64,000 nucleotides of DNA from Nitrosopumilus cobalaminigenes (GTDB lineage: Archaea > Thermoproteota > Nitrososphaeria > Nitrososphaerales > Nitrosopumilaceae): the NCBI RefSeq assembly GCF_013407145.1, contig NZ_CP026993.1:310001-374000 (forward strand). Reading direction: 5' to 3'. The notes below the pieces were generated by a model that searched no databases, was not told where the DNA came from, and saw only the letters and a list, made by a program, of their open reading frames with translations. This document shows positions 1-64,000 of the stretch, piece by piece. Position 1 is the stretch's first letter. Each line of letters begins with the position of its first letter. A program made the translations under genes and the position numbers.

Positions 1-1071
1 TGTGGCATGAGATATTTCTGGAATCTGCTCTTGAATTTTTTGTTCTATAATTTCAGAAATTTTATGAGCTGATAAAAGATTGATTTCTCTATCTACCATT
101 ACGTGTAGATTTGAAAACGATTTTCCTTTTGTTTTATGCGTACTGACATTATGAACTCCTTTAACACCCTCTATACTTTTGGCAATTTCTAAAATTTTTG
201 CATCTAGGGGAACATCTTTCCAATTTGGTTCAAAATGAATAGTAGTTGATGCATTTGGGATTTTATTTTTAATATTTTCTTCTACACTGTCACTTATTTC
301 ATGGGCTTTATCAAAACTAGTGTCTCCTCTTAAGGAAATGGTGACATCTGCAAAAATTGTATCCCCTGATCTTCTCATAAGAATTGGTCCTGCATTAATT
401 ACGCCTTCTGTTGTTACTGAAATCTCTCTAACTTTTTTTACAAGTTCAGGAGATATTACATCAGTCAAATCTAATGCTGTTTTGTATACTAGTTTCACGC
501 TTAGTCCGGCTAACAGAATTCCTAAGATTAATGCTGCAACAAAATCTCCAAAATACAATCCATATGAAACTAAAACAATTCCAATAATTGCAACTAAAGT
601 TGAACCCAAATCCATGAAGGCATGATAAAAATCTGCTTTCAAAGTAGCACCGCCAATTTTTTTGATAGATCTTCTCAAAAGAATAATTCTGAAAAAATCA
701 ATTCCAATTGTGTATAATCCACCAATTATGGCAAATAATCCTGGCAAAACACTTGGTGGGGGACTTTGTAATCTGTTGATTGATTCGTAAATGAAATAAC
801 AAGCAATCAAAAAAATTGCTATTCCTCCAATCAGTCCTCCAAGAGATTCGATTTTTCCATGCCCATACGTATGCTCAGCATCTGGTGGTTTAATTGCCCA
901 TCTTGCAGCTAAAAGTAAAACAAGTGTAACAACACTATCTAGTAATGCATGAATACTATCTGTGATTAATGCTAAACTGTTTGAAATTAAACCAAAAATT
1001 AATTCCACCAAAAATGCTGAAAATATAGCTAATAGTGATATCTGTAAAACTCTGGTTCTTTGAACAAACAT
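1..1071 (-). CDS. Cation diffusion facilitator (CDF) family metal efflux transporter, C-terminus cut by window edge
   Basis: Membrane exporter of divalent metal ions (Zn/Fe/Mn/Co class) by proton antiport; the exact metal cannot be read from sequence. The reading frame is open for 357 codons from the ATG at 1071 to the window start without a stop, so the 3' end lies outside. The N-terminal half has hydrophobic segments. Metal-site residues of the family are visible: a D-x2-H-x3-D pattern near residues 38-45 (TM2), the loop motif HTYGHGKIE near residue 70, and HAFMD later (TM5, H-x3-D). The C-terminal third is hydrophilic and matches the cytoplasmic dimerisation domain position. It is divergent from the surface protein at 1168. 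Confident in family; substrate unknown. Confidence 0.9.
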   Translation of the reverse strand, partial: MFVQRTRVLQISLLAIFSAFLVELIFGLISNSLALITDSIHALLDSVVTLVLLLAARWAIKPPDAEHTYGHGKIESLGGLIGGIAIFLIACYFIYESINRLQSPPPSVLPGLFAIIGGLYTIGIDFFRIILLRRSIKKIGGATLKADFYHAFMDLGSTLVAIIGIVLVSYGLYFGDFVAALILGILLAGLSVKLVYKTALDLTDVISPELVKKVREISVTTEGVINAGPILMRRSGDTIFADVTISLRGDTSFDKAHEISDSVEENIKNKIPNASTTIHFEPNWKDVPLDAKILEIAKSIEGVKGVHNVSTHKTKGKSFSNLHVMVDREINLLSAHKISEIIEQKIQEQIPEISHAT

Positions 1072-1167
1072 TTTCCTTCTTTTTGATAATTTGAATCACG
1101 TATTACCGTTTTCTAAGAAGCAATCATACGACAACGTTATTTGTGATGAAAATGTGTTTTACGCATA

Positions 1168-4100
1168 TTGGATAGGAAATTTTTTGGTTTAGTGGCTACT
1201 TTGTCTATAATGTTACTTTTCACTACTGTTGATGTTGAAGCATCAAGTAATGATAATCTATTCGTCTCAGCTGAAAATTCTAGATTTGACAATAATTTTG
1301 CTGGTTCTATGATAATTGAAGTAGTGGTAAATGACCCAAATCTAAAAGACACTGGTGAAGGAAAGGGAGAACCTGATGTGACAATTAATGGAAAATCATT
1401 AAGAATGGTTCAGGCAACAGATGGCAATTGGTATGCATATTTTGCAAATGTACAGAAAGCCAAAGAAGCAGATTCTACAGTTGGTTTAGCAGGTGAAGGG
1501 TTGGATTTTGGTGTTTTTTGTAGTCGCAATACTGCTTCCTCTATAATTGGAATATCTCTTTCAGACACTGATGGATTTGCAATTCCACGTTCTGCTGTTG
1601 GTTCAACTAATGGAAACACATCCTTCTCTGAATGTACTGGATCTCCATCTGGAACAAATGTAAATAATGTTGTTAGAAATGCAAAAGCCATCAACACCAA
1701 CTCCAATATTCCCTCTGGACAAATTGGATTGGATCCTGATGCTTGGCCATTAATACAACTTTATTCATTTGATAACATTAACATCCAATACAACCCTGGT
1801 GGTCAATCACAACAGGTTTCATTAGAATATGATGAAATCCAAAACATATCTTTGAATGTTGACAGAGATCTTTTTCCAAATAATGCAGAAGTTTTCTTGA
1901 CTGTAAATGATTTTCAATTAAATCAAGACCCAACTGATGAAGATTCTTGGACATTTGATATAGGTTCTACTCCCTCAATATTTTATCAAGCATATGATGA
2001 TGCAGGAACTAGTTCTGCAAATGGAGGAATTGGTTTAGTTGATTTAGTGCCACATTTAGATAATATTGGTTTTGAAGACAATGGCCAACTTTCAATAAAT
2101 TTAGGTTCTGTTCTTGAACTTCAATCAAATGATGAGCAACCCAGTACTAGTGTTTCAGATGGCACTATGACATATTCAGAGATTTTAACATTAGTTGAAG
2201 TTGGTCCAAATTCTGGAATATTTGATAATGGGGATGATAATGATCAATCTACTTTAGGAATTTTAGATGATGCTCCACGAGGTCAAGCAGGTTCAATTTC
2301 TTATAATGATAAATCTATTTCAATTGTAACAGGATCATCATCTGCTTCAGTTGCTTTGGTAAATCCGACATTAACTTTAGGTGATGGATTACAATCTTTG
2401 AAACCTGGCACAGAATTTCCACTTGTTCTAGTTGACCCTGATCAAAATATCAATTCAGGTGTACGTGATAACTTGGATGTATTTCGAGATTCTTCAATTA
2501 TTCCAACTTTGAGAATTGGTTCTCCGATAACTCTTGAAGATGCTTTTGATGTTGATTTCTTCCCTCTCTCTACTGCTTCTCTGACTTTAGGTGATTCAGC
2601 AAATTCTGATGTACCTGACTCAAATTCTGCACGCCTGAATATTGACACATCCACCGTCTCAAATGGTGCATTTGAAAAAATCTCGTTAAATATGGGGTTA
2701 ACAGCATCTGATTTAGATTCCTTCTTTATTGATTCCTCAGTCTCGAATTCTGATGGTACGAACTGGTTAAATTATGATTTCAGATCATTTACTAATGATT
2801 TTGGAATTTCAGATTTTTCTGATACAACAATTGAATTATCCTTTGGAACTTTGGGTTCATCATCTATAACAATTGTAGATTCTGGAGATTTAACTTCCTC
2901 GCATGGACTAATTCAAATTGACGATACTGATGTACAAGCAATTTCTACAAAAAGCGGAACAGTTTATGTTGTAATCAATTTTGATTCATCAAATGATAGT
3001 ACTGGAATTGCCACTGTATCAAGTGAAACTAATGATCAACCCATAGTTTTAGATTTCTTTTCATTTGGAATTGTAAATGCTAATGATGTAAATCATTCCA
3101 TTTACCGTTTTGAACTAGAAGAGACATCTGATAATTCATCTACTTTTGATGGAACTCTGGAATATTCTGTTGCAAATGAATTAAATATTTTAGATTCAGA
3201 TTTCATTCAAACCATTCGAACAATTGATGATCATATCAAATTCATTATCACTGATAGATTGGTTGATGATGAAGGCATATCAATTTCCTATTCAGATCTT
3301 GATGTGTCAGGTGTTTTTACTACAACTTCTACAAAATCTGACATCAATACAAGTTCTGGTGTTTTATCTTCAAATTCACAAACATATCGTTTTGGACAAC
3401 CTGTAACCATAATTGTAAATGATCCTGATCTAAATTTGAAAAATGATTTAGTTGATATCTATTTCACAGTTAATGATCCTAATTCAGTTAATGTTGATAC
3501 CGTAGGAAAAGATGGGATTATTTTACTTGAAGTTTTGATTAAAGATATTCGTTACAAACGTTGTACTGTTGATGGAGTCGAGTATGGTGGTTTGGGTGCT
3601 AGTGGTTTTTCTCTTGTAGAAACTGGTCCTAGTACAGGCATTTTTGAAGGTGTATTCAAAATGCCCTCTAAAATATGTAACAAATCTGGAACAGCATTGA
3701 TTTCTTCAGCAGGAGGTAGTCTTGATGCAAAGTACTATGATTCTAGAGATAATTTAGGAAATCCTAATACCTTTAGTTTGTTGAGAAGTTCTACTTCTTC
3801 ATTTTACAGTGTTCCACAATTAAGTTCCTATGAAATTATAAAACCTGTTTCAAATATTTCTGAAGATATCATTCTATCTGGAAGTCTTGATAACCATAGA
3901 CGAGGAATTCCTTTGGATGTATTAATTACAACTCCTGATGGTAAGACTCAAAATTTTGCAGCAACAATTTCTAGCAGTGGAAATTATCGTTCAATAATTT
4001 CAATAACTGATAAATCTCTAACAGGAATTTATCAAATAGAATTATCTCACAATGATGAATTTGTTAAAACTCTATCATTTGTTGTTATGAATACTTCAAT

Positions 4101-4359
4101 TCCTGAATGGATCAAAAATAATGCCAAATGGTGGTCTTCAAATTCTGTAACTGATTCTGAATTTATTGATGGAATTGAGTATTTGATTGAGGAGGGATTA
4201 ATTACAATTTTACCTGGAACTCCTATCACAATTTCTGAACAAGAGATTCCTGAATGGATCAAAAATAATGCCAAATGGTGGGCAAATGATCAAATATCTG
4301 ATGAGGACTTTGTAAAATCAATTCAATACTTGGTCAAAAAAGGTATCATAAGAATATAA
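1168..4359 (+). CDS. Large secreted cell-surface protein with two C-terminal PEWIKNNAKWW modules
   Basis: Predicted exported protein of 1063 residues. A signal peptide covers about residues 1-26 (basic start, hydrophobic core, cleavage near VEA-SS). The body is rich in Ser, Asp, Thr and Asn with repeated beta-type patterns (NDPDLNL, ETGPSTGIFEG, VEVGPNSGIFD) like those of archaeal S-layer and Ig-like surface proteins. The last ~90 residues hold two copies of a module beginning IPEWIKNNAKWW followed by an acidic helix and a short hydrophobic end. The start is TTG at 1168; no ATG is in frame before the upstream stop, and a weak TATA-like stretch lies about 27 nt upstream. It could be an S-layer or accessory envelope protein; which one is not decided by the sequence. 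Confidence 0.8.
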   Translation: MDRKFFGLVATLSIMLLFTTVDVEASSNDNLFVSAENSRFDNNFAGSMIIEVVVNDPNLKDTGEGKGEPDVTINGKSLRMVQATDGNWYAYFANVQKAKEADSTVGLAGEGLDFGVFCSRNTASSIIGISLSDTDGFAIPRSAVGSTNGNTSFSECTGSPSGTNVNNVVRNAKAINTNSNIPSGQIGLDPDAWPLIQLYSFDNINIQYNPGGQSQQVSLEYDEIQNISLNVDRDLFPNNAEVFLTVNDFQLNQDPTDEDSWTFDIGSTPSIFYQAYDDAGTSSANGGIGLVDLVPHLDNIGFEDNGQLSINLGSVLELQSNDEQPSTSVSDGTMTYSEILTLVEVGPNSGIFDNGDDNDQSTLGILDDAPRGQAGSISYNDKSISIVTGSSSASVALVNPTLTLGDGLQSLKPGTEFPLVLVDPDQNINSGVRDNLDVFRDSSIIPTLRIGSPITLEDAFDVDFFPLSTASLTLGDSANSDVPDSNSARLNIDTSTVSNGAFEKISLNMGLTASDLDSFFIDSSVSNSDGTNWLNYDFRSFTNDFGISDFSDTTIELSFGTLGSSSITIVDSGDLTSSHGLIQIDDTDVQAISTKSGTVYVVINFDSSNDSTGIATVSSETNDQPIVLDFFSFGIVNANDVNHSIYRFELEETSDNSSTFDGTLEYSVANELNILDSDFIQTIRTIDDHIKFIITDRLVDDEGISISYSDLDVSGVFTTTSTKSDINTSSGVLSSNSQTYRFGQPVTIIVNDPDLNLKNDLVDIYFTVNDPNSVNVDTVGKDGIILLEVLIKDIRYKRCTVDGVEYGGLGASGFSLVETGPSTGIFEGVFKMPSKICNKSGTALISSAGGSLDAKYYDSRDNLGNPNTFSLLRSSTSSFYSVPQLSSYEIIKPVSNISEDIILSGSLDNHRRGIPLDVLITTPDGKTQNFAATISSSGNYRSIISITDKSLTGIYQIELSHNDEFVKTLSFVVMNTSIPEWIKNNAKWWSSNSVTDSEFIDGIEYLIEEGLITILPGTPITISEQEIPEWIKNNAKWWANDQISDEDFVKSIQYLVKKGIIRI
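4099..4281 (+). repeat. Internal duplication encoding the PEWIKNNAKWW module
   Basis: Two 36-nt stretches, 4099-4134 and 4246-4281, are identical at the nucleotide level and encode the start of the two C-terminal modules (IPEWIKNNAKWW). The sequences after each copy have diverged but keep the same pattern of acidic and hydrophobic residues. The duplication therefore has a conserved core and relaxed ends. Confidence 0.9.
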
Positions 4360-4407
4360 TCTGGTCAATTTTTGTTTCATTGAAAACATAAATACCTCAA
4401 CTCATGA

Positions 4408-5388
<981 letters not shown>

Positions 5389-5435
5389 TCTAATAACTCT
5401 CTAGGTTATTATACTGAAACACATTATGATTTTTC

Positions 5436-5759
5436 ATGCATATTGAGTACGAAGAATTCGAATCAGTTGAAGATATTCTAATGTATATGGCATCAGCTGC
5501 ACCTCCAATGAAAAATACAATGCCAATTAATTCATACAAGGGATATGTGTTGTCATTTATTCCACTTAGTCCTTCAACTGGAGAAACATACCTGATGCTT
5601 TATGCAAAAGGCTCTCTAGAACCAGGAATTTATGAATTTGATGTTGCATCAAAATCATTCAAAAAAGTCGAAGGTATAGAGAGGGCAGACAAAGTTTACT
5701 TTATTTCATTGACACCAAAACGAAACACCATAGCAGACGTTGCTATTGAAAATCTATAA
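5436..5759 (+). CDS. Small protein of unknown function
   Basis: Not recognised. A 107-residue soluble protein without signal peptide or membrane segment; mixed alpha/beta composition, acidic N-terminus (HIEYEEFESVEDI). The ATG at 5436 lies about 27 nt after a TATA-like stretch (GGTTATTATACTG), which fits a leaderless transcript. Its 3' end overlaps by six bases the 3' end of the convergent radical SAM gene. Codon usage matches its neighbours, so it is probably a real gene. Confidence 0.65.
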   Translation: MHIEYEEFESVEDILMYMASAAPPMKNTMPINSYKGYVLSFIPLSPSTGETYLMLYAKGSLEPGIYEFDVASKSFKKVEGIERADKVYFISLTPKRNTIADVAIENL

Positions 5760-7334
5760 TTTCTTTGTTTGAATTTTTGGTGCAGTTACTGATCTGCTTC
5801 TTGCATATTTACCTATAATTTCGTCCGGAGTTCTTCCATTGAATAGGTCTTTACATAATCCTCGCAAATATCTCATAATTGCCCAAGTACCTGCTTTGAG
5901 AATTCCATACATGAATACTTTCATTGGAGGTCCGTAAGTCTTGTTTCTAAGAATAATTGGAATGATGTCATTAATGACACGTAAATTATTCTCCCAACAT
6001 TTCCAAAATAGTGTAAATTGTGCTTCATTCAAATTTCCGAAATGCATTGAGTTCTTTTCACTAAAGTCTTGATAAAGTAAAGGTGCTACCAAACCTCTAA
6101 AGTCCATTTCTCTAAAGTCACTCATCATATCAATTGTATATTGAATATCATCTGGGGTTTCATCAGGCCATCCAATAATGATGGTTGCAGCTGGGAACCA
6201 ATGATTTTCATTTAGAATTTTAGCTCCTTCTCTTACAACACTTCCCCATTCTTCAGGTGCAAATGGTTTTGTTTTAACACCAAGATGTTTCTTTACCATG
6301 TCTGGTGCCACTGTTTCAATTCCCAAATTAGTTGCAAGCCATCTTCCGGTTCTATCTTGTTCATTAATGTGAGAAATTTGTTGCATCAAAGTAGGATCTG
6401 CTGCAACTGCAGAAAATGTCATATGTGTTGTTCCAACAAAATTTGCCCCTAATCCTTTCAATCCTTGCCATAAATCAACAATGGCGTCTCTATTTGGAAC
6501 AAAATCTCTATTATCACATCCATAAAGTAACATTTCATCAGAATGCAACCATATGGAATCAAATCCATAATCTAGGTTAGTTTTTGCTTCTTGTTGTAAT
6601 CTTTCTAATGGAAGATCTTTCTTTGATCTTTTGTTTACATCACAAAAGTCACAACCTCTTCCACAACCTCTCATTGCTTCAATTAGCGAATTAATTGTAG
6701 GTCCTTCAATAACTGGAATATTTTCAAGATTCCTTACGAAACAATGCATTAGTTCTGGAGCATCATTTTTTTCCAAATCTTGGAATAAATCCACAGCTAA
6801 CTCATCTGCTTCTCCTACAACTACTGTGTCAATTCCATGAATTTTCATTCTATCTGATTTGGCTAATTCCCATGCACCGTTTCCTCCAACTACTACTTTG
6901 AAATCATATTTCTTTTTGAGTTGAATAATACTTGCACACATTTTTTTAAACTTCATTGCAACATACGATAATTTTTCTGGAGACATTGTTGTTGTAACTG
7001 GAGCCATTCCTAATGGATCCATTACATTAATTCCTACAACTTTGGTATCTGGCCCAATTGATTTTTGAAGCATTTCAGGATGTGCCATGAAAACATCCTC
7101 TCTTTTGTATCCTCCTTGAATCAATGAACTTTCAATTCTCCTCAATCCAACTTGGGCAACTTTAACTTCTCCTGTTATTGGATCCGTTTCTACTGAAGGG
7201 CAAAATACTTTATCAAATACCCATTCTGGTAGAACCTCATATGGACCACATGCGATAAACCCATAAAGAAAATTCCCTCGATAATTTGTCATTAAGCTAC
7301 GATCAGCAGTAAGTACAACACGTTTGCCAGCCAA
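5754..7334 (-). CDS. Cobalamin-type (B12-binding) radical SAM protein, candidate lipid-modifying enzyme
   Basis: Radical S-adenosylmethionine enzyme of 526 residues. Residues ~95-190 look like a cobalamin-binding fold (VVGINVMDP, then VVVGGNGAWEL and VVVGEAD). The iron-sulfur motif C-x3-C-x2-C is at residues 224, 228 and 231 (MRGCGRGCDFCD). The barrel continues with GIETVAPDM and IIIGWPDETPDD. The C-terminal ~100 residues are rich in hydrophobic and aromatic residues. This layout is that of B12-dependent radical SAM proteins, a group that includes GDGT ring synthases (GrsA/GrsB). Members of this class act on unactivated carbon, so archaeal membrane lipids are a plausible substrate, but this is inference. 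It stands alone, convergent with the gene before it. Confidence 0.8.
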   Translation of the reverse strand: MAGKRVVLTADRSLMTNYRGNFLYGFIACGPYEVLPEWVFDKVFCPSVETDPITGEVKVAQVGLRRIESSLIQGGYKREDVFMAHPEMLQKSIGPDTKVVGINVMDPLGMAPVTTTMSPEKLSYVAMKFKKMCASIIQLKKKYDFKVVVGGNGAWELAKSDRMKIHGIDTVVVGEADELAVDLFQDLEKNDAPELMHCFVRNLENIPVIEGPTINSLIEAMRGCGRGCDFCDVNKRSKKDLPLERLQQEAKTNLDYGFDSIWLHSDEMLLYGCDNRDFVPNRDAIVDLWQGLKGLGANFVGTTHMTFSAVAADPTLMQQISHINEQDRTGRWLATNLGIETVAPDMVKKHLGVKTKPFAPEEWGSVVREGAKILNENHWFPAATIIIGWPDETPDDIQYTIDMMSDFREMDFRGLVAPLLYQDFSEKNSMHFGNLNEAQFTLFWKCWENNLRVINDIIPIILRNKTYGPPMKVFMYGILKAGTWAIMRYLRGLCKDLFNGRTPDEIIGKYARSRSVTAPKIQTKKL

Positions 7335-7393
7335 TTACCCAACTTCTTTTAGGTATGTTATATATCATTTACGAGGTAGGCAATTCTAGAATT

Positions 7394-8176
7394 TTATTTT
7401 AAATTATTTTTCTTTATTGCCCTATTAGCAATATTTGCTGCAATCCCCCCTGCTGCAATTCCGTTATCGATATTTACTACAGATAATCCCAAAGAACAAC
7501 TTTGAAGCATTGATGCCAAAGCCGCTATTCCTTTTTCTCCATACCCATACCCGACTGATGTAGGAATTCCTATGATTGGAATATCTACCAATGTAGAAAC
7601 TAGAGTTGCCAATGCGCCTTCCATTCCTGCAGCAACTATGATGCAATCTACTTCTTCATTTACCATTTCTTTTAAAATTGGAAAAACTCTCTGAATCCCT
7701 GCTACTCCTACATCGTAGCTTGTAATGCATTTACAATTCATTGCCTCACACATCAATCTGGCTTCTTCAGCTACTCCTATGTCTGAAGTACCTGCTGTCA
7801 TAATTCCAACTTTTCCCCCCTGAAATTTAATTGGTTTATTATAGAGTAATAATGATGATGAATTTTTTCCAGTTTTTATTTTGACTTTTAATCTCTTTGC
7901 AAATGCCAATATTTTTGGATAATCGCTTTTCTTAATTCTGGATACAATTACTGAATTTGTTTTTTCCAGAGTTCTTTTTGTAATTTTTTTAATTTCATCT
8001 AATTCTTTTGTTTCAGCAAAAATTACTTCTGGAATGCCTCTTCGTTTTCTTCTGTTGAAATCTATTTTTACAAATCCTTCTACTTCTTCAATTGAATATA
8101 ACGATAGCAACTTTTTTGCATGATTTGTTGAAATTTTTCCTTCCTTAACTGATTCTAGAATTTCATGAATTTCCAA
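7394..8176 (-). CDS. larB: LarB, nicotinic acid adenine dinucleotide carboxylase/hydrolase (nickel-pincer cofactor synthesis)
   Basis: LarB carboxylates and hydrolyses nicotinic acid adenine dinucleotide, the first step in making the nickel-pincer nucleotide cofactor. The 260-residue protein has the C-terminal AIR-carboxylase-like (PurE) domain: GIMTAGTSDIGVAEEA, DVGVAGIQRV, VAAGMEGALATLVSTL and PTSVGYGYGEKGIAAL are all family signatures. The start is TTG at 8176, with a TATA-like stretch (TTTTTTATAC) at a leaderless distance. It lies 33 bases after mdh on the same strand, and larC and larE are just beyond on the other strand, which confirms the assignment. Confidence 0.93.
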   Translation of the reverse strand: MEIHEILESVKEGKISTNHAKKLLSLYSIEEVEGFVKIDFNRRKRRGIPEVIFAETKELDEIKKITKRTLEKTNSVIVSRIKKSDYPKILAFAKRLKVKIKTGKNSSSLLLYNKPIKFQGGKVGIMTAGTSDIGVAEEARLMCEAMNCKCITSYDVGVAGIQRVFPILKEMVNEEVDCIIVAAGMEGALATLVSTLVDIPIIGIPTSVGYGYGEKGIAALASMLQSCSLGLSVVNIDNGIAAGGIAANIANRAIKKNNLK

Positions 8177-8209
8177 TGATAGATTTTCTTTGTTAGTATA
8201 AAAAAAGGC

Positions 8210-9124
8210 TTAGATCTCAATACCTGAAATAGCACTTTTTACACTTTCAACTGCTTTATCAAACACCTGTTTTTCTTCATCATTTAGATCCAACTCTATA
8301 ATTTTCTCAACTCCTTTTTTACCAATAATTGCTGGAACACCAATTGTAACATCGGAATGACCATATTCTCCATCAAGATATGTTGCAACTGGAATGACTT
8401 GTTTTCTATCTCTCACAACTGATTCTAAAATTGCAGAAATTGCATTTCCTGGTGCATGAACTGTGGCACCTTTTAATTCAATTACCTTAGCTGCTACTTG
8501 TTTTGTGTTTATTACTAATTCATCAAGTTTCTCTTTTGGAAGAAAAGATGATAATGGAATTCCTGATACTGACGAAAATCTTGGTAGTGGTAACATGTTT
8601 TCTCCGTGTTCTCCGATTACTAGAGCTCTTATGGAATCACGAGAGTGACCTGTTGCCTCGTGAATAAATTGTCTAAATCTTGATAAATCTAACATACCTC
8701 CCATTCCAAACACTCTGCTTCTATCGAATCCTGAAACTTTGTATGTGATGTAAGCCATTGGATCAAGTGGATTTGTCACCGGAATTATCATAGAGTCATC
8801 TGCATATTTTTTCACATTTTCAACCACACTTTTTACAATCGATGCATTAATTTTCAAAAGATCCATTCTTGTCATGCCTGGCTTTCTTCCAGAGCCTGCT
8901 ACAACTACAACTGCTTTTGAGCCCTTCATATCTGCAAAATCATTTGAACCCTTTACTTCTACATCTATTCCCTGTTCTGAAAGCATATGGTTGATATCCA
9001 TTGCTTCTCCTTGAGGAAGTCCTTCGGCAACATCTAGTAATAATATTTGATCATCTAATCGTTTTAGTGCTGAAAATAACGCAGCATCTCCGCCTACTTT
9101 ACCTGAACCAATTATAGTAATCAT
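8210..9124 (-). CDS. mdh: Malate dehydrogenase (LDH/MDH family)
   Basis: NAD-dependent oxidation of malate to oxaloacetate in the cytoplasm. The 304-residue protein begins with the dinucleotide motif GSGKVGG and an Asp at the end of beta-2 (LLLDV), which favours NAD. The substrate loop [12 protein letters not shown] carries the Arg in the malate-type position. IPVTNPLD and the catalytic His in IGEHGENM are present. Length is normal. The gene sits between larB and larC; lactate and malate are both hydroxy acids, so a link with the lar genes is possible, but nothing in the sequence proves it. It likely serves the oxidative/reductive steps of the citrate cycle. Confidence 0.93.
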
Positions 9125-9213
9125 AGAAATCGGTGTTAATTTTGAATAATTAAATCTAATGAAATTTTCGAAATATTAGTCGAATTTATAAGCATTTTTG
9201 ATAATTTTTAATC
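9125..9213. promoter_or_regulatory. Divergent promoter region between mdh-larB and larC-larE-desulfurase
   Basis: An 89-base AT-rich intergenic stretch drives both directions. For the plus strand, GAATTTATAAGC is centred near 9187, about 27 nt before the ATG of larC, which predicts a leaderless mRNA. AT-rich stretches (TTTAATTATTC on the minus strand) could serve mdh. No clear operator is seen. Confidence 0.6.
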
Positions 9214-10449
9214 ATGGTTATTGTTATTGATCCGCAAATCGCTGGTATATCTGGTGATATGCTTCTTTGCTCCTTAATCGATTTAGGATCTGACAAAAAT
9301 AAAATTATCAAAGGTATTCAAGAATCTGAAAAATTCCTTCCAGGTTCTACAATAAAGAAAATTGATTTTCAAAAAATTCAAAAACATGGAGTTGAATCCT
9401 TACAACTAATTTTAGAACTTGATGAAGATATCCATGAAAGAAAAGGTTCAGAGATCAAAACTGCGATATTGAATTCTGTAAATAAATTAGATCTTTCTGA
9501 AAAAGCAAAATTGTTTGCGGAATCTTGTATTGACACATTAATTTCCTCTGAATCCAAAATACATGGAATTCCTGAAGAATCTGTTCATTTTCATGAAGCA
9601 TCCAGTATTGATACTTTGGTAGATATTGTTGGAATAACATTGGCATTGGAGGATTTGGGGTTATTTGAAGAAAAAATTGTTTGTTTGCCTGTTTCAGTGG
9701 GTGGTGGATCTGTATCATTTTCACATGGAACAATGTCAAATCCCGCAAGCGCCATTCTTGAGATTTTCAAAAATTCCAATTTGATAATTAAAGGAAATGA
9801 TGCAAATGAAGAACTTACAACACCAACTGGAGCCTGTGTTTTAGTAAATTTGGCTCATGAATCAGTAAGATATTACCCTTCAATGAAAATTGAATCTATT
9901 GGATATGGTGCTGGACAAAAAGATTTTGAATCTTTTTCCAATGTTTTGAAAATTGTTAGAGGCTCTGAAAACCATTTTGAAGTTGATTCTGTAAAAATAC
10001 TTGAAACAAATGTAGATGACATTTCAGGAGAAATTTTAGGAAATCTAATTGAGAAAATTATGGAAAAAGGAGCACGAGATGTTTCTATTTACCATGGAAT
10101 CACAAAGAAAGGAAGACCTACTAATCTTGTATCAGTAATTTGCACTGATGATACTATTGATGAAATAACAGATACGCTGGTTTTGGAAACTGGAACTTTG
10201 GGAATTAGAGTTTCTGATTCAAATCGATTTATTGTTCCAAGATCAAATCATAATGTTTCTGTAACTTTAAGCGGTAAACCTTTTCAAGTAAACTACAAAA
10301 AATCTTCTTTCAAAGGAAAAACTGATTTTAAAATTGAATTTGATGACTTGAAGACAATTTCTAATGCAATTGATAAATCCATTAAAGAAACTGAAATCTT
10401 TTTGAGAAAAGAAATTGAAAAATTGGAGGCAAATAATGACCACTCTTGA
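9214..10449 (+). CDS. larC: LarC, nickel insertion protein (pyridinium dithiocarboxylic acid mononucleotide nickel chelatase)
   Basis: LarC inserts nickel into the sulfurised pyridinium mononucleotide to complete the nickel-pincer cofactor. The 411-residue protein has the family hallmarks: GISGDMLL at the start, VHFHEASSIDTLVDIVG near residue 130, TPTGACVL near 205, and ETNVDDISGEILG near 265. In some bacteria larC is split and joined by ribosomal frameshifting; here it is one continuous frame. It overlaps larE by 14 bases, so the two are probably translated together. Confidence 0.93.
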   Translation: MVIVIDPQIAGISGDMLLCSLIDLGSDKNKIIKGIQESEKFLPGSTIKKIDFQKIQKHGVESLQLILELDEDIHERKGSEIKTAILNSVNKLDLSEKAKLFAESCIDTLISSESKIHGIPEESVHFHEASSIDTLVDIVGITLALEDLGLFEEKIVCLPVSVGGGSVSFSHGTMSNPASAILEIFKNSNLIIKGNDANEELTTPTGACVLVNLAHESVRYYPSMKIESIGYGAGQKDFESFSNVLKIVRGSENHFEVDSVKILETNVDDISGEILGNLIEKIMEKGARDVSIYHGITKKGRPTNLVSVICTDDTIDEITDTLVLETGTLGIRVSDSNRFIVPRSNHNVSVTLSGKPFQVNYKKSSFKGKTDFKIEFDDLKTISNAIDKSIKETEIFLRKEIEKLEANNDHS

Positions 10450-11233
10450 AAGTTTAGTTGATTGGTTTGATGACAAAAATAAAGTAATGATTGCACTTTC
10501 TGGAGGCGTAGATAGTGCTCTTGTGGCATATGCTGCATTTCAAAAACTAGGAAGTTCTGCCATTGCAGTTACTGCTGATTACAAAACTCTGTCCGCAGAG
10601 GAACTTGGTACTGCTAAGCAGATTTGTTCTGAGATAGGTATCAAACAACTTCTTTTGGATTACAGTGAACTTGAAAATGAGGATTTTATAAAAAATAATT
10701 CAGATCGATGTTTTCATTGTAGGATGGAATTGGGAGATCATTTGATTCAACTAGCAAAAGAGCACAATGTGAAAGTCATTGTAGATGGAACAAATCTTGA
10801 TGATTTGGGTGATTATAGGCCTGGAATTGAAGCATTAAAACAAAATGGAATTAGAAGCCCTTTGGTGGAAACTCGTTTTTCAAAACCAAAAATTCGAGAA
10901 ATTGCCAAAACAATTGGATTATCTGTATATGACAAGCCGTCAAATTCATGTTTGGCATCAAGAATTCCCTGGGGGCAAAGAGTTACTGCAGAAAAATTAA
11001 CTAGAATTGAATTTGGTGAAACTATTGTAAAACAACTTACAAATGTAAAACAAGTAAGAGTGCGTGATATTGATGGTTCTGCAAAAATTGAAGTTGAGAA
11101 ACAAATGATATCTAGACTTGATCAAAATGTATTGAAACAAATCACTGAGAAATTAAAGATGATTGGATTTACTTCTGTTGAAGTTGATCAAGAAGGGTAT
11201 AAACCAGGAAAAATTAATGTGATTGCAGATTGA
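10436..11233 (+). CDS. larE: LarE, ATP-dependent sulfur transferase of nickel-pincer cofactor synthesis
   Basis: LarE activates the substrate carboxylates with ATP and adds sulfur, converting them to thiocarboxylates. The 265-residue protein shows the PP-loop motif SGGVDSA near residue 22, GTNLDDLGDYRPG near 119, and SNSCLASRIP with Cys172, which matches the sulfur-donor region of the family; RCFHC near 91 is also typical. I chose ATG 10436 because a GGAGG ribosome-binding site lies six bases upstream (10425-10429); a longer frame from TTG 10415 would place that site inside the gene. The desulfurase that follows could supply the sulfur. Confidence 0.92.
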   Translation: MTTLESLVDWFDDKNKVMIALSGGVDSALVAYAAFQKLGSSAIAVTADYKTLSAEELGTAKQICSEIGIKQLLLDYSELENEDFIKNNSDRCFHCRMELGDHLIQLAKEHNVKVIVDGTNLDDLGDYRPGIEALKQNGIRSPLVETRFSKPKIREIAKTIGLSVYDKPSNSCLASRIPWGQRVTAEKLTRIEFGETIVKQLTNVKQVRVRDIDGSAKIEVEKQMISRLDQNVLKQITEKLKMIGFTSVEVDQEGYKPGKINVIAD

Positions 11234-12396
11234 TCTATCTTGACAATGCCGCATCAACTCAAATTCATGAAGATGTTTTAGAATCAATGTTACCTTATCT
11301 TAAAGAACAATATGGTAATGCATCATCTATTCATCGATATGGTAGACTAGCTCACAAAGCAATAGAAAAAGCAAGAAAACAAATTGCACAATTAATCAAT
11401 GCTGATCCTTCAGAAATTTTGTTAACTTCTGGCGGTACTGAATCAAACAATACTGTTCTTAGAGGAATCCCTGTAAGTGACACCTCTAACCAAATTATTA
11501 CATCCTCAATTGAACATGATGCTATTTTAGAGCCATGCAAAAAACTTTCAGAATCTGGATTGATTGTTGACTATTTACCAGTTGATAAATTTGCAATGAT
11601 TAATCCATCTGAATTGAAAAATCATCTATCTGAGAATACTTGTCTTGTTTCAATAATGTTTGGAAATAATGAAGTAGGTACTGTACAAAAAATTTCTGAA
11701 ATTGCTAAAATATGCAATGAACAAAATATTCCATTTCACACTGACGCTGTTCAGGCAGTTGGTAAGATTCCTATTGATGTGAAAGAATTAGGCATAGATT
11801 TACTATCAATTTCCTCTCATAAACTACATGGTCCAAAAGGCATAGGTGCATTATTCATCAAAAATGGAATTAAAATTGATCCTGTAATTTTGGGTGGGGG
11901 TCAGGAACATGGTTTGCGTTCTGGGACTGAAAATGTTGCTAATATTGTTGGATTTGGTAAGGCATGTGAAATTGCAAAAAACAATTTAGATGAAAATATG
12001 GCATATGTTAGTAAACTTCGCAATATTTTAGTTGACAGAGTTTTAGAGGAAATTCCTGAAGTAACTCTTAATGGTGATCCAAAATCTAGATTACCAAATA
12101 ATGCTCATTTCACATTTCTTGGTGTTAATGGTGAGGATCTTATAATCAAACTAGATGAATATGGAATCGCAGCTTCAACAGGTTCTGCATGTTCTGTTAA
12201 TACTCAGAGAGCTTCACATGTTTTACAAGCAATGGGATTTTCTCATGAACAAATTACTGGCTCTCTAAGATTAACAATGGGTGTGTTTAACAATGAAAAT
12301 GAAATTGAACAAACTGTTACATCTCTTAAAAAAATAGTTGAAGAATTAAGATCCTTCTCACCATTCAAAGAAAAATATTCTTTTTCTAAAACCTAA
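11230..12396 (+). CDS. Cysteine desulfurase (NifS/IscS class)
   Basis: PLP enzyme that takes sulfur from cysteine and hands it on as a persulfide. The 388-residue protein has YLDNAASTQ at the N-terminus, the PLP lysine in SISSHKLHGPKG, GGGQEHGLRSGTEN, and the catalytic Cys in STGSACSVN. The TTG start overlaps the larE stop (TTGA), a sign of coupled translation. Its place directly after larE suggests it feeds sulfur to LarE, though it may also serve Fe-S cluster and tRNA thiolation. Start codon is inferred from the overlap and from alignment of the YLDNAA segment at the N-terminus. Confidence 0.92.
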   Translation: MIYLDNAASTQIHEDVLESMLPYLKEQYGNASSIHRYGRLAHKAIEKARKQIAQLINADPSEILLTSGGTESNNTVLRGIPVSDTSNQIITSSIEHDAILEPCKKLSESGLIVDYLPVDKFAMINPSELKNHLSENTCLVSIMFGNNEVGTVQKISEIAKICNEQNIPFHTDAVQAVGKIPIDVKELGIDLLSISSHKLHGPKGIGALFIKNGIKIDPVILGGGQEHGLRSGTENVANIVGFGKACEIAKNNLDENMAYVSKLRNILVDRVLEEIPEVTLNGDPKSRLPNNAHFTFLGVNGEDLIIKLDEYGIAASTGSACSVNTQRASHVLQAMGFSHEQITGSLRLTMGVFNNENEIEQTVTSLKKIVEELRSFSPFKEKYSFSKT

Positions 12397-13202
12397 ATTT
12401 TGATTTGAAGTTTATTTCTAGTAACTATTACTGTGGCCATAATACCAACTATCAAAACTACCATTGCGATTGTACCAAATTCTGGGACTACATATGTGCC
12501 AATAATTTCAATATCTGAATCTCCTTGTTCAAAATTAATAGTAATTACTCTGGAATCTGAATTTACAACTGATTCTTGATATGCTACCTCAATACCATCT
12601 ATTAGGATGATGAAAGTATCATCTTTACCATCTTGTTTTTCAGCCCCTATGAATTCTCTAGGTAGATCTAAAGTTATGGTTCCTTCATCTGTTGCATCAA
12701 TTTGTACTATGACTGCAAAAATATCGGAATCTACCACCATATTTTTTACAGTACCCCCTTTGATGGTGTACTCTACATCAAAAGTACCATGACTTCCTGC
12801 ATCAACTTCATAAGGTTCTGTTGTTTCAATGGCTTCTGATTTTGGGGCGTATGAAAATTCTGTCTCTATCTGATGTTCTTGATATGAGGCAACAATGGTG
12901 TAATCTCCGGATTTTTTCCACAATGCTCCTTCAGCAAGGAATGTTTTTGTAAAACTTCCATCTTGAGCCACTGTCAACTGTGCAATATCTACTAAATTCC
13001 CCTCAGTAAATAATTGTAATATTACAGGCGTTTCCCCTATTACTGTTTTCACATTTCCTGAAACTACTACTGTGTCTCCTTCATCATAATGATTATCATC
13101 TGTTTGAACTGAAATTAGAGGTTCTTGTGCAAATACGGTTCCTGTAGTAATTATCAATAATGCAATTAGACTATAAAATATTCTAGAACCCACAAATTTC
13201 AA
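12393..13202 (-). CDS. PEFG-CTERM surface protein (first of four)
   Basis: Exported, membrane-linked protein of 269 residues. Signal peptide ~1-25 (ends VFA-QE). Residues ~28-118 are the shared Ig-like module (YDEGDTVVVSGNV...SFTKTFLAEGALWKKSGDYTI). Residues ~130-240 are a second shared beta domain. The C-terminus is VVPEFG followed by a hydrophobic helix and a basic tail, the PEFG-CTERM sorting signal that is processed by a thaumarchaeal archaeosortase. Its C-terminal nucleotide sequence has diverged from the other three. The start is TTG at 13202; GTG at 13193 is an alternative. It is convergent with the cysteine desulfurase (four-base overlap). Confidence 0.85.
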   Translation of the reverse strand: MKFVGSRIFYSLIALLIITTGTVFAQEPLISVQTDDNHYDEGDTVVVSGNVKTVIGETPVILQLFTEGNLVDIAQLTVAQDGSFTKTFLAEGALWKKSGDYTIVASYQEHQIETEFSYAPKSEAIETTEPYEVDAGSHGTFDVEYTIKGGTVKNMVVDSDIFAVIVQIDATDEGTITLDLPREFIGAEKQDGKDDTFIILIDGIEVAYQESVVNSDSRVITINFEQGDSDIEIIGTYVVPEFGTIAMVVLIVGIMATVIVTRNKLQIKI

Positions 13203-13266
13203 AATACTCGTTTGTATATTTCCTTTACTATTAAAAAATGAAAAAATGAAAAAAGTTGTGTGACTT

Positions 13267-14187
13267 TTAGTATCTTGGTATAATGCTTAGTCTTGATTTT
13301 GCAGATACTGCAATTATTGAGATAATTGCTACTGCTAGAATCATAGCTGCGATTGTACCAAATTCTGGAATCACAAAGGTACCGATTACTTCAATTGTTT
13401 CAGCGCCTGCTGGGAACATCACTGTTACTTTGTTTGCAACAATTTCAACATCATCCCATTCTTCTCCGTCAACTAGTACCATGAAGATACCGTCTTGGAC
13501 TGTTTTTGATGGGGTTATTGTTAATGTTCCATCATCTTCTGCGTTGATGCTAATGACAATCGAATTATCATTAGTATTGAGGGTTGCACTAGTTACCATT
13601 CCACCTGAAATGCTAAATGGTACACATTGACCACTTGCAGATAATTCGTTAGAACTACATTGCTTAGCTGGTTTGCTTGGTGTTTGATAATTTGGTGTAT
13701 ATGCAACTCCACCACTTAATTCAACTTTTGCACTGTTACTTTTTTCAGCACTTCCATAGTTTGCTTTAATGGTGTAGGTACCGTCGTATTTCCATATTGC
13801 CCCTGCTGTGTTTAGTGTTGTCTCAAAACTTCCATCTTCAGCTACAACTAATTGATCAATTGTAACGATAGAGTTTAGAGGACTAATCACAGTAATTGTA
13901 ACTGGAAATCCAGATGTGTTTGCTACTTGGCCTTTTACTGTAATCATGTCGCTATGTCCATATTCTGTTTTATCTGTCCAAACAGATACTGGGATGTCTT
14001 TAAGCAACATTTTGTTTGCTGCTGCTTTAGCATCCTCCATAGTACATCCTACACATGCTTGTGGTAGATCTGAATGATCTTCCATATGTTCACCACCTTC
14101 ATGGTGTTCAGCATATGCTGTTGACATGGTTAAAGTACCGACTGCAGTCAATAAGGCTAGTAGTGCGAACGTCGTACGGTTGTTCAT
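13267..14187 (-). CDS. PEFG-CTERM surface protein with His-rich and CxxC N-terminal segment
   Basis: Exported protein of 306 residues. The signal peptide ends near residue 26 (TAYA-EH). The mature N-terminus is rich in His and acidic residues (EHHEGGEHMEDHSD) and is followed by a Cys pair (QACVGCTMED), a likely metal-binding segment. An Ig-like module (ITVKGQV...AIWKYDGTYTIKANYG) and the second shared beta domain follow, with another Cys pair (KQCSSNE, SGQCVP) between them. It ends in VIPEFG, a hydrophobic helix and a basic tail. Promoter and sorting-signal DNA are nearly the same as in the next gene, which points to duplication. Confidence 0.87.
   Translation of the reverse strand: MNNRTTFALLALLTAVGTLTMSTAYAEHHEGGEHMEDHSDLPQACVGCTMEDAKAAANKMLLKDIPVSVWTDKTEYGHSDMITVKGQVANTSGFPVTITVISPLNSIVTIDQLVVAEDGSFETTLNTAGAIWKYDGTYTIKANYGSAEKSNSAKVELSGGVAYTPNYQTPSKPAKQCSSNELSASGQCVPFSISGGMVTSATLNTNDNSIVISINAEDDGTLTITPSKTVQDGIFMVLVDGEEWDDVEIVANKVTVMFPAGAETIEVIGTFVIPEFGTIAAMILAVAIISIIAVSAKSRLSIIPRY
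13293..13368 (-). repeat. 76-nt identical PEFG-CTERM coding segment, copy 1
   Basis: Identical over 76 bases to 14276-14351 and 15243-15318. It encodes the PEFG turn and most of the membrane helix. Identity includes third codon positions, so recent duplication or gene conversion is more likely than selection on protein alone. Confidence 0.95.
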
Positions 14188-14211
14188 CTTGTTGCGATTT
14201 GCACCTGTCTC

Positions 14212-14227
14212 TATTTATGTATATTTA
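14212..14227 (-). promoter_or_regulatory. TATA promoter of the His-rich PEFG gene
   Basis: On the minus strand it reads TAAATATACATAAATA. The same 16 bases occur at 15138-15153, at the same distance (25 bases) from the start codon of the next paralog. The distance predicts a transcript with a leader of only about 8 nt. Confidence 0.7.
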
Positions 14228-14249
14228 AAAAGAGAAAAAAGTTGTGAAC

Positions 14250-15113
14250 TTAGTATCTTGGAATAATGCTAAGTCTTGATTTTGCAGATACTGCAATTAT
14301 TGAGATAATTGCTACTGCTAGAATCATAGCTGCGATTGTACCAAATTCTGGTACTACTACTCCGTCTTTGATATCTACTTCAGATGAAGCAGTATATTTT
14401 GGATCGTCAAATTGTTTGACACTTACAGTGTAAAATCCATCTTGTTTCCATAATGGTCCTCCTACTGTAATCTTAGCAGCAAACTCTCCATCAAGCATTG
14501 GTGATATTTGAGCCACTTTCACCACATTTCCATTTGGTGCAATCACCTTAACTGTGATATCTTGGCTTACTCTATCTGTTTTTCCAGTAACTTCAAACAT
14601 TGTTGAACCATTCTCGATAATTATTGCATCAAGCATGAGTCCTGTATCTTTTGCAACATTTGTGGTATTTGGTGAGAAAATTCCTGTCTCTAAATTAGAT
14701 TCAGTTACAGAAGTTCTTTTAGTCATACCATCTGTTACTTCCACAAATACTTTCAAAGTGTACAATGAATTTGCTCCGGTGCCTTGCATTGCTTTGATCT
14801 TGTAAAATCCATCTTCAGTCCATGTTGGTCCGACTTTGAATGTTTTCACAAAAATACCTTCTGCGTCTGGTGACACTTGATCAATTGCAACAACATTGCT
14901 TCCACTTGGTGATGTTACAGTAAATGTAACATCATTAAGTTTTGAAATTGTTTTACCTGATACAGTTATTGTATCTGAGCCTTTATCGGCTGTAGCGGTA
15001 ATAGACATTCCAAGAGTTTGAGCAAAAGCATCTTGCTGAATAGAGGTCATTGAAACTATTGACAATACCATAAGAGCTATTGCCATTGATGTTGTAGAAC
15101 GTTTAAAATTCAT
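14250..15113 (-). CDS. PEFG-CTERM surface protein with two Ig-like modules
   Basis: Exported protein of 287 residues. Signal peptide ~1-32 (ends AFA-QT). Two Ig-like modules follow in tandem (KGSDTITVSGKT...TWTEDGFYKIKA; ENGSTMFEVTGKT...LWKQDGFYTVSV), then VVPEFG, hydrophobic helix and basic tail. It lacks the second beta domain of its neighbours. ATG 15131 would add six residues, but the TATA box here has exactly the same spacing to ATG 15113 as in the neighbouring paralog, and a GGTGA lies just upstream of 15113, so 15113 is preferred. Probable role: cell-surface structure. Confidence 0.86.
   Translation of the reverse strand: MNFKRSTTSMAIALMVLSIVSMTSIQQDAFAQTLGMSITATADKGSDTITVSGKTISKLNDVTFTVTSPSGSNVVAIDQVSPDAEGIFVKTFKVGPTWTEDGFYKIKAMQGTGANSLYTLKVFVEVTDGMTKRTSVTESNLETGIFSPNTTNVAKDTGLMLDAIIIENGSTMFEVTGKTDRVSQDITVKVIAPNGNVVKVAQISPMLDGEFAAKITVGGPLWKQDGFYTVSVKQFDDPKYTASSEVDIKDGVVVPEFGTIAAMILAVAIISIIAVSAKSRLSIIPRY
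14276..14351 (-). repeat. 76-nt identical PEFG-CTERM coding segment, copy 2
   Basis: Same 76 bases as 13293-13368 and 15243-15318; flanking bases differ at only a few sites toward the stop codon and diverge sharply upstream of the PEFG codons. Confidence 0.95.
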
Positions 15114-15137
15114 CCTATTTTCACCCAACATTATTGT

Positions 15138-15153
15138 TATTTATGTATATTTA
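15138..15153 (-). promoter_or_regulatory. TATA promoter of the two-module PEFG gene
   Basis: Same 16-base sequence as 14212-14227 and same spacing to the chosen start at 15113. The match extends the duplication to the promoter. Confidence 0.7.
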
Positions 15154-15216
15154 ATAGATTTTTGTGATCTAATCTGTGGATTTTAAATTCATTAAAAATA
15201 GAAAAAAAGATGAAAT

Positions 15217-16056
15217 TTAGTATCTTGGTATAATACTAAGTTTTGATTTTGCAGATACTGCAATTATTGAGATAATTGCTACTGCTAGAATCATAGCTGC
15301 GATTGTACCAAATTCTGGGACTACAAATGTACCGATTATTTCAATCTCTTCAGCCCCTGCTGGGAATGCTATGGTAAGTGTTCTGTCAGTTGATGATGTT
15401 GTTTCATCAAAGTCTACTTCTTCTCCATCAATCAAGACGAAAAAGTCGTCATCTCCACCATTAATTGTTGCATCCAACACAGATCTAGGGATTGTGAGGG
15501 TAAGTGAACCGTTATCAGTAGCATCAATAGATATGATAAGTGAATTTGCTTCCACATCAGGCATGATACTTAGTAATTTTCCGCCTGTAATTTCATATCC
15601 AATCAAATCACTGGAACCTTGAACTGAAACTGTTGTATCAGTTACTTCAGAATCTCCACCAGTTGGTGGAATTACTGTAGATCCTCCGAATTCAAATGAT
15701 GTTGTTGCTGAACGATTAGGAGTTCCGTATTGAACTGTAATTGTATACATTCCTTCTGCTTTCATTAATGAACCACCAGCTGTAGCTTCAGTACTGAATT
15801 TTTTATCAGCACCTACTGTTATTTGTGCAATTGATACCAAGTTTCCATTAGGAGCTTTGATAATTACACTTACTGGAGTTCCTGAATACAGATCTCTTAC
15901 TTCTCCTGTTACTAGAATTGTTTCACCTTCTGCATACGAAGATTTGTCAGTAGTAACAACAATCGAGCTTTGTATTTGTCCAAATGCTGGTGCCATACCA
16001 ATACTTACAACTAAGATTGCAGTTAAGGCAAACACCGATAGATGAGCTTTCATCAT
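15217..16056 (-). CDS. PEFG-CTERM surface protein (fourth of the cluster)
   Basis: Exported protein of 279 residues. Signal peptide ~1-26 (ends AFG-QI). One Ig-like module (YAEGETILVTGEV...SLMKAEGMYTITVQYG), a short linker with two prolines (STVIPPTGG), the second shared beta domain (YEITGGKLLSI...FPAGAEEIEIIGTF), then VVPEFG with hydrophobic helix and basic tail. The second codon is also ATG; both starts give the same leader. Domain order is the same as in the proteins at 12393 and 13267. Like them it probably sits on the outer face of the membrane after sortase processing. Confidence 0.87.
   Translation of the reverse strand: MMKAHLSVFALTAILVVSIGMAPAFGQIQSSIVVTTDKSSYAEGETILVTGEVRDLYSGTPVSVIIKAPNGNLVSIAQITVGADKKFSTEATAGGSLMKAEGMYTITVQYGTPNRSATTSFEFGGSTVIPPTGGDSEVTDTTVSVQGSSDLIGYEITGGKLLSIMPDVEANSLIISIDATDNGSLTLTIPRSVLDATINGGDDDFFVLIDGEEVDFDETTSSTDRTLTIAFPAGAEEIEIIGTFVVPEFGTIAAMILAVAIISIIAVSAKSKLSIIPRY
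15243..15318 (-). repeat. 76-nt identical PEFG-CTERM coding segment, copy 3
   Basis: Same 76 bases as 13293-13368 and 14276-14351. Confidence 0.95.
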
Positions 16057-16146
16057 TTTTACGCCTAAATTTATACTATTTAAGGTTGTGAAAATATTTG
16101 TTGACTAAATAGAAAAAAGACTGATTTTCGGCAGACTTCAAATTAC

Positions 16147-16157
16147 ATATATATTAA
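16147..16157 (+). promoter_or_regulatory. TATA box of the RNA polymerase operon
   Basis: ATATATATTAA centred near 16151 predicts a start site near 16178 and thus a leader of about 55 nt before rpoH, unlike the leaderless pattern of most operon heads here. The leader contains GTGGGGGT upstream of the rpoH ATG, a possible ribosome-binding site. Confidence 0.55.
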
Positions 16158-16232
16158 CCCGAGCGTGAATTTTTGACAGTTTGTGTGTTTTCATTAGTGT
16201 TACATTTAATGTTCGATGTGGGGGTATTCTAA

Positions 16233-16484
16233 ATGGCAACTAAGAAAAATCAAGTACTGGTACCTGATCATGTCTATGTCCCAAAACATGAAATCATTAC
16301 AAAACAAGAAGCTGAAGAAGTTTTAAAAAAATACAATTGTAAACCAACTGAATTACCATTAATCTTTGTAAACGATCCTGCAATTTTGGGACTTGGTGTA
16401 AAACCTGGAGATATGATTAAGATCACTCGAAAAAGTCCAACTGCTGGTGAAAGTCTCTATTATCGATATGTGGTGGAAATCTAA
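16233..16484 (+). CDS. rpoH: RNA polymerase subunit H (Rpb5 C-terminal domain)
   Basis: Small core subunit of archaeal RNA polymerase, equivalent to the C-terminal assembly domain of eukaryotic Rpb5; it sits at the downstream-DNA jaw. The 83-residue length and the motifs VPKHEI, LPLIFVNDPA, LGVKPGDMIKITRKSPTAGES and YYRYVV are typical. The next gene begins directly after its stop codon, so rpoH-rpoB-rpoA form one operon. Confidence 0.96.
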   Translation: MATKKNQVLVPDHVYVPKHEIITKQEAEEVLKKYNCKPTELPLIFVNDPAILGLGVKPGDMIKITRKSPTAGESLYYRYVVEI

Positions 16485-19400
16485 ATGGTAGATCCTTCAA
16501 CTAAAAGATGGCCAGTAATTCAAGACATCTTAAAACGAGAAGGTATTGCTCGTCAACACCTAAACTCTTTTGATGAATTTTTAGAAAGAGGACTACAGAG
16601 TATCATTAATGAAGTTGGACAAATTGATATTGAAAATGCAGAATATCCATACAAGATTCAACTTGGTAAAGTAAAACTTCAACAACCAAGAATGATGGAA
16701 CTAGATGGCTCTATTACACACATTACTCCAGCTGAAGCTAGATTGAGAAATGTTTCTTATTCTGCACCAGTAATGATGGAAGCAAGTGTTGTTGAAGATG
16801 GAAAAATCCTAGAATCAAGATTTGTCCATATTGGAGATGTACCAGTAATGGCAAAATCTAATGCATGTATTTTACACAATTTCTCTTCTCAAAAATTAAT
16901 TGAACATGGTGAAGATCCAAATGATCCTGGTGGTTACTTTATCATCAATGGTTCAGAACGTGTCATCGTTGGATTAGAAGATTTATCATACAACAAAATT
17001 ATTGTAGATAGAGAAACTGTAGGTGGCAACATTGTTTTCAAAGCCAAAGTATATTCTTCAATTGTAGGTTATCGTGCAAAATTAGAACTCGTCATGAAAA
17101 ATGATGGATTAATTGTAGCCCGAATTCCTGGTTCTCCTGTAGATATCCCAGTTGTTACTTTGATGAGGGCACTTGGACTAGAATCCGATAGAGAAATCGC
17201 ATCTGTAGTTTCACTAGTTGATGACATTCAAGATGAATTGGAAGGCTCTTTTGAAAAAGCAGGAGACGTACCAACATCAAAGGATGCCATTGTCTATATC
17301 AGTAAAAGAATTGCACCTGGAATGTTAGAGGAATTCCAAATTAAACGTGCTGAGACTTTGCTTGATTGGGGCCTCTTACCTCACTTGGGAAAACATCCTG
17401 AAAACAGAAAAGAAAAGGCACAATTCTTGGGTGAAGCAGCTTGTAAATTATTAGAATTAAAACTTGGATGGATTACTCCAGATGACAAAGATCATTATGG
17501 AAACAAAGTAATCAAATTCGCAGGACAAATGTTGGCAGATCTTTTCAGAACTGCATTTAGAAATTTGGTTAGAGATATGAAATATCAATTAGAAAGATCT
17601 GGTCAAAAACGTGGAATTAATGCAGTTGCTGCAGCAATTCGACCGGGAATCATTACTGATAAACTAAACAATGCTATTGCAACAGGAAACTGGGGAAGAG
17701 GTAGAGTAGGTGTTACTCAATTACTTGACAGAACTAACTATCTATCAACAATCAGTCATCTTAGAAGAATCCAATCTCCTCTAAGTAGAACACAGCCAAA
17801 CTTTGAGGCAAGAGATTTGCATGCAACTCACTTTGGAAGAATTTGTCCAAGTGAAACTCCTGAAGGTTCTAACTGTGGTTTGGTGAAAAACTTGGCACTA
17901 TCTGGAATTATCTCCGTTAATGTCCCATCTGAAGAAATTGTAGAAAAACTCTATGATCTTGGAACTGTTCATTTCTTTGATGCAAAAGAAGATTTGAAAA
18001 AAGACGGAACCAGAATTTTTGTAGATGGTAGATTAATTGGATATGCCAAAGATGGTCAAGAACTAGCAGAATCCCTTAGAGAGTTGAGAAGAAACTCAAA
18101 GATTCACCCACACGTCGGAGTATCATTCCATAAATCCGAAATTGAAGGTTCAACAAGAAGACTGTATGTCAATTGTAATGCTGGTAGAGTATTACGTCCA
18201 TTAATCATTATCAAAGATAACAAGCCATTACTTACTTCAGAATTATTAGATAAAATTTCAAAGAAACTACTCTCATGGACTGACCTCCTGAGAATGGGTG
18301 TCTTGGAAATGATTGATGCAAACGAGGAAGAAAATTGTTATGTTACATTAGATGAAAAAGATGCAAAGAAACACACTCACTTGGAAGTATTCCCACCGGC
18401 AATTCTTGGTGCAGGCGCTTCTATCATTCCATATCCAGAACACAACCAATCTCCAAGAAATACATACGAATCTGCAATGGCAAAACAGAGTTTAGGATTT
18501 TCAACACCTATGATGAATACTAGTACATATGTTAGACAACACTTTATGCTGTATCCTCAAGTTCCAATTGTTAATACAAAAGCAATGAAACTATTAGGTC
18601 TAGAAGATAGACCTGCAGGACAAAATTGTGTTGTTGCAGTATTACCATTTGATGGTTACAACATCGAGGATGCTATCGTATTGAGTAAAGCATCTGTTGA
18701 TAGAGGTCTTGGTAGAACTTTCTTCTTTAGAATTTATGATGCTGAAGCAAAACAATATCCTGGTGGAATGCGTGACAGCTTTGAAATTCCTAATGCTGAA
18801 GATAACATTAGAGGTTACAAAGGTGAACGAGCATACAGATTACTTGAAGATGATGGAGTAGTTGCATCAGAAGCCACAGTCAAAGGTGGAGATATTTTGA
18901 TTGGAAAAACTAGTCCTCCAAGATTTATGGAAGAGTACCGAGAATTCGAATCTTCTGGTCCTTACAGACGAGATACTTCAATTGGTGTAAGACCATCTGA
19001 AGCAGGTGTTATTGATACTGTAGTTATGACTCAATCAAACGAAGGTGGAAAAATGTATAAAATTAGAGCCCGTGATATGAGAATTCCAGAAATTGGTGAC
19101 AAATTTGCATCAAGACACGGACAAAAAGGTGTTCTAGGAATTTTAGCTAAAGCAGAAGACTTGCCATATACTGCAAGTGGAATGTCTCCTGATGTTTTGA
19201 TTAATCCTCATGCATTCCCTTCAAGAATGACAGTTGGAATGATGATGGAATCTATCTGTGGTAAAGCAGCAGCATTACGTGGAAAAAGATTTGATGGTTC
19301 AGCATTTGTCGGAGAGAAAATGCCTGAGGTTAAAGAAGTAATGGATGCACATGGTTTCGAATATTCTGGTAAAGAAATAATGTATGATGGAAGAACTGGA

Positions 19401-19832
19401 AAAGCATTCCCAGTTGAAGTTTTCATTGGAGTTGTATATTACCAAAAACTTCACCACATGGTTGCAGACAAAATCCATGCAAGAGCACGTGGACAAGTTC
19501 AGATGTTAACTAAACAACCAACTGAAGGAAGAGCAAGAGGTGGTGGTTTAAGATTTGGTGAGATGGAAAGAGACTGTTTAATTGCATATGGTGCTTCTAT
19601 GATTCTTAAAGACAGATTGTTAGACGAGTCTGATAAATCTGATATTTTTGTATGTGAAAGATGTGGACTGGTTGCATATCATGATGTTAAACAAAGAAAA
19701 TACGTTTGCAGAGTTTGTGGTGATAAAGCCAAAGTATCTTCTGTATCTGTCGCATATGCATTCAAACTACTCTTACAAGAAATGCAAAGTCTTAACGTTG
19801 CACCGAGATTGTTAATCAAGGAGAAAATCTAG
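16485..19832 (+). CDS. rpoB: RNA polymerase subunit B (undivided)
   Basis: Second-largest subunit, forming half of the catalytic cleft. The 1115-residue protein is unsplit, joining what some archaea encode as B' and B''. Visible signatures include NGSERVIVGLEDL near residue 160, GSNCGLVKNLA near 464, the hybrid-binding EDAIVLSKAS, GDKFASRHGQKGV near 870, GEMERDCLIAYGAS near 1025, and a C-terminal zinc ribbon (CERCGLVAYH...CRVCGD). The start is directly after the rpoH stop; GGTGG lies upstream of it. Confidence 0.97.
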   Translation: MVDPSTKRWPVIQDILKREGIARQHLNSFDEFLERGLQSIINEVGQIDIENAEYPYKIQLGKVKLQQPRMMELDGSITHITPAEARLRNVSYSAPVMMEASVVEDGKILESRFVHIGDVPVMAKSNACILHNFSSQKLIEHGEDPNDPGGYFIINGSERVIVGLEDLSYNKIIVDRETVGGNIVFKAKVYSSIVGYRAKLELVMKNDGLIVARIPGSPVDIPVVTLMRALGLESDREIASVVSLVDDIQDELEGSFEKAGDVPTSKDAIVYISKRIAPGMLEEFQIKRAETLLDWGLLPHLGKHPENRKEKAQFLGEAACKLLELKLGWITPDDKDHYGNKVIKFAGQMLADLFRTAFRNLVRDMKYQLERSGQKRGINAVAAAIRPGIITDKLNNAIATGNWGRGRVGVTQLLDRTNYLSTISHLRRIQSPLSRTQPNFEARDLHATHFGRICPSETPEGSNCGLVKNLALSGIISVNVPSEEIVEKLYDLGTVHFFDAKEDLKKDGTRIFVDGRLIGYAKDGQELAESLRELRRNSKIHPHVGVSFHKSEIEGSTRRLYVNCNAGRVLRPLIIIKDNKPLLTSELLDKISKKLLSWTDLLRMGVLEMIDANEEENCYVTLDEKDAKKHTHLEVFPPAILGAGASIIPYPEHNQSPRNTYESAMAKQSLGFSTPMMNTSTYVRQHFMLYPQVPIVNTKAMKLLGLEDRPAGQNCVVAVLPFDGYNIEDAIVLSKASVDRGLGRTFFFRIYDAEAKQYPGGMRDSFEIPNAEDNIRGYKGERAYRLLEDDGVVASEATVKGGDILIGKTSPPRFMEEYREFESSGPYRRDTSIGVRPSEAGVIDTVVMTQSNEGGKMYKIRARDMRIPEIGDKFASRHGQKGVLGILAKAEDLPYTASGMSPDVLINPHAFPSRMTVGMMMESICGKAAALRGKRFDGSAFVGEKMPEVKEVMDAHGFEYSGKEIMYDGRTGKAFPVEVFIGVVYYQKLHHMVADKIHARARGQVQMLTKQPTEGRARGGGLRFGEMERDCLIAYGASMILKDRLLDESDKSDIFVCERCGLVAYHDVKQRKYVCRVCGDKAKVSSVSVAYAFKLLLQEMQSLNVAPRLLIKEKI

Positions 19833-19834
19833 AG

Positions 19835-22800
19835 ATGTCTGTTCAAGCAATTAAAGCAATTGATGGTATAAGATTCTCTGTATGGTCTCCAACTGAAATT
19901 AGAAAATATTCAGTAGCTGAAATCACTGCTCCTGAAACATATGATGAAGACGGAATGCCAGTTCAAGGAGGTCTTATGGATGGTAGACTGGGAACACTTG
20001 AGCCTGGACAAAAATGTCTGACCTGTGGAAATACTGCCGCAAGATGTCCTGGACACTTTGGACACATTGAACTTGCAGAACCAATTTTACACATTGCCTT
20101 TATTGATAACATCTACAAACTGTTACAATCAACATGTCGTTCTTGTGCAAGACTCAAAGTTCCTCAAGAGGATCTAAACGCATTCCAAAAAATCAAAGAT
20201 AAACATGCAGCTTACACTGTCGTTTCACAAAAACGAATTCCAGAACAAATTATTGAAAAAGCCAAAAAAGCAAAAGAATGTCCACACTGTGGAAAAACAC
20301 AATACGAACTAGTCTTTACAAAACCAACTATCTTTGTCGAAAAAACTGAAATTGGTGAGCACAGATTATTGCCAATTACAATTAGAGAAAGATTTTCACA
20401 AATTGTAGATGAGGATTTAGAATTATTATCATATGATCCAATCACTGCAAGACCAGAATGGTTTATTCTTCAAGCATTACCTGTTCCACCTGTAACTGTT
20501 AGACCTTCAATTATTCTTGAAACTGGAATTAGATCAGAAGATGACTTGACACACAAGATGGTCGATATCATTAGAGTTAATCAGAGATTAAAAGAAAGTA
20601 AAGAAGCAGGAACTCCACCATTAATTGTTCAAGATTTAGTTGACCTGTTACAATATCACTCTACAACATATTTCGATAACGAAGTTTCTGGAATTCCACA
20701 AGCTCACCACCGTTCTGGACGTCCTCTCAAAACATTAACTCAAAGACTAAAAGGAAAAGAGGGAAGATTTAGAGGATCATTATCTGGAAAGAGAGTTGAC
20801 TTTTCAAGTAGAACTGTAATTTCACCAGATCCTAATTTGGATTTGTCTGAAGTCGGTGTACCTGAACAAGTAGCCATGAAACTAACCATTCCTGAAATTG
20901 TTACAGAATGGAATATTGAGAGGATGAGAAAACTTGTAATTAACGGACCTGAAAAATTCCCAGGTGTAAACTATATCGTTAGACCTGATGGTGTAAAGAT
21001 TAGATTAGATTTCGTAGAAGACCGTTCTACAATTGCTGAAACCCTTGAAATTGGCTATTTGATTGAAAGACATCTTGCCGACGGTGACATTGTCATGTTT
21101 AACAGACAACCATCACTCCACCAGATGTCCATCATGGCTCACTATGTGAGAGTACTTCCAGGTAAAACTTTCAGACTACACCCATCTGTTTGTCCACCAT
21201 ACAACGCAGACTTTGATGGTGATGAGATGAACCTTCACGTCCCTCAAAGTGAGGAAGCAAGAGCAGAAGCAATTCTGTTGATGAGAGTTCAAGATCAATT
21301 AATCTCTCCAAGATACGGTGGTCCAATTATTGGAGCACTAAGAGACTTTGTAACTGGTGCATATCTTCTAACTAAAGACGACACTACACTATCTGTTCAG
21401 GAATTTTCAAACTATGCAATGCTTGGAGGTTATGCTGATGCACTTCCAAAACCTGGCACTAAAACAAAAGACGGTCCTGCATATACTGGAAAACAACTAT
21501 TCTCATTATTCCTTCCAAATGATTTCAATTATGTACTTACATCAAAATGGTCTAAAGGAACTAAAGGTCCAGAGAAAGATGTTGTAATTAAAAACGGTGA
21601 GCTAATCAGCGGTGTAATTGACAAAACATCAATTGGTGCAGAAGAACCTGAAAGTATCCTACACAGAATTACCAAAGACTATGGAAATGCAGCTGGTAAA
21701 ACTTTCTTAAACTCTATTCTAATTATGGTAAAACAATTCATCACTCACTATGGTTTCAGTTATGGTTATGGTGACCTCGAAGTTCCAGAGAAGAACGTAG
21801 AGAAAATTCTAACTGACATTCAAGAAACTTATGATATTGTTGCTGATTTAACTGACCAATACAAGAAAGGAACTCTCAAACTAACTAGAGGTATGAAAGC
21901 AGAAGAAGCTTTAGAGGCTTACATTGTTAATGAATTAGGTAAAGCCAGAGTCAAAGCAGGAGATACTGCTAATGATTCTCTAGATGATAGTAATGCTGGA
22001 AAAATTATGGCAACCACTGGTGCCAGAGGTTCAGCACTTAACGTAGGTCAGATGGCAGGTGCCTTGGGCCAACAATCAAGAAGAGGTAACAGAATGAATG
22101 ATGGTTACAGTAATCGTGCATTAACACACTATCAAGAACATGATAGTAATCCTGATGCCCATGGATTTGTAAAATCAAATTACAGAACTGGTTTAACAGC
22201 TTTAGAATTCTTCTTCCACGCAATGGGTGGTCGTGAAGGCCTTGTAGATACTGCAGTCAGAACACAACAGAGTGGTTACATGCAGCGTAGATTGATTAAC
22301 GCTTTAGAACACATTAGATTAGAATATGATGGAACTGTAAGAGATCCTCACGGACACATTGTTCAATTCCTTTATGGTGAAGATGGAATCGATGTGCAGA
22401 AAAGTGATCATGGTGAAGCATTTAACGCAAGTAGATTGGCTGAATCTCAAACCATTATTGATTCTGGAAAGAAAGCAACAAAAGATGAAATTGACACACT
22501 TGCTAAAAAATACACAAAGACATTCAATCCTAGATTAACTGAACTTGTAACTGATGCTTTACAAAAATCCAACTTGAGTAAAGCCGGTGTTGAAGCAGTA
22601 TGTAAGAAGGGACTTTCATTATACAACAAAGCCCAAGTAGAACCTGGTCAAGCAGTAGGAATTGTCACTGCACAATCAATCGGAGAACCTGGTACTCAGA
22701 TGACTTTGAGAACTTTCCACTTTGCAGGAATTAAAGAGAGAAACGTTACCTTGGGTCTTCCAAGATTAATTGAACTAGTAGATGCTAGAAAGAAGCCTGT

Positions 22801-23626
22801 CACTCCAACTATGGATATTTACCTTGATGAGGAATCAAAGAAATCTCGAGAAAAAGCAATCGAAGTTGCACGAAATGTATTGCAAACTAAGGTAAGTGCA
22901 CTAATTGCAGATACTGAAACAGATTATTCTACAAATATCAAACTAATCTTGAGCACTAACAGACTACAAGAAAGAGGATGCTCTATTGCAGAAGTAGAAG
23001 CCGCACTTTCATCAAACAAGAAATTCAAGATGGAAACCACAGGCGAATTAATCACATTGAACTTAGTAGATGAGGCAGACACTGCAACTGCAATTGCAAT
23101 TAGAAACAAAGTTCTCAATACTACTGTTAAAGGAGTTCCAGATGTTGAACGAGTTACACTGGTTCAAAAAGATGATGAATGGGTCATCCAAACAACTGGT
23201 TCTAATGTTGCTAAAGTTCTTGAAGTAAAAGGAATCGACAAAAAGAATGTCAGAACAAACAATGTCTTTGAAATTGCAGGAACCTTGGGTATTGAGGCTG
23301 CAAGAAATTCATTAATTGATGAACTAAACCATACTTTGGGTGACCAAGGATTAGAAGTTGATAACAGATACATCATGTTGGTATCTGATTTGATGTGTTC
23401 TAGAGGATACATGCAACAAATTGGTAGACACGGAATTGCCGGTACCAAAGACAGTGTCCTTGCAAGAGCTGCATTCGAAATTACCGTTCCAACAATTGCA
23501 CATGCTGCACTTGGTGGAGAAATTGAACAACTCAAAGGCATTACTGAAAATGTTATTGTTGGCAGTAACATTCCAATCGGAAGTGGCACTGTTGACTTAT
23601 ACATGCAAGTAAGCAAGAAAAAATAG
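19835..23626 (+). CDS. rpoA: RNA polymerase subunit A, A' and A'' fused
   Basis: Largest subunit, carrying the active site. In most archaea it is split into rpoA1 and rpoA2; here a single 1263-residue frame contains both, as known for Thaumarchaeota. The N-terminal zinc site is CLTCGNTAARCPGHFGH, the catalytic Mg-binding loop is NADFDGDEMNLHVP near residue 465, and the A'' part has GIVTAQSIGEPGTQMTLRTFH near 950 and GSALNVGQMAGALGQQ near 735. An AGGAG ribosome-binding site precedes the ATG. The stop is followed within 20 bases by the Lsm gene. Confidence 0.97.
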   Translation: MSVQAIKAIDGIRFSVWSPTEIRKYSVAEITAPETYDEDGMPVQGGLMDGRLGTLEPGQKCLTCGNTAARCPGHFGHIELAEPILHIAFIDNIYKLLQSTCRSCARLKVPQEDLNAFQKIKDKHAAYTVVSQKRIPEQIIEKAKKAKECPHCGKTQYELVFTKPTIFVEKTEIGEHRLLPITIRERFSQIVDEDLELLSYDPITARPEWFILQALPVPPVTVRPSIILETGIRSEDDLTHKMVDIIRVNQRLKESKEAGTPPLIVQDLVDLLQYHSTTYFDNEVSGIPQAHHRSGRPLKTLTQRLKGKEGRFRGSLSGKRVDFSSRTVISPDPNLDLSEVGVPEQVAMKLTIPEIVTEWNIERMRKLVINGPEKFPGVNYIVRPDGVKIRLDFVEDRSTIAETLEIGYLIERHLADGDIVMFNRQPSLHQMSIMAHYVRVLPGKTFRLHPSVCPPYNADFDGDEMNLHVPQSEEARAEAILLMRVQDQLISPRYGGPIIGALRDFVTGAYLLTKDDTTLSVQEFSNYAMLGGYADALPKPGTKTKDGPAYTGKQLFSLFLPNDFNYVLTSKWSKGTKGPEKDVVIKNGELISGVIDKTSIGAEEPESILHRITKDYGNAAGKTFLNSILIMVKQFITHYGFSYGYGDLEVPEKNVEKILTDIQETYDIVADLTDQYKKGTLKLTRGMKAEEALEAYIVNELGKARVKAGDTANDSLDDSNAGKIMATTGARGSALNVGQMAGALGQQSRRGNRMNDGYSNRALTHYQEHDSNPDAHGFVKSNYRTGLTALEFFFHAMGGREGLVDTAVRTQQSGYMQRRLINALEHIRLEYDGTVRDPHGHIVQFLYGEDGIDVQKSDHGEAFNASRLAESQTIIDSGKKATKDEIDTLAKKYTKTFNPRLTELVTDALQKSNLSKAGVEAVCKKGLSLYNKAQVEPGQAVGIVTAQSIGEPGTQMTLRTFHFAGIKERNVTLGLPRLIELVDARKKPVTPTMDIYLDEESKKSREKAIEVARNVLQTKVSALIADTETDYSTNIKLILSTNRLQERGCSIAEVEAALSSNKKFKMETTGELITLNLVDEADTATAIAIRNKVLNTTVKGVPDVERVTLVQKDDEWVIQTTGSNVAKVLEVKGIDKKNVRTNNVFEIAGTLGIEAARNSLIDELNHTLGDQGLEVDNRYIMLVSDLMCSRGYMQQIGRHGIAGTKDSVLARAAFEITVPTIAHAALGGEIEQLKGITENVIVGSNIPIGSGTVDLYMQVSKKK

Positions 23627-23641
23627 AATCAAGTGATAATT

Positions 23642-23872
23642 ATGGCCGATGAAATTTCTACATTAATGAGTAACAGTAAAGACAAAGTTGTCTTACTTCG
23701 ATTGAGAAATACAAAAACCATTCAAGGTGTACTCAAAGATTTTGACATTCACATGAATCTAACATTAGATGATGCTGAAGATGTCACAGAGGAAAAACAC
23801 GAAAAACTCGGTAAAATTCTACTCCGAGGAGATAACATTCTTGCAGTTTCTTTACCTGAAGAAGAATCTTAG
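23642..23872 (+). CDS. Lsm/Sm-like archaeal RNA-binding protein
   Basis: Small Sm-fold protein (76 residues) that forms rings and binds U-rich RNA. The Sm1 motif spans residues ~20-50 (LLRLRNTKTIQGVLKDFD, then HMNLTLDDA) and Sm2 is KILLRGDNILAVSLP. ATG 23642 is preferred over GTG 23633 because GTGAT just upstream fits a ribosome-binding site. It follows rpoA closely and is probably in the same transcript. Confidence 0.92.
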   Translation: MADEISTLMSNSKDKVVLLRLRNTKTIQGVLKDFDIHMNLTLDDAEDVTEEKHEKLGKILLRGDNILAVSLPEEES

Positions 23873-23920
23873 AAAATTATTCATCAAACATTAAATTCAA
23901 TCTCTCTTAGAATTTTTAAC

Positions 23921-25099
23921 ATGCTGAATTTTATTTTATTGTCATTATTTTTACTACCTGTTTTTGGACAATCAGCTCCTGACTATGATGATCCTTATTC
24001 TCCAATTTTTACTGACAAGCCAGTTTACTCATGGACTGACAAAATGAAGATCACAATTATTTCTCCTAGCTGGAATGCTGATAGACATCTAGTTGATTCT
24101 ATTGGAGATACTAGTGAGCATGCAATTAAAATTTCAACATCTGAGCATTCTCTAGAATCGTATAGATTCACTGAAACAGATGTCAACTCTGGAATTTTTA
24201 CTGGTGAGGTGATTCTCACTGGTTTTACACATGACGCCGACGGTGATGGTGATTTTGATACTTCGCCAAGAACAATCGGAAATGGACCCACTAGCGGATT
24301 TTTACAAGTAGATAGGGATTCCGCAATTACTATTTCATTTGAATTTGCTGATGGTGTAGTATTGGTTGAATCAGTTCCCGTAAGTTGGAATGTGGGCACA
24401 ATTAATTTCATAGAAGATGTCTTTTTTGTTGAGGATTCAGCAATAATTCGCGTAGTTGATTTAGATATGAATCTCAATCCCGAGGCTCTAGATAATCTAC
24501 CTATTCAGATTTCTTCTGATTCTGATGTTGCAGGAATTGAAGTAAATGCTGTAGAGACCTCTGAGAGTTCTGGCTCTTTTATTGCAACAATTTCTCTATC
24601 TCAAAATTCCGCCTCTAGTGGAAATAGACTTTATTCATTACCTGGAGATGAAATCTTTGCCAAATACGATGACCATACTTTGCCAAAACCATATTCTACA
24701 TCAGATAATTTAGAAATAGAAACTTCGGCAACAGTTGACTCATCAATTCCCCCAATTGAAAGAATACAAAATTCGCCAATCACTTTCTCTGATGGTTTAG
24801 GCAATCCGATGGAATCGTTTTCACAAAATTCCCAGATGCAAATTGTTGGAACAATTGGTAACTATCATGATTTTACGCAAAACTTTGTTTATCTTTTTCA
24901 GATAAAAAATGACAAAAACTTTGTAGAATCTCTTTCGTGGGTTAGGGGAGAAATTTCATCTGGTCAAATTTTGGATGTTTCACAATCTTGGATTCCAAAT
25001 AAATCAGGAAAATACCAAATTGAGACTTTTGTTTGGAATTCAATTAGTGATTCAACTGCCCTATCACCAATAATGTCTACTTTGATAACTGTAAAATGA
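23921..25099 (+). CDS. Secreted protein with S-layer-like beta domains, function unknown
   Basis: Exported protein of 392 residues with a short signal peptide (~1-17, ends FGQ). It contains two regions with the pattern TDVNSGIFTGEV and SESSGSFIATI, matching the VGPNSGIFD/TGPSTGIFEG pattern of the large surface protein at 1168, so they share a domain type. A last ~100 residues (VGTIGNYHDFTQNFVYLFQI) look like a separate beta domain. The TATA-like CATTAAATTC is 27 nt upstream, so it probably has its own promoter despite lying in the RNA polymerase region. No membrane anchor is seen at the C-terminus. Confidence 0.75.
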   Translation: MLNFILLSLFLLPVFGQSAPDYDDPYSPIFTDKPVYSWTDKMKITIISPSWNADRHLVDSIGDTSEHAIKISTSEHSLESYRFTETDVNSGIFTGEVILTGFTHDADGDGDFDTSPRTIGNGPTSGFLQVDRDSAITISFEFADGVVLVESVPVSWNVGTINFIEDVFFVEDSAIIRVVDLDMNLNPEALDNLPIQISSDSDVAGIEVNAVETSESSGSFIATISLSQNSASSGNRLYSLPGDEIFAKYDDHTLPKPYSTSDNLEIETSATVDSSIPPIERIQNSPITFSDGLGNPMESFSQNSQMQIVGTIGNYHDFTQNFVYLFQIKNDKNFVESLSWVRGEISSGQILDVSQSWIPNKSGKYQIETFVWNSISDSTALSPIMSTLITVK

Positions 25100-25150
25100 A
25101 AAGAATAATTTCTACGTGATTATTAAATACAAAAATACGTTTCAACCCTT

Positions 25151-26770
25151 GTGTTAGGAATTGTTTTAGGAATTACCTTAGTGTTAGCCGTATTTTCATC
25201 TGTCATTTTTACTGAAGTTTATGCCGATTCATTTGGTGTACACTTTGACCAGGATCTTTACGAACTAGGTGATAATCTTACGATAAATGGTGAAATTTCA
25301 GATGTAAGAATGCCAGTAATTGCTATGAGCATCTATGATCCAGATGGACAAATCCTGTCTGCAAACAATTTAGAAATTTCATCTGACAATACTTTTTCTA
25401 AAACTGTTTCCCTAGATTCTCCATTTTATGAAAAAACTGGGGAATACATGGTGAAATTAGATTATGGACAGATATCTGAAAATCATTATTTTCTTGTAGA
25501 TGCGGAACTGTTTGCGCCTGATATTCTAATTGAAGAAGTTGCTGAACCTGAGATTATTCTACTATACACAGAACAAAAACAGTACACTGACAAAGAAACT
25601 GTGGAGATAACAGGACTTGTATCCTCAAAAGATTCTCCAACTGTGTTGATTGGAATCTATGATCCATTTGGAATGCCGGCTGGATTTTATTTTGGCACAA
25701 TTGATTCTAACTTGGAATTTACAACAAGCTTTCTTGTAAAAGACGGCGTTAATTTCAGAGTTGATGGAACATATTCTGTAAAAGCACATTATGGCGAATC
25801 TGAAGCAACTTCATTTTTTGATTATTCCAAAGTTATTCCAATTGATGTAGATGATTCCTCAGAAAATCAATCTGATGAAAATGAAACTGTTGATGAAATT
25901 GATGAATCTAATGATGATGAATTGAACGATGAAAACCAAAACGATTCAACAGAACAATCCTCTGATGACTCACAAGACAATTCTGTAATTGAATCTAAAT
26001 CCGTTGAATCTAAACCAATTGAATCTGCAAAAGAAACTAAAAGTGAAATTGTAACCACTGAAAACATTGAAAAGAAAACTTCAATCACAAAGATTGATGA
26101 TTTGGAAACTAAAACAACTCAAAAAGAAATTCCAACTCCCAAGAAAATAACAAAAGAAAATAATCTTACTGTAGAAGATGTGGAATTGGGAAAACTGTTA
26201 AACCAAATTAAATTAGATTGTGATTCTAGTACTTACACTGATACAATTTCATACTATGATGGGATGGGACCTGCATTGTATAGACTGTGTCAATTTGACA
26301 GCTCATTGAATTTTTTCAACGAGTCTTTAATTGATTATCCAAACGATGTTGAAATACTTGTCAACAAGGGTTCGACTTTGGGAAAATTAGGCTATTATTC
26401 TGAGGCTATATTGTATTATGATCACGCCATCAAAATAGATCCTGGTTTCCTTCCTGCAAAAAATAACAAAGCAAATGCACTTGCAAACTTGGGAAATTTC
26501 AATGATGCAGTTTTCTTGTATAATGAAGTTTTGGAACAAAATCCAAATTATCTAACTGCAAGGGAAAATCTTGAAATTGTTTTATCATCTAATTTTGATA
26601 TCTCTAGAAATGCATCTGAAATGATTGTTGAGAATAATTACAATCCAAATATTTCATCTACTGAAAATATCTCATCATCAAACTCTGAAAAATTAAAACA
26701 AACGAATTTTTTTGATGAGGTAGGGATGGCATTTTCAACTTTGGGTTCTCTGTTTGGTTTTCTAAACTAA
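25151..26770 (+). CDS. Exported protein with two Ig-like modules, acidic linker and TPR repeats
   Basis: 539 residues. The N-terminus is a signal peptide or anchor (~1-26, ending VYA-DS). Residues ~27-125 and ~130-225 are two Ig-like modules of the family seen in the PEFG proteins (GDNLTINGEI...FYEKTGEYMVKLDYG). Residues ~235-345 are a highly acidic Ser/Asp/Glu/Asn linker. Residues ~375-480 contain tetratricopeptide repeats (VEILVNKGSTLGKLGYYSEA, YYDHAIKIDPGFLPAKNNKA, NPNYLTARENL). The GTG start is about 27 nt after TATTAAATAC. TPRs on the outside suggest a scaffold for envelope proteins; this is inference. Confidence 0.75.
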   Translation: MLGIVLGITLVLAVFSSVIFTEVYADSFGVHFDQDLYELGDNLTINGEISDVRMPVIAMSIYDPDGQILSANNLEISSDNTFSKTVSLDSPFYEKTGEYMVKLDYGQISENHYFLVDAELFAPDILIEEVAEPEIILLYTEQKQYTDKETVEITGLVSSKDSPTVLIGIYDPFGMPAGFYFGTIDSNLEFTTSFLVKDGVNFRVDGTYSVKAHYGESEATSFFDYSKVIPIDVDDSSENQSDENETVDEIDESNDDELNDENQNDSTEQSSDDSQDNSVIESKSVESKPIESAKETKSEIVTTENIEKKTSITKIDDLETKTTQKEIPTPKKITKENNLTVEDVELGKLLNQIKLDCDSSTYTDTISYYDGMGPALYRLCQFDSSLNFFNESLIDYPNDVEILVNKGSTLGKLGYYSEAILYYDHAIKIDPGFLPAKNNKANALANLGNFNDAVFLYNEVLEQNPNYLTARENLEIVLSSNFDISRNASEMIVENNYNPNISSTENISSSNSEKLKQTNFFDEVGMAFSTLGSLFGFLN

Positions 26771-26845
26771 TTTTCAAAAATCACACGCTTGGTTTTTCAA
26801 TAAACCTATAAAGCCCTGACAAGACGATCGATTTAAGGAAAACAC

Positions 26846-27169
26846 ATGAGTAAGATACTTGAAAAATCACTAAAAGATGCCCGTAAAGAAGATAAACTAA
26901 CAATGGGTGCTAAACAAGTTTTGAACTCCATTAAAAATTCCAAGCTAATTGTATTGTCTCAATCAATTAAAAAAGAAATGTTTGAGCAAATTGAATCAGA
27001 TGCAAAAAAAGAAAAAATACCTTTAGTCAACTTTCAAGGGACCTCAGTCGCATTAGGCAGACTATGTGGCTTACAATTTAGAATTTCGACAATTTCGTTT
27101 ACTTCAATCGATGATGCAAGCATCAAATCAATTTTAAAAGATACAGAAGCTGAGGAAAAAAATGATTAA
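26846..27169 (+). CDS. rpl30e: Ribosomal protein eL30 (L30e)
   Basis: Archaeal/eukaryotic large-subunit protein of the L7Ae/L30e fold. The 107 residues include the family pattern TMGAKQVLNSIKNSKLIVLSQ and the conserved C-terminal LGRLCGLQFRISTISF. It begins the second half of the RNA polymerase region (rpl30e-nusA-rps12-rps7), a conserved archaeal order. A TATA-like CCTATAAAG upstream gives it its own promoter. Confidence 0.93.
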   Translation: MSKILEKSLKDARKEDKLTMGAKQVLNSIKNSKLIVLSQSIKKEMFEQIESDAKKEKIPLVNFQGTSVALGRLCGLQFRISTISFTSIDDASIKSILKDTEAEEKND

Positions 27170-27233
27170 CTGTAATTTCTTTAATGAAAGTTTAAATGAG
27201 ACATTTTTTGTTCGGAGATAAAAAGGAATTCTA

Positions 27234-27698
27234 ATGACACAATCAATTAAACTCACAACTGATCAAATGCGAATGATGTCATTGTTCCAAAATGTTACTG
27301 GTGCAACAGCACGTGATTGTGTAGAAGATGAAAAACAAGATAGAGTAATTTTTGTAGTTAATACTGGTAAAATGGGATTAGCAATTGGTAAAGGTGGAAT
27401 TCATATCAAATCATTACAAAATATTGTTAAAAGAAATGTTGAATTGGTAGAATTTGACGAAGATCCAGCAAAATTCTTGTCTAATTTGCTTAATTCAAAA
27501 CTGATTTCAGAAGTAAAAATAAATAAACGAGCCGACGGGTCAAAACAGGCAATAGTAATGGTAGACCCAAGAAAGAAAGGAATTGTAGTTGGAAGAGAAG
27601 GTAGAAATGCAGAAAAGGCAAGACTACTTGCAAAACGATATTTTGATATTAGCAGTGTATTGATTAACAGTCCTGAACGGGCTACTTTGGAGATGTAA
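27234..27698 (+). CDS. nusA: NusA-like transcription factor (archaeal, KH domains only)
   Basis: RNA-binding protein with two KH domains, without the N-terminal polymerase-binding and S1 domains of bacterial NusA, as usual in archaea. Residues ~45-60 hold GKMGLAIGKGGIHIKSL (KH1 GxxG) and ~115-130 hold GIVVGREGRNAEKARLL (KH2 GxxG). The length (154) is normal. It lies directly upstream of rps12, as in other archaea. Confidence 0.93.
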   Translation: MTQSIKLTTDQMRMMSLFQNVTGATARDCVEDEKQDRVIFVVNTGKMGLAIGKGGIHIKSLQNIVKRNVELVEFDEDPAKFLSNLLNSKLISEVKINKRADGSKQAIVMVDPRKKGIVVGREGRNAEKARLLAKRYFDISSVLINSPERATLEM

Positions 27699-27701
27699 GA
27701 T

Positions 27702-28139
27702 ATGAGAAAATCACCACTTGGATTATTTGCTGGCAGAGTTTTAACAACTAAAAAGAAAAAACAAAGATGGGCAATCTCTACTTTCAAAAGAAGAAAATTA
27801 GGTATTGATAAAAAATCTGATCCTCTTGGAGGAGCACCACAAGGTCGTGGTATTGTTTTAGAAAAAGTTGGTATTGCAGCAAAACAGCCAAACTCTGCTA
27901 TCAGAAAATGTGTTAGAGTTCAACTAATTAGAAATGGCAAATCAGTAACTGCATTCTTGCCAAGAGACGGTGCAATGAACTTCATTGATGAACACGATGA
28001 GGTTACAATTGAAGGAATGGGTGCAACACAAGGTGGTGCAATGGGAGATATTCCTGGAGTTAGATTCAAAGTTTCAAAAGTTAATGGTACATCACTTCAT
28101 GAACTAGTAATTGGAAAGAAGGAGAAACCAAGGAGATAG
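27702..28139 (+). CDS. rps12: Ribosomal protein uS12
   Basis: Small-subunit decoding-centre protein of 145 residues. The signatures [20 protein letters not shown] and [19 protein letters not shown] are typical of the archaeal form. A GGAGATG ribosome-binding site lies in the end of nusA, about eight bases upstream. Confidence 0.97.
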
Positions 28140-28141
28140 AC

Positions 28142-28741
28142 ATGGCTGAAACTAAAAATTTACTATTATTTAGAAAATGGGATTTATCCAACATTGAAGT
28201 TGTTGATCCTGGATTAAAAACTGCTATTTCATTGAGAAAACAAATCTTACCTTACACTTTTGGTCGTTCTGCATTAAAGAGATTCAATAAAGCTGAAGTT
28301 AACATTGTTGAGAGACTAATCAACAAATCAATGCACTTTGGAAAAAAATATGCAAAGAACACTGGTAGAATGACTGGTAAAAAAACTAAATTAATCAACA
28401 CTGTAAAAACTGCTTTTGAAATTATTGAACTAAAAACAGGACAACATCCTGTACAAGTTTTAGTCAAAGCAATTGAATTTTCTGCTCCAACTGAAGATAC
28501 TACTAGAATTGTTTATGGTGGTACCACATACCATGTATCAGTAGATGTTGCTCCAATCAGAAGAGTTGACATGGCTTTGAAGTTTATTGCTGATTCAGTT
28601 AAAGAGGCAACATTTTCTAATCCTAAACCAATCGAAGAACATTTGGCTGAACAACTAATCCTTGCAGCAAATAATGACTCTAGTTCTCCTTCTGTTAAGA
28701 AGAGACATGAGTTGGAAAGAATCGCACAAGCATCAAGATAG
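28142..28741 (+). CDS. rps7: Ribosomal protein uS7
   Basis: Small-subunit head protein of 199 residues, archaeal type. Recognised by MTGKKTKLINTVKTAFEII, TRIVYGGTTYHVSVDVAPIR and the C-terminal SSSPSVKKRHELERIAQASR. It is preceded by GGAGATAG inside the end of rps12 and closes the operon; a tRNA gene on the opposite strand follows. Confidence 0.97.
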   Translation: MAETKNLLLFRKWDLSNIEVVDPGLKTAISLRKQILPYTFGRSALKRFNKAEVNIVERLINKSMHFGKKYAKNTGRMTGKKTKLINTVKTAFEIIELKTGQHPVQVLVKAIEFSAPTEDTTRIVYGGTTYHVSVDVAPIRRVDMALKFIADSVKEATFSNPKPIEEHLAEQLILAANNDSSSPSVKKRHELERIAQASR

Positions 28742-28760
28742 TCTTTTTTAGAATTTTAGG

Positions 28761-28848
28761 TAGCCCGAGGCAGATTCGAACTGCCGTCCCCGCCTATCCA
28801 CTCTTGAGATCCAGAGGGCAGAATCCTTGACCACTAGACTATCGGGCT
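28761..28848 (-). tRNA. tRNA-Gln (CTG) with a 15-nt intron
   Basis: Acceptor stem AGCCCGA/TCGGGCT with A73, D arm GTCT/GGAT, anticodon stem CTGCC/GGCGG, T arm GGCAG-TTCGAAT-CTGCC. The anticodon region holds 22 bases instead of 7, so a 15-nt intron is inferred at 28796-28810, at the standard position after base 37. The mature loop reads CTCTGGA with anticodon CTG. The A1-U72 pair agrees with archaeal tRNA-Gln. Mature length is 73. A TATA-like AATATATTC lies about 32 bases upstream. CCA is not encoded. Confidence 0.88.
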
Positions 28849-28893
28849 ACTGAAAGAAATTTTGATGGTTTAGAATATATTCATTTGTTGTAA

Positions 28894-29223
28894 TTATTTT
28901 AGTCTGACTTCGTGAATTGCAGTTGCATAATCACATGTTGCTTTTAGTCTCATGTATGGAATCAACTTGTAATGGATAGAGTAAATGTTTCCTTCTTTTC
29001 TGATAATTCCTTTTTGCATTAGTGATACTAGTCCTCTTGAAGGTACATGAATTGTAATGTTTTTTTCTTTACAGATTACATCTCGTTTGTCTTGAAATTG
29101 TTTTAGTGAAAATGCAACATCATTAACTTCTAAAATTAATGGCCAAACAATTTCGGCCCACACGAATCTTCTATTCTCAGTTGCTGAGGCATACTTTCCT
29201 TTTTCACTCAACATTAATAACAT
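28894..29223 (-). CDS. Small protein of unknown function
   Basis: Not recognised. About 109 residues, no signal peptide or membrane helix. The C-terminal half (VPSRGLVSLMQKGIIRKEGNIYSIH) resembles the wing region of a winged-helix protein, but this is weak. ATG 29223 is preferred to TTG 29229 two codons earlier. It is divergent from the gene at 29247 with a very short gap. Confidence 0.55.
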   Translation of the reverse strand: MLLMLSEKGKYASATENRRFVWAEIVWPLILEVNDVAFSLKQFQDKRDVICKEKNITIHVPSRGLVSLMQKGIIRKEGNIYSIHYKLIPYMRLKATCDYATAIHEVRLK

Positions 29224-29246
29224 CTGCAAATGATGTTATAACTTGA

Positions 29247-29951
29247 TTGTCTCAAAAAGAAATTGAAGAGTCCCTTGACTTACTAGAAAAAGACTGGGAT
29301 GTTGATCCAATTCTTCGAAAATTTATGTTGGGAAAAATTACCGACGTATCTGACTATCCAATCAAAGTAAAGGATGTAGTCTTTCATGTTCCCTATTTGA
29401 ATTCTGAAAAAAAATACATTTTATGGAAATGCTATTGGCCTGATTGTCACAATTGTTGTGACAGACAAGGTAGGTTACCGTTAACTTCTGATGATTTGAT
29501 AACAATCGGCAAGGGCTTGAAATACAATAGACCTTCTGATTTTGTAAAAAATGAAACCCTAACTGTAACGTATCAGGAGCCTGGTCCCTCTGGCCAAATG
29601 ACTACAATGACTACAATTAATCTGAAAAGAAAAACAGACGAGACAGAAGCTGACGATGGAACTCACATCTCTTGCAGGTTCCTAGATGGTGAAGGTGGGT
29701 GCTCTATGCATCCAGACAGACCTGGAGTGTGCTATCTGTATCCATTTTCTAGCTGGCTTGAAAATGAAAAGGGCAAGGCTAGAGTGCATGCAACGTATCA
29801 GTTTACAGGTGATTGCCCTGGATTTTACCTGGCTGATTCACTTGATCCAATGAAAGACGAGTTTAAGGATTATTCTAAAACAATCTACGATTACAACATG
29901 GCATCAAATAGAACAAATCGTGAAGGGTTTGGTTCTGTAAGTTTTAGCTAA
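29247..29951 (+). CDS. YkgJ-family cysteine-cluster protein
   Basis: Predicted metal or Fe-S binding protein of 234 residues. The cysteine pattern is CYWPDCHNCCDRQG near residue 65, then CRFLDGEGGCSMHPDRPGVCYLYP near residue 145 and a Cys in TGDCPGFYL. This matches the YkgJ/UPF0153 family, whose members are thought to bind zinc or iron; the biochemical role is not established. TTG start at 29247. Its stop overlaps the convergent reductase gene by four bases. Confidence 0.82.
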   Translation: MSQKEIEESLDLLEKDWDVDPILRKFMLGKITDVSDYPIKVKDVVFHVPYLNSEKKYILWKCYWPDCHNCCDRQGRLPLTSDDLITIGKGLKYNRPSDFVKNETLTVTYQEPGPSGQMTTMTTINLKRKTDETEADDGTHISCRFLDGEGGCSMHPDRPGVCYLYPFSSWLENEKGKARVHATYQFTGDCPGFYLADSLDPMKDEFKDYSKTIYDYNMASNRTNREGFGSVSFS

Positions 29952-30961
29952 GCCTTTGCAACTTTGAGCAAATCTGAAATTTTAATGTCCATTCCAAATC
30001 TGTCTTGATTCTTTTTCATATAGAAAAAGATTGACAAAAAGTCTGGCAATGCCTTGATAAAACTAAAGTCCTTGTGAATTTTTGCTCGAACAAAATTAAA
30101 CACCTTGGCATAAACCTTGTAGTGTTTTTCAATTGCTTTCTCATATGCTGCAAAGTCATTCATGTTCTCTACAAAAATATCGACACACTGCATTGATGGA
30201 ATGATTCCCTCCCCTAGTAATGCATAGACAGTACCAATTGATTCTCCAACTCCTACCACCTTACCTGAATAGTATGGCTTGCATCTGTCAGGTGTTGCAA
30301 GTCTGATTGGCCTTCCTTTGGTTTTGAGAACCTTACCTCCGTGTTTCTTTAGAAAATCATCAGTTGCCTTGATGTGTTGTTTATTGTAATCACCTGCTCC
30401 AATGTGGGCCCATTTCTCACCTAGTGGGAAATACCAGAAATAACCTGACATTCCTGGAAATGGTTCAATGTAAAAGTCATCATATGGAACTCCGTCTTCG
30501 TACTCTACCTTGTACTCGTATGTTGGCAAGAAAAAGTCATCTTTCATTTTTGGCAAGTATGCTCTTCCAAATCCTGTGCAATCAACTATCATGTCGTACT
30601 CTTTTTCCAAATCTTCAAGCTTTGGAGCTTCGCCGTAGATAATTTTTGAATCTTTGATGAAATCTTTGATTAATGCCAGTTTGTCATATGTGCACATTCC
30701 ATGCAATCCAATGTCAAACTTTACATCATTGTTCATTTTGACATGCATGTTTTTTCCGTCATGGATTAGAAAATCATTAAAATCTCTGTCTACCTTTTTG
30801 CAAAATTCTGTCAGTACTGGCTTGATTGTACCCCATGCGCAAATAGAGTCATGGTTTTCTTCTCTGTTTCTCTCATATCCGATGACTTCATGGTTAGAGT
30901 TCTTTAGTCTGGCCATAAGGTATGATCCTGCTACTCCCATTCCCATTACTGCTATCTTCAA
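29948..30961 (-). CDS. Geranylgeranyl reductase family FAD protein
   Basis: FAD-dependent reductase of 337 residues, likely saturating isoprenoid chains of membrane lipids. The N-terminal GMGVAGSYLM is the dinucleotide motif; DCTGFGRAYLP and the substrate motif YFWYFPLGEKWAHIGAG match the PxxYxWxFP pattern of geranylgeranyl reductases; GVGESIGTVYALLGEGI is the second FAD motif. Shorter than the ~390-450 residues of many family members. The promoter is shared with, or close to, the RNA gene region 31000-31230. Confidence 0.85.
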   Translation of the reverse strand: MKIAVMGMGVAGSYLMARLKNSNHEVIGYERNREENHDSICAWGTIKPVLTEFCKKVDRDFNDFLIHDGKNMHVKMNNDVKFDIGLHGMCTYDKLALIKDFIKDSKIIYGEAPKLEDLEKEYDMIVDCTGFGRAYLPKMKDDFFLPTYEYKVEYEDGVPYDDFYIEPFPGMSGYFWYFPLGEKWAHIGAGDYNKQHIKATDDFLKKHGGKVLKTKGRPIRLATPDRCKPYYSGKVVGVGESIGTVYALLGEGIIPSMQCVDIFVENMNDFAAYEKAIEKHYKVYAKVFNFVRAKIHKDFSFIKALPDFLSIFFYMKKNQDRFGMDIKISDLLKVAKA

Positions 30962-31048
30962 GATGTCTTCTTTGAATTTGAGGTGTAATAAATAGACTAT
31001 CTGAATTTGTTTGGGTCTTTTCTCAATAGTAGGAAAAGATAGTGCCGG

Positions 31049-31055
31049 TTAAATA
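31049..31055 (+). promoter_or_regulatory. TATA box of the candidate structured RNA
   Basis: TTAAATA preceded by GCCGG, centred at 31052. A start site 27 bases downstream is 31079, exactly the first base of the closing helix of the RNA candidate. Confidence 0.6.
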
Positions 31056-31078
31056 AGAAATTCACATTAGTAATATCA

Positions 31079-31226
31079 GAAAAGGTGAGTCTCTCGTCTG
31101 AGTACAATCGTTTCAGACCTTAAGACAAATCGCTGTCATCAGATAACTCTCTAGTTACTGATCTTAAGTGGTAAAGCTGTCATCAGTATCCCTTTGGGTA
31201 CTGATCTTAAGCTGTAACACCTTTTC
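31079..31226 (+). ncRNA. Candidate new structured RNA: three hairpins with CTTAAG linkers
   Basis: No protein frame explains this stretch. The ends pair perfectly over nine bases (31079-31087 GAAAAGGTG with 31218-31226 CACCTTTTC). Inside are three hairpins with a 43-44 base period: 31096-31118 (GTCTGAG/TTCAGAC), 31138-31162 (ATCAG-A-TAAC/GTTACTGAT) and 31182-31205 (ATCAGTA-T-CCC/GGGTACTGAT). Each is followed at once by CTTAAG (31119, 31163, 31206); the second and third are preceded by GCTGTC. The stems differ in sequence but keep pairing. The nitroreductase TATA lies downstream of the element, so it is not an mRNA leader. The T-rich 3' end could act in termination. No match to a known RNA is recalled. 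Confidence 0.6.
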
Positions 31227-31263
31227 ATTTCAATTAAATTTGGGGATTTTGTTGCGTTATTTC

Positions 31264-31866
31264 ATGGATACTTTTGAGGCAATTAGAACTAGACGTGCAA
31301 TCAAGAAATTTGATAGCTCTTACAAAATGTCACCTGAAGATGTCAAGCTATTACAAGAACTAACAATACTATCTCCAACTAGCTACAACCAACAAAACTG
31401 GAGATTCGTCTATGTAACTGACCAAGCAGTTAAAGAGAAAATCTCAAAAGCTGCCCGTGATCAGGCCCAGCCAAAAGACGGTTCATTGGTAATTGTTCTT
31501 TGTGGAAATCTTGATGCATGGAAAGAAGATCCATTACGTTACTGGAGAAATAATACTCCAGAAAAACAAGAACTTGTGAAGAATTCTCTAGCTAGAAAAT
31601 ATGAGAATCATCCAGAGAATCGCCGCGATGAGGCAATGCGCTCTTGTGGATTTGCAGCTCAAACAATAATGTTAGCAGCAAGACAGATGGGATTGGATTC
31701 ATGTCCGATGGTTGGCTTTGAGTATGATGAATTAGCTGAGTTGATTAACTTGCCTGAAAACCACATGATCGTAATGATGGTAGTAGTTGGCAAACGGGCT
31801 GAAGATGCAGCAGAGCGTGGCGGTCAGTTAGCTTTGGATGAAGTGTTCTTTGAGAATCATTTTTAG
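31264..31866 (+). CDS. Nitroreductase family FMN protein
   Basis: Flavoprotein of 200 residues that reduces nitro compounds, quinones or similar acceptors with NAD(P)H. Signatures: FEAIRTRRAIKKFD near the N-terminus (FMN phosphate contact), SPTSYNQQNWRFVYV, SCGFAAQTIMLAARQMGLDS and GFEYDELAELINLP. Frames from upstream codons (from 31168) run through the RNA element and were rejected: ATG 31264 lies about 28 nt after a TATA-like CAATTAAATTTGG, so it is a leaderless start. Substrate unknown. Confidence 0.87.
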   Translation: MDTFEAIRTRRAIKKFDSSYKMSPEDVKLLQELTILSPTSYNQQNWRFVYVTDQAVKEKISKAARDQAQPKDGSLVIVLCGNLDAWKEDPLRYWRNNTPEKQELVKNSLARKYENHPENRRDEAMRSCGFAAQTIMLAARQMGLDSCPMVGFEYDELAELINLPENHMIVMMVVVGKRAEDAAERGGQLALDEVFFENHF

Positions 31867-31926
31867 AAAACCTGTAATAATAAAAAATTAAGAATCGTTT
31901 ATTATCGATTATTTCGTAGACTTTTC

Positions 31927-32142
31927 ATGGGTGTGGATGAGGCGATCAAGAAGCTAGAGGTATCTAACCAAGGATTGAAGGTAATTTTAGAGAATCTTGA
32001 TGAGCAATTAGCTGATATCCGCTCTGATCCGCGTCTTGAAGGACTGGTAGATGACTTGGAGAATCTGTTCTATGCGTATTTAAAAACCTGGATTAAATCA
32101 AACACTGAAGTTTTAGATATTTTAAACAAAGAGAAGAAATAG
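31927..32142 (+). CDS. Small coiled-coil protein, unknown
   Basis: 71 residues, not recognised. Strongly helical and charged (EAIKKLEVSNQGLKVILENL), with no Cys and no membrane segment. A TATA-like GTTTATTATCG precedes it at leaderless distance. It may form an operon with the next small gene, whose reading frame is open across the end of this one. Confidence 0.6.
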   Translation: MGVDEAIKKLEVSNQGLKVILENLDEQLADIRSDPRLEGLVDDLENLFYAYLKTWIKSNTEVLDILNKEKK

Positions 32143-32198
32143 AATTTTCAAACTGTGCCAAACTATGTCCAGAAATATCTCAAGAAGAAATTGAATCG

Positions 32199-32429
32199 AT
32201 GAATATTCCTGAAACTAGAAAGACATGGGATGAGCTTGAAACTAACGTTCAGAATTTCTTGGAAATTAATTCAGTGAAACCAATTTCTAATACTCAAAGA
32301 CCAGAAATGAAATTTTTGATGATGAGGCTAGAACCTAACACTACTGATATTGTTATTCAGATGAGAAAACAAACTATAGAAACATTATTTGAGGAAATTT
32401 TAAAGCGAATTCCAATTATTGCTAAATAG
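32199..32429 (+). CDS. Small unknown protein, possibly longer at the N-terminus
   Basis: 76 residues from the ATG at 32199; not recognised. The frame stays open upstream to 32109 and the upstream residues look protein-like (NCAKLCPEISQEEIES with two Cys), yet no ATG, GTG or TTG occurs there. Either the ATG is the start, or a rare start codon is used. The body is helical with a hydrophobic C-terminus (EEILKRIPIIAK). Confidence 0.5.
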   Translation: MNIPETRKTWDELETNVQNFLEINSVKPISNTQRPEMKFLMMRLEPNTTDIVIQMRKQTIETLFEEILKRIPIIAK

Positions 32430-32436
32430 TTTAAAA

Positions 32437-35301
32437 TTATTCAATCAAAATTGCAGGTTTGAATGGTCTAGCATGTCTTGCTTTTCCTTTTGGATCATAA
32501 ATGTCTGAATCATTTTCTGAATATACTGATATCTCTACGCCAAATTCTCTTTTACCGATACTAGATAATTCTGATAACAAAAATTCTTTTTCACCAAACG
32601 AATTCGATTCAATCTTCATTGATTTTATTTCCTCTGATTCTGAATGCAAATCCTTGATTGTCTTTTGTACAAAGTCCGGCATTTTTTTTGCATCTGCAGT
32701 ATCAGGATCTGCCAATAATTCTTTCATTACAACTCCCATGTTGTTTTGTCCACCTACCATTATGCTGAGCACCTTACGATATACTTTAGATTTTAATTCA
32801 TCTGAATTTACATAGATTACAATTTTCTTTGGAGTAATTTTTGTAACTTTGAGAATGTTTGCAATATCATCCATGGTAGATTTTAGTAAATTCTCTGATT
32901 GAATTGCAGTGGAATCTACATCATCTTTAGAAAATGTAGGCCAAGCTGATTTTGAAACAAGTTCTGAATTACCAATCTTTTCCCACATTTCTTCTGCAAT
33001 ATGTGGTGCAAATGGAGATAACATTGCAACTCGTGCAGAATTTATCTTGTACATTATTCCTGCAACATCTTTTCTTTCTTTAGCTTGCACTCGTTTGTTG
33101 TACCAGCTCAAATCAGATTCAAATGAAAACAAAATCTCATGCAGTCCTTCCCTCAATCTCATTTTTTCTAAAGATTCTGTAACTGTACCTATCATGCTCT
33201 GTAATTTTGATAAAATCCATCTGTCTTCAGCTTTTAACTCTGAAACAGGCTCATTTTTGAGCCTAGAACACTCTTCAAGTAGGGATGCAAGCTTGCTTTG
33301 AATTCCTGAAACTGACTCCATGTTAAAATCAGCATCTTGGAGTAGTTCAGCTGATGAAATAATAGCTAATCTAATTGGATCTGCACCGTGGTCTCTAATT
33401 GCAGTACGTAATGGGATGATGTTTCCCATACTCTTTGACATTTTAGCACCATCCATCATTACACTTCCATTAACTACAATTTCTTGTGGCCAGAATTTTT
33501 TATCAAAGATTGCAACGTGATTTAAGACAAAGAATGACAAGTGGTTTTGAACTAAATCTCGTCCTGAATGTCTTGAATCAACTGGATAGAAATAATTGAA
33601 TTCTTTTTTTATTGTTTCAATTATATCTTCAGATAACTTTGATGTACTTGCAGCTAGTTCAACATCTCCTTTATCTAACAAAACATAATCAAAGAATTCT
33701 CGAGTTAGATTTTCAGGAGTTACTGTTCCATCATTTACAAATCGTGAAATGGTATAGTATGCCATGTAAATGACACTATCAGATAATGATTCTACAATCC
33801 AATCTTTATCCCATGGTAACTTTGTTCCCAACCCTTGTTGTCTTGCACAAGCTCGCTCATGCAACCACTCTATCACTTCTTTAAACTCTGTTCTGATATT
33901 ACTAGGTAGAATGTTCATCTCATCAAAACAATTACGAGCTAGCTCTTTCCATTCTTCATCTCCGTAATTCAAGAACCATTGATTGTTTAACACTTTGACA
34001 ACACATTCAGCTCCGCATCTACAATGTACTGGAGAATTCTCTAACACTGGGAATTTCTCTAGAACATTATTTTCCTGTAACCATGCTCTGATTTTATCTC
34101 GTCCAAACTGAACCTTTTCGTTATTGAATTGACCGCATTTCTCATTTAGCTTGCCATCTGTGAATTCTTTGAGGTATAATTCCTTTGTAGCTTCTTCTAG
34201 CTTGGAATCAGTTTGGTCTGAAACTCCTAGTTTTTCACAAATCTGTTTTGCAGGATATACATCGTATCCTTCTGTAACTATGATTGGAATAGGCTCGATT
34301 TTTGAGGCTAATTCATGATTTTTAGCCTTCAAATCCATTAATGCCTGGTAATCTTTTGGTGCGTGAGCAGGCACTGACATTACTAATCCTGTACCCATAT
34401 CAGACTCTACAAAGTCAGCTGGTAACACTGGAATTTCCCGTCCGTCATGGTTTACCGCATTTTGTCCAATAATTTTACTGCCAGGAATTTCTCCAATTAC
34501 TTTAACTTGTTTTTCAAAGAATTCAATTTTGTGTGCACATTCTTCTGAAATTATCCACGTTTCATCATCAACTGTAACTTTTTTGTAAATTGTATTTGGA
34601 TTGACCCACAAATTTGTAATTCCAAAAATTGTTTCAGGTCGTAATGTTGTAACTGGGAAAATAAATTCACCTAGCTTGAATTTAATCAAAAAGTTCTTCT
34701 CATCAATTTTAGGTTCAACGTCACCCATTGTATCATGTTGGGATACGGGATTCTGATCTTTAGGACACCATCCAACTGGATGACTACCTTGAATGATTCT
34801 GCCGTTTTCTTTTAGTGTTGTAATTTGCCATTCGATAAATTTCTGATAACCTGGAACTATAGTGGTGAATTCTCGTCTCCAATCAATTGAATAACCCATC
34901 TCAATCATTCCTGATTTTATTTCTTCATGGAAATAATCTGCAATCTTTATTGGTTCAACAAATGTCTTGATTGCCTCTTCAGGAACATGATACACATTTC
35001 GTAATCCATCAAGAATTTCTTTTTCTCCTTTCTCAATTCTTTTGGCCATTCCTAACACAGGAGTTCCAGTATAATGGAATCCCATTGGAAACAATACATT
35101 GTATCCTTTCATTCGATAAAATCTTGCATGAACATCAGCTAGTGTGTATGTTCTTCCATGTCCAATGTGTTGTGGAGAGTTTGGATACGGATATGCAACT
35201 GTAATGAATTTTTTTGGTTTATCATTTGGATTTGTCTCAAAGTCTTTAGATTCTGCCCACTTGTTTCTCCATTTAGTTTCTATTTCATTCCAGTTTATCA
35301 T
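32437..35301 (-). CDS. leuS: Leucyl-tRNA synthetase (archaeal type)
   Basis: Class I synthetase of 954 residues that charges tRNA-Leu. HIGH motif: PQHIGHGRT near residue 40; KMSKS motif: DGAKMSKSMGN near residue 620; the CP1 editing domain lies between (TTLRPETIFGITNLWVNP). The archaeal/eukaryotic-type C-terminal extension is present. It starts five bases after the end of alaS on the same strand, so the two synthetases are an operon. Confidence 0.96.
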   Translation of the reverse strand: MINWNEIETKWRNKWAESKDFETNPNDKPKKFITVAYPYPNSPQHIGHGRTYTLADVHARFYRMKGYNVLFPMGFHYTGTPVLGMAKRIEKGEKEILDGLRNVYHVPEEAIKTFVEPIKIADYFHEEIKSGMIEMGYSIDWRREFTTIVPGYQKFIEWQITTLKENGRIIQGSHPVGWCPKDQNPVSQHDTMGDVEPKIDEKNFLIKFKLGEFIFPVTTLRPETIFGITNLWVNPNTIYKKVTVDDETWIISEECAHKIEFFEKQVKVIGEIPGSKIIGQNAVNHDGREIPVLPADFVESDMGTGLVMSVPAHAPKDYQALMDLKAKNHELASKIEPIPIIVTEGYDVYPAKQICEKLGVSDQTDSKLEEATKELYLKEFTDGKLNEKCGQFNNEKVQFGRDKIRAWLQENNVLEKFPVLENSPVHCRCGAECVVKVLNNQWFLNYGDEEWKELARNCFDEMNILPSNIRTEFKEVIEWLHERACARQQGLGTKLPWDKDWIVESLSDSVIYMAYYTISRFVNDGTVTPENLTREFFDYVLLDKGDVELAASTSKLSEDIIETIKKEFNYFYPVDSRHSGRDLVQNHLSFFVLNHVAIFDKKFWPQEIVVNGSVMMDGAKMSKSMGNIIPLRTAIRDHGADPIRLAIISSAELLQDADFNMESVSGIQSKLASLLEECSRLKNEPVSELKAEDRWILSKLQSMIGTVTESLEKMRLREGLHEILFSFESDLSWYNKRVQAKERKDVAGIMYKINSARVAMLSPFAPHIAEEMWEKIGNSELVSKSAWPTFSKDDVDSTAIQSENLLKSTMDDIANILKVTKITPKKIVIYVNSDELKSKVYRKVLSIMVGGQNNMGVVMKELLADPDTADAKKMPDFVQKTIKDLHSESEEIKSMKIESNSFGEKEFLLSELSSIGKREFGVEISVYSENDSDIYDPKGKARHARPFKPAILIE

Positions 35302-35305
35302 AGTA

Positions 35306-37975
35306 TTATCCTAAAATCATTGATTTTGCTTTGGCTATTGCCTGCTCTTTTTTAGATGTGTCTTTTCCTCCCCCCTGAGCAAACTTGGCATCACCACCAC
35401 CAGAACCGCCCAAAATTGAGGCTATTTCTTTGGCTATTTCACCTGCATTTACGCCTGATTGCTCTCCTGCAAATATTATTACACGAACTGTAGGATCAGC
35501 TTCAAAAATTCCACAAAATGCAGCTGCTTCATCTTTGGCAACTAGCTTCTTTCCAAAGTTCTGAATGAAGAAATCATCATAATTTTCACTAGATGTAAAA
35601 CACAATTTCCCCTTTGTGCTAATTCCATCCGATTCAACTGATTCTCCTGAAATTATCTTCTCTAGTAAAATTGGAATCTGCTCTCTTGCTTTTTCTTTAT
35701 TTTCTTCTCTTTGTTTCTCCAATTTTTCTTTTGCAATTGCCTCTTCAGCTTGTTTTTTAGATTCTTCTTCTTGGTCTTTTACATATTGGAATGCAGTAGG
35801 ACCTGAAACAAACTCTATTCTAACTACTCCATCTTGAATTCGTTTAGTCTTTGTAATTTTGATTAGTTCGATATCTCCTGTTTTCTTTACATGTGTTCCA
35901 CCACAAGCTTCAATGTCTTTATCTTCAATTGATACAATACGTACTGATTTCACTGGAACTACCCCGCCCTGATAAATTCTAAATCCATACTTTTGCTCTG
36001 CAGTTCCTCTATCATAGTAATCGATATTCACTGGATAGTTCTCTTTTACCATTTTGTTAGCTGCTTCTTCAATCTGTTTTACTTGTTCATCAGTTAGTGA
36101 AGAGTGATGTGTAATGTCTAATCTGGCATGATCATCGTCTTTGAATGCAGAGTGTTGCCAAATCCATGAACCTAATACTCCTCTTGATGATGCATTGATG
36201 ATGTGGGTACTGGTGTGGTTTTTTGTAATGTTTGCACGACGTGTCTCATCTACTTTACAAGATACCGTTTCTCCTTCTTTTGGTACGCCACCTTCTAGCT
36301 TGTGAACGATAATGTTTGCATGTTTATCTACATTAACCACTTTGAATCCTGCAATGCTACCATAGTCAGGTTCCTGTCCTCCACCTCTAGCATAAAATGA
36401 AGTTCTATCCAATACCACTTGATCATCAAAGACCTTGATGACTTTGGCATCAAACTCCATTGGGTCATCTTTGTAAAATAGAGTCTCAGTTTCAGGCAAC
36501 TCTTCTAGTGGAAGTTCTGCAATTGCCTTTTTCTTTTCAGACTGGTGCAAATCAGATAGTTTAGAGTAAAACTGTGAGGGGATTTCAGAAATGGCATCAA
36601 CTTCTTTGAGATATTCAGGTGTAATGCCATCTGATTCGTAAAGTGTGATGAGTTCATCCACTGATGGTGTGCCTCTCTCGCGAATCTTTTCAGCCTTTTT
36701 CTTCATGTGAATTTTAGAATCCTCATACCTTGCAGACTCTAGCTTGAGTATTGCCTTGACGTCTTCTCTTTTCTCATCAAGCTCTGGATAGGTATCCTTG
36801 AGATAGTCAATGTGAGTATCTATCAAATCATCAATGTCTAGTTTTAGATTCAATCGGTTTATCGTTCCATTGATTCTTCGCAACATCATTCTCAAGTTGT
36901 ATCCTCCACCAACGTTTGATGGTAAAGCACCATCAGTAATTGCAAAAATCAAAGTTCTCAAGTGGTCTGCAATTAGATAGACTCCTTCTAGTGGTGTAAT
37001 CATTTTGTTTAACTGATCATCTGTAATTCCTGCATTTTTCACTGCAAGACGTCTTACTTGATTCAAGTCATCATAATGATCAATCTCTTTTGCAATTTCT
37101 GTAAAGTATTTTTTCAAAATATCAGAATCTGAATCAATTCCAATTTTCTCAAATAATTTCCCATTAATTGGACCAAAACAACAGTCATACGCAGTAGGTG
37201 TTCCCATGGTAATCCATGCAAATCTCTCCAATCCTGCACCCATGTCTATGACTCGCTGGTCTAATGTAGTGTGTTGTCCTAGTTCTCCTTGGAATTCAGT
37301 AAATACTGCATTTCCTAATTCTAATCCTCGAACAAAGTATTCCAGTGATGGCCCAAATGAACCACCACCTGCCCAAACGTCCTCTACAAAGACGACTTCT
37401 TCTTTTTTAATTCCAAATTGATTAGTTAGTAATCTAAAATCTAAATCAACACATTCGTCCTTCCAATATCCCCCTAAGTCTGGAACACTGTGTTGTCCTA
37501 TCATACAGAAACTCGAAAAGTGTCTACCTGTAACTCCTACATTTTCTAAATCTTTGAATCTCAAACAAGTCTGTGGAACAACTAGAGGGTTGGCAGGAAA
37601 CTCGAAAACAACTTTGCTTCCCATAATTCTTTGAAAGTCAACAACTGATGCAATTGTAAAAAACAAATCATCTCGCCATCTACAAACAACTGGGTATCGA
37701 CTAACTGACGTGTGATTATTTTTTACAAAAAACTCTTCAACTTGTTTCCATGCTTGAGTATAATCAAATCTTTTTGAAGTAGGAGGCTCACCAATGAACG
37801 AATAAGTGTCCAATCCATCATCAGGACACAAATCTCTATCAGCATTTAGAGTCCAAAAGAATCTGCCACATTTGGCACAAGATTTTCTGATAAATCCTTG
37901 CTCTTGGAATAATTTGACATTATAGTATTTTTCAGGATCTGCTGAAAATTCTTTTAGAATCTGACTTTTATCCAA
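35306..37975 (-). CDS. alaS: Alanyl-tRNA synthetase (archaeal type)
   Basis: Class II synthetase of 889 residues. It has the archaeal N-terminal zinc segment (CAKCGRFFWTLNADRDLC), the catalytic core with RFDYTQAWKQ and GGYNLRMMLRRI, the editing domain zinc ligands HTSTH near residue 594 and CGGTH near 692, a coiled coil (~730-770) and the C-Ala domain with a Gly-rich stretch (GGSGGGDAKFAQGGGKD). All functional parts are intact. Confidence 0.96.
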   Translation of the reverse strand: MDKSQILKEFSADPEKYYNVKLFQEQGFIRKSCAKCGRFFWTLNADRDLCPDDGLDTYSFIGEPPTSKRFDYTQAWKQVEEFFVKNNHTSVSRYPVVCRWRDDLFFTIASVVDFQRIMGSKVVFEFPANPLVVPQTCLRFKDLENVGVTGRHFSSFCMIGQHSVPDLGGYWKDECVDLDFRLLTNQFGIKKEEVVFVEDVWAGGGSFGPSLEYFVRGLELGNAVFTEFQGELGQHTTLDQRVIDMGAGLERFAWITMGTPTAYDCCFGPINGKLFEKIGIDSDSDILKKYFTEIAKEIDHYDDLNQVRRLAVKNAGITDDQLNKMITPLEGVYLIADHLRTLIFAITDGALPSNVGGGYNLRMMLRRINGTINRLNLKLDIDDLIDTHIDYLKDTYPELDEKREDVKAILKLESARYEDSKIHMKKKAEKIRERGTPSVDELITLYESDGITPEYLKEVDAISEIPSQFYSKLSDLHQSEKKKAIAELPLEELPETETLFYKDDPMEFDAKVIKVFDDQVVLDRTSFYARGGGQEPDYGSIAGFKVVNVDKHANIIVHKLEGGVPKEGETVSCKVDETRRANITKNHTSTHIINASSRGVLGSWIWQHSAFKDDDHARLDITHHSSLTDEQVKQIEEAANKMVKENYPVNIDYYDRGTAEQKYGFRIYQGGVVPVKSVRIVSIEDKDIEACGGTHVKKTGDIELIKITKTKRIQDGVVRIEFVSGPTAFQYVKDQEEESKKQAEEAIAKEKLEKQREENKEKAREQIPILLEKIISGESVESDGISTKGKLCFTSSENYDDFFIQNFGKKLVAKDEAAAFCGIFEADPTVRVIIFAGEQSGVNAGEIAKEIASILGGSGGGDAKFAQGGGKDTSKKEQAIAKAKSMILG

Positions 37976-38053
37976 CGATGAGGCTGCTTGATACCGATAT
38001 TAAGAATTGTCGATTAATAATACATTAAATACACTATACATCACAATCTATCC

Positions 38054-38563
38054 ATGTTTGGCAAGAAACCAAAGTTGAAAGAAGGTACTCCTGTTTTCTC
38101 TATTAAAAAAAATGGTGAATTTAATGACTTTATTTTTGGAATAGTTACTGGTGTTGATGGGAGAAAAGTTGGTGTCAATGGAGTAATAGTAAATCCAGTT
38201 GGTTTGAAAAACAAGATTGCTCAAGACAAAACAGGTGAGCGCTCAAGAGAAGTTTTAGAACATCCAACTCCTGACAATGTGGTACTAGCTCTAGTGTATA
38301 GAGTTGAACATGAAAATTATGCCGAAGTATTAGATCTTGATGTTGATAAATGTGATATTCTTCCACCAAAAGTTTACTCAATGCTTGATGGATGGATTCG
38401 TGAATCATTACCTGAATTTTTCAATACTGTATTGTCATTACCTGAAGGTCCTGAAAGGGATGAGGCAAAACGAGTTTTGAGAAGCAGAAAGGATACTTTG
38501 ACTGATCCTAATCTTAAACGAACAGTATATGCTGTTTGCAGAAGTTTGAAAATCCTAAACTAA
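38054..38563 (+). CDS. Conserved-looking protein of unknown function
   Basis: 169 residues, not recognised. The N-terminal ~90 residues look like small beta-strands (GTPVFSIKKNG, GIVTGVDGRKVGVNGVIVNP), as in SH3/PRC-type folds; the C-terminal part is helical (EGPERDEAKRVLRSRKDTL). No signal peptide. The gene is divergent from alaS and upstream of rpl12; a role in translation is possible only by position. Confidence 0.6.
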   Translation: MFGKKPKLKEGTPVFSIKKNGEFNDFIFGIVTGVDGRKVGVNGVIVNPVGLKNKIAQDKTGERSREVLEHPTPDNVVLALVYRVEHENYAEVLDLDVDKCDILPPKVYSMLDGWIRESLPEFFNTVLSLPEGPERDEAKRVLRSRKDTLTDPNLKRTVYAVCRSLKILN

Positions 38564-38621
38564 AATTTCAGGCGTAACTTCTCCATAGTTTTATATTATG
38601 CCCTAAGAAAATCTCGATACA

Positions 38622-38924
38622 ATGGAATATGTTTACGCTGCTTTACTTCTTCACAAACTAGACAAAGAAGTTAACGAGGCAAACCTCACATCAGTAGTCA
38701 AAGCTTCTGGTGCTGACGTTAATGAAGCCCAAGTTAAATCTCTAGTTGCAGCCTTAGCCGATGTTAACATTGATGAGGCAGTTAAAGCCGCCCCAGTAGC
38801 AGTTGCAGCAGCCGCACCAGCAGCAGATGCAGCAGCAGATGCACCGGCAAAAGAAGAGAAGAAGAAAGAAGAACCTAAAAACGAAGAAGCAGCCATGGAA
38901 GGATTGTCTTCCTTATTTGGCTAA
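38622..38924 (+). CDS. rpl12: Ribosomal stalk protein P1 (aL12)
   Basis: Archaeal P1/L12 of 100 residues that forms the stalk with uL10 and recruits GTPase factors. The N-terminal dimer domain ([19 protein letters not shown]) is followed by an Ala-rich hinge, a charged segment ([13 protein letters not shown]) and the factor-binding tail EGLSSLFG. It is on the plus strand and apart from rpl10-rpl1 at 41.1-42.7 kb. A TATA-like TTTTATATTATG is ~27 nt upstream. Confidence 0.95.
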
Positions 38925-39003
38925 TCAACTTTTCTTTTATCAATTTAATTTTGATCTTTATTTTTGTTAATCTTAATTACTCCTAGCTCTCAGTTTGTAG
39001 TGA

Positions 39004-39636
39004 TTGGTTGATTTCTCTTTTCCTATAGATGGGTTCATTAGCATTTTGGATTACTTGGGTACGATAGCTTTTGCAGTTACCGGAGCTTCAAAGGCAATTG
39101 CACACAAGGCAGATATTTTTGGAATCATCGTACTAGCTACTGTAGTTGGAGTAGGTGGTGGAGTAACCCGTGATGTTATTTTTGGACGATTTCCAACTGC
39201 CTTTTCTGATCCAATCTATGTTGGATTGACAGTAGCAGTTGGAGTTGTAATGTTCTTTTTATTTAGAAAACTTCAGAAACGAATGAACATCTGGTTGGTC
39301 TTTGATGCAGTTGGTCTTGGAGTCTTTTCAATTTTGGGAGCATCAATTGCATACCAAGTTGTTGGATTGGAATTTCTTCCAATGCTCTTTGGAGGAATGA
39401 TTACTGCAATTGGTGGCGGAATATTGCGAGATGTCTTTGTTAGAGAAATTCCTATCGTATTTGTAAAAGAAGTGTATGCAATTGCAAGTATCATTGGAAT
39501 TGTAATATTTTATGCAATGCTGTCATCTGGTGTAGATGTACAGATTGCATCTGTAATTGGAATTGTTGCAGCAACTGGAATCCGATTACTTGCAATGAAG
39601 TTTAATTGGAATCTGCCAAAGGTTCGAGAAATTTGA
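39004..39636 (+). CDS. TRIC/UPF0126 family membrane protein
   Basis: Integral membrane protein of 210 residues with about seven hydrophobic segments in two related halves. The repeated motif GVGGGVTRDVIFGRFP and AIGGGILRDVFVREIP (GGG-x-x-RD) is the hallmark of prokaryotic TRIC (YadS) cation channels; they conduct K+ or Na+. TTG start at 39004 because no ATG or GTG fits in frame. No operon partner. Confidence 0.87.
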   Translation: MVDFSFPIDGFISILDYLGTIAFAVTGASKAIAHKADIFGIIVLATVVGVGGGVTRDVIFGRFPTAFSDPIYVGLTVAVGVVMFFLFRKLQKRMNIWLVFDAVGLGVFSILGASIAYQVVGLEFLPMLFGGMITAIGGGILRDVFVREIPIVFVKEVYAIASIIGIVIFYAMLSSGVDVQIASVIGIVAATGIRLLAMKFNWNLPKVREI

Positions 39637-39676
39637 ACCATTTTAGGCTCAAAATGGACTGCTTTAGTTTAAGATT

Positions 39677-39781
39677 CTAAATCTCTGTATCATCATAACC
39701 ACTATCCTTGCCACAATGAGAACAAGTTCTTTGATTTTGTAGTAATTCTTTTCCACATTTTCTACAGGACTGAGGTTTCAC
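39677..39781 (-). CDS. 34-residue double-CxxC zinc ribbon protein
   Basis: A tiny frame starting at GTG 39781. It encodes two Cys pairs, SCRKCGK and TCSHCGK, ten residues apart, followed by a short acidic tail (YDDTEI). This is a classic zinc ribbon. GTG is the only start in the frame after the upstream stop, and TTTAAA lies about 25 bases upstream, as for a leaderless transcript. Function unknown; such mini-ribbons often bind nucleic acid or protein partners. Confidence 0.6.
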   Translation of the reverse strand: MKPQSCRKCGKELLQNQRTCSHCGKDSGYDDTEI

Positions 39782-39831
39782 AAAATATCTAGCACATTAT
39801 TTAATTTAAACAATCTTTTCTAAACAAAAAA

Positions 39832-40131
39832 TTAGAATGGGATGAAATCATCCACAGCTGTGACAATTATCACACCTTTACTGTTGCCACCAATAGATTT
39901 CTTTATTGCATCAGATGTGGATTGAACCTTTTCTGAATCTACTATTGTAGCTATTATTTTTCGTGGAAGGTGTGAACTTGTAGCACTTGTTCCTCTACCA
40001 GAACGTGTTTGTTCTGTTTCTTTACCTGCACTCTTGACATCATATATTATGGCATCAAGACCAAGTTCTCTCAGGGAACCAACCACTGCATCAGCCTTTT
40101 CATTTTTTACTAGTACTGCCAATCTTTTCAT
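39832..40131 (-). CDS. PII-like signalling protein
   Basis: 99 residues with the ferredoxin-like PII pattern: MKRLAVLVKNEKADAVVGSL at the N-terminus, a long loop (SAGKETEQTRSGRGTS) at the T-loop position, KIIATIVDSEKVQSTSDAI in the second half and GVIIVTAVDDF at the end. Classical PII proteins bind ATP/ADP and 2-oxoglutarate and control nitrogen uptake. The T loop here has no Tyr at the usual uridylylation place, so it belongs to a divergent branch. No amt gene adjoins it. ATG is at leaderless distance from CTTAAATATG. Confidence 0.7.
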   Translation of the reverse strand: MKRLAVLVKNEKADAVVGSLRELGLDAIIYDVKSAGKETEQTRSGRGTSATSSHLPRKIIATIVDSEKVQSTSDAIKKSIGGNSKGVIIVTAVDDFIPF

Positions 40132-40164
40132 TCCACTTGTTTACGCTCAATCATATTTAAGATT

Positions 40165-40278
40165 GTGAAAATTTGTAAATCGGATGCTCTCAAGAAAATT
40201 GTTTACGATATGATCGCCAACAATAAATTCAACAACGTGTTAATTCTAACAAGTGAAAGACCAGTACCATTTTACTAA
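40165..40278 (+). CDS. Possible 37-residue protein or gene remnant
   Basis: GTG at 40165 opens a 37-codon frame (KICKSDALKKIVYDMI ... LTSERPVPFY). Composition is protein-like, with an amphipathic helix and a beta-strand-like LILTS. No recognised family. No ribosome-binding site or well-placed TATA is seen. It may be a true small gene or the end of a decayed one. Confidence 0.3.
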   Translation: MKICKSDALKKIVYDMIANNKFNNVLILTSERPVPFY

Positions 40279-40380
40279 ACGCCTCAGTTTAGTTTCATTT
40301 TAAGGTCTTTTGCTTAATTTCTCAAAGTTAACACATTTGATGTGAAACGCTTATCTGAATTGAATTCATGAAATTCTGTT

Positions 40381-41136
40381 ATGGGATTATTTGATAGATT
40401 TAGTCGCACATTTGACGAGCATGGATATGATCTAGATGGTTTTGACAAAAATGGGTATGATAAAAAAGGATACGACAAAAATGGGTATGGTAAGGATGGA
40501 TACAACAAAAACGGATATGACAAAAAGGGATACAACAAAAATGGATTTAACAAAAAAGGATATGACAAAAACGGATATGACAAAAAAGGATTCAAAGACG
40601 GGTATGATGAAGATGGATTTGATTTCAAGGGTTACAACAAAGATGGATTTAACAAAAACGGATATGACAAAAAAGGATACAACAAAGACGGTTATGATAA
40701 TCGGGGTTTTTCTTTAGATGGAATTCACATAGATACAAAAATTGCTTTTGATAATGACGGGTTTAACAAAAAGGGATACAACAAAGATGGTTATGACAAA
40801 AACGGATATGACAAAAATGGATATGACAAAAATGGACTTAACAAAATCGGGTTTAGCAAAGACGGGTATGACCTAGAGGGATATGACAAAAAAGGATACG
40901 ACAAAAATGGTTATGATAAAAATGGATACAATAAAGATGGATTTGATAGTAACGGGTATGATGAAGACGGATTCGATGAAAATGGATTCAATTTAGACGG
41001 ATTCGATGAAGATGGGTTTGATAGTAACGGGTATGATGGACAAGGATATGATCACTTGGGTTATGACAAAGATGGGTACAACCAAGAAGGATTCAACAAA
41101 TACAATAAACAGAAAAACGAAGTAAACAGTGATTAA
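40381..41136 (+). CDS. Intracellular pentapeptide-repeat protein, G-[YF]-[DN]-x-x type
   Basis: 251 residues, nearly all made of about 45 tandem five-residue units such as GYDKN, GYDKK, GFNKD and GFDED. No signal peptide or membrane helix. The first two thirds are Lys-rich, the last third is Asp/Glu-rich, so charge flips from basic to acidic along the chain. One unit is short by a residue (KKGFKDGYDED) and one stretch (DGIHIDTKIAF, around residues 114-124) breaks the repeat. It is not the A(D/N)Lxx pentapeptide family. Function unknown. The 15-base DNA period is imperfect. Confidence 0.75.
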   Translation: MGLFDRFSRTFDEHGYDLDGFDKNGYDKKGYDKNGYGKDGYNKNGYDKKGYNKNGFNKKGYDKNGYDKKGFKDGYDEDGFDFKGYNKDGFNKNGYDKKGYNKDGYDNRGFSLDGIHIDTKIAFDNDGFNKKGYNKDGYDKNGYDKNGYDKNGLNKIGFSKDGYDLEGYDKKGYDKNGYDKNGYNKDGFDSNGYDEDGFDENGFNLDGFDEDGFDSNGYDGQGYDHLGYDKDGYNQEGFNKYNKQKNEVNSD

Positions 41137-41149
41137 AATAATTTAGATT

Positions 41150-42016
41150 TTATGCTGGGGTGTAATCTTTTGCTTGGCCTGCAACGCCTTTTGCCTGTGC
41201 ATCTGCTTTTTGCAAGATTTGCTCTTTAGTTTCATCAGTCATAAATCCAGACTCTATTGACAAAGAGCGGGCATTTCCTGATGCTTTGCTGAGAATTTGT
41301 GAGATGTTGTCTGCAGTAATGTATCCTGCCTCGATAGACAATGTTACTGCTTCTTGGTGTGATTGAGCAAAGGCGTTTCTTATCTTCTCAACATCGATAA
41401 TCATTTCTGCTTCTGCATACTTTAGACCGTCTTCTAATGCTGAGGAAAGTGTAATTCCTGCCTCTACTGGTTTGATATCTAATTTACCTAGAATTGATGC
41501 CAATTTTTCATTGATTGCCTCACCCTTTTTCACTGGAGTACTGTCCTTTGCAATCCAAATTGTTCCTTGATCAATTTTTGTTGGAATGCCAGCTTCCTTG
41601 AATTCTGTAAGCATTGGACCTGGTGCAATACCTGTATTTTTTGCAGGAACTACAATGTCGATACTTGCAATATCTCCACCTCTTGCTGCCATCATGATTT
41701 TGTTTTTGGCAAGAAGAACGTTTAGCTTGAATGGTGACATGTCTGTAAATATGAACATGATCTGGCCCTTGAGTTCGCTAACCATGTCTTTGATTCCTGG
41801 AACGTCTAGTGTTTCAAGAGCTTTTGCTGCAACTTTATCTTTAACACAAACAAATTCCACTTGGCCTTTGAGTGTTTTTCTTAATGGTAAAATTTGAGTT
41901 GAACGAACCTTTCTCATTTGGATAATTGACATTACTTTGTATTTTTTTGGCAGCTCTGTTAGTTGTTGATACATTTGGGTTTTTCTTTTAGGATAAGCAG
42001 TTCTATTTTCATGCAT
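41150..42016 (-). CDS. rpl10: Ribosomal protein uL10 (P0)
   Basis: Stalk base protein of 288 residues that binds 23S rRNA and carries P1 dimers. Signatures: YKVMSIIQMRKVRSTQILPLR near residue 30 and PAKNTGIAPGPMLTEFKEAGIPT near residue 127. The C-terminal P1-binding helices are present, but the acidic LFG-type tail is missing; the protein ends QAKDYTPA. It starts inside the end of rpl1 (eight-base overlap). Confidence 0.94.
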   Translation of the reverse strand: MHENRTAYPKRKTQMYQQLTELPKKYKVMSIIQMRKVRSTQILPLRKTLKGQVEFVCVKDKVAAKALETLDVPGIKDMVSELKGQIMFIFTDMSPFKLNVLLAKNKIMMAARGGDIASIDIVVPAKNTGIAPGPMLTEFKEAGIPTKIDQGTIWIAKDSTPVKKGEAINEKLASILGKLDIKPVEAGITLSSALEDGLKYAEAEMIIDVEKIRNAFAQSHQEAVTLSIEAGYITADNISQILSKASGNARSLSIESGFMTDETKEQILQKADAQAKGVAGQAKDYTPA

Positions 42017-42671
42017 ATTTCTTCTTAACCTCTTGTGCTTGTTTTACTGGCTTACCCATTGTAGTTTTAATCAAAATCTTTTTCATGTTTTTCTCACCGT
42101 TTGGTAATTTCTTTTCAATTGCATTGAGAACTGTATGTGCGTTAATTACCAAATCTGCATCATCCATTGATACGTCTCCAATTTTGGATGAAATTGATAG
42201 TGATGCTCTTGTTCTTACTTTGATACAAGATCTAAATCTTTCTAAGAATGCTTCAATAGATGCATCAAAAGGAACTGGTGTTGGCATTTTTCCTCTTGGA
42301 CCTAAAAGCTGACCTAATGTTTTACCGACAGTTGGCATGACTTTGGTATCTGCCAAAAAGAAATCATATTTGTTAATGAATTTTCTAGATTCTCTTTTGT
42401 TAGCTCCGAATTTCTCTAATTCTTCTGTTCCAATTACAGAATCTGCTTTAGCAGCTTTTGCTTTTTGATTCATATCTCCTGTGGCAATAATACAAACAGT
42501 TGCCGGAGAACTTGTTTTTGGAAGTTGAACAACTTCGTTAATTGCAAAGCCTTTCTTTACATCAATATCTTTGAAAGTTATGATTAACTCTACTGATTGT
42601 TTGAATTTTCTCTCTTTAGTTGAAGATCTTGCTGCCTGAACCATTTCAGTAAGCTGAGCGTCTGTAATCAT
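42009..42671 (-). CDS. rpl1: Ribosomal protein uL1
   Basis: L1 stalk protein of 220 residues. Signatures: FKQSVELIITFKDIDVKKG, LGQLLGPRGKMPTPVPFD and the C-terminal KILIKTTMGKPVKQ. ATG 42671 is preferred over TTG 42680 because TTTTAAGT on the minus strand is ~27 bases upstream of 42671, as in other leaderless genes here. Archaeal uL1 often represses its own mRNA; with no leader this would need a site inside the gene. Confidence 0.94.
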   Translation of the reverse strand: MITDAQLTEMVQAARSSTKERKFKQSVELIITFKDIDVKKGFAINEVVQLPKTSSPATVCIIATGDMNQKAKAAKADSVIGTEELEKFGANKRESRKFINKYDFFLADTKVMPTVGKTLGQLLGPRGKMPTPVPFDASIEAFLERFRSCIKVRTRASLSISSKIGDVSMDDADLVINAHTVLNAIEKKLPNGEKNMKKILIKTTMGKPVKQAQEVKKKYA

Positions 42672-42839
42672 TACGAACAATTTTCCAGAAAGCCTACTTA
42701 AAATCGTTTAGAGGTTTGTCTTTTTTACCAATCATTTATTTTAAAAAATTACACATTTTTGCTAAATTTATTACAAATACGGTGGAATTTATGCTGAAAA
42801 CCTACATATATTAAATCAGAACCATGTTTTTCGAATACG

Positions 42840-43295
42840 TTGCATCGATTTGATGAATTGGATATGAAATTACTTTATGAGTTGACCGCTGATGGCTCTA
42901 TTTCTGTTCCTACACTATCAAAAAAACTTGGAATTAATGCATCTGTATTGTACAGTAGAATTAAGAGATTGATGAAGAAGAAACTCATCAAGAAATTCAC
43001 TATTGAAATTGATGATTCTCTTTTAGGAATAGGAGTCAAAGCATCTGTAGGCATTAATCGAGATCCAAAGTTTAAGGATTCAATTCATAAAAAATTCATG
43101 GAAACTAATGAGGTTGTTTCTATTTCTGAGGTAACAGGCAGATTTGATATTATGATTAAGGTATATGCAAAGAATTTGGAGGCCCTTCATTCAGTAGTAA
43201 TTGAAAAAATTGGTAAAATTGAAGGAATTCAGAATACTGAAACATTTGTAGAATTACAAAAAACCGACAAAGAACCTGTTTATCTTACTCAATAA
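42840..43295 (+). CDS. Lrp/AsnC family transcription regulator
   Basis: 151 residues. The N-terminal helix-turn-helix (ELDMKLLYELTADGSISVPTLSKKLGINASVLYSRI) and the C-terminal ligand-sensing RAM domain (EVVSISEVTGRFDIMIKVYAKN) are both complete. TTG 42840 is used because the family motif FDELDMKLL begins there and CATATATTAAATC lies ~27 bases upstream. It sits on the opposite strand between rpl11 and rpl1, which are neighbours in most archaea, and its 3' end is one base from rpl11's. Targets unknown. Confidence 0.92.
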   Translation: MHRFDELDMKLLYELTADGSISVPTLSKKLGINASVLYSRIKRLMKKKLIKKFTIEIDDSLLGIGVKASVGINRDPKFKDSIHKKFMETNEVVSISEVTGRFDIMIKVYAKNLEALHSVVIEKIGKIEGIQNTETFVELQKTDKEPVYLTQ

Positions 43296-43775
43296 TTATT
43301 GGAATTTTGCATCCCATTTGCCTTCGTTTACTTCGGCAGTAATTTCTTTTGGAGTCTTTCCTTCTACTTTGACTCCCAATGGAAGACATGTTCCAATGAC
43401 TGTTTTTGCAACTGACTTTAATGAAGATGCATAAGATTTCTCCAGTTTTGTATTTGCAACTTTAACAATTGAATCCATAGTTACATCGCCAACCCATTCT
43501 GTACCTGATGCGCCTGAACCTTTTGTGATTCCTGCTTCTTTCATAATGAGTGCTGCAGCTGATGGAATTCCGACTTCAATTTCATACTTTTTTGAATCAG
43601 TATCGACAATTACTGTAACTGGAACTTTCATTCCTTCAAAGTCTTTAGTTTTTTCATTAATTGCATTGATGACTTCCATGATATTGACTCCAAGTGGACC
43701 CAATGCTGGACCTAAAGGTGGACCTGCTGATGCTCCTCCGCCTGTTACAAGTGATGATACTTTTTGTTCTCCCAT
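43296..43775 (-). CDS. rpl11: Ribosomal protein uL11
   Basis: GTPase-centre protein of 159 residues. N-terminal GGGASAGPPLGPALGPLGVNIMEV and the C-terminal VIGTCLPLGVKVEG are diagnostic. It lies after spt5 in the order secE-spt5-rpl11, conserved in archaea and bacteria. Confidence 0.96.
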   Translation of the reverse strand: MGEQKVSSLVTGGGASAGPPLGPALGPLGVNIMEVINAINEKTKDFEGMKVPVTVIVDTDSKKYEIEVGIPSAAALIMKEAGITKGSGASGTEWVGDVTMDSIVKVANTKLEKSYASSLKSVAKTVIGTCLPLGVKVEGKTPKEITAEVNEGKWDAKFQ

Positions 43776-43810
43776 GTTAAATCAAACTCTAAATGAAAAT
43801 TTAATCCTTC

Positions 43811-44269
43811 CTAACCCTCAGTTGACATCTTTAGGTAGTTTGCGTCTACTGTGACTGGTAATTGGTATGATGCATCTAACAAAACTACAGTTGCCTCTTC
43901 TTTTTCGACATCAATTCTGGTAATTGTTGCCTTCATTCCCTTGAATGGACCGCCTGTAATTTCTACTACATTATCTACTGTTAATTGTGAAACTGTTGAT
44001 TTCTTGACAAGGTATCCTTCGATATCTTTGAATTCTAATTCTCCTCTTAATTGACCTCTGATGTGTCTGACTCCTTCTACTGCCAAATATGCATCACTAG
44101 GATTGATTGCTTCAATTACAACATATCCTTTAAGATCATTTACCCAAAATACTGATTGAATGTTAATTTGATTTGCATTGGCCTTTGCTTCTAATAATCT
44201 CATTACCACTTTCTCTTGACCTCCAGTGGTTCTAATTGCAAACAAGTGTGATTTTATTTCCTCTGACAA
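43811..44269 (-). CDS. spt5: Transcription elongation factor Spt5 (NusG homolog)
   Basis: 152 residues with an N-terminal NGN domain (FAIRTTGGQEKVVMRLLEAKAN; VEGVRHIRGQLRGEL) that clamps RNA polymerase and a C-terminal KOW domain (VVEITGGPFKGMKATITRID). TTG start two bases after the secE stop. Acts with Spt4, not in this window. Confidence 0.95.
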   Translation of the reverse strand: MSEEIKSHLFAIRTTGGQEKVVMRLLEAKANANQINIQSVFWVNDLKGYVVIEAINPSDAYLAVEGVRHIRGQLRGELEFKDIEGYLVKKSTVSQLTVDNVVEITGGPFKGMKATITRIDVEKEEATVVLLDASYQLPVTVDANYLKMSTEG

Positions 44270-44271
44270 TG

Positions 44272-44445
44272 TTATCTACCAAACGTAATTACAGAAAAGA
44301 CAAACTGAATTGTAAAACCGATTAATCCTACACCGGCAATTCCTAACAAAACGAGTCTAAGGTGCTGTTGATACTCATCTTTGTCTGGTTTTTTTGCCAT
44401 TTTCATGGTGTTGGCCATGTTTTTCAAAGTCTGCCTAGGGTTCAT
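44272..44445 (-). CDS. secE: Preprotein translocase subunit SecE
   Basis: 57-residue membrane protein of the SecYE(G) channel. A short amphipathic N-terminal part (MNPRQTLKNMANTMKMAKKP ...) is followed by DEYQQHLRLVLLGIAGVG, typical of the SecE core, and one transmembrane helix ending in FGR. It is the first gene of secE-spt5-rpl11. Start ATG 44445. Length and position both agree with archaeal SecE. Confidence 0.9.
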   Translation of the reverse strand: MNPRQTLKNMANTMKMAKKPDKDEYQQHLRLVLLGIAGVGLIGFTIQFVFSVITFGR

Positions 44446-44484
44446 TGCTGGAAATTAATAAGGTGTCCTTATATCTCTTATCTC

Positions 44485-45261
44485 ATGGAATTACTGGTTG
44501 CGTATCAAGATGACCCTGCAGGTCACAATATGGCAAAATTTCTTTCAAAAGAAATGAAATTGGACGGTGATGTTTTTCGTGGAAAATATTATGATTTAGT
44601 AATTATTCCAACTCCTGCAATTTCTGCTGATTGGTTAGAAGAAAAATATGATTATGATGGATTTGTTTTTCTCTCAAAACATGCGGCTGAATCTGGAGTA
44701 CTAGCTTTGACTTGTCATAGTACTGGAAATTTCTCCACTGCAAAATTTGGTGGAAATGATAGACAAGTTGCAGTCCCTAAACCTGACCTTCAAAAAATTT
44801 ATCTTCAGACATTAGAGAAAAACCAGTCACAATTCTCTGATTTTCAAATAACAATAGAGGCAACTCATCATGGGCCTACTGCATTATCCAAACCTTCAAT
44901 CTTTATTGAAATTGGAACTACTGAAAAACAATGGACTGATGAATCATTATGTAACTCAATAGCAGTACTAGTTCACCAAGTAATGTCTCAGCCTATCCCG
45001 GAACATCCAGTCGCTATTTGTTTTGGCGGAACTCACTATCCTTCAAAATTCACAGAAGAATTGCTACATGGCAAATTTGCACTTGGTACAGTTGTTCCAA
45101 AACATGCATTAGATGAACTCGATGAAAAATTATTTTCTCATATTCTTGAGCAAAACAGTATGGCAAAAGCTGCTCTTTTGGATTGGAAAGGATTGGGTTC
45201 AAACAAACAAAAAGTACTTGACCTTTTAGATTCTACAGATCTTGAGGTAATACATCTTTGA
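44485..45261 (+). CDS. dtdA: D-aminoacyl-tRNA deacylase, archaeal type (DTD2)
   Basis: Removes D-amino acids wrongly attached to tRNA. The 258-residue protein has MELLVAYQDDPAGHNMA at the start, LTCHSTGNF near residue 79, IEATHHGPTALSKPSIFIE near 130 and CFGGTHYPSKFTE near 182, all typical. A longer frame from TTG 44362 was rejected: TTAATAAGG lies ~27 bases before ATG 44485. Divergent from secE. Confidence 0.93.
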   Translation: MELLVAYQDDPAGHNMAKFLSKEMKLDGDVFRGKYYDLVIIPTPAISADWLEEKYDYDGFVFLSKHAAESGVLALTCHSTGNFSTAKFGGNDRQVAVPKPDLQKIYLQTLEKNQSQFSDFQITIEATHHGPTALSKPSIFIEIGTTEKQWTDESLCNSIAVLVHQVMSQPIPEHPVAICFGGTHYPSKFTEELLHGKFALGTVVPKHALDELDEKLFSHILEQNSMAKAALLDWKGLGSNKQKVLDLLDSTDLEVIHL

Positions 45262-45557
45262 ATCTGCAGCAAAAGATTTACAAAAAATTACTTGAAGTTC
45301 CTAAAGGAAAAGTCACAACTTATGGGGAACTAGCAAAAGCTGTTGGATTAAAAAATGGCCAAAGAACTGTTGGAAAAATTATGAACAAAAACCCCTATCC
45401 TGTAATCATTCCCTGCCATAGAGTTGTAATGTCTACTGGAAAGATTGGTGGATATGCCTATGGAGAACATGTCAAAACTAAGATGCTAAATGATGAAGGA
45501 ATTGAAATTGAAAATGGAAAAATTGTCGACTCTGAAAATTTAATTTATAGATTCTAA
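45258..45557 (+). CDS. ogt: Methylated-DNA-[protein]-cysteine S-methyltransferase domain protein
   Basis: Repairs O6-alkylguanine by transfer to an active-site Cys. 99 residues, the catalytic domain only: GKVTTYGELAKAVGL, the active-site PCHRVV (IIPCHRVV), and GGYAYGEHVK. The TTG start overlaps the dtdA stop (TTGA), suggesting coupled translation. An N-terminal domain is absent; alkyltransferase-like proteins have W in place of Cys, but here Cys is kept, so it is likely active. Confidence 0.88.
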   Translation: MNLQQKIYKKLLEVPKGKVTTYGELAKAVGLKNGQRTVGKIMNKNPYPVIIPCHRVVMSTGKIGGYAYGEHVKTKMLNDEGIEIENGKIVDSENLIYRF

Positions 45558-46015
45558 TCTTTTCGTTTTTCTCTAATCTCATCCATCAAGAGTCTGAGGT
45601 GTGCTTTGTTTCTGACAGTGTTACCACCTACTTTCTTGTATAGTGCCCAGAATTCTGGATTAGTCAAATCTTTTCTGTCTTTTGCAATTTTCAATAATCG
45701 TCTTAATGCACGAACCTTTGCAACATAGACTTCTTTCTTACCTACTCTTGCTCCTTTTCTTCCTTGTTTGGAACCTTGAGTTGTACCTCTTTTGTTTTTC
45801 TGAGCTTTCTTTTCATGAGCTCTACCTTTTGAAGTACCGGTAAATGATTTAATTTTAATTGTATTTGCTGTAATTAGACTACGAATATTTTCTCTTGTAA
45901 TTGCATCAGCAATATCATCTAGATGGTCTGTATCGAATCTAATTCTATGAACTCCGACACCAGTTACTCTGGCTGCGAGTCTTTTTTTAGCTTTAAGATT
46001 TACTACCACTTGCAC
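45554..46015 (-). CDS. rpl19e: Ribosomal protein eL19 (L19e)
   Basis: 153 residues with the archaeal pattern VVNLKAKKRLAARVTGVG, ENIRSLITANTIKIKSF and a long basic segment (KKAQKNKRGTTQGSKQGRKG). It overlaps the end of rpl32e by 23 bases with GTG at 46015; GTG at 46009 is an alternative. It and rpl32e are normally next to rpl18 but here lie 7.5 kb away on the other strand. Confidence 0.94.
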   Translation of the reverse strand: MQVVVNLKAKKRLAARVTGVGVHRIRFDTDHLDDIADAITRENIRSLITANTIKIKSFTGTSKGRAHEKKAQKNKRGTTQGSKQGRKGARVGKKEVYVAKVRALRRLLKIAKDRKDLTNPEFWALYKKVGGNTVRNKAHLRLLMDEIREKRKD

Positions 46016-46397
46016 TCACTCTCGCATTAAATATTTTGAATTTTTGTTCAATTGCTTTTACAATAATCTCTTTTCTTTTCTTAGTACCAACACTGTGACC
46101 GAATCTTACTCCATCTTTCTTTGGGTCTAATTTTTCTAAATCACTCAAATTGTAAACTAGGTTATCTGTAAATCCTGATGGATGCAATCCTCTTGATGCT
46201 TTTGGTCCACCATATCCAACTTTTACAAGACCTGGACGGCCTCTGCTTTTTTGTTTTCTTTGGTGGTGATCAATACCTTTTGGTTTTCTCCAATTGGTTT
46301 GAAGTCTAACATAACGCCAACTTTCTGGTCTGACAAAGTCTGGATTGTTCTCTTTTACTTCTTGTCTCTTTGCCAGTAGATCTTTGTTGATCGTCAT
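45993..46397 (-). CDS. rpl32e: Ribosomal protein eL32 (L32e)
   Basis: 134 residues. Diagnostic: PESWRYVRLQTNWRKPKGID, KVGYGGPKASRGLHPSGF and RFGHSVGTKKRKEI. ATG 46397 is preceded at the leaderless distance by GTATTTATT on the minus strand. First gene of rpl32e-rpl19e. Confidence 0.95.
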   Translation of the reverse strand: MTINKDLLAKRQEVKENNPDFVRPESWRYVRLQTNWRKPKGIDHHQRKQKSRGRPGLVKVGYGGPKASRGLHPSGFTDNLVYNLSDLEKLDPKKDGVRFGHSVGTKKRKEIIVKAIEQKFKIFNARVSASGSKS

Positions 46398-46499
46398 AAG
46401 TTTGAGTCTTGAATTTTGGAATAAATACGTTCCTAGACGGGAAGAAAATTTGCTATAAGAAAAAGATAATAAGGAAACTTAGGGCGGATCGAATATCTC

Positions 46500-46651
46500 A
46501 TGAACCAGCCTGGGATTGACTATAGTATTTTTGGAGGCATAATCCTCTGACCCAAGTACTTGGTACTGCAGCAACTGAAAAATTCTCATCACAATTAGAA
46601 GCCTTTGGAATCAAACCATCCAAAGTCCACAGAAACCTAAGTGTCGATGAT
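46500..46651 (+). other. pckA: Probable 5' coding part of pckA, out of frame with the rest
   Basis: ATG 46500 is at the leaderless distance (~30 nt) from GATAATAAGG and opens MNQPGIDYSIFGG..., which stops at TGA 46548. The pckA frame, offset by one, is open from after a TAG at 46523 and gives protein-like residues up to 46652 (LGTAATEKFSSQLEAFGIKP), but has no ATG, GTG or TTG. A single added T in the run 46528-46532 would join the two frames. Likely a sequencing indel, a programmed shift or a rare CTG start at 46547. Confidence 0.5.
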
Positions 46652-48151
46652 ATGGTGAAATTGGCAGTTGAACGCAAAGAAGGCGTTGTCAACTCAACAG
46701 GCTCACTTTCAGTCAATACTGGAAAATATACTGGCAGATCCCCTGATGATAGATTTATCGTATATGATGATAAAACCCACGATACCATTGATTGGGGACC
46801 AATTAACCATCAATTCCCAAGTGGTAAATTTGAAAAACTTTTTGAAAAAATGAAGGACTTTGTTGATAACAAAGAACTTTTTGTCTTTGATGGTTTTGTA
46901 GGTGCTGATCCTGATAATCGTTTACCTATCAGAGTAATCAATGATCATGTTTGGCAAAGTATGTTTTCAAGTAATTTATTCATCAAACCTTCTAATGAAG
47001 AATTAGAAAAACACGAACCTGAATTTACTATTTTATGTATTAATGATTTTGTAGCAGATCCTGAAATTGATGGAACAAGAACTGATGTCTTTATCCTAAT
47101 TGATTTGACAAGAAAAATAGTTTTGATTGGTGGAACTGAATATGCTGGTGAAATGAAAAAGTCAATGTTTGGTGTAATGAATTTCTTGTTGCCTGACCGT
47201 GGTATTTTCCCAATGCATTGTTCTGCAAATATTGGTGAAAAAGGAGATACTGCATTGTTCTTTGGATTATCTGGTACTGGTAAAACTACCCTTTCAGCAG
47301 ATCCTAATAGAAAATTAATTGGTGATGATGAACATGGTTGGTCTGATAATGGAACTTTTAATTTTGAAGGTGGATGTTATGCAAAATGTATCAACCTTAG
47401 CCAAGAAGCAGAACCTGAAATTTGGAATGCAATCAAACCTGGTGCACTATTGGAAAATGTTGTGTTAAATGATGGTGTTCCAGATTATGATGATAACACA
47501 TTAACTGAAAATACTCGTGTTGGCTATCCTTTGGATTTCATTCCTGGTGCTGTAATTCCTAGTGTTGGAGGAAATCCTAGAGTCATTGTCTTTTTGACTG
47601 CTGATGCTTTGGGAGTATTGCCTCCTGTTTCTCGATTAACAAAAGAAGGTGCAATGTATCATTTCATGTCTGGATATACTAGTAAGTTGGCAGGAACTGA
47701 AAGAGGAATCAAAGAGCCAAAATCTGTATTTTCTCAGTGTTTTGGAGCCCCATTCATGCCTAGACCTGCATCAGTTTATGCAAAACTCTTGGGTGAAAAA
47801 ATCAATCAACACAATACTGTAGTTTACCTAGTTAACACTGGATGGTCTGGTGGCCCATATGGAGTTGGAAAAAGAATCAAAATCAAATACAGCCGTGCAA
47901 TGGTTACTGCTGCCCTTTCAGGAGCACTTGATATTGTCAAATACAATCATAATGATTTGTTTAATCTAGATATTCCAACTGATGTGGAAGGAGTACCTTC
48001 TGAGATTTTAGATCCAAGAAACACTTGGGTTGACAAGGATTCCTATGACATGTCCGCAAAGAAATTAGCTCAGATGTTCGTTGAGAACTTTAAGAAATTT
48101 GAAAATGTCTCACCGGAAATAATTGAAGCTGGTCCTAAATATACACAATAG
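46652..48151 (+). CDS. pckA: Phosphoenolpyruvate carboxykinase (ATP)
   Basis: Gluconeogenic enzyme converting oxaloacetate and ATP to phosphoenolpyruvate. From the first in-frame ATG it has 499 residues. Motifs: NTGKYTGRSPDDRFIV, HCSANIGEKGDTALFFGLSG, the kinase-1a P loop GLSGTGKTTLSAD, and the ATP/Mg motif LIGDDEHGW. The family normally has ~30-40 more N-terminal residues, and the upstream bases encode them (LEAFGIKPSKVHRNLSVDD), so 46652 is a minimum start. The active site is complete. With mdh it links the citrate cycle to sugar synthesis. Confidence 0.93.
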   Translation: MVKLAVERKEGVVNSTGSLSVNTGKYTGRSPDDRFIVYDDKTHDTIDWGPINHQFPSGKFEKLFEKMKDFVDNKELFVFDGFVGADPDNRLPIRVINDHVWQSMFSSNLFIKPSNEELEKHEPEFTILCINDFVADPEIDGTRTDVFILIDLTRKIVLIGGTEYAGEMKKSMFGVMNFLLPDRGIFPMHCSANIGEKGDTALFFGLSGTGKTTLSADPNRKLIGDDEHGWSDNGTFNFEGGCYAKCINLSQEAEPEIWNAIKPGALLENVVLNDGVPDYDDNTLTENTRVGYPLDFIPGAVIPSVGGNPRVIVFLTADALGVLPPVSRLTKEGAMYHFMSGYTSKLAGTERGIKEPKSVFSQCFGAPFMPRPASVYAKLLGEKINQHNTVVYLVNTGWSGGPYGVGKRIKIKYSRAMVTAALSGALDIVKYNHNDLFNLDIPTDVEGVPSEILDPRNTWVDKDSYDMSAKKLAQMFVENFKKFENVSPEIIEAGPKYTQ

Positions 48152-48152
48152 A

Positions 48153-50198
48153 TTATTTTCTTTTAATTATTCCAAATACTGCAATTCCAATTACAACTAT
48201 GCTGATGATGAGAATTTGTCTCTCTGGAATTTCTAAAATGTTTATTCTATTTTGATTTTCATCCAATGAATTAATTTCAATTACATTATACGCATTTGAT
48301 GTTGTATCATTGACTCTAATTTTAGCATCAATCCAGTATTCTGCATTTTCATAAACTTGAATTGATGCTTTCTTTTCTGGAGTTGTAGTAATGACACGTT
48401 CGTTTCCATCCTTACTGTTTATCACTGAAATTTTTGTAAAACTCCATTCTTCTGGATAATATACATCAAAGGATAGTTTATTATTTTGTTGAACCATAGA
48501 AATTGAACCAGGTGAATAATGTAAAATAAACGGAACAACATATTGTATTCCTTGATGATCAATTCTTATCTTCCCTTCATGTTCTCCAAAATTATCCTCT
48601 AGTACACTCATTCTAACATTTAGAATATTTTTTTCTAGACGTTCTTCATCAAACTTTATGAATTCTGGTCCATCAAATGTGACATCAAATTCTCCTCCAA
48701 ATGTTCCATCAACTGTTTTTAGTTTGAAATGTTTTTGGATAACTTTATCATCTGATGATGCAAATCCAACAAAGTTTGGCGGCTCTATGATCAGATTTGC
48801 ATTATACGCATTTTCAATGTCTAGTCTTCCTGCACCTGCCTCATGGATGGAAAATTCCTGCCCATAGGCATCTGAAACAGGCTTTACCGTAGTCAGTAAC
48901 AGAGATTTAATTTCATGATGATGAAGATCTGGGTTTTTTTGAAGCAATAGTGCTGCTGCCCCACTCACATGAGGGGCCGCATAACTAGTTCCACTGGTAA
49001 AGTTGTATCCTGCATTATTTTGGGTGGTGTTGATGTATGCCCCAGGTGCTACAATTTCTGGCTTTATGTAAAATGGAGAGACTGGTCCTCTGGAACTAAA
49101 ATGTGCAATAAAGTCTGGATTGTAAAATAATTGTAAAACACCTTCAGTGTCTTCAGTTAATGATTCTTTAATTTCAAGACCTTCTTCTCTGTCAATTGAT
49201 ACTACTGGAATTCGGGGCGAGTATCCTGGCTCTATGAATTCATGAATTAATTCTCCCAAAAAAATCCCGGGAACATTATTGTAAACAATTACAGCTTTTG
49301 CACCTGCATTGGCAGCATTTTTTTCTTTAATTGAAAAATACAACAACTGTCCTTCCACATCACTTCCTCGTTCAACAATTACTATTGCATCCTTTACATC
49401 CAAATCTTCAAAATCTTCAACTTTTCCATGACCTGCAAAAATTATTTTTTCTTTTAATGGTTCTTCTAATTTTGTAGAACCTACCATTGGAATAACAGTA
49501 TATGGTTTCTCATCTACGTCTAATGTTGCAACCAAACTTGAAGTCAAATTGTTATAAGTTGCACCAACTGTTACACTTCCAAAATTCCTTCCAGGACTTC
49601 CAATTGATTTTAAATTTGGTCCATCGTTTCCAGCTGCTGTAACTACAAAAATCTCTTTTTCTAATGCTTCATTTACTGCACGTTCAATTAGTGCATTAGT
49701 TTTGTTAACTCCTAAACTGATGTTGATAATGTCTGCATCATCTTCAATTGCTTTGTGAATTGCTCTGATGATTAAATCTGATGATACTCCTTCACCGTCT
49801 TCTGAAACTTTGTAAGCTAAAATCTTGGCCTTTGGTGCTACTCCTGCTTTCTCTCCATCTGCAGCTATTACTCCTGCAACCTGAGTACCATGACCATTAT
49901 TATCAAGTGGCGGTTGGTTTTCCTGAATGAAATTATACCCTCCGATGACTTTTCCATCAGGTCCCCACCCAAACAAATCTGGATGGTTGTAATCTACACC
50001 TGTATCTATTACTGCAATCTTTATTCCTGCTCCATCAATTCCATCAATTCTTGGAATGTCTGTTCCAACATATGGAACACTTCGGTCTAAAAATAATTCA
50101 AAGTCATCTTGTGTTTGTAATTGTGAAAAAATCAAAATCCCTGAAAATATCAATACTGAAGAAAGAATTAGTAATGATTTCACAAATTTTCTTATCAT
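48153..50198 (-). CDS. Membrane-anchored subtilisin-like serine protease (S8) with PA insert
   Basis: 681 residues, extracellular. Signal peptide ~1-28; catalytic Asp65 (IAVIDTGVDYNHPDL), His103 (NNGHGTQVAG), oxyanion Asn (TAAGNDGP) and Ser (GTSYAAPHVSGAAAL). A protease-associated (PA) domain is inserted between them (YFSIKEKNAANAGAKAVIVY). After the catalytic domain come ~200 residues of beta domains, then one membrane helix (ILIISIVVIGIAVFGII) and a KRK tail. It is probably a surface protease for protein turnover or maturation. Convergent with pckA. Confidence 0.92.
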   Translation of the reverse strand: MIRKFVKSLLILSSVLIFSGILIFSQLQTQDDFELFLDRSVPYVGTDIPRIDGIDGAGIKIAVIDTGVDYNHPDLFGWGPDGKVIGGYNFIQENQPPLDNNGHGTQVAGVIAADGEKAGVAPKAKILAYKVSEDGEGVSSDLIIRAIHKAIEDDADIINISLGVNKTNALIERAVNEALEKEIFVVTAAGNDGPNLKSIGSPGRNFGSVTVGATYNNLTSSLVATLDVDEKPYTVIPMVGSTKLEEPLKEKIIFAGHGKVEDFEDLDVKDAIVIVERGSDVEGQLLYFSIKEKNAANAGAKAVIVYNNVPGIFLGELIHEFIEPGYSPRIPVVSIDREEGLEIKESLTEDTEGVLQLFYNPDFIAHFSSRGPVSPFYIKPEIVAPGAYINTTQNNAGYNFTSGTSYAAPHVSGAAALLLQKNPDLHHHEIKSLLLTTVKPVSDAYGQEFSIHEAGAGRLDIENAYNANLIIEPPNFVGFASSDDKVIQKHFKLKTVDGTFGGEFDVTFDGPEFIKFDEERLEKNILNVRMSVLEDNFGEHEGKIRIDHQGIQYVVPFILHYSPGSISMVQQNNKLSFDVYYPEEWSFTKISVINSKDGNERVITTTPEKKASIQVYENAEYWIDAKIRVNDTTSNAYNVIEINSLDENQNRINILEIPERQILIISIVVIGIAVFGIIKRK

Positions 50199-50261
50199 TT
50201 TAACAAGTAAAAATGAATTGTTTAGTAAACCAATAAATGGAATAAATTCTCAAATGATTTC

Positions 50262-50882
50262 ATGGGAAAATACACTCTTCCTGAAATGCCATATGCTTAT
50301 GATGCATTAGAACCTCACATTGACGCAAGAACAATGGAGATTCATCACACAAAGCATCATCAAACATACACTGACAAACTAAATGCAGCTCTTGAAACTT
50401 GTCCAGCTGAAATTCAAGACAAAGATATTCTTGATATCTTGTCTGATATCAAATCAGTACCAGAAGACAAAAGAGGCGCAATTAATTTCAACGGTGGTGG
50501 TTATGATAACCATAGGCTATTCTGGAATAACATGAAAGCAAACGGAGGCGGTGAACCAGGCGGATCAATTGCTGATGCAATCAACGATTCATTTGGGAGC
50601 TTCTCTGACTTTAAAGAGAAATTTTCATCTACTACAGCTGTAATTCAAGGCAGTGGTTGGGGATGGTTAGTATACAATCCTTCTACATCAAAGGTTGAAT
50701 ACAAATCAATGCCAAATCAAACTAGTCCAAGAACTGAAGGATTAGTTCCATTGTTAGGCTGTGATGTGTGGGAACATGCATACTATCTCAACTATCAAAA
50801 CAAAAGACCAGTCTACATTGAAGCCTGGTGGAATGTTGTAAATTGGGATGAAGTAGAATCTAGATTCTCTAAAGCCAAATAA
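50262..50882 (+). CDS. sod: Superoxide dismutase (Fe/Mn)
   Basis: 206 residues. Metal ligands: His in MEIHHTKHHQTYTD, His in YDNHRLFWNNM, and D-x3-H in GCDVWEHAYYLNYQNKRPVY. Protects against superoxide, needed in an aerobic ammonia oxidiser. Metal (Fe or Mn) is not decided by sequence. Promoter CAATAAATGG at the leaderless distance. Confidence 0.95.
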   Translation: MGKYTLPEMPYAYDALEPHIDARTMEIHHTKHHQTYTDKLNAALETCPAEIQDKDILDILSDIKSVPEDKRGAINFNGGGYDNHRLFWNNMKANGGGEPGGSIADAINDSFGSFSDFKEKFSSTTAVIQGSGWGWLVYNPSTSKVEYKSMPNQTSPRTEGLVPLLGCDVWEHAYYLNYQNKRPVYIEAWWNVVNWDEVESRFSKAK

Positions 50883-50976
50883 AGATAATTCTTTATTTTT
50901 TATTTTATTCATTTATTTTGAATTTGCCATATGATCATGAATCCATTTATAACCATCAGACAGATGTTCGTTGTAA

Positions 50977-51414
50977 ATGAGCGAAGAACAGGCAGAACAA
51001 CTAATGCAACAAATGCAAATGCTTGAAACGTATTTTTCTGATTTGTCCCAAAGGGAATCAACTTTTGTAAATATTTTAAGAGAAGCAACTGCTTCAATCG
51101 AATCTATAAAGTCTCTTGGAAAAAATCCTGAATCTGAAACTCTAGTCCCAATTGGAATGGGCACATACGTTCCTACAAAAATTTCATCAACTTCAAAGAT
51201 TGTGATGAATATCGGTGCAGGAGTTGCAGTTGAAAAAGATTTCCCTTCTGCAATTAATTATCTTGAAGCAAGAATAAAAGAAATTGAAATTGCATTACAA
51301 GATACTGCTGCGAAAAAACAAGATGCAGCTTCTAGGTTAGAGCAAGGAAAAGCACAGATGAATCAAATGATGCAGGCTATGCAACAACCACCACAACCTC
51401 CAACTTCAGGATAG
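50977..51414 (+). CDS. pfdA: Prefoldin subunit alpha
   Basis: 145 residues with the prefoldin pattern: N-terminal coiled coil ([20 protein letters not shown]), beta hairpin ([33 protein letters not shown]), C-terminal coiled coil and Gln/Pro tail. It holds unfolded proteins for the chaperonin. The pfdA-ftsY order is conserved in archaea; six bases separate them. ATTTATAACC gives a leaderless start. Confidence 0.93.
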
Positions 51415-51419
51415 ACACC

Positions 51420-53003
51420 ATGTTTGATAAACTTCGTAGTGCATTTTCAAATGCAGCGAAAAGTCTTGGTGAAAAAGAACTTAATGAAAAAGACATTGAA
51501 GACATTCTTTTTGAATTAGAAATTTCTTTGATGGAATCTGATGTCGCTACTGAAGTTATTGATTCGATAAAATCTGATCTTAAAGAGAAATTGATTGGTT
51601 CTAAAGTTGACAAGAATGAAATTGAAAAATTTGTAAAAGACAGTTTGATTTCAAGTATATCTTCACTATTTGATGCTGCTGGAGAATATGATCTCTTTGA
51701 AAAAATTAACGAAAAGAAGAAAGATGGACAACCTTTTCTAATTTTATTTGTTGGAATTAACGGAACTGGAAAAACTACTTCTCTTGCTAAAGTTGCACAT
51801 TTGTTAAAAGAAAAAAAATACTCTGTAGTAATTGCAGCAGCTGATACCTTTAGAGCCGGTGCAATTGAGCAACTGCGTGAGCACACAAATCGTCTTAATC
51901 TAAAACTAGTTGCACAAAATTATAATTCAGATCCTGCTGCTGTAGCACGAGATGCAGTATTGTATGCAAAGTCTCACAAAACAGATGTTGTTCTAATTGA
52001 TACTGCTGGAAGAATGCAAACAAGTGAAAACTTGATGCAACAAATTGCAAAAATTACCAAAGTTGTAAATCCTGACATGAAAATCTTTGTTGGTGATTCT
52101 CTAGCTGGAAACGATACTGTTAATCAAGCACGAGAATTTCATGAACATGTAAAGTTTGATGGTTCTATTTTAACAAAAAGCGATGCTGATGCAAGAGGCG
52201 GTGCTGCATTATCTATTGTAAAAGTCACTTCTACTCCAGTTCTTTATGTTGGAGTTGGACAAGAATATCCTGATCTAAAACCATTTGATAAGGAACTTTT
52301 TCTAGAGACTGTTTTTGGTTCATTAGATAATGTAGATATTGCAAAAACTGAACCAACACCAGAACCTGAACCAACACCAGAACCTGAACCAACACCAGAA
52401 CCTGAACCAACACCAGAACCTGAACCAACACCTGAACCAACACCAGAACCTGAACCAACACCAGAACCTGAACCAACACCAGAACCTGAACCAACACCAG
52501 AACCTGAACCAACACCAGAACCTGAACCAACACCAGAACCTGAACCAACACCAGAACCTGAACCAACACCAGAACCTGAACCAACACCAGAACCTGAACC
52601 AACACCAGAACCTGAACCAACACCAGAACCTGAACCAACACCAGAACCTGAACCAACACCAGAACCTGAACCAACACCAGAACCTGAACCAACACCAGAA
52701 CCTGAACCAACACCAGAACCTGAACCAAAAGTTTCTTCAGATGATCCGTTTGATGGAATCACTGATGATGAGATTGCAACTTATTCTGATTTGTTTGATG
52801 TACCTCCACCTGAAAATGATAATGAAGCACTAAAACTCGGTAACAAAATCCGTCAATGGATAAAAGATGGAAAACAAAAACCTGGTGAATCTAAAGTTGA
52901 AAATGATGTTGAAGATGAGGCTGATGATGAAGAAGAGATACAAAAACATGATAAAGAAGAACCCAAAAAGAAAAAAGGCAGGTTCGGGTTCTTAAAAAGA
53001 TGA
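51420..53003 (+). CDS. ftsY: FtsY, signal recognition particle receptor, with a Pro-Glu repeat tail
   Basis: GTPase that docks SRP-ribosome complexes at the membrane. The NG domain fills residues 1-~310: N-domain helices, P loop [10 protein letters not shown] near residue 114, DTFRAG, DTAGRMQ near 195, [10 protein letters not shown] near 248, and [13 protein letters not shown] near 278. The family normally ends soon after. Here residues 313-436 are 20 units of TPEPEP plus one short unit, then an acidic segment (~437-510) and a very basic end ([12 protein letters not shown]). The tail may reach the membrane and replace the usual N-terminal acidic A domain. It overlaps argF by four bases. Confidence 0.92.
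52356..52727 (+). repeat. 18-bp minisatellite in ftsY: 20 full units and one 12-bp unit
   Basis: The unit ACACCAGAACCTGAACCA (TPEPEP) is repeated four times, then a 12-bp unit at 52428-52439, then sixteen times to 52727. The copies are essentially identical, including synonymous sites, so the array is recent or is kept uniform by slippage or unequal exchange. All six reading frames remain open, which produces long false frames on both strands. Confidence 0.95.
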
Positions 53004-53914
53004 AACTAAAAACAAAAAATTTACTCACGTTGGGGGAATTATCTTCAAAAGAATTTCTAGGATTAATTGATGAATCTATTAAACTAAAAAAAGAACTCAA
53101 AAAAGGTGGAAACAAACCTGTTCTTAAAAACAAAACACTAACAATGATTTTTCAAAAACCATCAACACGAACACGTGTTAGTTTTGAAGTTGGCATGTAT
53201 CAATTAGGTGGACATGCAGTTAACCTATCATCAAATGATATGCAATTGTCTCGAGGAGAATCTGTAGAGGATACTGCAAAAACTCTTTCACGATACTCTA
53301 ATTGTATTATGGCACGTGTATATGATCATGAATTATTGGAAACACTATCTGAACATGCAACAATACCTGTGATTAATGGACTCTCTGATACTTTTCATCC
53401 GTGTCAAATTTTGGCAGACTTTATGACAATCAAAGAAAAAAAGAAGAAACTCAAGGGACTAAAAATTGCATGGATTGGGGATGGCAATAATGTCTGCAAC
53501 TCTATGATTTACGGTGCTGCTTTATCTGGAATCAAAATGTCTATTGCAACGCCGAAAGGGTTTGAACCAGACAAAAATGTTGTAAATTCTGCTAAAAAAT
53601 CAACAGACATTGAATTGACAACTGATCCATTCGTTGCAACTAAAAATGCAGATGTGATAGTTGCAGATACTTTTTCATCTATTCACAATCTTGACAAAAA
53701 AAGACTACAAAAATTCTTACCAAAATTCCAAGTTAATGACAAATTAATGGAGTCTGCAAAGAAAGATGCGATCTTTTTGCATTGTCTTCCAGCAAAGCGA
53801 GAACAAGAAGTTACATCATCTGTAATTGACGGTCCACAATCTGTTGTTTGGGATGAGGCCGAAAACCGATTACATACTCAGAAAGCTTTGCTAGCTGCTC
53901 TGATTCACGCTTAA
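53000..53914 (+). CDS. argF: Ornithine carbamoyltransferase
   Basis: Makes citrulline from ornithine and carbamoyl phosphate in arginine synthesis. 304 residues; carbamoyl-phosphate motif [11 protein letters not shown] near residue 52, [12 protein letters not shown] near 131, and ornithine motif [10 protein letters not shown] near 260 are all intact. ATG overlaps the ftsY stop (ATGA), so it is in the pfdA-ftsY transcript. Confidence 0.95.
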
Positions 53915-53950
53915 CGTATATAAGAGCAGATTCAAACTCGGTTTCTATAG

Positions 53951-54433
53951 ATGGCCTATTCGAAAATATTAAGACGATTAAGAGAGGAAAAGACCAATTA
54001 TCGAAAACGTGGAACCATGTTGATGGGTAAACGTGACTTTATCACTGTAAATATTACTAATGAAAATACTCAAGTCCAAATTCTCAAGCCTGGAATGACT
54101 GGCGACAAAGTTGTAGCTTCTGCTCATTCTAGAAGTCTGTTGGACAAAGGTTGGAAAGGTTCTAGAAAAAGTATTCCTGCAGCATATCTTACAGGCTATT
54201 TGGCTGGTAAGAAAGCATTAGGACAAGGTGCAAAAGATGCAATTCTGTACACTGGAACTAGAAGATATACACAAAGAATGGCAGCTGCTCTGAAAGGAGT
54301 AATTGATGCAGGAGTTGAAGTACCTGCAGATGCAGAAACATTCCCAGCTGATGAAAGAATTAACGGTGAACACTTGACGGTAAAAAATGAAGTTTCTAAA
54401 ATCAAAACTTCCATTGATAGCGAGGTAAAATGA
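53951..54433 (+). CDS. rpl18: Ribosomal protein uL18
   Basis: 5S rRNA-binding protein of 160 residues, archaeal form. Visible: YRKRGTMLMGKRDFITVNIT, GDKVVASAHSRSLLDKGWKG, and YLTGYLAGKKALGQGAKDAILYTG. GTATATAAG is about 30 bases upstream, so a new promoter begins the rpl18-to-cbf5 operon here. Confidence 0.95.
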   Translation: MAYSKILRRLREEKTNYRKRGTMLMGKRDFITVNITNENTQVQILKPGMTGDKVVASAHSRSLLDKGWKGSRKSIPAAYLTGYLAGKKALGQGAKDAILYTGTRRYTQRMAAALKGVIDAGVEVPADAETFPADERINGEHLTVKNEVSKIKTSIDSEVK

Positions 54434-54434
54434 T

Positions 54435-55148
54435 ATGAGTCAAACAGCACAATCTAAAGATTCACGAGGCCCACGTGGTAAACCTGCACCTGTTTATGGA
54501 AGAGGTCCACCTGGCGGAGCTAAAGATCGTCCAAGAAGACCAAGAAGAGAACCTGAAGAAGAAGTTTGGGTTCCAAAAACAATTTTAGGACAAAAAGTTG
54601 CATCTGGAGAAATTTCATCTCTAGAAGAAATTATAGAATTAGGATTAAGAATTCAAGAATCAGGAATTATCAAGAAACTATTACCTGATTTGAAAAGTGA
54701 AGTTGTAGATGTTGGAATCATTCAGAAAATGACTTCAAACGGACAATCAACTAGATTCAAAGCAATTGTTGCTGCAGGAAATGAAAATGGTTACTTGGGA
54801 ATCGGTCAAGGTAAATCTAAACAAATGAGAATTGCAATTGAAAAAGCAACCAGTCAAGCATTCCTTAATGTCCAACCAATCAAAATGGGATGCGGCAGTT
54901 GGGAATGCAGATGTGATCAAAAACATTCTGTTCCTTTCAAAGTAAAGGGAAAAGGTGGAAGTGTAACAATTGAAATTATTCCAGGACCACGTGGATTAGG
55001 TCTTGTAGCAGGAGGTAAAATTAAACGATTATTGGAATTAGCAGGTCTTAAAGACGCATGGACTACAGCAAAAGGCTCTACTCCTACAATGAATTCCACT
55101 TCAAAAGCAGTATTGGATTGTCTTCGATTGACATTCAGTCAGGGTTGA
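54435..55148 (+). CDS. rps5: Ribosomal protein uS5
   Basis: 237 residues with a Gly/Arg/Pro-rich N-terminus, then the S5 core: VDVGIIQKMTSNGQSTRFKA, GNENGYLGIGQGKSKQMRIA and KGKGGSVTIEIIPGPRGLGL. It starts one base after rpl18's stop. Confidence 0.95.
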   Translation: MSQTAQSKDSRGPRGKPAPVYGRGPPGGAKDRPRRPRREPEEEVWVPKTILGQKVASGEISSLEEIIELGLRIQESGIIKKLLPDLKSEVVDVGIIQKMTSNGQSTRFKAIVAAGNENGYLGIGQGKSKQMRIAIEKATSQAFLNVQPIKMGCGSWECRCDQKHSVPFKVKGKGGSVTIEIIPGPRGLGLVAGGKIKRLLELAGLKDAWTTAKGSTPTMNSTSKAVLDCLRLTFSQG

Positions 55149-55154
55149 TAAAAA

Positions 55155-55622
55155 ATGGCAAATGCATATCTCGTTGTTAGAATTAAAGGTCAAGCAGATT
55201 GTCCATACTGGGCAACTCACACAATGATGCTATTGCAATTAGATAAAAAATACCGTGCAACAATTCTTCCTGCAAAAGACAATACAGTTGGAATGCTAAG
55301 AAAAGTACAACACTATGTATCTTGGATTGAACTTGATGCATCTTTAGCAAAAGAATTGATTGACAAGAAAGCAAGAAAATCTGGATATCAAAAAATTACT
55401 CCTGAAGATCTTAAAACATTAGGATTTGCAAGTACTGATGAATTAGCAACAGCTTTGGCTGATGGAAAAGCAACACTATCAAAATTAAAACCCCTAAAAC
55501 CTTGGTTTGCATTAGCACCTCCAGTTCATGGTTTCAAAAAAAGTACAAAGAAACTTTATGGACAGAAAGGAGTTCTTGGAGCAAACAAAGAGCTTGACAC
55601 TATTGTTAGGAGAATGATTTAA
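55155..55622 (+). CDS. rpl30: Ribosomal protein uL30
   Basis: 155 residues, the longer archaeal/eukaryotic form (bacterial L30 is ~60). Signatures: YLVVRIKGQADCPYWATHTM and GVLGANKELDTIVRRMI near the end. The order rps5-rpl30-rpl15-secY is conserved. Confidence 0.94.
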   Translation: MANAYLVVRIKGQADCPYWATHTMMLLQLDKKYRATILPAKDNTVGMLRKVQHYVSWIELDASLAKELIDKKARKSGYQKITPEDLKTLGFASTDELATALADGKATLSKLKPLKPWFALAPPVHGFKKSTKKLYGQKGVLGANKELDTIVRRMI

Positions 55623-55623
55623 C

Positions 55624-56049
55624 ATGGCATCTAGATTACGAAAAACAAGACGACTTAGAGGCGGACGACACATGGGATGGGGACAAGTAGGTCAACACCG
55701 TGCAAGTGGTCACAAAGGTGGTCTTGGAGTTACTGGTATGAAAAAACATCATAGAAGTACCATGATGAAAGAAGACCCAGACCATTATAACCACACTTTA
55801 CCTAAAACACCTCACCCAAATATAATCAAAAAATGGACTAGCCTTAGAGATTTAGATGACTTGTTCATGATGTTCGGTAAAGAAGAAGGAGGCAAAAAAA
55901 TCATAGACCTTGTAAGTGCAGGATATGATAAACTCCTTGGTGGCGGAAAAATCACAAATGCATATTCCGTCAAAGTTGAACAATTTACGGCATCTGCTGA
56001 AGAGAAATTAAAAGCAGTTGGGGGAGAAGTGTTAACTGAAAATGGCTGA
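55624..56049 (+). CDS. rpl15: Ribosomal protein uL15
   Basis: 141 residues, archaeal type: RLRKTRRLRGGRHMGWGQVG, HRASGHKGGLGVTGMKKHH, and a C-terminal YDKLLGGGKITNAYSVKV. Overlaps the secY start by eight bases. Confidence 0.95.
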   Translation: MASRLRKTRRLRGGRHMGWGQVGQHRASGHKGGLGVTGMKKHHRSTMMKEDPDHYNHTLPKTPHPNIIKKWTSLRDLDDLFMMFGKEEGGKKIIDLVSAGYDKLLGGGKITNAYSVKVEQFTASAEEKLKAVGGEVLTENG

Positions 56050-57475
56050 GGGTACACTAACTACAACCATCAGAAAGATGGTTTTCAAAGCAGAACCATA
56101 CTTACCCCAAGTTCCTAAACCTAAAAAGAAAATCCCACTTCCAACTAGACTACTTTGGTGTGGAATTGCATTACTAATTTACATGATAATGGGACAAACC
56201 CCGTTATTTGGCGCAACAGCACCTCAATTTGATTTCCTAGCCTTTGCTAGAGTTATTTTTGCATCACAACAAGGTACCCTTGTTGAATTAGGGATTGGGC
56301 CGATAGTTACAGCTGGTCTCTTGATGCAATTGTTGAGAGGTTCAGACATTCTAAAATTCGATTTCAAAAAACCTGAAGAAAGAGGTATCTTCCAGACTGC
56401 TACTAAGATGGTAACATATGTTGTAATTGTTGCAGAATCTATTGTATATGCAGCCGCAGTGTATGGCCCTGGAGTTACTGACGCGTATGTCCTGTATGTG
56501 ATTATAGGACAGCTGATGGCGGCGTCGATTATTATCATGTTCTTAGACGAATTAATTCAAAAAGGTTGGGGACTTGGCAGTGGAATCAGTCTGTTCATTA
56601 TGGCAGGTGTAGCTCAACAAATTCTTTGGAGTATGTTCAGTCCGTTACCTGCCGGTGATGGAGGAATGATTGGTATTATTCCATACATTGTACAATCTCT
56701 TACTGGTAGTGGAGATATTACGAATATCTTATTCCGCTCTAATCAACTTCCGAGCATCTTTGGATTGTTCCTTACAGCTGGTATTTTGTTAATTCTCGTA
56801 TTTACACAAGGAATGAAAATTGAAATCCCAATTGTTTCAACAAAATACAGGGGCTTCTCTGCTGTTTATCCAATCAAATTGATGTATGTCTCAAACATTC
56901 CAGTCATTTTAGCTTCTGCACTTACTGCAAACGCTGTTTTCATATTCCAAATGCTGTGGGCAAACATGAACCCACGTAACAATAATTTCTTCATGAACTT
57001 TATAGCTCAATTTGATCCTACTAGTCCTAACACTCCAATTGGAGGTATCATTTACTATATCACTCCACCAAGAGGTTTGGATGTTGCAGCATTAGATCCA
57101 ATGCGTGCTGTAGGATATGTTTTGTTTATGATTGGAATTGTAGTTGTATTTGGTAGATTATGGGTAGAGCTTGGTGGTCTTTCACCAAAGAGTGCTGCTC
57201 AGAACTTACTTGATGCAGATGTACAAATCCCTGGATTTAGAAGATCAAACAAACCAGTTGAAGCTTTACTAAACAAGTACATTCCATCTGTCACCATTAT
57301 CGGTTCAATGATTTTGGGTCTATTGGCAGGTGTATCTGATGTACTTGGAGTCTTTGGTTCTGGAATCGGAATTTTGCTTATGGTAGATATTCTCATCAAC
57401 TATTACACACAATTAGTTAGAGAACAAGTTGAAGTTGTAATGCCGCGTTTGGGTGCTCTACTTGGTAGAAAATAA
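56042..57475 (+). CDS. secY: Preprotein translocase subunit SecY
   Basis: Pore subunit of the protein export channel; 477 residues, ten predicted membrane helices. Typical: the plug region after TM1 (MGQTPLFGATAPQFDF), LGIGPIVTAGLLMQLL (TM2), GWGLGSGISLFIMAG and the C-terminal tail with PRLGALLGRK. Exports the many surface proteins of this window together with SecE. Confidence 0.96.
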   Translation: MAEGTLTTTIRKMVFKAEPYLPQVPKPKKKIPLPTRLLWCGIALLIYMIMGQTPLFGATAPQFDFLAFARVIFASQQGTLVELGIGPIVTAGLLMQLLRGSDILKFDFKKPEERGIFQTATKMVTYVVIVAESIVYAAAVYGPGVTDAYVLYVIIGQLMAASIIIMFLDELIQKGWGLGSGISLFIMAGVAQQILWSMFSPLPAGDGGMIGIIPYIVQSLTGSGDITNILFRSNQLPSIFGLFLTAGILLILVFTQGMKIEIPIVSTKYRGFSAVYPIKLMYVSNIPVILASALTANAVFIFQMLWANMNPRNNNFFMNFIAQFDPTSPNTPIGGIIYYITPPRGLDVAALDPMRAVGYVLFMIGIVVVFGRLWVELGGLSPKSAAQNLLDADVQIPGFRRSNKPVEALLNKYIPSVTIIGSMILGLLAGVSDVLGVFGSGIGILLMVDILINYYTQLVREQVEVVMPRLGALLGRK

Positions 57476-58040
57476 AAAAGTCGTAATGGTAGGAATACCT
57501 GGAGTTGGGAAAACTACCTTGCTATCTAAAATGGCAGAAATTATCAAAGACCATAAAAAAAGTGTCAGCGTTCTAAGTTTTGGATCTTTGATGTTTGAAG
57601 TTGCAAAGGAAAATGGTTTGAAAGACAGAGACGAATTAAGAAAATTGCCTGTTTCTGAACAGCAAAAATTACAAAAACTTGCTGCAGAGAAAATTGCCCA
57701 ACATGACGAAGATGTCGTAATCATTGATACTCATGCCTTTATCAGTTCATCAGAAGGATACTATCCTGGTTTACCTGAACATGTTCTCAAAATTATTCAA
57801 CCTACAAACTTTGTTTCAGTTTCAGCAAAGCCTGAAGAAATCTATAACAGAAGAATGAGCGATGATACTCGAAATAGAGACAAAATCACCCTTGCTAATA
57901 TTAAAAAAGAATTAGATGCTCAATCTGGCATGATATCTGCTTGCAGTGTAATTTCAGGCTCTCCTGTGAAGCATATTCTAAATCGTGAGGGAAAGGTTGA
58001 TGAAGCAGCTGATAAAATCATTAATGCAATAGGACTGTAA
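57462..58040 (+). CDS. adkA: Adenylate kinase, archaeal type (AdkA)
   Basis: Interconverts ATP+AMP and 2 ADP. ~192 residues; P loop VGIPGVGKTTL and the AK pattern VIIDTHAFISSSEGYYPGLP. TTG 57462 is preferred: GGGTG (57451-57455) six bases upstream is a ribosome-binding site and the N-terminus MVENKKVVMVG fits the family. GTG 57453 gives three more residues. It overlaps the end of secY. Confidence 0.92.
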   Translation: MVENKKVVMVGIPGVGKTTLLSKMAEIIKDHKKSVSVLSFGSLMFEVAKENGLKDRDELRKLPVSEQQKLQKLAAEKIAQHDEDVVIIDTHAFISSSEGYYPGLPEHVLKIIQPTNFVSVSAKPEEIYNRRMSDDTRNRDKITLANIKKELDAQSGMISACSVISGSPVKHILNREGKVDEAADKIINAIGL

Positions 58041-58043
58041 AAA

Positions 58044-58667
58044 ATGGACGTTAACTTTATTCTACTTTTCATCGAATCTATACCTCTACAATTTGATATC
58101 TTTGGAGGAGAAAGAGCAGCATTAGGAAGTGATGATCCAATTATCAAAGGATTAGTTCTCTCAATGTTTGCAGTAACTGGATTCGGAATTTTATTGAATA
58201 TTTTCAACTCTGGAGTTAGAAAGAAGATGGTTGACCAAGTAAAACTAAAACGTATTATGAAAGAGACTCGCGGATGGCAAAAAGAAAGAATGGCTGCAAT
58301 GCGAGCAAAGGACCAAGCAAAGATTGCAGAGTTGGGTAAAAAATCATCTTACATGAACAAAATGTCCATGGAGATGATGCAGATGAATATGAGACCTATG
58401 ATGATTACTTTTGTTCCATTAATTTTGATATTTTATCTTGTATTACCTGCATTGTTCACTTACACTGTAGCTATATCCCCAATCCCTCTAAATGTAATTC
58501 CTGGTGATATGTTCCAACTAACATGTACTGCAGAACAAGCAGCAGATCCTGATCATGTTTGTGAAGTAGAAAATGCTCTTTATCTATGGGCTTGGTATTT
58601 CCTTTCATCAATTGCATTTAGTGGTATAATCATGAGACTCACAAAAACCTCAATGGATCTCAGTTGA
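58044..58667 (+). CDS. DUF106 membrane protein (archaeal YidC/Oxa1/EMC3-like insertase)
   Basis: 207 residues with three membrane segments (~residues 33-55, 115-140, 180-203) and a cytosolic coiled coil with many Met (MNKMSMEMMQMNMRPMM). This is the DUF106 family, related to YidC/Oxa1 and EMC3, which helps membrane proteins insert. Position next to secY is conserved in archaea. Confidence 0.88.
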   Translation: MDVNFILLFIESIPLQFDIFGGERAALGSDDPIIKGLVLSMFAVTGFGILLNIFNSGVRKKMVDQVKLKRIMKETRGWQKERMAAMRAKDQAKIAELGKKSSYMNKMSMEMMQMNMRPMMITFVPLILIFYLVLPALFTYTVAISPIPLNVIPGDMFQLTCTAEQAADPDHVCEVENALYLWAWYFLSSIAFSGIIMRLTKTSMDLS

Positions 58668-59224
58668 CCAAATCTATTGTAATTTCTGGACCTCCTGCAG
58701 TAGGTAAAACAACTGTTGCTAAAGGATTAGCAGAAGAATTTCAATTAAAATATCTCAGTGGGGGAGATGTGCTAAAAGAAATGGCAAATGAACACGGGTT
58801 TGATTCTAAGGGTGATGACTGGTGGGATACTGAAGAAGGAATGAAATTCCTTAACCAGCGTGAACAAAATCCTGAATTTGATAAAAAACTAGATGAGAAA
58901 TTAATTGGTCTTTTCAATCAAGGCGGAATGGTAATCACAAGTTACACTTTACCTTGGCTAATCAAAGATGGAATTAGAATTTGGTTAGAAGGGTCTCATG
59001 AGAGTAGTACGAAAAGAATGCAATCACGAGATAGCATGAGTCCTGAAGATGCATATGAAATTACTAAAGCAAGATTTGACAAGAATAAAGCATTGTACAA
59101 AAAACTGTATGATTTTGAATTTGGCGAGGACAAGTCTGTTTTTGATTTAATTATAAATACTGATAATTTAACAGCACAACAAGTAATTGATGTTACAAAA
59201 GAAACTGTGAGAAAATTACTATGA
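58664..59224 (+). CDS. cmk: Cytidylate kinase
   Basis: Phosphorylates CMP/dCMP. 186 residues with P loop ISGPPAVGKTTVAKGLA, YLSGGDVLKEMANEHG, LEGSHESSTKRMQSRD and ITKARFDKNKALYKKLYDF (archaeal cmk pattern). TTG start overlaps the DUF106 stop (TTGA). Confidence 0.92.
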   Translation: MTKSIVISGPPAVGKTTVAKGLAEEFQLKYLSGGDVLKEMANEHGFDSKGDDWWDTEEGMKFLNQREQNPEFDKKLDEKLIGLFNQGGMVITSYTLPWLIKDGIRIWLEGSHESSTKRMQSRDSMSPEDAYEITKARFDKNKALYKKLYDFEFGEDKSVFDLIINTDNLTAQQVIDVTKETVRKLL

Positions 59225-60222
59225 CGCTAAAACAACTTGAAAATCTAATAGAAATTGATCAGGACATTACTGATGATGCTTATGGGACATATTATGATAA
59301 AAGAACTATTGAACAATTACTAAACTATGGAATTATTCTTTTAGACAAACCACCAGGCCCTACAAGTCACGAAACTGTGGCATGGACAAAGCGTCTTTTG
59401 AAATTACCAAAAATTGGTCACAGTGGAACATTGGACCCACAAGTTTCTGGTGTTTTACCTTTGGGTTTGGGTGAGGCAACAAAAGCATTAGGTGTTTTAC
59501 TTTATGGTCCAAAAGAATACCATGCACTAGGACGAGTTCATTCACTTCCATCAAAAGAAAAACTAAAAGAAATTGTTGAAATGTTTCAAGGTGAAATTTT
59601 CCAAAAACCTCCTCAACGTTCTGCAGTTCTTAGACAAACTAGAACAAGAACAATTTATGAATTAGAAATTATTGAACAAAAAGAAAGGTTGCTCTTAACG
59701 AGAATTTTGTGTGAAGCCGGAACTTACATTCGTAAACTCTACTATGATATTGGAGAAATATTGGGCCCTGGTGCAACTATGGTTGAACTTAGACGTAGCA
59801 GAGTTGATCAATTCCATGAAAAAGACGGATTGGTGACCTTGCATGAACTTGCAGATGCATTTGCTTTGTGGGAAGAGAAAAAAGATGATAGTAAATTGAT
59901 GAAAATGATCAAACCAGTTGAATTAGCACTAAGTGAATTAAAATCTGTGGTTGTCCGTGATTCTGCAATTGATGCAATGTGCCATGGTGCACAACTTGCA
60001 ATTCCTGGAATTTTGAAGATTTCTCAAAATTTGAAAAAGGGAGATATTGTTGGGGTATACTCACAAAAAGGAGAAGCTGTTGCTCTTGCTGAAGCAACAA
60101 TGTCTGAAGAAGAAATTCGCGATGCCATTAAAGGATATGCTTTTGAAACAAAGAGGATCATTATGGCTCCAAATACATATCCCAAAAAATGGAGAACAAA
60201 ACCAACTCCTCCAAAGGATTAA
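59221..60222 (+). CDS. cbf5: Cbf5, H/ACA-guided pseudouridine synthase (TruB family)
   Basis: Catalytic subunit of box H/ACA RNPs; also modifies tRNA U55. 333 residues: LLDKPPGPTSHETVAWTKRL near residue 40, catalytic Asp in HSGTLDPQVSGVL near 68, RTRTIYELEI near 142, and a C-terminal PUA domain (~245-320). ATGA overlap with cmk. Nop10, Gar1 and L7Ae are not in the window. Confidence 0.93.
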   Translation: MTLKQLENLIEIDQDITDDAYGTYYDKRTIEQLLNYGIILLDKPPGPTSHETVAWTKRLLKLPKIGHSGTLDPQVSGVLPLGLGEATKALGVLLYGPKEYHALGRVHSLPSKEKLKEIVEMFQGEIFQKPPQRSAVLRQTRTRTIYELEIIEQKERLLLTRILCEAGTYIRKLYYDIGEILGPGATMVELRRSRVDQFHEKDGLVTLHELADAFALWEEKKDDSKLMKMIKPVELALSELKSVVVRDSAIDAMCHGAQLAIPGILKISQNLKKGDIVGVYSQKGEAVALAEATMSEEEIRDAIKGYAFETKRIIMAPNTYPKKWRTKPTPPKD

Positions 60223-60695
60223 AAAATAAAGAAATTATTTTAAAAGAATTGTTAGCAAAAAGCCTCGTACTCTTTATTGGAATTGGTGTGATTGCAGGAC
60301 TTGGTTTTGGCGTTTATCTGATAGATGTTAAAAATACTAGCCAGCTAATTTTTGTTGAAGGTCCTTCAGTTTCAGTGGTTACAGAAAAATCTGATTTTAA
60401 AAAAGGTGAAGAGATAAAAATTCGAATTGTAAATTCTGGAACTATTCCATTGACTTTTTCAGACTCCTCATATGGATTGAGGATTACTGGGTTGTCTGGA
60501 ATACTCATGTTCACCCCTGCATCTGCACAAGTAATTTCCAATTTAGAACCTGGTGATGAAATCGAATTTTCATGGGATCAAATCAAAAATGATGGTGACA
60601 CTGCATTGGAAGGCCTTTACAAAATATCTTCTAAAGGAATGGATAATGACGGAAATAATGTAGAAAAATCCACAACGATAACAATCTGGAAGTAA
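60189..60695 (+). CDS. Membrane-anchored extracellular beta-domain protein, unknown
   Basis: 168 residues. One N-terminal membrane helix (~24-45, VLFIGIGVIAGLGFGVYLI) and an outer domain with patterns KKGEEIKIRIVNSGTIPLTF and LEPGDEIEFSWDQ, similar to BsuPI-type Ig-like domains. The ATG lies inside cbf5 (34-base overlap), so it ends the operon. Function not recognised. Confidence 0.7.
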   Translation: MENKTNSSKGLKNKEIILKELLAKSLVLFIGIGVIAGLGFGVYLIDVKNTSQLIFVEGPSVSVVTEKSDFKKGEEIKIRIVNSGTIPLTFSDSSYGLRITGLSGILMFTPASAQVISNLEPGDEIEFSWDQIKNDGDTALEGLYKISSKGMDNDGNNVEKSTTITIWK

Positions 60696-60762
60696 TTTCT
60701 CCTAAATCCAGTAACATAATTTATAATCGCATTTCATCGAATACATTTGTCGCAAGACTTGT

Positions 60763-60861
60763 GCCGGGGTCGCCTAGCCTGGTAGGGCGCGCGCCTGGAA
60801 ATTGTTTAACCATAAAGCGCGTTCTCGCAAGGGAACGGGAGTTCAAATCTCCCTCCCGGCG
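60763..60861 (+). tRNA. tRNA-Ser (GGA) with a 15-nt intron
   Basis: Acceptor GCCGGGG/TCCCGGC with G73, D arm GCCT/GGGC, anticodon stem CGCGC/GCGCG, long variable arm (TTCTC-GCAA-GGGAA), T arm GGGAG-TTCAAAT-CTCCC. The class II variable arm and anticodon GGA give Ser. The anticodon region has 22 bases; the 15-nt intron is placed at 60801-60815, after base 37. A CC pair and T-run follow (CCTTTTTA), the T-run being a likely terminator. TTTATAATC about 40 bases upstream is a TATA box. Confidence 0.92.
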
Positions 60862-60999
60862 CCTTTTTACTTTCAATGTTATTTTTCTCTCCAATAATGG
60901 TTCAAGCCTTTACGGATTTGAATCCAAAAAATATCACAAAATAAATCCTGTCGCAAGAAGTTAGCTATAAACCTCTAACCATCATAATCAAAAATTAGT

Positions 61000-61563
61000 A
61001 TGGGATTTTTTGATACAGAAAAAGGGGTAGAAGAATATGTAAAAATGGCAGAAGGATTTGATGGAACAGAACTAATCAAAATTTTACAAAAATTCCTTCC
61101 TGAAAACTCATCTGTATTGGAGATTGGAATGGGTCCTGGAAAAGATTTGGACATGTTGAGTAAAACTTATGCTGTTACAGGCTCTGATAACTCACAAATC
61201 TTCTTAGATAGATACAAAAAACAAAATCAAAATGTTGACTTGCTAAAACTCGATGCAGTAACACTTTCAACTGATAGAACATTTGATTGCATTTACTCTA
61301 ACAAGGTTTTACATCATCTAAAAACTGATGATTTGAAAATATCTCTAAAAAAACAAAAAGAAATTCTTAATCCTAACGGAATCCTGTTTCATTCTTTTTG
61401 GAAAGGTGACAAAACTGAGAATATGGAAGGATTGTTGTTTGTTTATTATGAGTTGTATTCATTGAAAGAACTTTTTGAGCCTGATTTTGAAATATTAGAA
61501 TTGAAAATTTACACTGAGGATCAAAAAGATGACTCTATCTATGCAATTTTGAGAAGAAAATAA
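61000..61563 (+). CDS. Class I SAM-dependent methyltransferase
   Basis: 187 residues. SAM-binding motif VLEIGMGPGKDLDML near residue 40, motif II GSDNSQIFLDRY, and DCIYSNKVLHHLKTDDL (motif IV region). The substrate is unknown. ATG 61000 follows GCTATAAACC at nearly leaderless distance. Single gene. Confidence 0.87.
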   Translation: MGFFDTEKGVEEYVKMAEGFDGTELIKILQKFLPENSSVLEIGMGPGKDLDMLSKTYAVTGSDNSQIFLDRYKKQNQNVDLLKLDAVTLSTDRTFDCIYSNKVLHHLKTDDLKISLKKQKEILNPNGILFHSFWKGDKTENMEGLLFVYYELYSLKELFEPDFEILELKIYTEDQKDDSIYAILRRK

Positions 61564-61596
61564 TCTATTAGGCCCTAAACTAAAACACTAGATAGT

Positions 61597-62034
61597 TTAT
61601 AGAATCAAAACAGGACAAGATGCATTCCTAAAAATATTTTCAACCGTACTATGATGATATTGCTTTTCATAGCGAGATGAGATCTTTGTTTGCTTAATTA
61701 CTATCAAATCTACCTTGTGTTGTTTTGCAAATTCAAGTATTCTAGTGGATGCTAATTCATTTTTTGTAATTTTGGAACTGCATGAAATATTGTATTCTTT
61801 AGCAATTTTTTCTAATTTCGAATGCTGTTTTTCTACTATTTTACGCTCTTTTTCAAATTCTTGTTTACTAGTTTTTGTCTTAAAAAATCCAAAGGTATTT
61901 CGCTCTTCTAAGCAAGTTATGACGGTAATTTTTGCGTTGTTTAGTGATGCTAATGCTAGGGCTTTTTTGAATGCGGTTTCACTGTTTTTGGTTCCATTGT
62001 GGGGAACTAAAATGTGCTCAAAAGTTTTCATCAT
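61597..62034 (-). CDS. Universal stress protein (UspA family)
   Basis: ~145 residues: N-terminal FEHILVPHNGTKNSETAFKKALALA and C-terminal CPVLIL, typical of the fold; DLIVIKQTKISS replaces the usual DLIVMGSRG, and the ATP-binding G-x2-G-x9-G(S/T) is not preserved, so it may be a non-ATP-binding form. ATG 62034 or 62031 is preferred over GTG 62046. Divergent from the release-factor-like gene. Confidence 0.85.
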   Translation of the reverse strand: MMKTFEHILVPHNGTKNSETAFKKALALASLNNAKITVITCLEERNTFGFFKTKTSKQEFEKERKIVEKQHSKLEKIAKEYNISCSSKITKNELASTRILEFAKQHKVDLIVIKQTKISSRYEKQYHHSTVENIFRNASCPVLIL

Positions 62035-62206
62035 GCGTTCCTGCACAAGAAACTAGGATATTGTTGTACATAGATGAATATTCTCAAAGTTGTATTAAAA
62101 CTAGTGATAAAATATACTCTAGTACCATTTATTTTCATTGAATTCAGTATGACACTAGATTATCACAAAAGCATTGGTTTTTTTACAAACAAAAAAATTG
62201 ATTATT

Positions 62207-63265
62207 ATGAAAACTGATCTTGAAACTTCTGAGATTGCTCCACTAGAGTGGATATCAATTAACCAATTTTTACATGAAGTAAAACAGATTGATTCTCAAT
62301 GCATATCTGTCTATTATCCATATGGCAAGGGACAAGAAACTATATCATTATTACATGAAACAAAGCGAAATGATGCTCTTGAAAGAATAGAATCAAAAAT
62401 TGAAAACAAAATTACTGAACTAAAGAAAAATCCTGTCACTGTAGGCAAATTTGCAAAAACCTTGTGCATTTTTGGATGGATAAAAAATGGCAAAGTAAAC
62501 CTCAAAGTAATTGGAACTTCAAAAAAACTTCCGTACGTCTACATGGTAAGTAAAAGGCCATTCGTCAAACCTTTCAATGATATTTTAAAAACTAATTATG
62601 ATGTTTTGTTAGTAACCCTAGATCAAAAAACTGCAAGAATTCAAAAATTTCATGGCAATCAAATAATTCAAGAAGCTAAACTCCGAATTGATTTACAAGG
62701 CAGACATAGAAAAGGTGGACAGAGCCAGGGGCGATTTCTTAGAGCAAGACAAACAAAAATCCATGTTTTCTTCAAAAAGATAGCAAACAAAGTGAGAGAA
62801 ATGGATTCAAATTCAATACTGATTTTATTAGGTGGAATTGGTCCTGCAAAAACTGAATTTTATGACGAACTTAATTCAGAATTGGTAAAAAAATGTCGGT
62901 TTGTAGAAAATTTGTCATTTTCCACCTCAATGAAAGACATTGACACGAAAATAATCCATCATTTGTATCAGCACAGAAGAAAATACGTTGTAGAATTAAT
63001 TGAAAAATATGAGACTCTATTCAAAGATGGATTAACTGCTAGACGAAATGATGTAATTTACAAAGCACTAGAAATTGGGGCAGTAGACACCCTAATTGTT
63101 TCTGCAAACTATCATACAAATTCACAATTCAAAAAAATTATGAAAATGCTAGAGATTGCAAAAAAAACCTCTACTAAAATAGAATTTGCAGTTTCCCCAA
63201 AAATAATAAAAAAACTAGATATTGATAATTCTGTTCTAGCCATACTTCGATACAAAATAAAGTAG
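62207..63265 (+). CDS. aRF1/eRF1-like protein with GGQ but no NIKS motif
   Basis: 352 residues. The middle domain has GRHRKGGQSQGRFLRARQ with the peptidyl-tRNA hydrolysis motif GGQ at residues 170-172. The C-terminal domain (~250-352, YKALEIGAVDTLIVSANY) is L7Ae-like as in eRF1 domain 3. The N-terminal ~125 residues lack NIKS and YxCxxxF, so stop-codon reading is not expected. This pattern fits eRF1-like rescue factors (Vms1/VLRF1 or baeRF type) rather than the main release factor. ATG 62207 is chosen; TTG 62174 would add 11 residues of low quality. It may release peptides from stalled ribosomes. Confidence 0.8.
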   Translation: MKTDLETSEIAPLEWISINQFLHEVKQIDSQCISVYYPYGKGQETISLLHETKRNDALERIESKIENKITELKKNPVTVGKFAKTLCIFGWIKNGKVNLKVIGTSKKLPYVYMVSKRPFVKPFNDILKTNYDVLLVTLDQKTARIQKFHGNQIIQEAKLRIDLQGRHRKGGQSQGRFLRARQTKIHVFFKKIANKVREMDSNSILILLGGIGPAKTEFYDELNSELVKKCRFVENLSFSTSMKDIDTKIIHHLYQHRRKYVVELIEKYETLFKDGLTARRNDVIYKALEIGAVDTLIVSANYHTNSQFKKIMKMLEIAKKTSTKIEFAVSPKIIKKLDIDNSVLAILRYKIK

Positions 63266-63289
63266 TTTTCTCGTACTAGGAATTTTAAA

Positions 63290-64000
63290 TCACTGCAGTT
63301 TTTCTATGATTTCTGAGAATTTCCATGGCCCGCAAACTGCTTCTTCTTCTTCATTAGTAATCAAACCTATCTTGTTTAGATGATTTACAATGTGTGCAGA
63401 AAATGGCAATGCACCTGTAGCTCCTGGAGAATTATAGTTCAAAACATGAAATGACATCTCATCTTCTATTAGAATTACATCCGGTACAAATTTCCCCTTG
63501 TCATCAATGATTGATGATCTAATGCCTGCTGTACCTTTTTCAGTAATTTTCTTTGCATCTATTTTTGGCAAGAATTTTTTTACTCTGTTCACCATTGTCG
63601 TTTTTGACATTGATGATTGAATTTCATTCATGGCAAGTTCTTGAAATTGCTTATCAAAAACTGCTTTTCTTGCACCAGAATTTAGCATCTCAAGCATCTT
63701 TGGAATGAACTCTTTGATGTTTTCTGCCGCATCATACCCATGTGGACTAAATACTGGAACTGCATTTGGTCCAATTTCACAACTGCCATCTACCCTGATT
63801 ATCCAGTGCGGATCTAAAAATGGATAATCTGGGAATTCAGGTACAGAATACACACTTGATTTTGTAAGCTTGTTGTATTCTGATGGTGCTTTCCAATACT
63901 CTCCTCTAAAATGAACATCTGTAAATTTTTCTGCCACATCTACGCTATGTGCAACATCTACAGCTTCTCCTCCTGCAGCATTGATTAGAAATTTTGCATA
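63290..64000 (-). CDS. L-2-hydroxyglutarate oxidase-like FAD protein, N-terminus beyond window
   Basis: The frame is open from the stop at 63290 to the window end at 64000 (237 codons), so it is not a gene starting at GTG 63937: FLINAAGGEAVDVAHSV precedes it in frame. The C-terminal part matches the LhgO family: FTDVHFRGEYWK, DPHWIIRVDGSCEIGPNAV, and GAGKAV-like NSPGATGALPFSAHIV. It would oxidise L-2-hydroxyglutarate to 2-oxoglutarate, a metabolite repair step linked to malate dehydrogenase side activity. Convergent with the GGQ gene. The FAD-binding N-terminus is outside the window. Confidence 0.85.
   Translation of the reverse strand, partial: YAKFLINAAGGEAVDVAHSVDVAEKFTDVHFRGEYWKAPSEYNKLTKSSVYSVPEFPDYPFLDPHWIIRVDGSCEIGPNAVPVFSPHGYDAAENIKEFIPKMLEMLNSGARKAVFDKQFQELAMNEIQSSMSKTTMVNRVKKFLPKIDAKKITEKGTAGIRSSIIDDKGKFVPDVILIEDEMSFHVLNYNSPGATGALPFSAHIVNHLNKIGLITNEEEEAVCGPWKFSEIIEKLQ

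Follow-up and report, generated by a model that had tools for sequence, protein, structure and literature searches.

Organisation of the locus and predicted fold

The window, a 64-kb stretch of the Nitrosopumilus cobalaminigenes genome, contains a 148-nt element at positions 31079–31226 of the + strand, which is predicted to fold into three hairpins enclosed by a 9-bp closing helix. On one side lies a divergent FAD/geranylgeranyl-reductase-like gene (29948–30961, - strand) that stands beside most type-1 copies of the element and for which Pfam gave no more than weak matches (PF22578, 22.3 bits with a cut-off of 27). On the other side is a nitroreductase gene (31264–31866, + strand; Pfam PF00881, E = 8.3e-31). 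The element is preceded by the promoter block TAGTAGGAAAAGATAGTGCCGG (31027–31048, + strand) and the TATA box TTAAATA (31049–31055, + strand). Both are conserved in type-1 copies, and the combination of block and TATA box is unique in its own genome at up to three mismatches. The structured part begins at 31079, 30 nt from the start of the TATA box. The original prediction also gave the nitroreductase a TATA box of its own after the element, and a TATA-like ATTAAAT is indeed found there, outside the RNA (31233–31239, + strand) and before the ATG at 31264; it is conserved in most type-1 copies. The longest open reading frame of the nitroreductase (31168–31866) opens with a GTG inside the RNA element, but the true start is probably the ATG, about 31 nt after the TATA-like box.

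The 5' strand of the closing helix, GAAAAGGTG (31079–31087, + strand), begins at the predicted transcript start and pairs perfectly with the 3' strand, CACCTTTTC (31218–31226, + strand). The latter ends in TTTTC and is the probable 3' end of the RNA, and several relatives carry longer T-runs there. The + strand RNA had a minimum free energy of -53.4 kcal/mol, compared to -29.3 ± 3.4 in dinucleotide shuffles (z = -7.01), and none of 200 shuffles reached this value. The reverse strand folded less well (z = -4.4), and as A-C cells are also rare, an RNA from the minus strand was rejected.

Each hairpin, or module, is predicted to consist of an outer stem, an asymmetric 3×4 internal loop and an inner stem. 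The loop has three nucleotides on its 5' side (CTC or GTC) and four on its 3' side, CTTA in the DNA and CUUA in the RNA. Module 1 (31089–31126, + strand) has the outer stem GTCT/AGAC, the loop CTC (31093–31095) and CTTA (31119–31122) and the inner stem GTCTGAG/TTCAGAC. In module 2 (31129–31172, + strand), the outer stem is ATCGCT/AGTGGT, the loop GTC (31135–31137) and CTTA (31163–31166) and the inner stem ATCAG/CTGAT. Module 3 (31175–31213, + strand) combines the outer stem AGCT/AGCT, the loop GTC (31179–31181) and CTTA (31206–31209) and the inner stem ATCAGTATCC/GGGTACTGAT. A single-module covariance model scored these at 40.9, 42.9 and 49.3 bits, respectively, and at no other place in the 64-kb window.

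The features that the original prediction described, namely the perfect 9-bp helix, three hairpins with a period of 43–44 nt, CTTAAG after each inner stem and GCTGTC ahead of hairpins 2 and 3, are all present in the sequence. Its view of CTTAAG as a free linker between hairpins did not hold, because outer stems flank a 3×4 loop that holds CTTA. In each hairpin, CTTAAG is made up of the 3' side of this loop and the AG of the outer stem, and the hairpins are longer than had been drawn. The suggestion that CTTAAG pairs with itself was not supported either, as GUC, which faces it on the 5' side, is conserved to the same degree.

Conservation and covariation of the triple element

A DNA search found the element in 28 of 61 genomes, counting its own, all of them in the same genus. 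In an alignment of 25 copies, 92.3% of pair cells were standard pairs, compared to 31–43% when columns were slid by 1–3 positions, a control that corrects for relatedness. Two-sided changes occurred at 18 of 44 pairs versus 9.6 expected from shuffles, which do not correct for relatedness, and none of 500 shuffles matched the observed covariation. The sequence of the closing helix differs between copies (GAAAAGGTG/CACCTTTTC, GAAAAGACAA/TTGTCTTTTC and ACAAGACC/GGTTTTGT) while pairing is kept, and one relative (L022) has only two hairpins within a re-formed closing helix. The proposed covarying, structured RNA is thus borne out across relatives. G-U pairs exceeded A-C mismatches by 64 to 8, from which it follows that the + strand is the functional strand.

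The gene downstream of the element is a nitroreductase in most relatives, a 142-aa protein in three (L023, L025 and L029) and, from reading of the sequence only, a methyltransferase-like protein in another (L027). In two copies from one genome (L024 and L030 in G001), hairpin 1 is kept and is followed by a different downstream sequence that the two have in common, CATCAGAAAC...CCTGATTT.GAATGAA.AATTTGGAATCTGCT.

A larger family built from single hairpins

Beyond the genus, a covariance model of the entire element recovered strong homologues elsewhere in the family, along with two loci of two modules (L066 and L067) and two of one module (L069 and L076); a further solitary module (L075) was judged by eye. 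Matches to the whole element near 30–35 bits were left out: many look like single modules, and chance may account for some. The original prediction was right about a new structured RNA and too narrow about its extent. It had seen a single member, and the unit is the single hairpin module, which occurs elsewhere alone, in pairs or in threes.

We aligned 55 modules, some solitary and others taken from the first, second or third place in their element. In this alignment 96% of cells were paired, 13 of 14 pairs had two-sided changes and the covariation score was three times that of shuffles. The letters of the internal loop are nearly invariant, whereas the stems vary freely: the loop consensus is 5'-U[GUC]RYC / GRY[CUUA]A-3', between two freely covarying stems. 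The tip of the hairpin, with AC...GU closing pairs, is less strictly kept than the loop. The modules contained 47 G-U cells versus 2 A-C cells, which indicates selection on the RNA of the + strand.

Distribution across genomes

Of 400 genomes in the order, the one-hairpin covariance model matched 151, which represent 12 genera. With the exception of one fragmented genome (G183), these all belong to the family Nitrosopumilaceae, and in a draw of 300 genomes from the phylum the matches were likewise confined to this family. The genome collection is a sample, in which the number of modules per genome ranged from none to about 20; the 400-genome search detected no module copy in some genomes of the genus Nitrosopumilus. 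The genome analysed here has six modules, three in the element and three single ones, all on the minus strand (C1:217567–217607, 1055533–1055573 and 1477795–1477835). Other genomes with the triple element include G126 (C1:1391722–1391864, minus strand) and G129 (C1:324578–324723, plus strand), and G129 also has single modules on the minus strand at 520106–520146 and 1004150–1004190. An exact-pattern scan of named genomes returned records of Nitrosopumilus, Nitrosarchaeum, Nitrosotalea and Nitrosomaritimum, among others, and a few contigs with bacterial labels. One of the bacterial-labelled contigs, from a Phycisphaerae metagenome-assembled genome (L251), bears two strong modules; it is probably archaeal and misbinned. 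Another (L281) had one weak match, and two (L228 and L245) had none. The module in G183 (L183), the sole genome outside the family, has a family-typical promoter, and this genome is probably contaminated with a misbinned archaeal contig. A viral origin was considered and rejected: 37 viral stretches had exact-pattern matches, but no more than three reached the model cut-off (29, 26 and 23 bits), and these are probably chance matches.

Promoters at a conserved distance

In 54 of 131 single copies, a TATA-like box was found 36–46 nt before UGUC, against 5.7 when the upstream sequence was shuffled; the distances peak sharply at 37 nt. In these copies, the outer stem begins to pair 28–29 nt after the start of the TATA box, at the place where an archaeal transcript would begin. 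This is the arrangement expected of independent small RNA genes with their own promoter at a fixed distance. A conserved block, CgTA.aAAT.ATCAG.Atg, lies upstream of the TATA box of single copies. The window's triple element is laid out alike, with TTAAATA preceded by a related block. When eight genomes were scanned with the family promoter pattern at up to three mismatches, it was found at nine places, compared to none for the reversed control. All nine belong to family members, seven being placed immediately before a single module and two immediately before a triple element. About half of the single copies have no recognised TATA box at this distance, and transcription therefore need not be alike in all copies.

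Genes downstream of single copies lie on the same strand in 50 cases and on the opposite strand in 56, as judged by an open reading frame heuristic. As downstream genes can face in either direction, the RNAs look like independent genes rather than leaders. Several copies have T-runs after the closing stem. The spacing between promoter and stem, conserved family-wide, and the varying downstream neighbours agree with the independent RNA that had been predicted to start at 31079; judged from these sequence features, the element is very probably an independent transcript of about 148 nt. From the common promoter layout we infer transcription of the other members as well, which appear to be served by dedicated promoters. 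A scan for sigma-70 promoters was set aside as not relevant for archaea.

Comparison with known RNAs

A search of Rfam 15 with the element, at E-values up to 10, gave no match above the gathering threshold and only a sub-threshold match to DGCR5 over the last bases. For ten loci with other family members, the same database returned tRNAs only. The original statement that no RNA of this plan is known agrees with Rfam 15 and the open-access literature, neither of which yielded a lineage-specific structured RNA of Nitrosopumilus and its relatives in our searches. Two non-coding RNA genes are annotated in N. zosterae, presumably those for RNase P and the SRP RNA. The genome report of this species lists no more than two such genes (PMC13248708), and the main text of a survey of 104 candidates does not mention Cenarchaeum or Crenarchaeota (PMC2864571).

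Several known systems resemble the family in part. Archaeal H/ACA guide RNAs likewise contain an internal loop in each of their one to three hairpins (PMC7991803), but the loop sequence of the modules is fixed and not target-variable. An ACA box 3' of the module hairpins was not enriched (9 of 120, compared to 10.3 ± 3.1 in shuffles), K-turn-like UGA..GA letters were present in only 12 of 120 inner hairpins by a crude letter test, and a scan for TAAGTNGAC, confined to the 64-kb window, gave no match. Like the triple element, the bacterial sequestering RNAs CsrB and RsmZ present a repeated recognition motif in the hairpins of one RNA encoded by an independent gene. However, the modules have no conserved GGA, their conserved part being the internal loop GUC/CUUA, and the family is archaeal and includes single-hairpin genes, so that the resemblance is one of plan only. 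The ToxI-like RNA repeats of type III toxin-antitoxin systems are also tandem folded units of about 40 nt in one RNA. Unlike these, the element has no toxin gene downstream, where the nitroreductase or other genes are found, and modules also occur alone at unrelated loci. Finally, Tan1 of marine Euryarchaeota is likewise a lineage-specific structured non-coding RNA of marine planktonic archaea with unknown function (PMC5069720). It belongs to another phylum, is 229 nt long and comes with expression evidence, whereas the family described here is known from sequence alone, and the two are set apart by their descriptions.

Possible roles of the family

The element is a three-module member of a previously undescribed family of small RNAs in Nitrosopumilaceae. 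As the loop and, more loosely, the tip are constrained in sequence while the stems vary, a protein recognition site seems the most likely role for the module. The freely varying stems, the kept loop and the presence of one to three identical loops per RNA all point this way. A single-module RNA would then offer one site, and the triple RNA, a closed multi-branch scaffold with three sites, would titrate or assemble the bound protein. The chances that the module is such a protein site and the triple RNA a decoy or scaffold seem to us about even. A CsrB-like decoy predicts module copies as target sites in mRNAs, and no clear ones were found. For the biological role we infer, more tentatively, an archaeal RNA–protein system of a kind not yet known, in which promoter-driven RNAs of one to three GUC/CUUA hairpins may control an RNA-binding protein through one or several sites.

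A protein could also bind the module within a stable housekeeping particle, to which the module would contribute the structural or catalytic RNA. The conservation of modules at conserved positions across genera and the lack of noticed mRNA-embedded target sites fit such a core, but a copy number from none to about 20 and absence from some genomes of the genus do not, which leaves this reading rather unlikely. A small and nearly invariant internal loop would equally be expected if it bound a small molecule or cleaved RNA without protein. For such an aptamer or ribozyme, however, the 50:56 split in downstream direction leaves no linked gene for control, identical loops are repeated in one RNA, and a 3×4 loop is small for an aptamer; we consider it improbable.

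A riboswitch or attenuator in the leader of the downstream gene is suggested by the nitroreductase that follows most type-1 copies. This gene has its own TATA box after the element, unrelated genes replace it in relatives and the single copies do not hold a fixed co-directional position, so that a cis-regulatory role is very unlikely in general; a nitroreductase leader in particular was rejected, as the downstream neighbours of the triple element vary. Although their plan of one to three hairpins with internal loops recalls H/ACA-type pseudouridine guides, the modules show no enrichment of the ACA box and few K-turn-like letters, and identical loop letters throughout would imply one target for all modules; guides of this type were rejected and have hardly any probability left. 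Equally slight is the probability of a dispersed repeat or mobile hairpin acting as DNA. Up to about 20 dispersed copies per genome would suit it, but the G-U excess reflects selection on the RNA of one strand, TATA spacing and gene neighbourhoods are conserved, and the modules are not convincingly present in viral contigs.

The mechanism may be of a familiar kind, and the novelty lies in the RNA family, which nothing known matches. Among nitrifiers, Nitrosopumilus and its relatives rank with the most abundant, and abundant marine ammonia oxidisers belong to the Nitrosopumilaceae. The RNA family, which has up to about 20 modules per genome, a promoter element of its own and an almost invariant loop, offers a concrete handle for probing or for use as bait for a partner.

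Variant gene structures and promoters

In a second class of multi-module genes (L070–L072, L074 and L068), the region between two modules is not itself a module (e.g., CTGAGACCAAAGTCGCATCCCCCGCATTGGAATCAG in L070). This middle region has a different fold and perhaps forms a domain of its own. The promoters of this class have CACTAG about 17 nt before CACTAGTTAAATA. As a mark of family promoters, CACTAGTTAAATA was rejected: it stands before other genes too, and the reversed control occurs about as often. The layout of the second class recurs on the minus strand of the N. cobalaminigenes genome (L349, C1:627035–627047), where CACTAG occurs twice, the second time joined to TTAAATA, before an apparent protein gene; it is perhaps a common transcription-factor site.

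One of the single-module RNAs lies beside the same neighbour genes across several genera (L112, L115, L120, L121, L142, L144 and L172), one neighbour being citrate-synthase-like by sequence reading. This group has a different conserved upstream block, TTGAACA..TTCTTTCTTTTATGATTC, and no clear TTAAATA box. In another genus (L161, L162, L165 and L166), a single module is embedded in a longer stem, CGGCATCGGTAGCT...AGCTAGGGGTGCCG, between two genes with mutually similar products. The stem is followed by six or seven T, a probable terminator.
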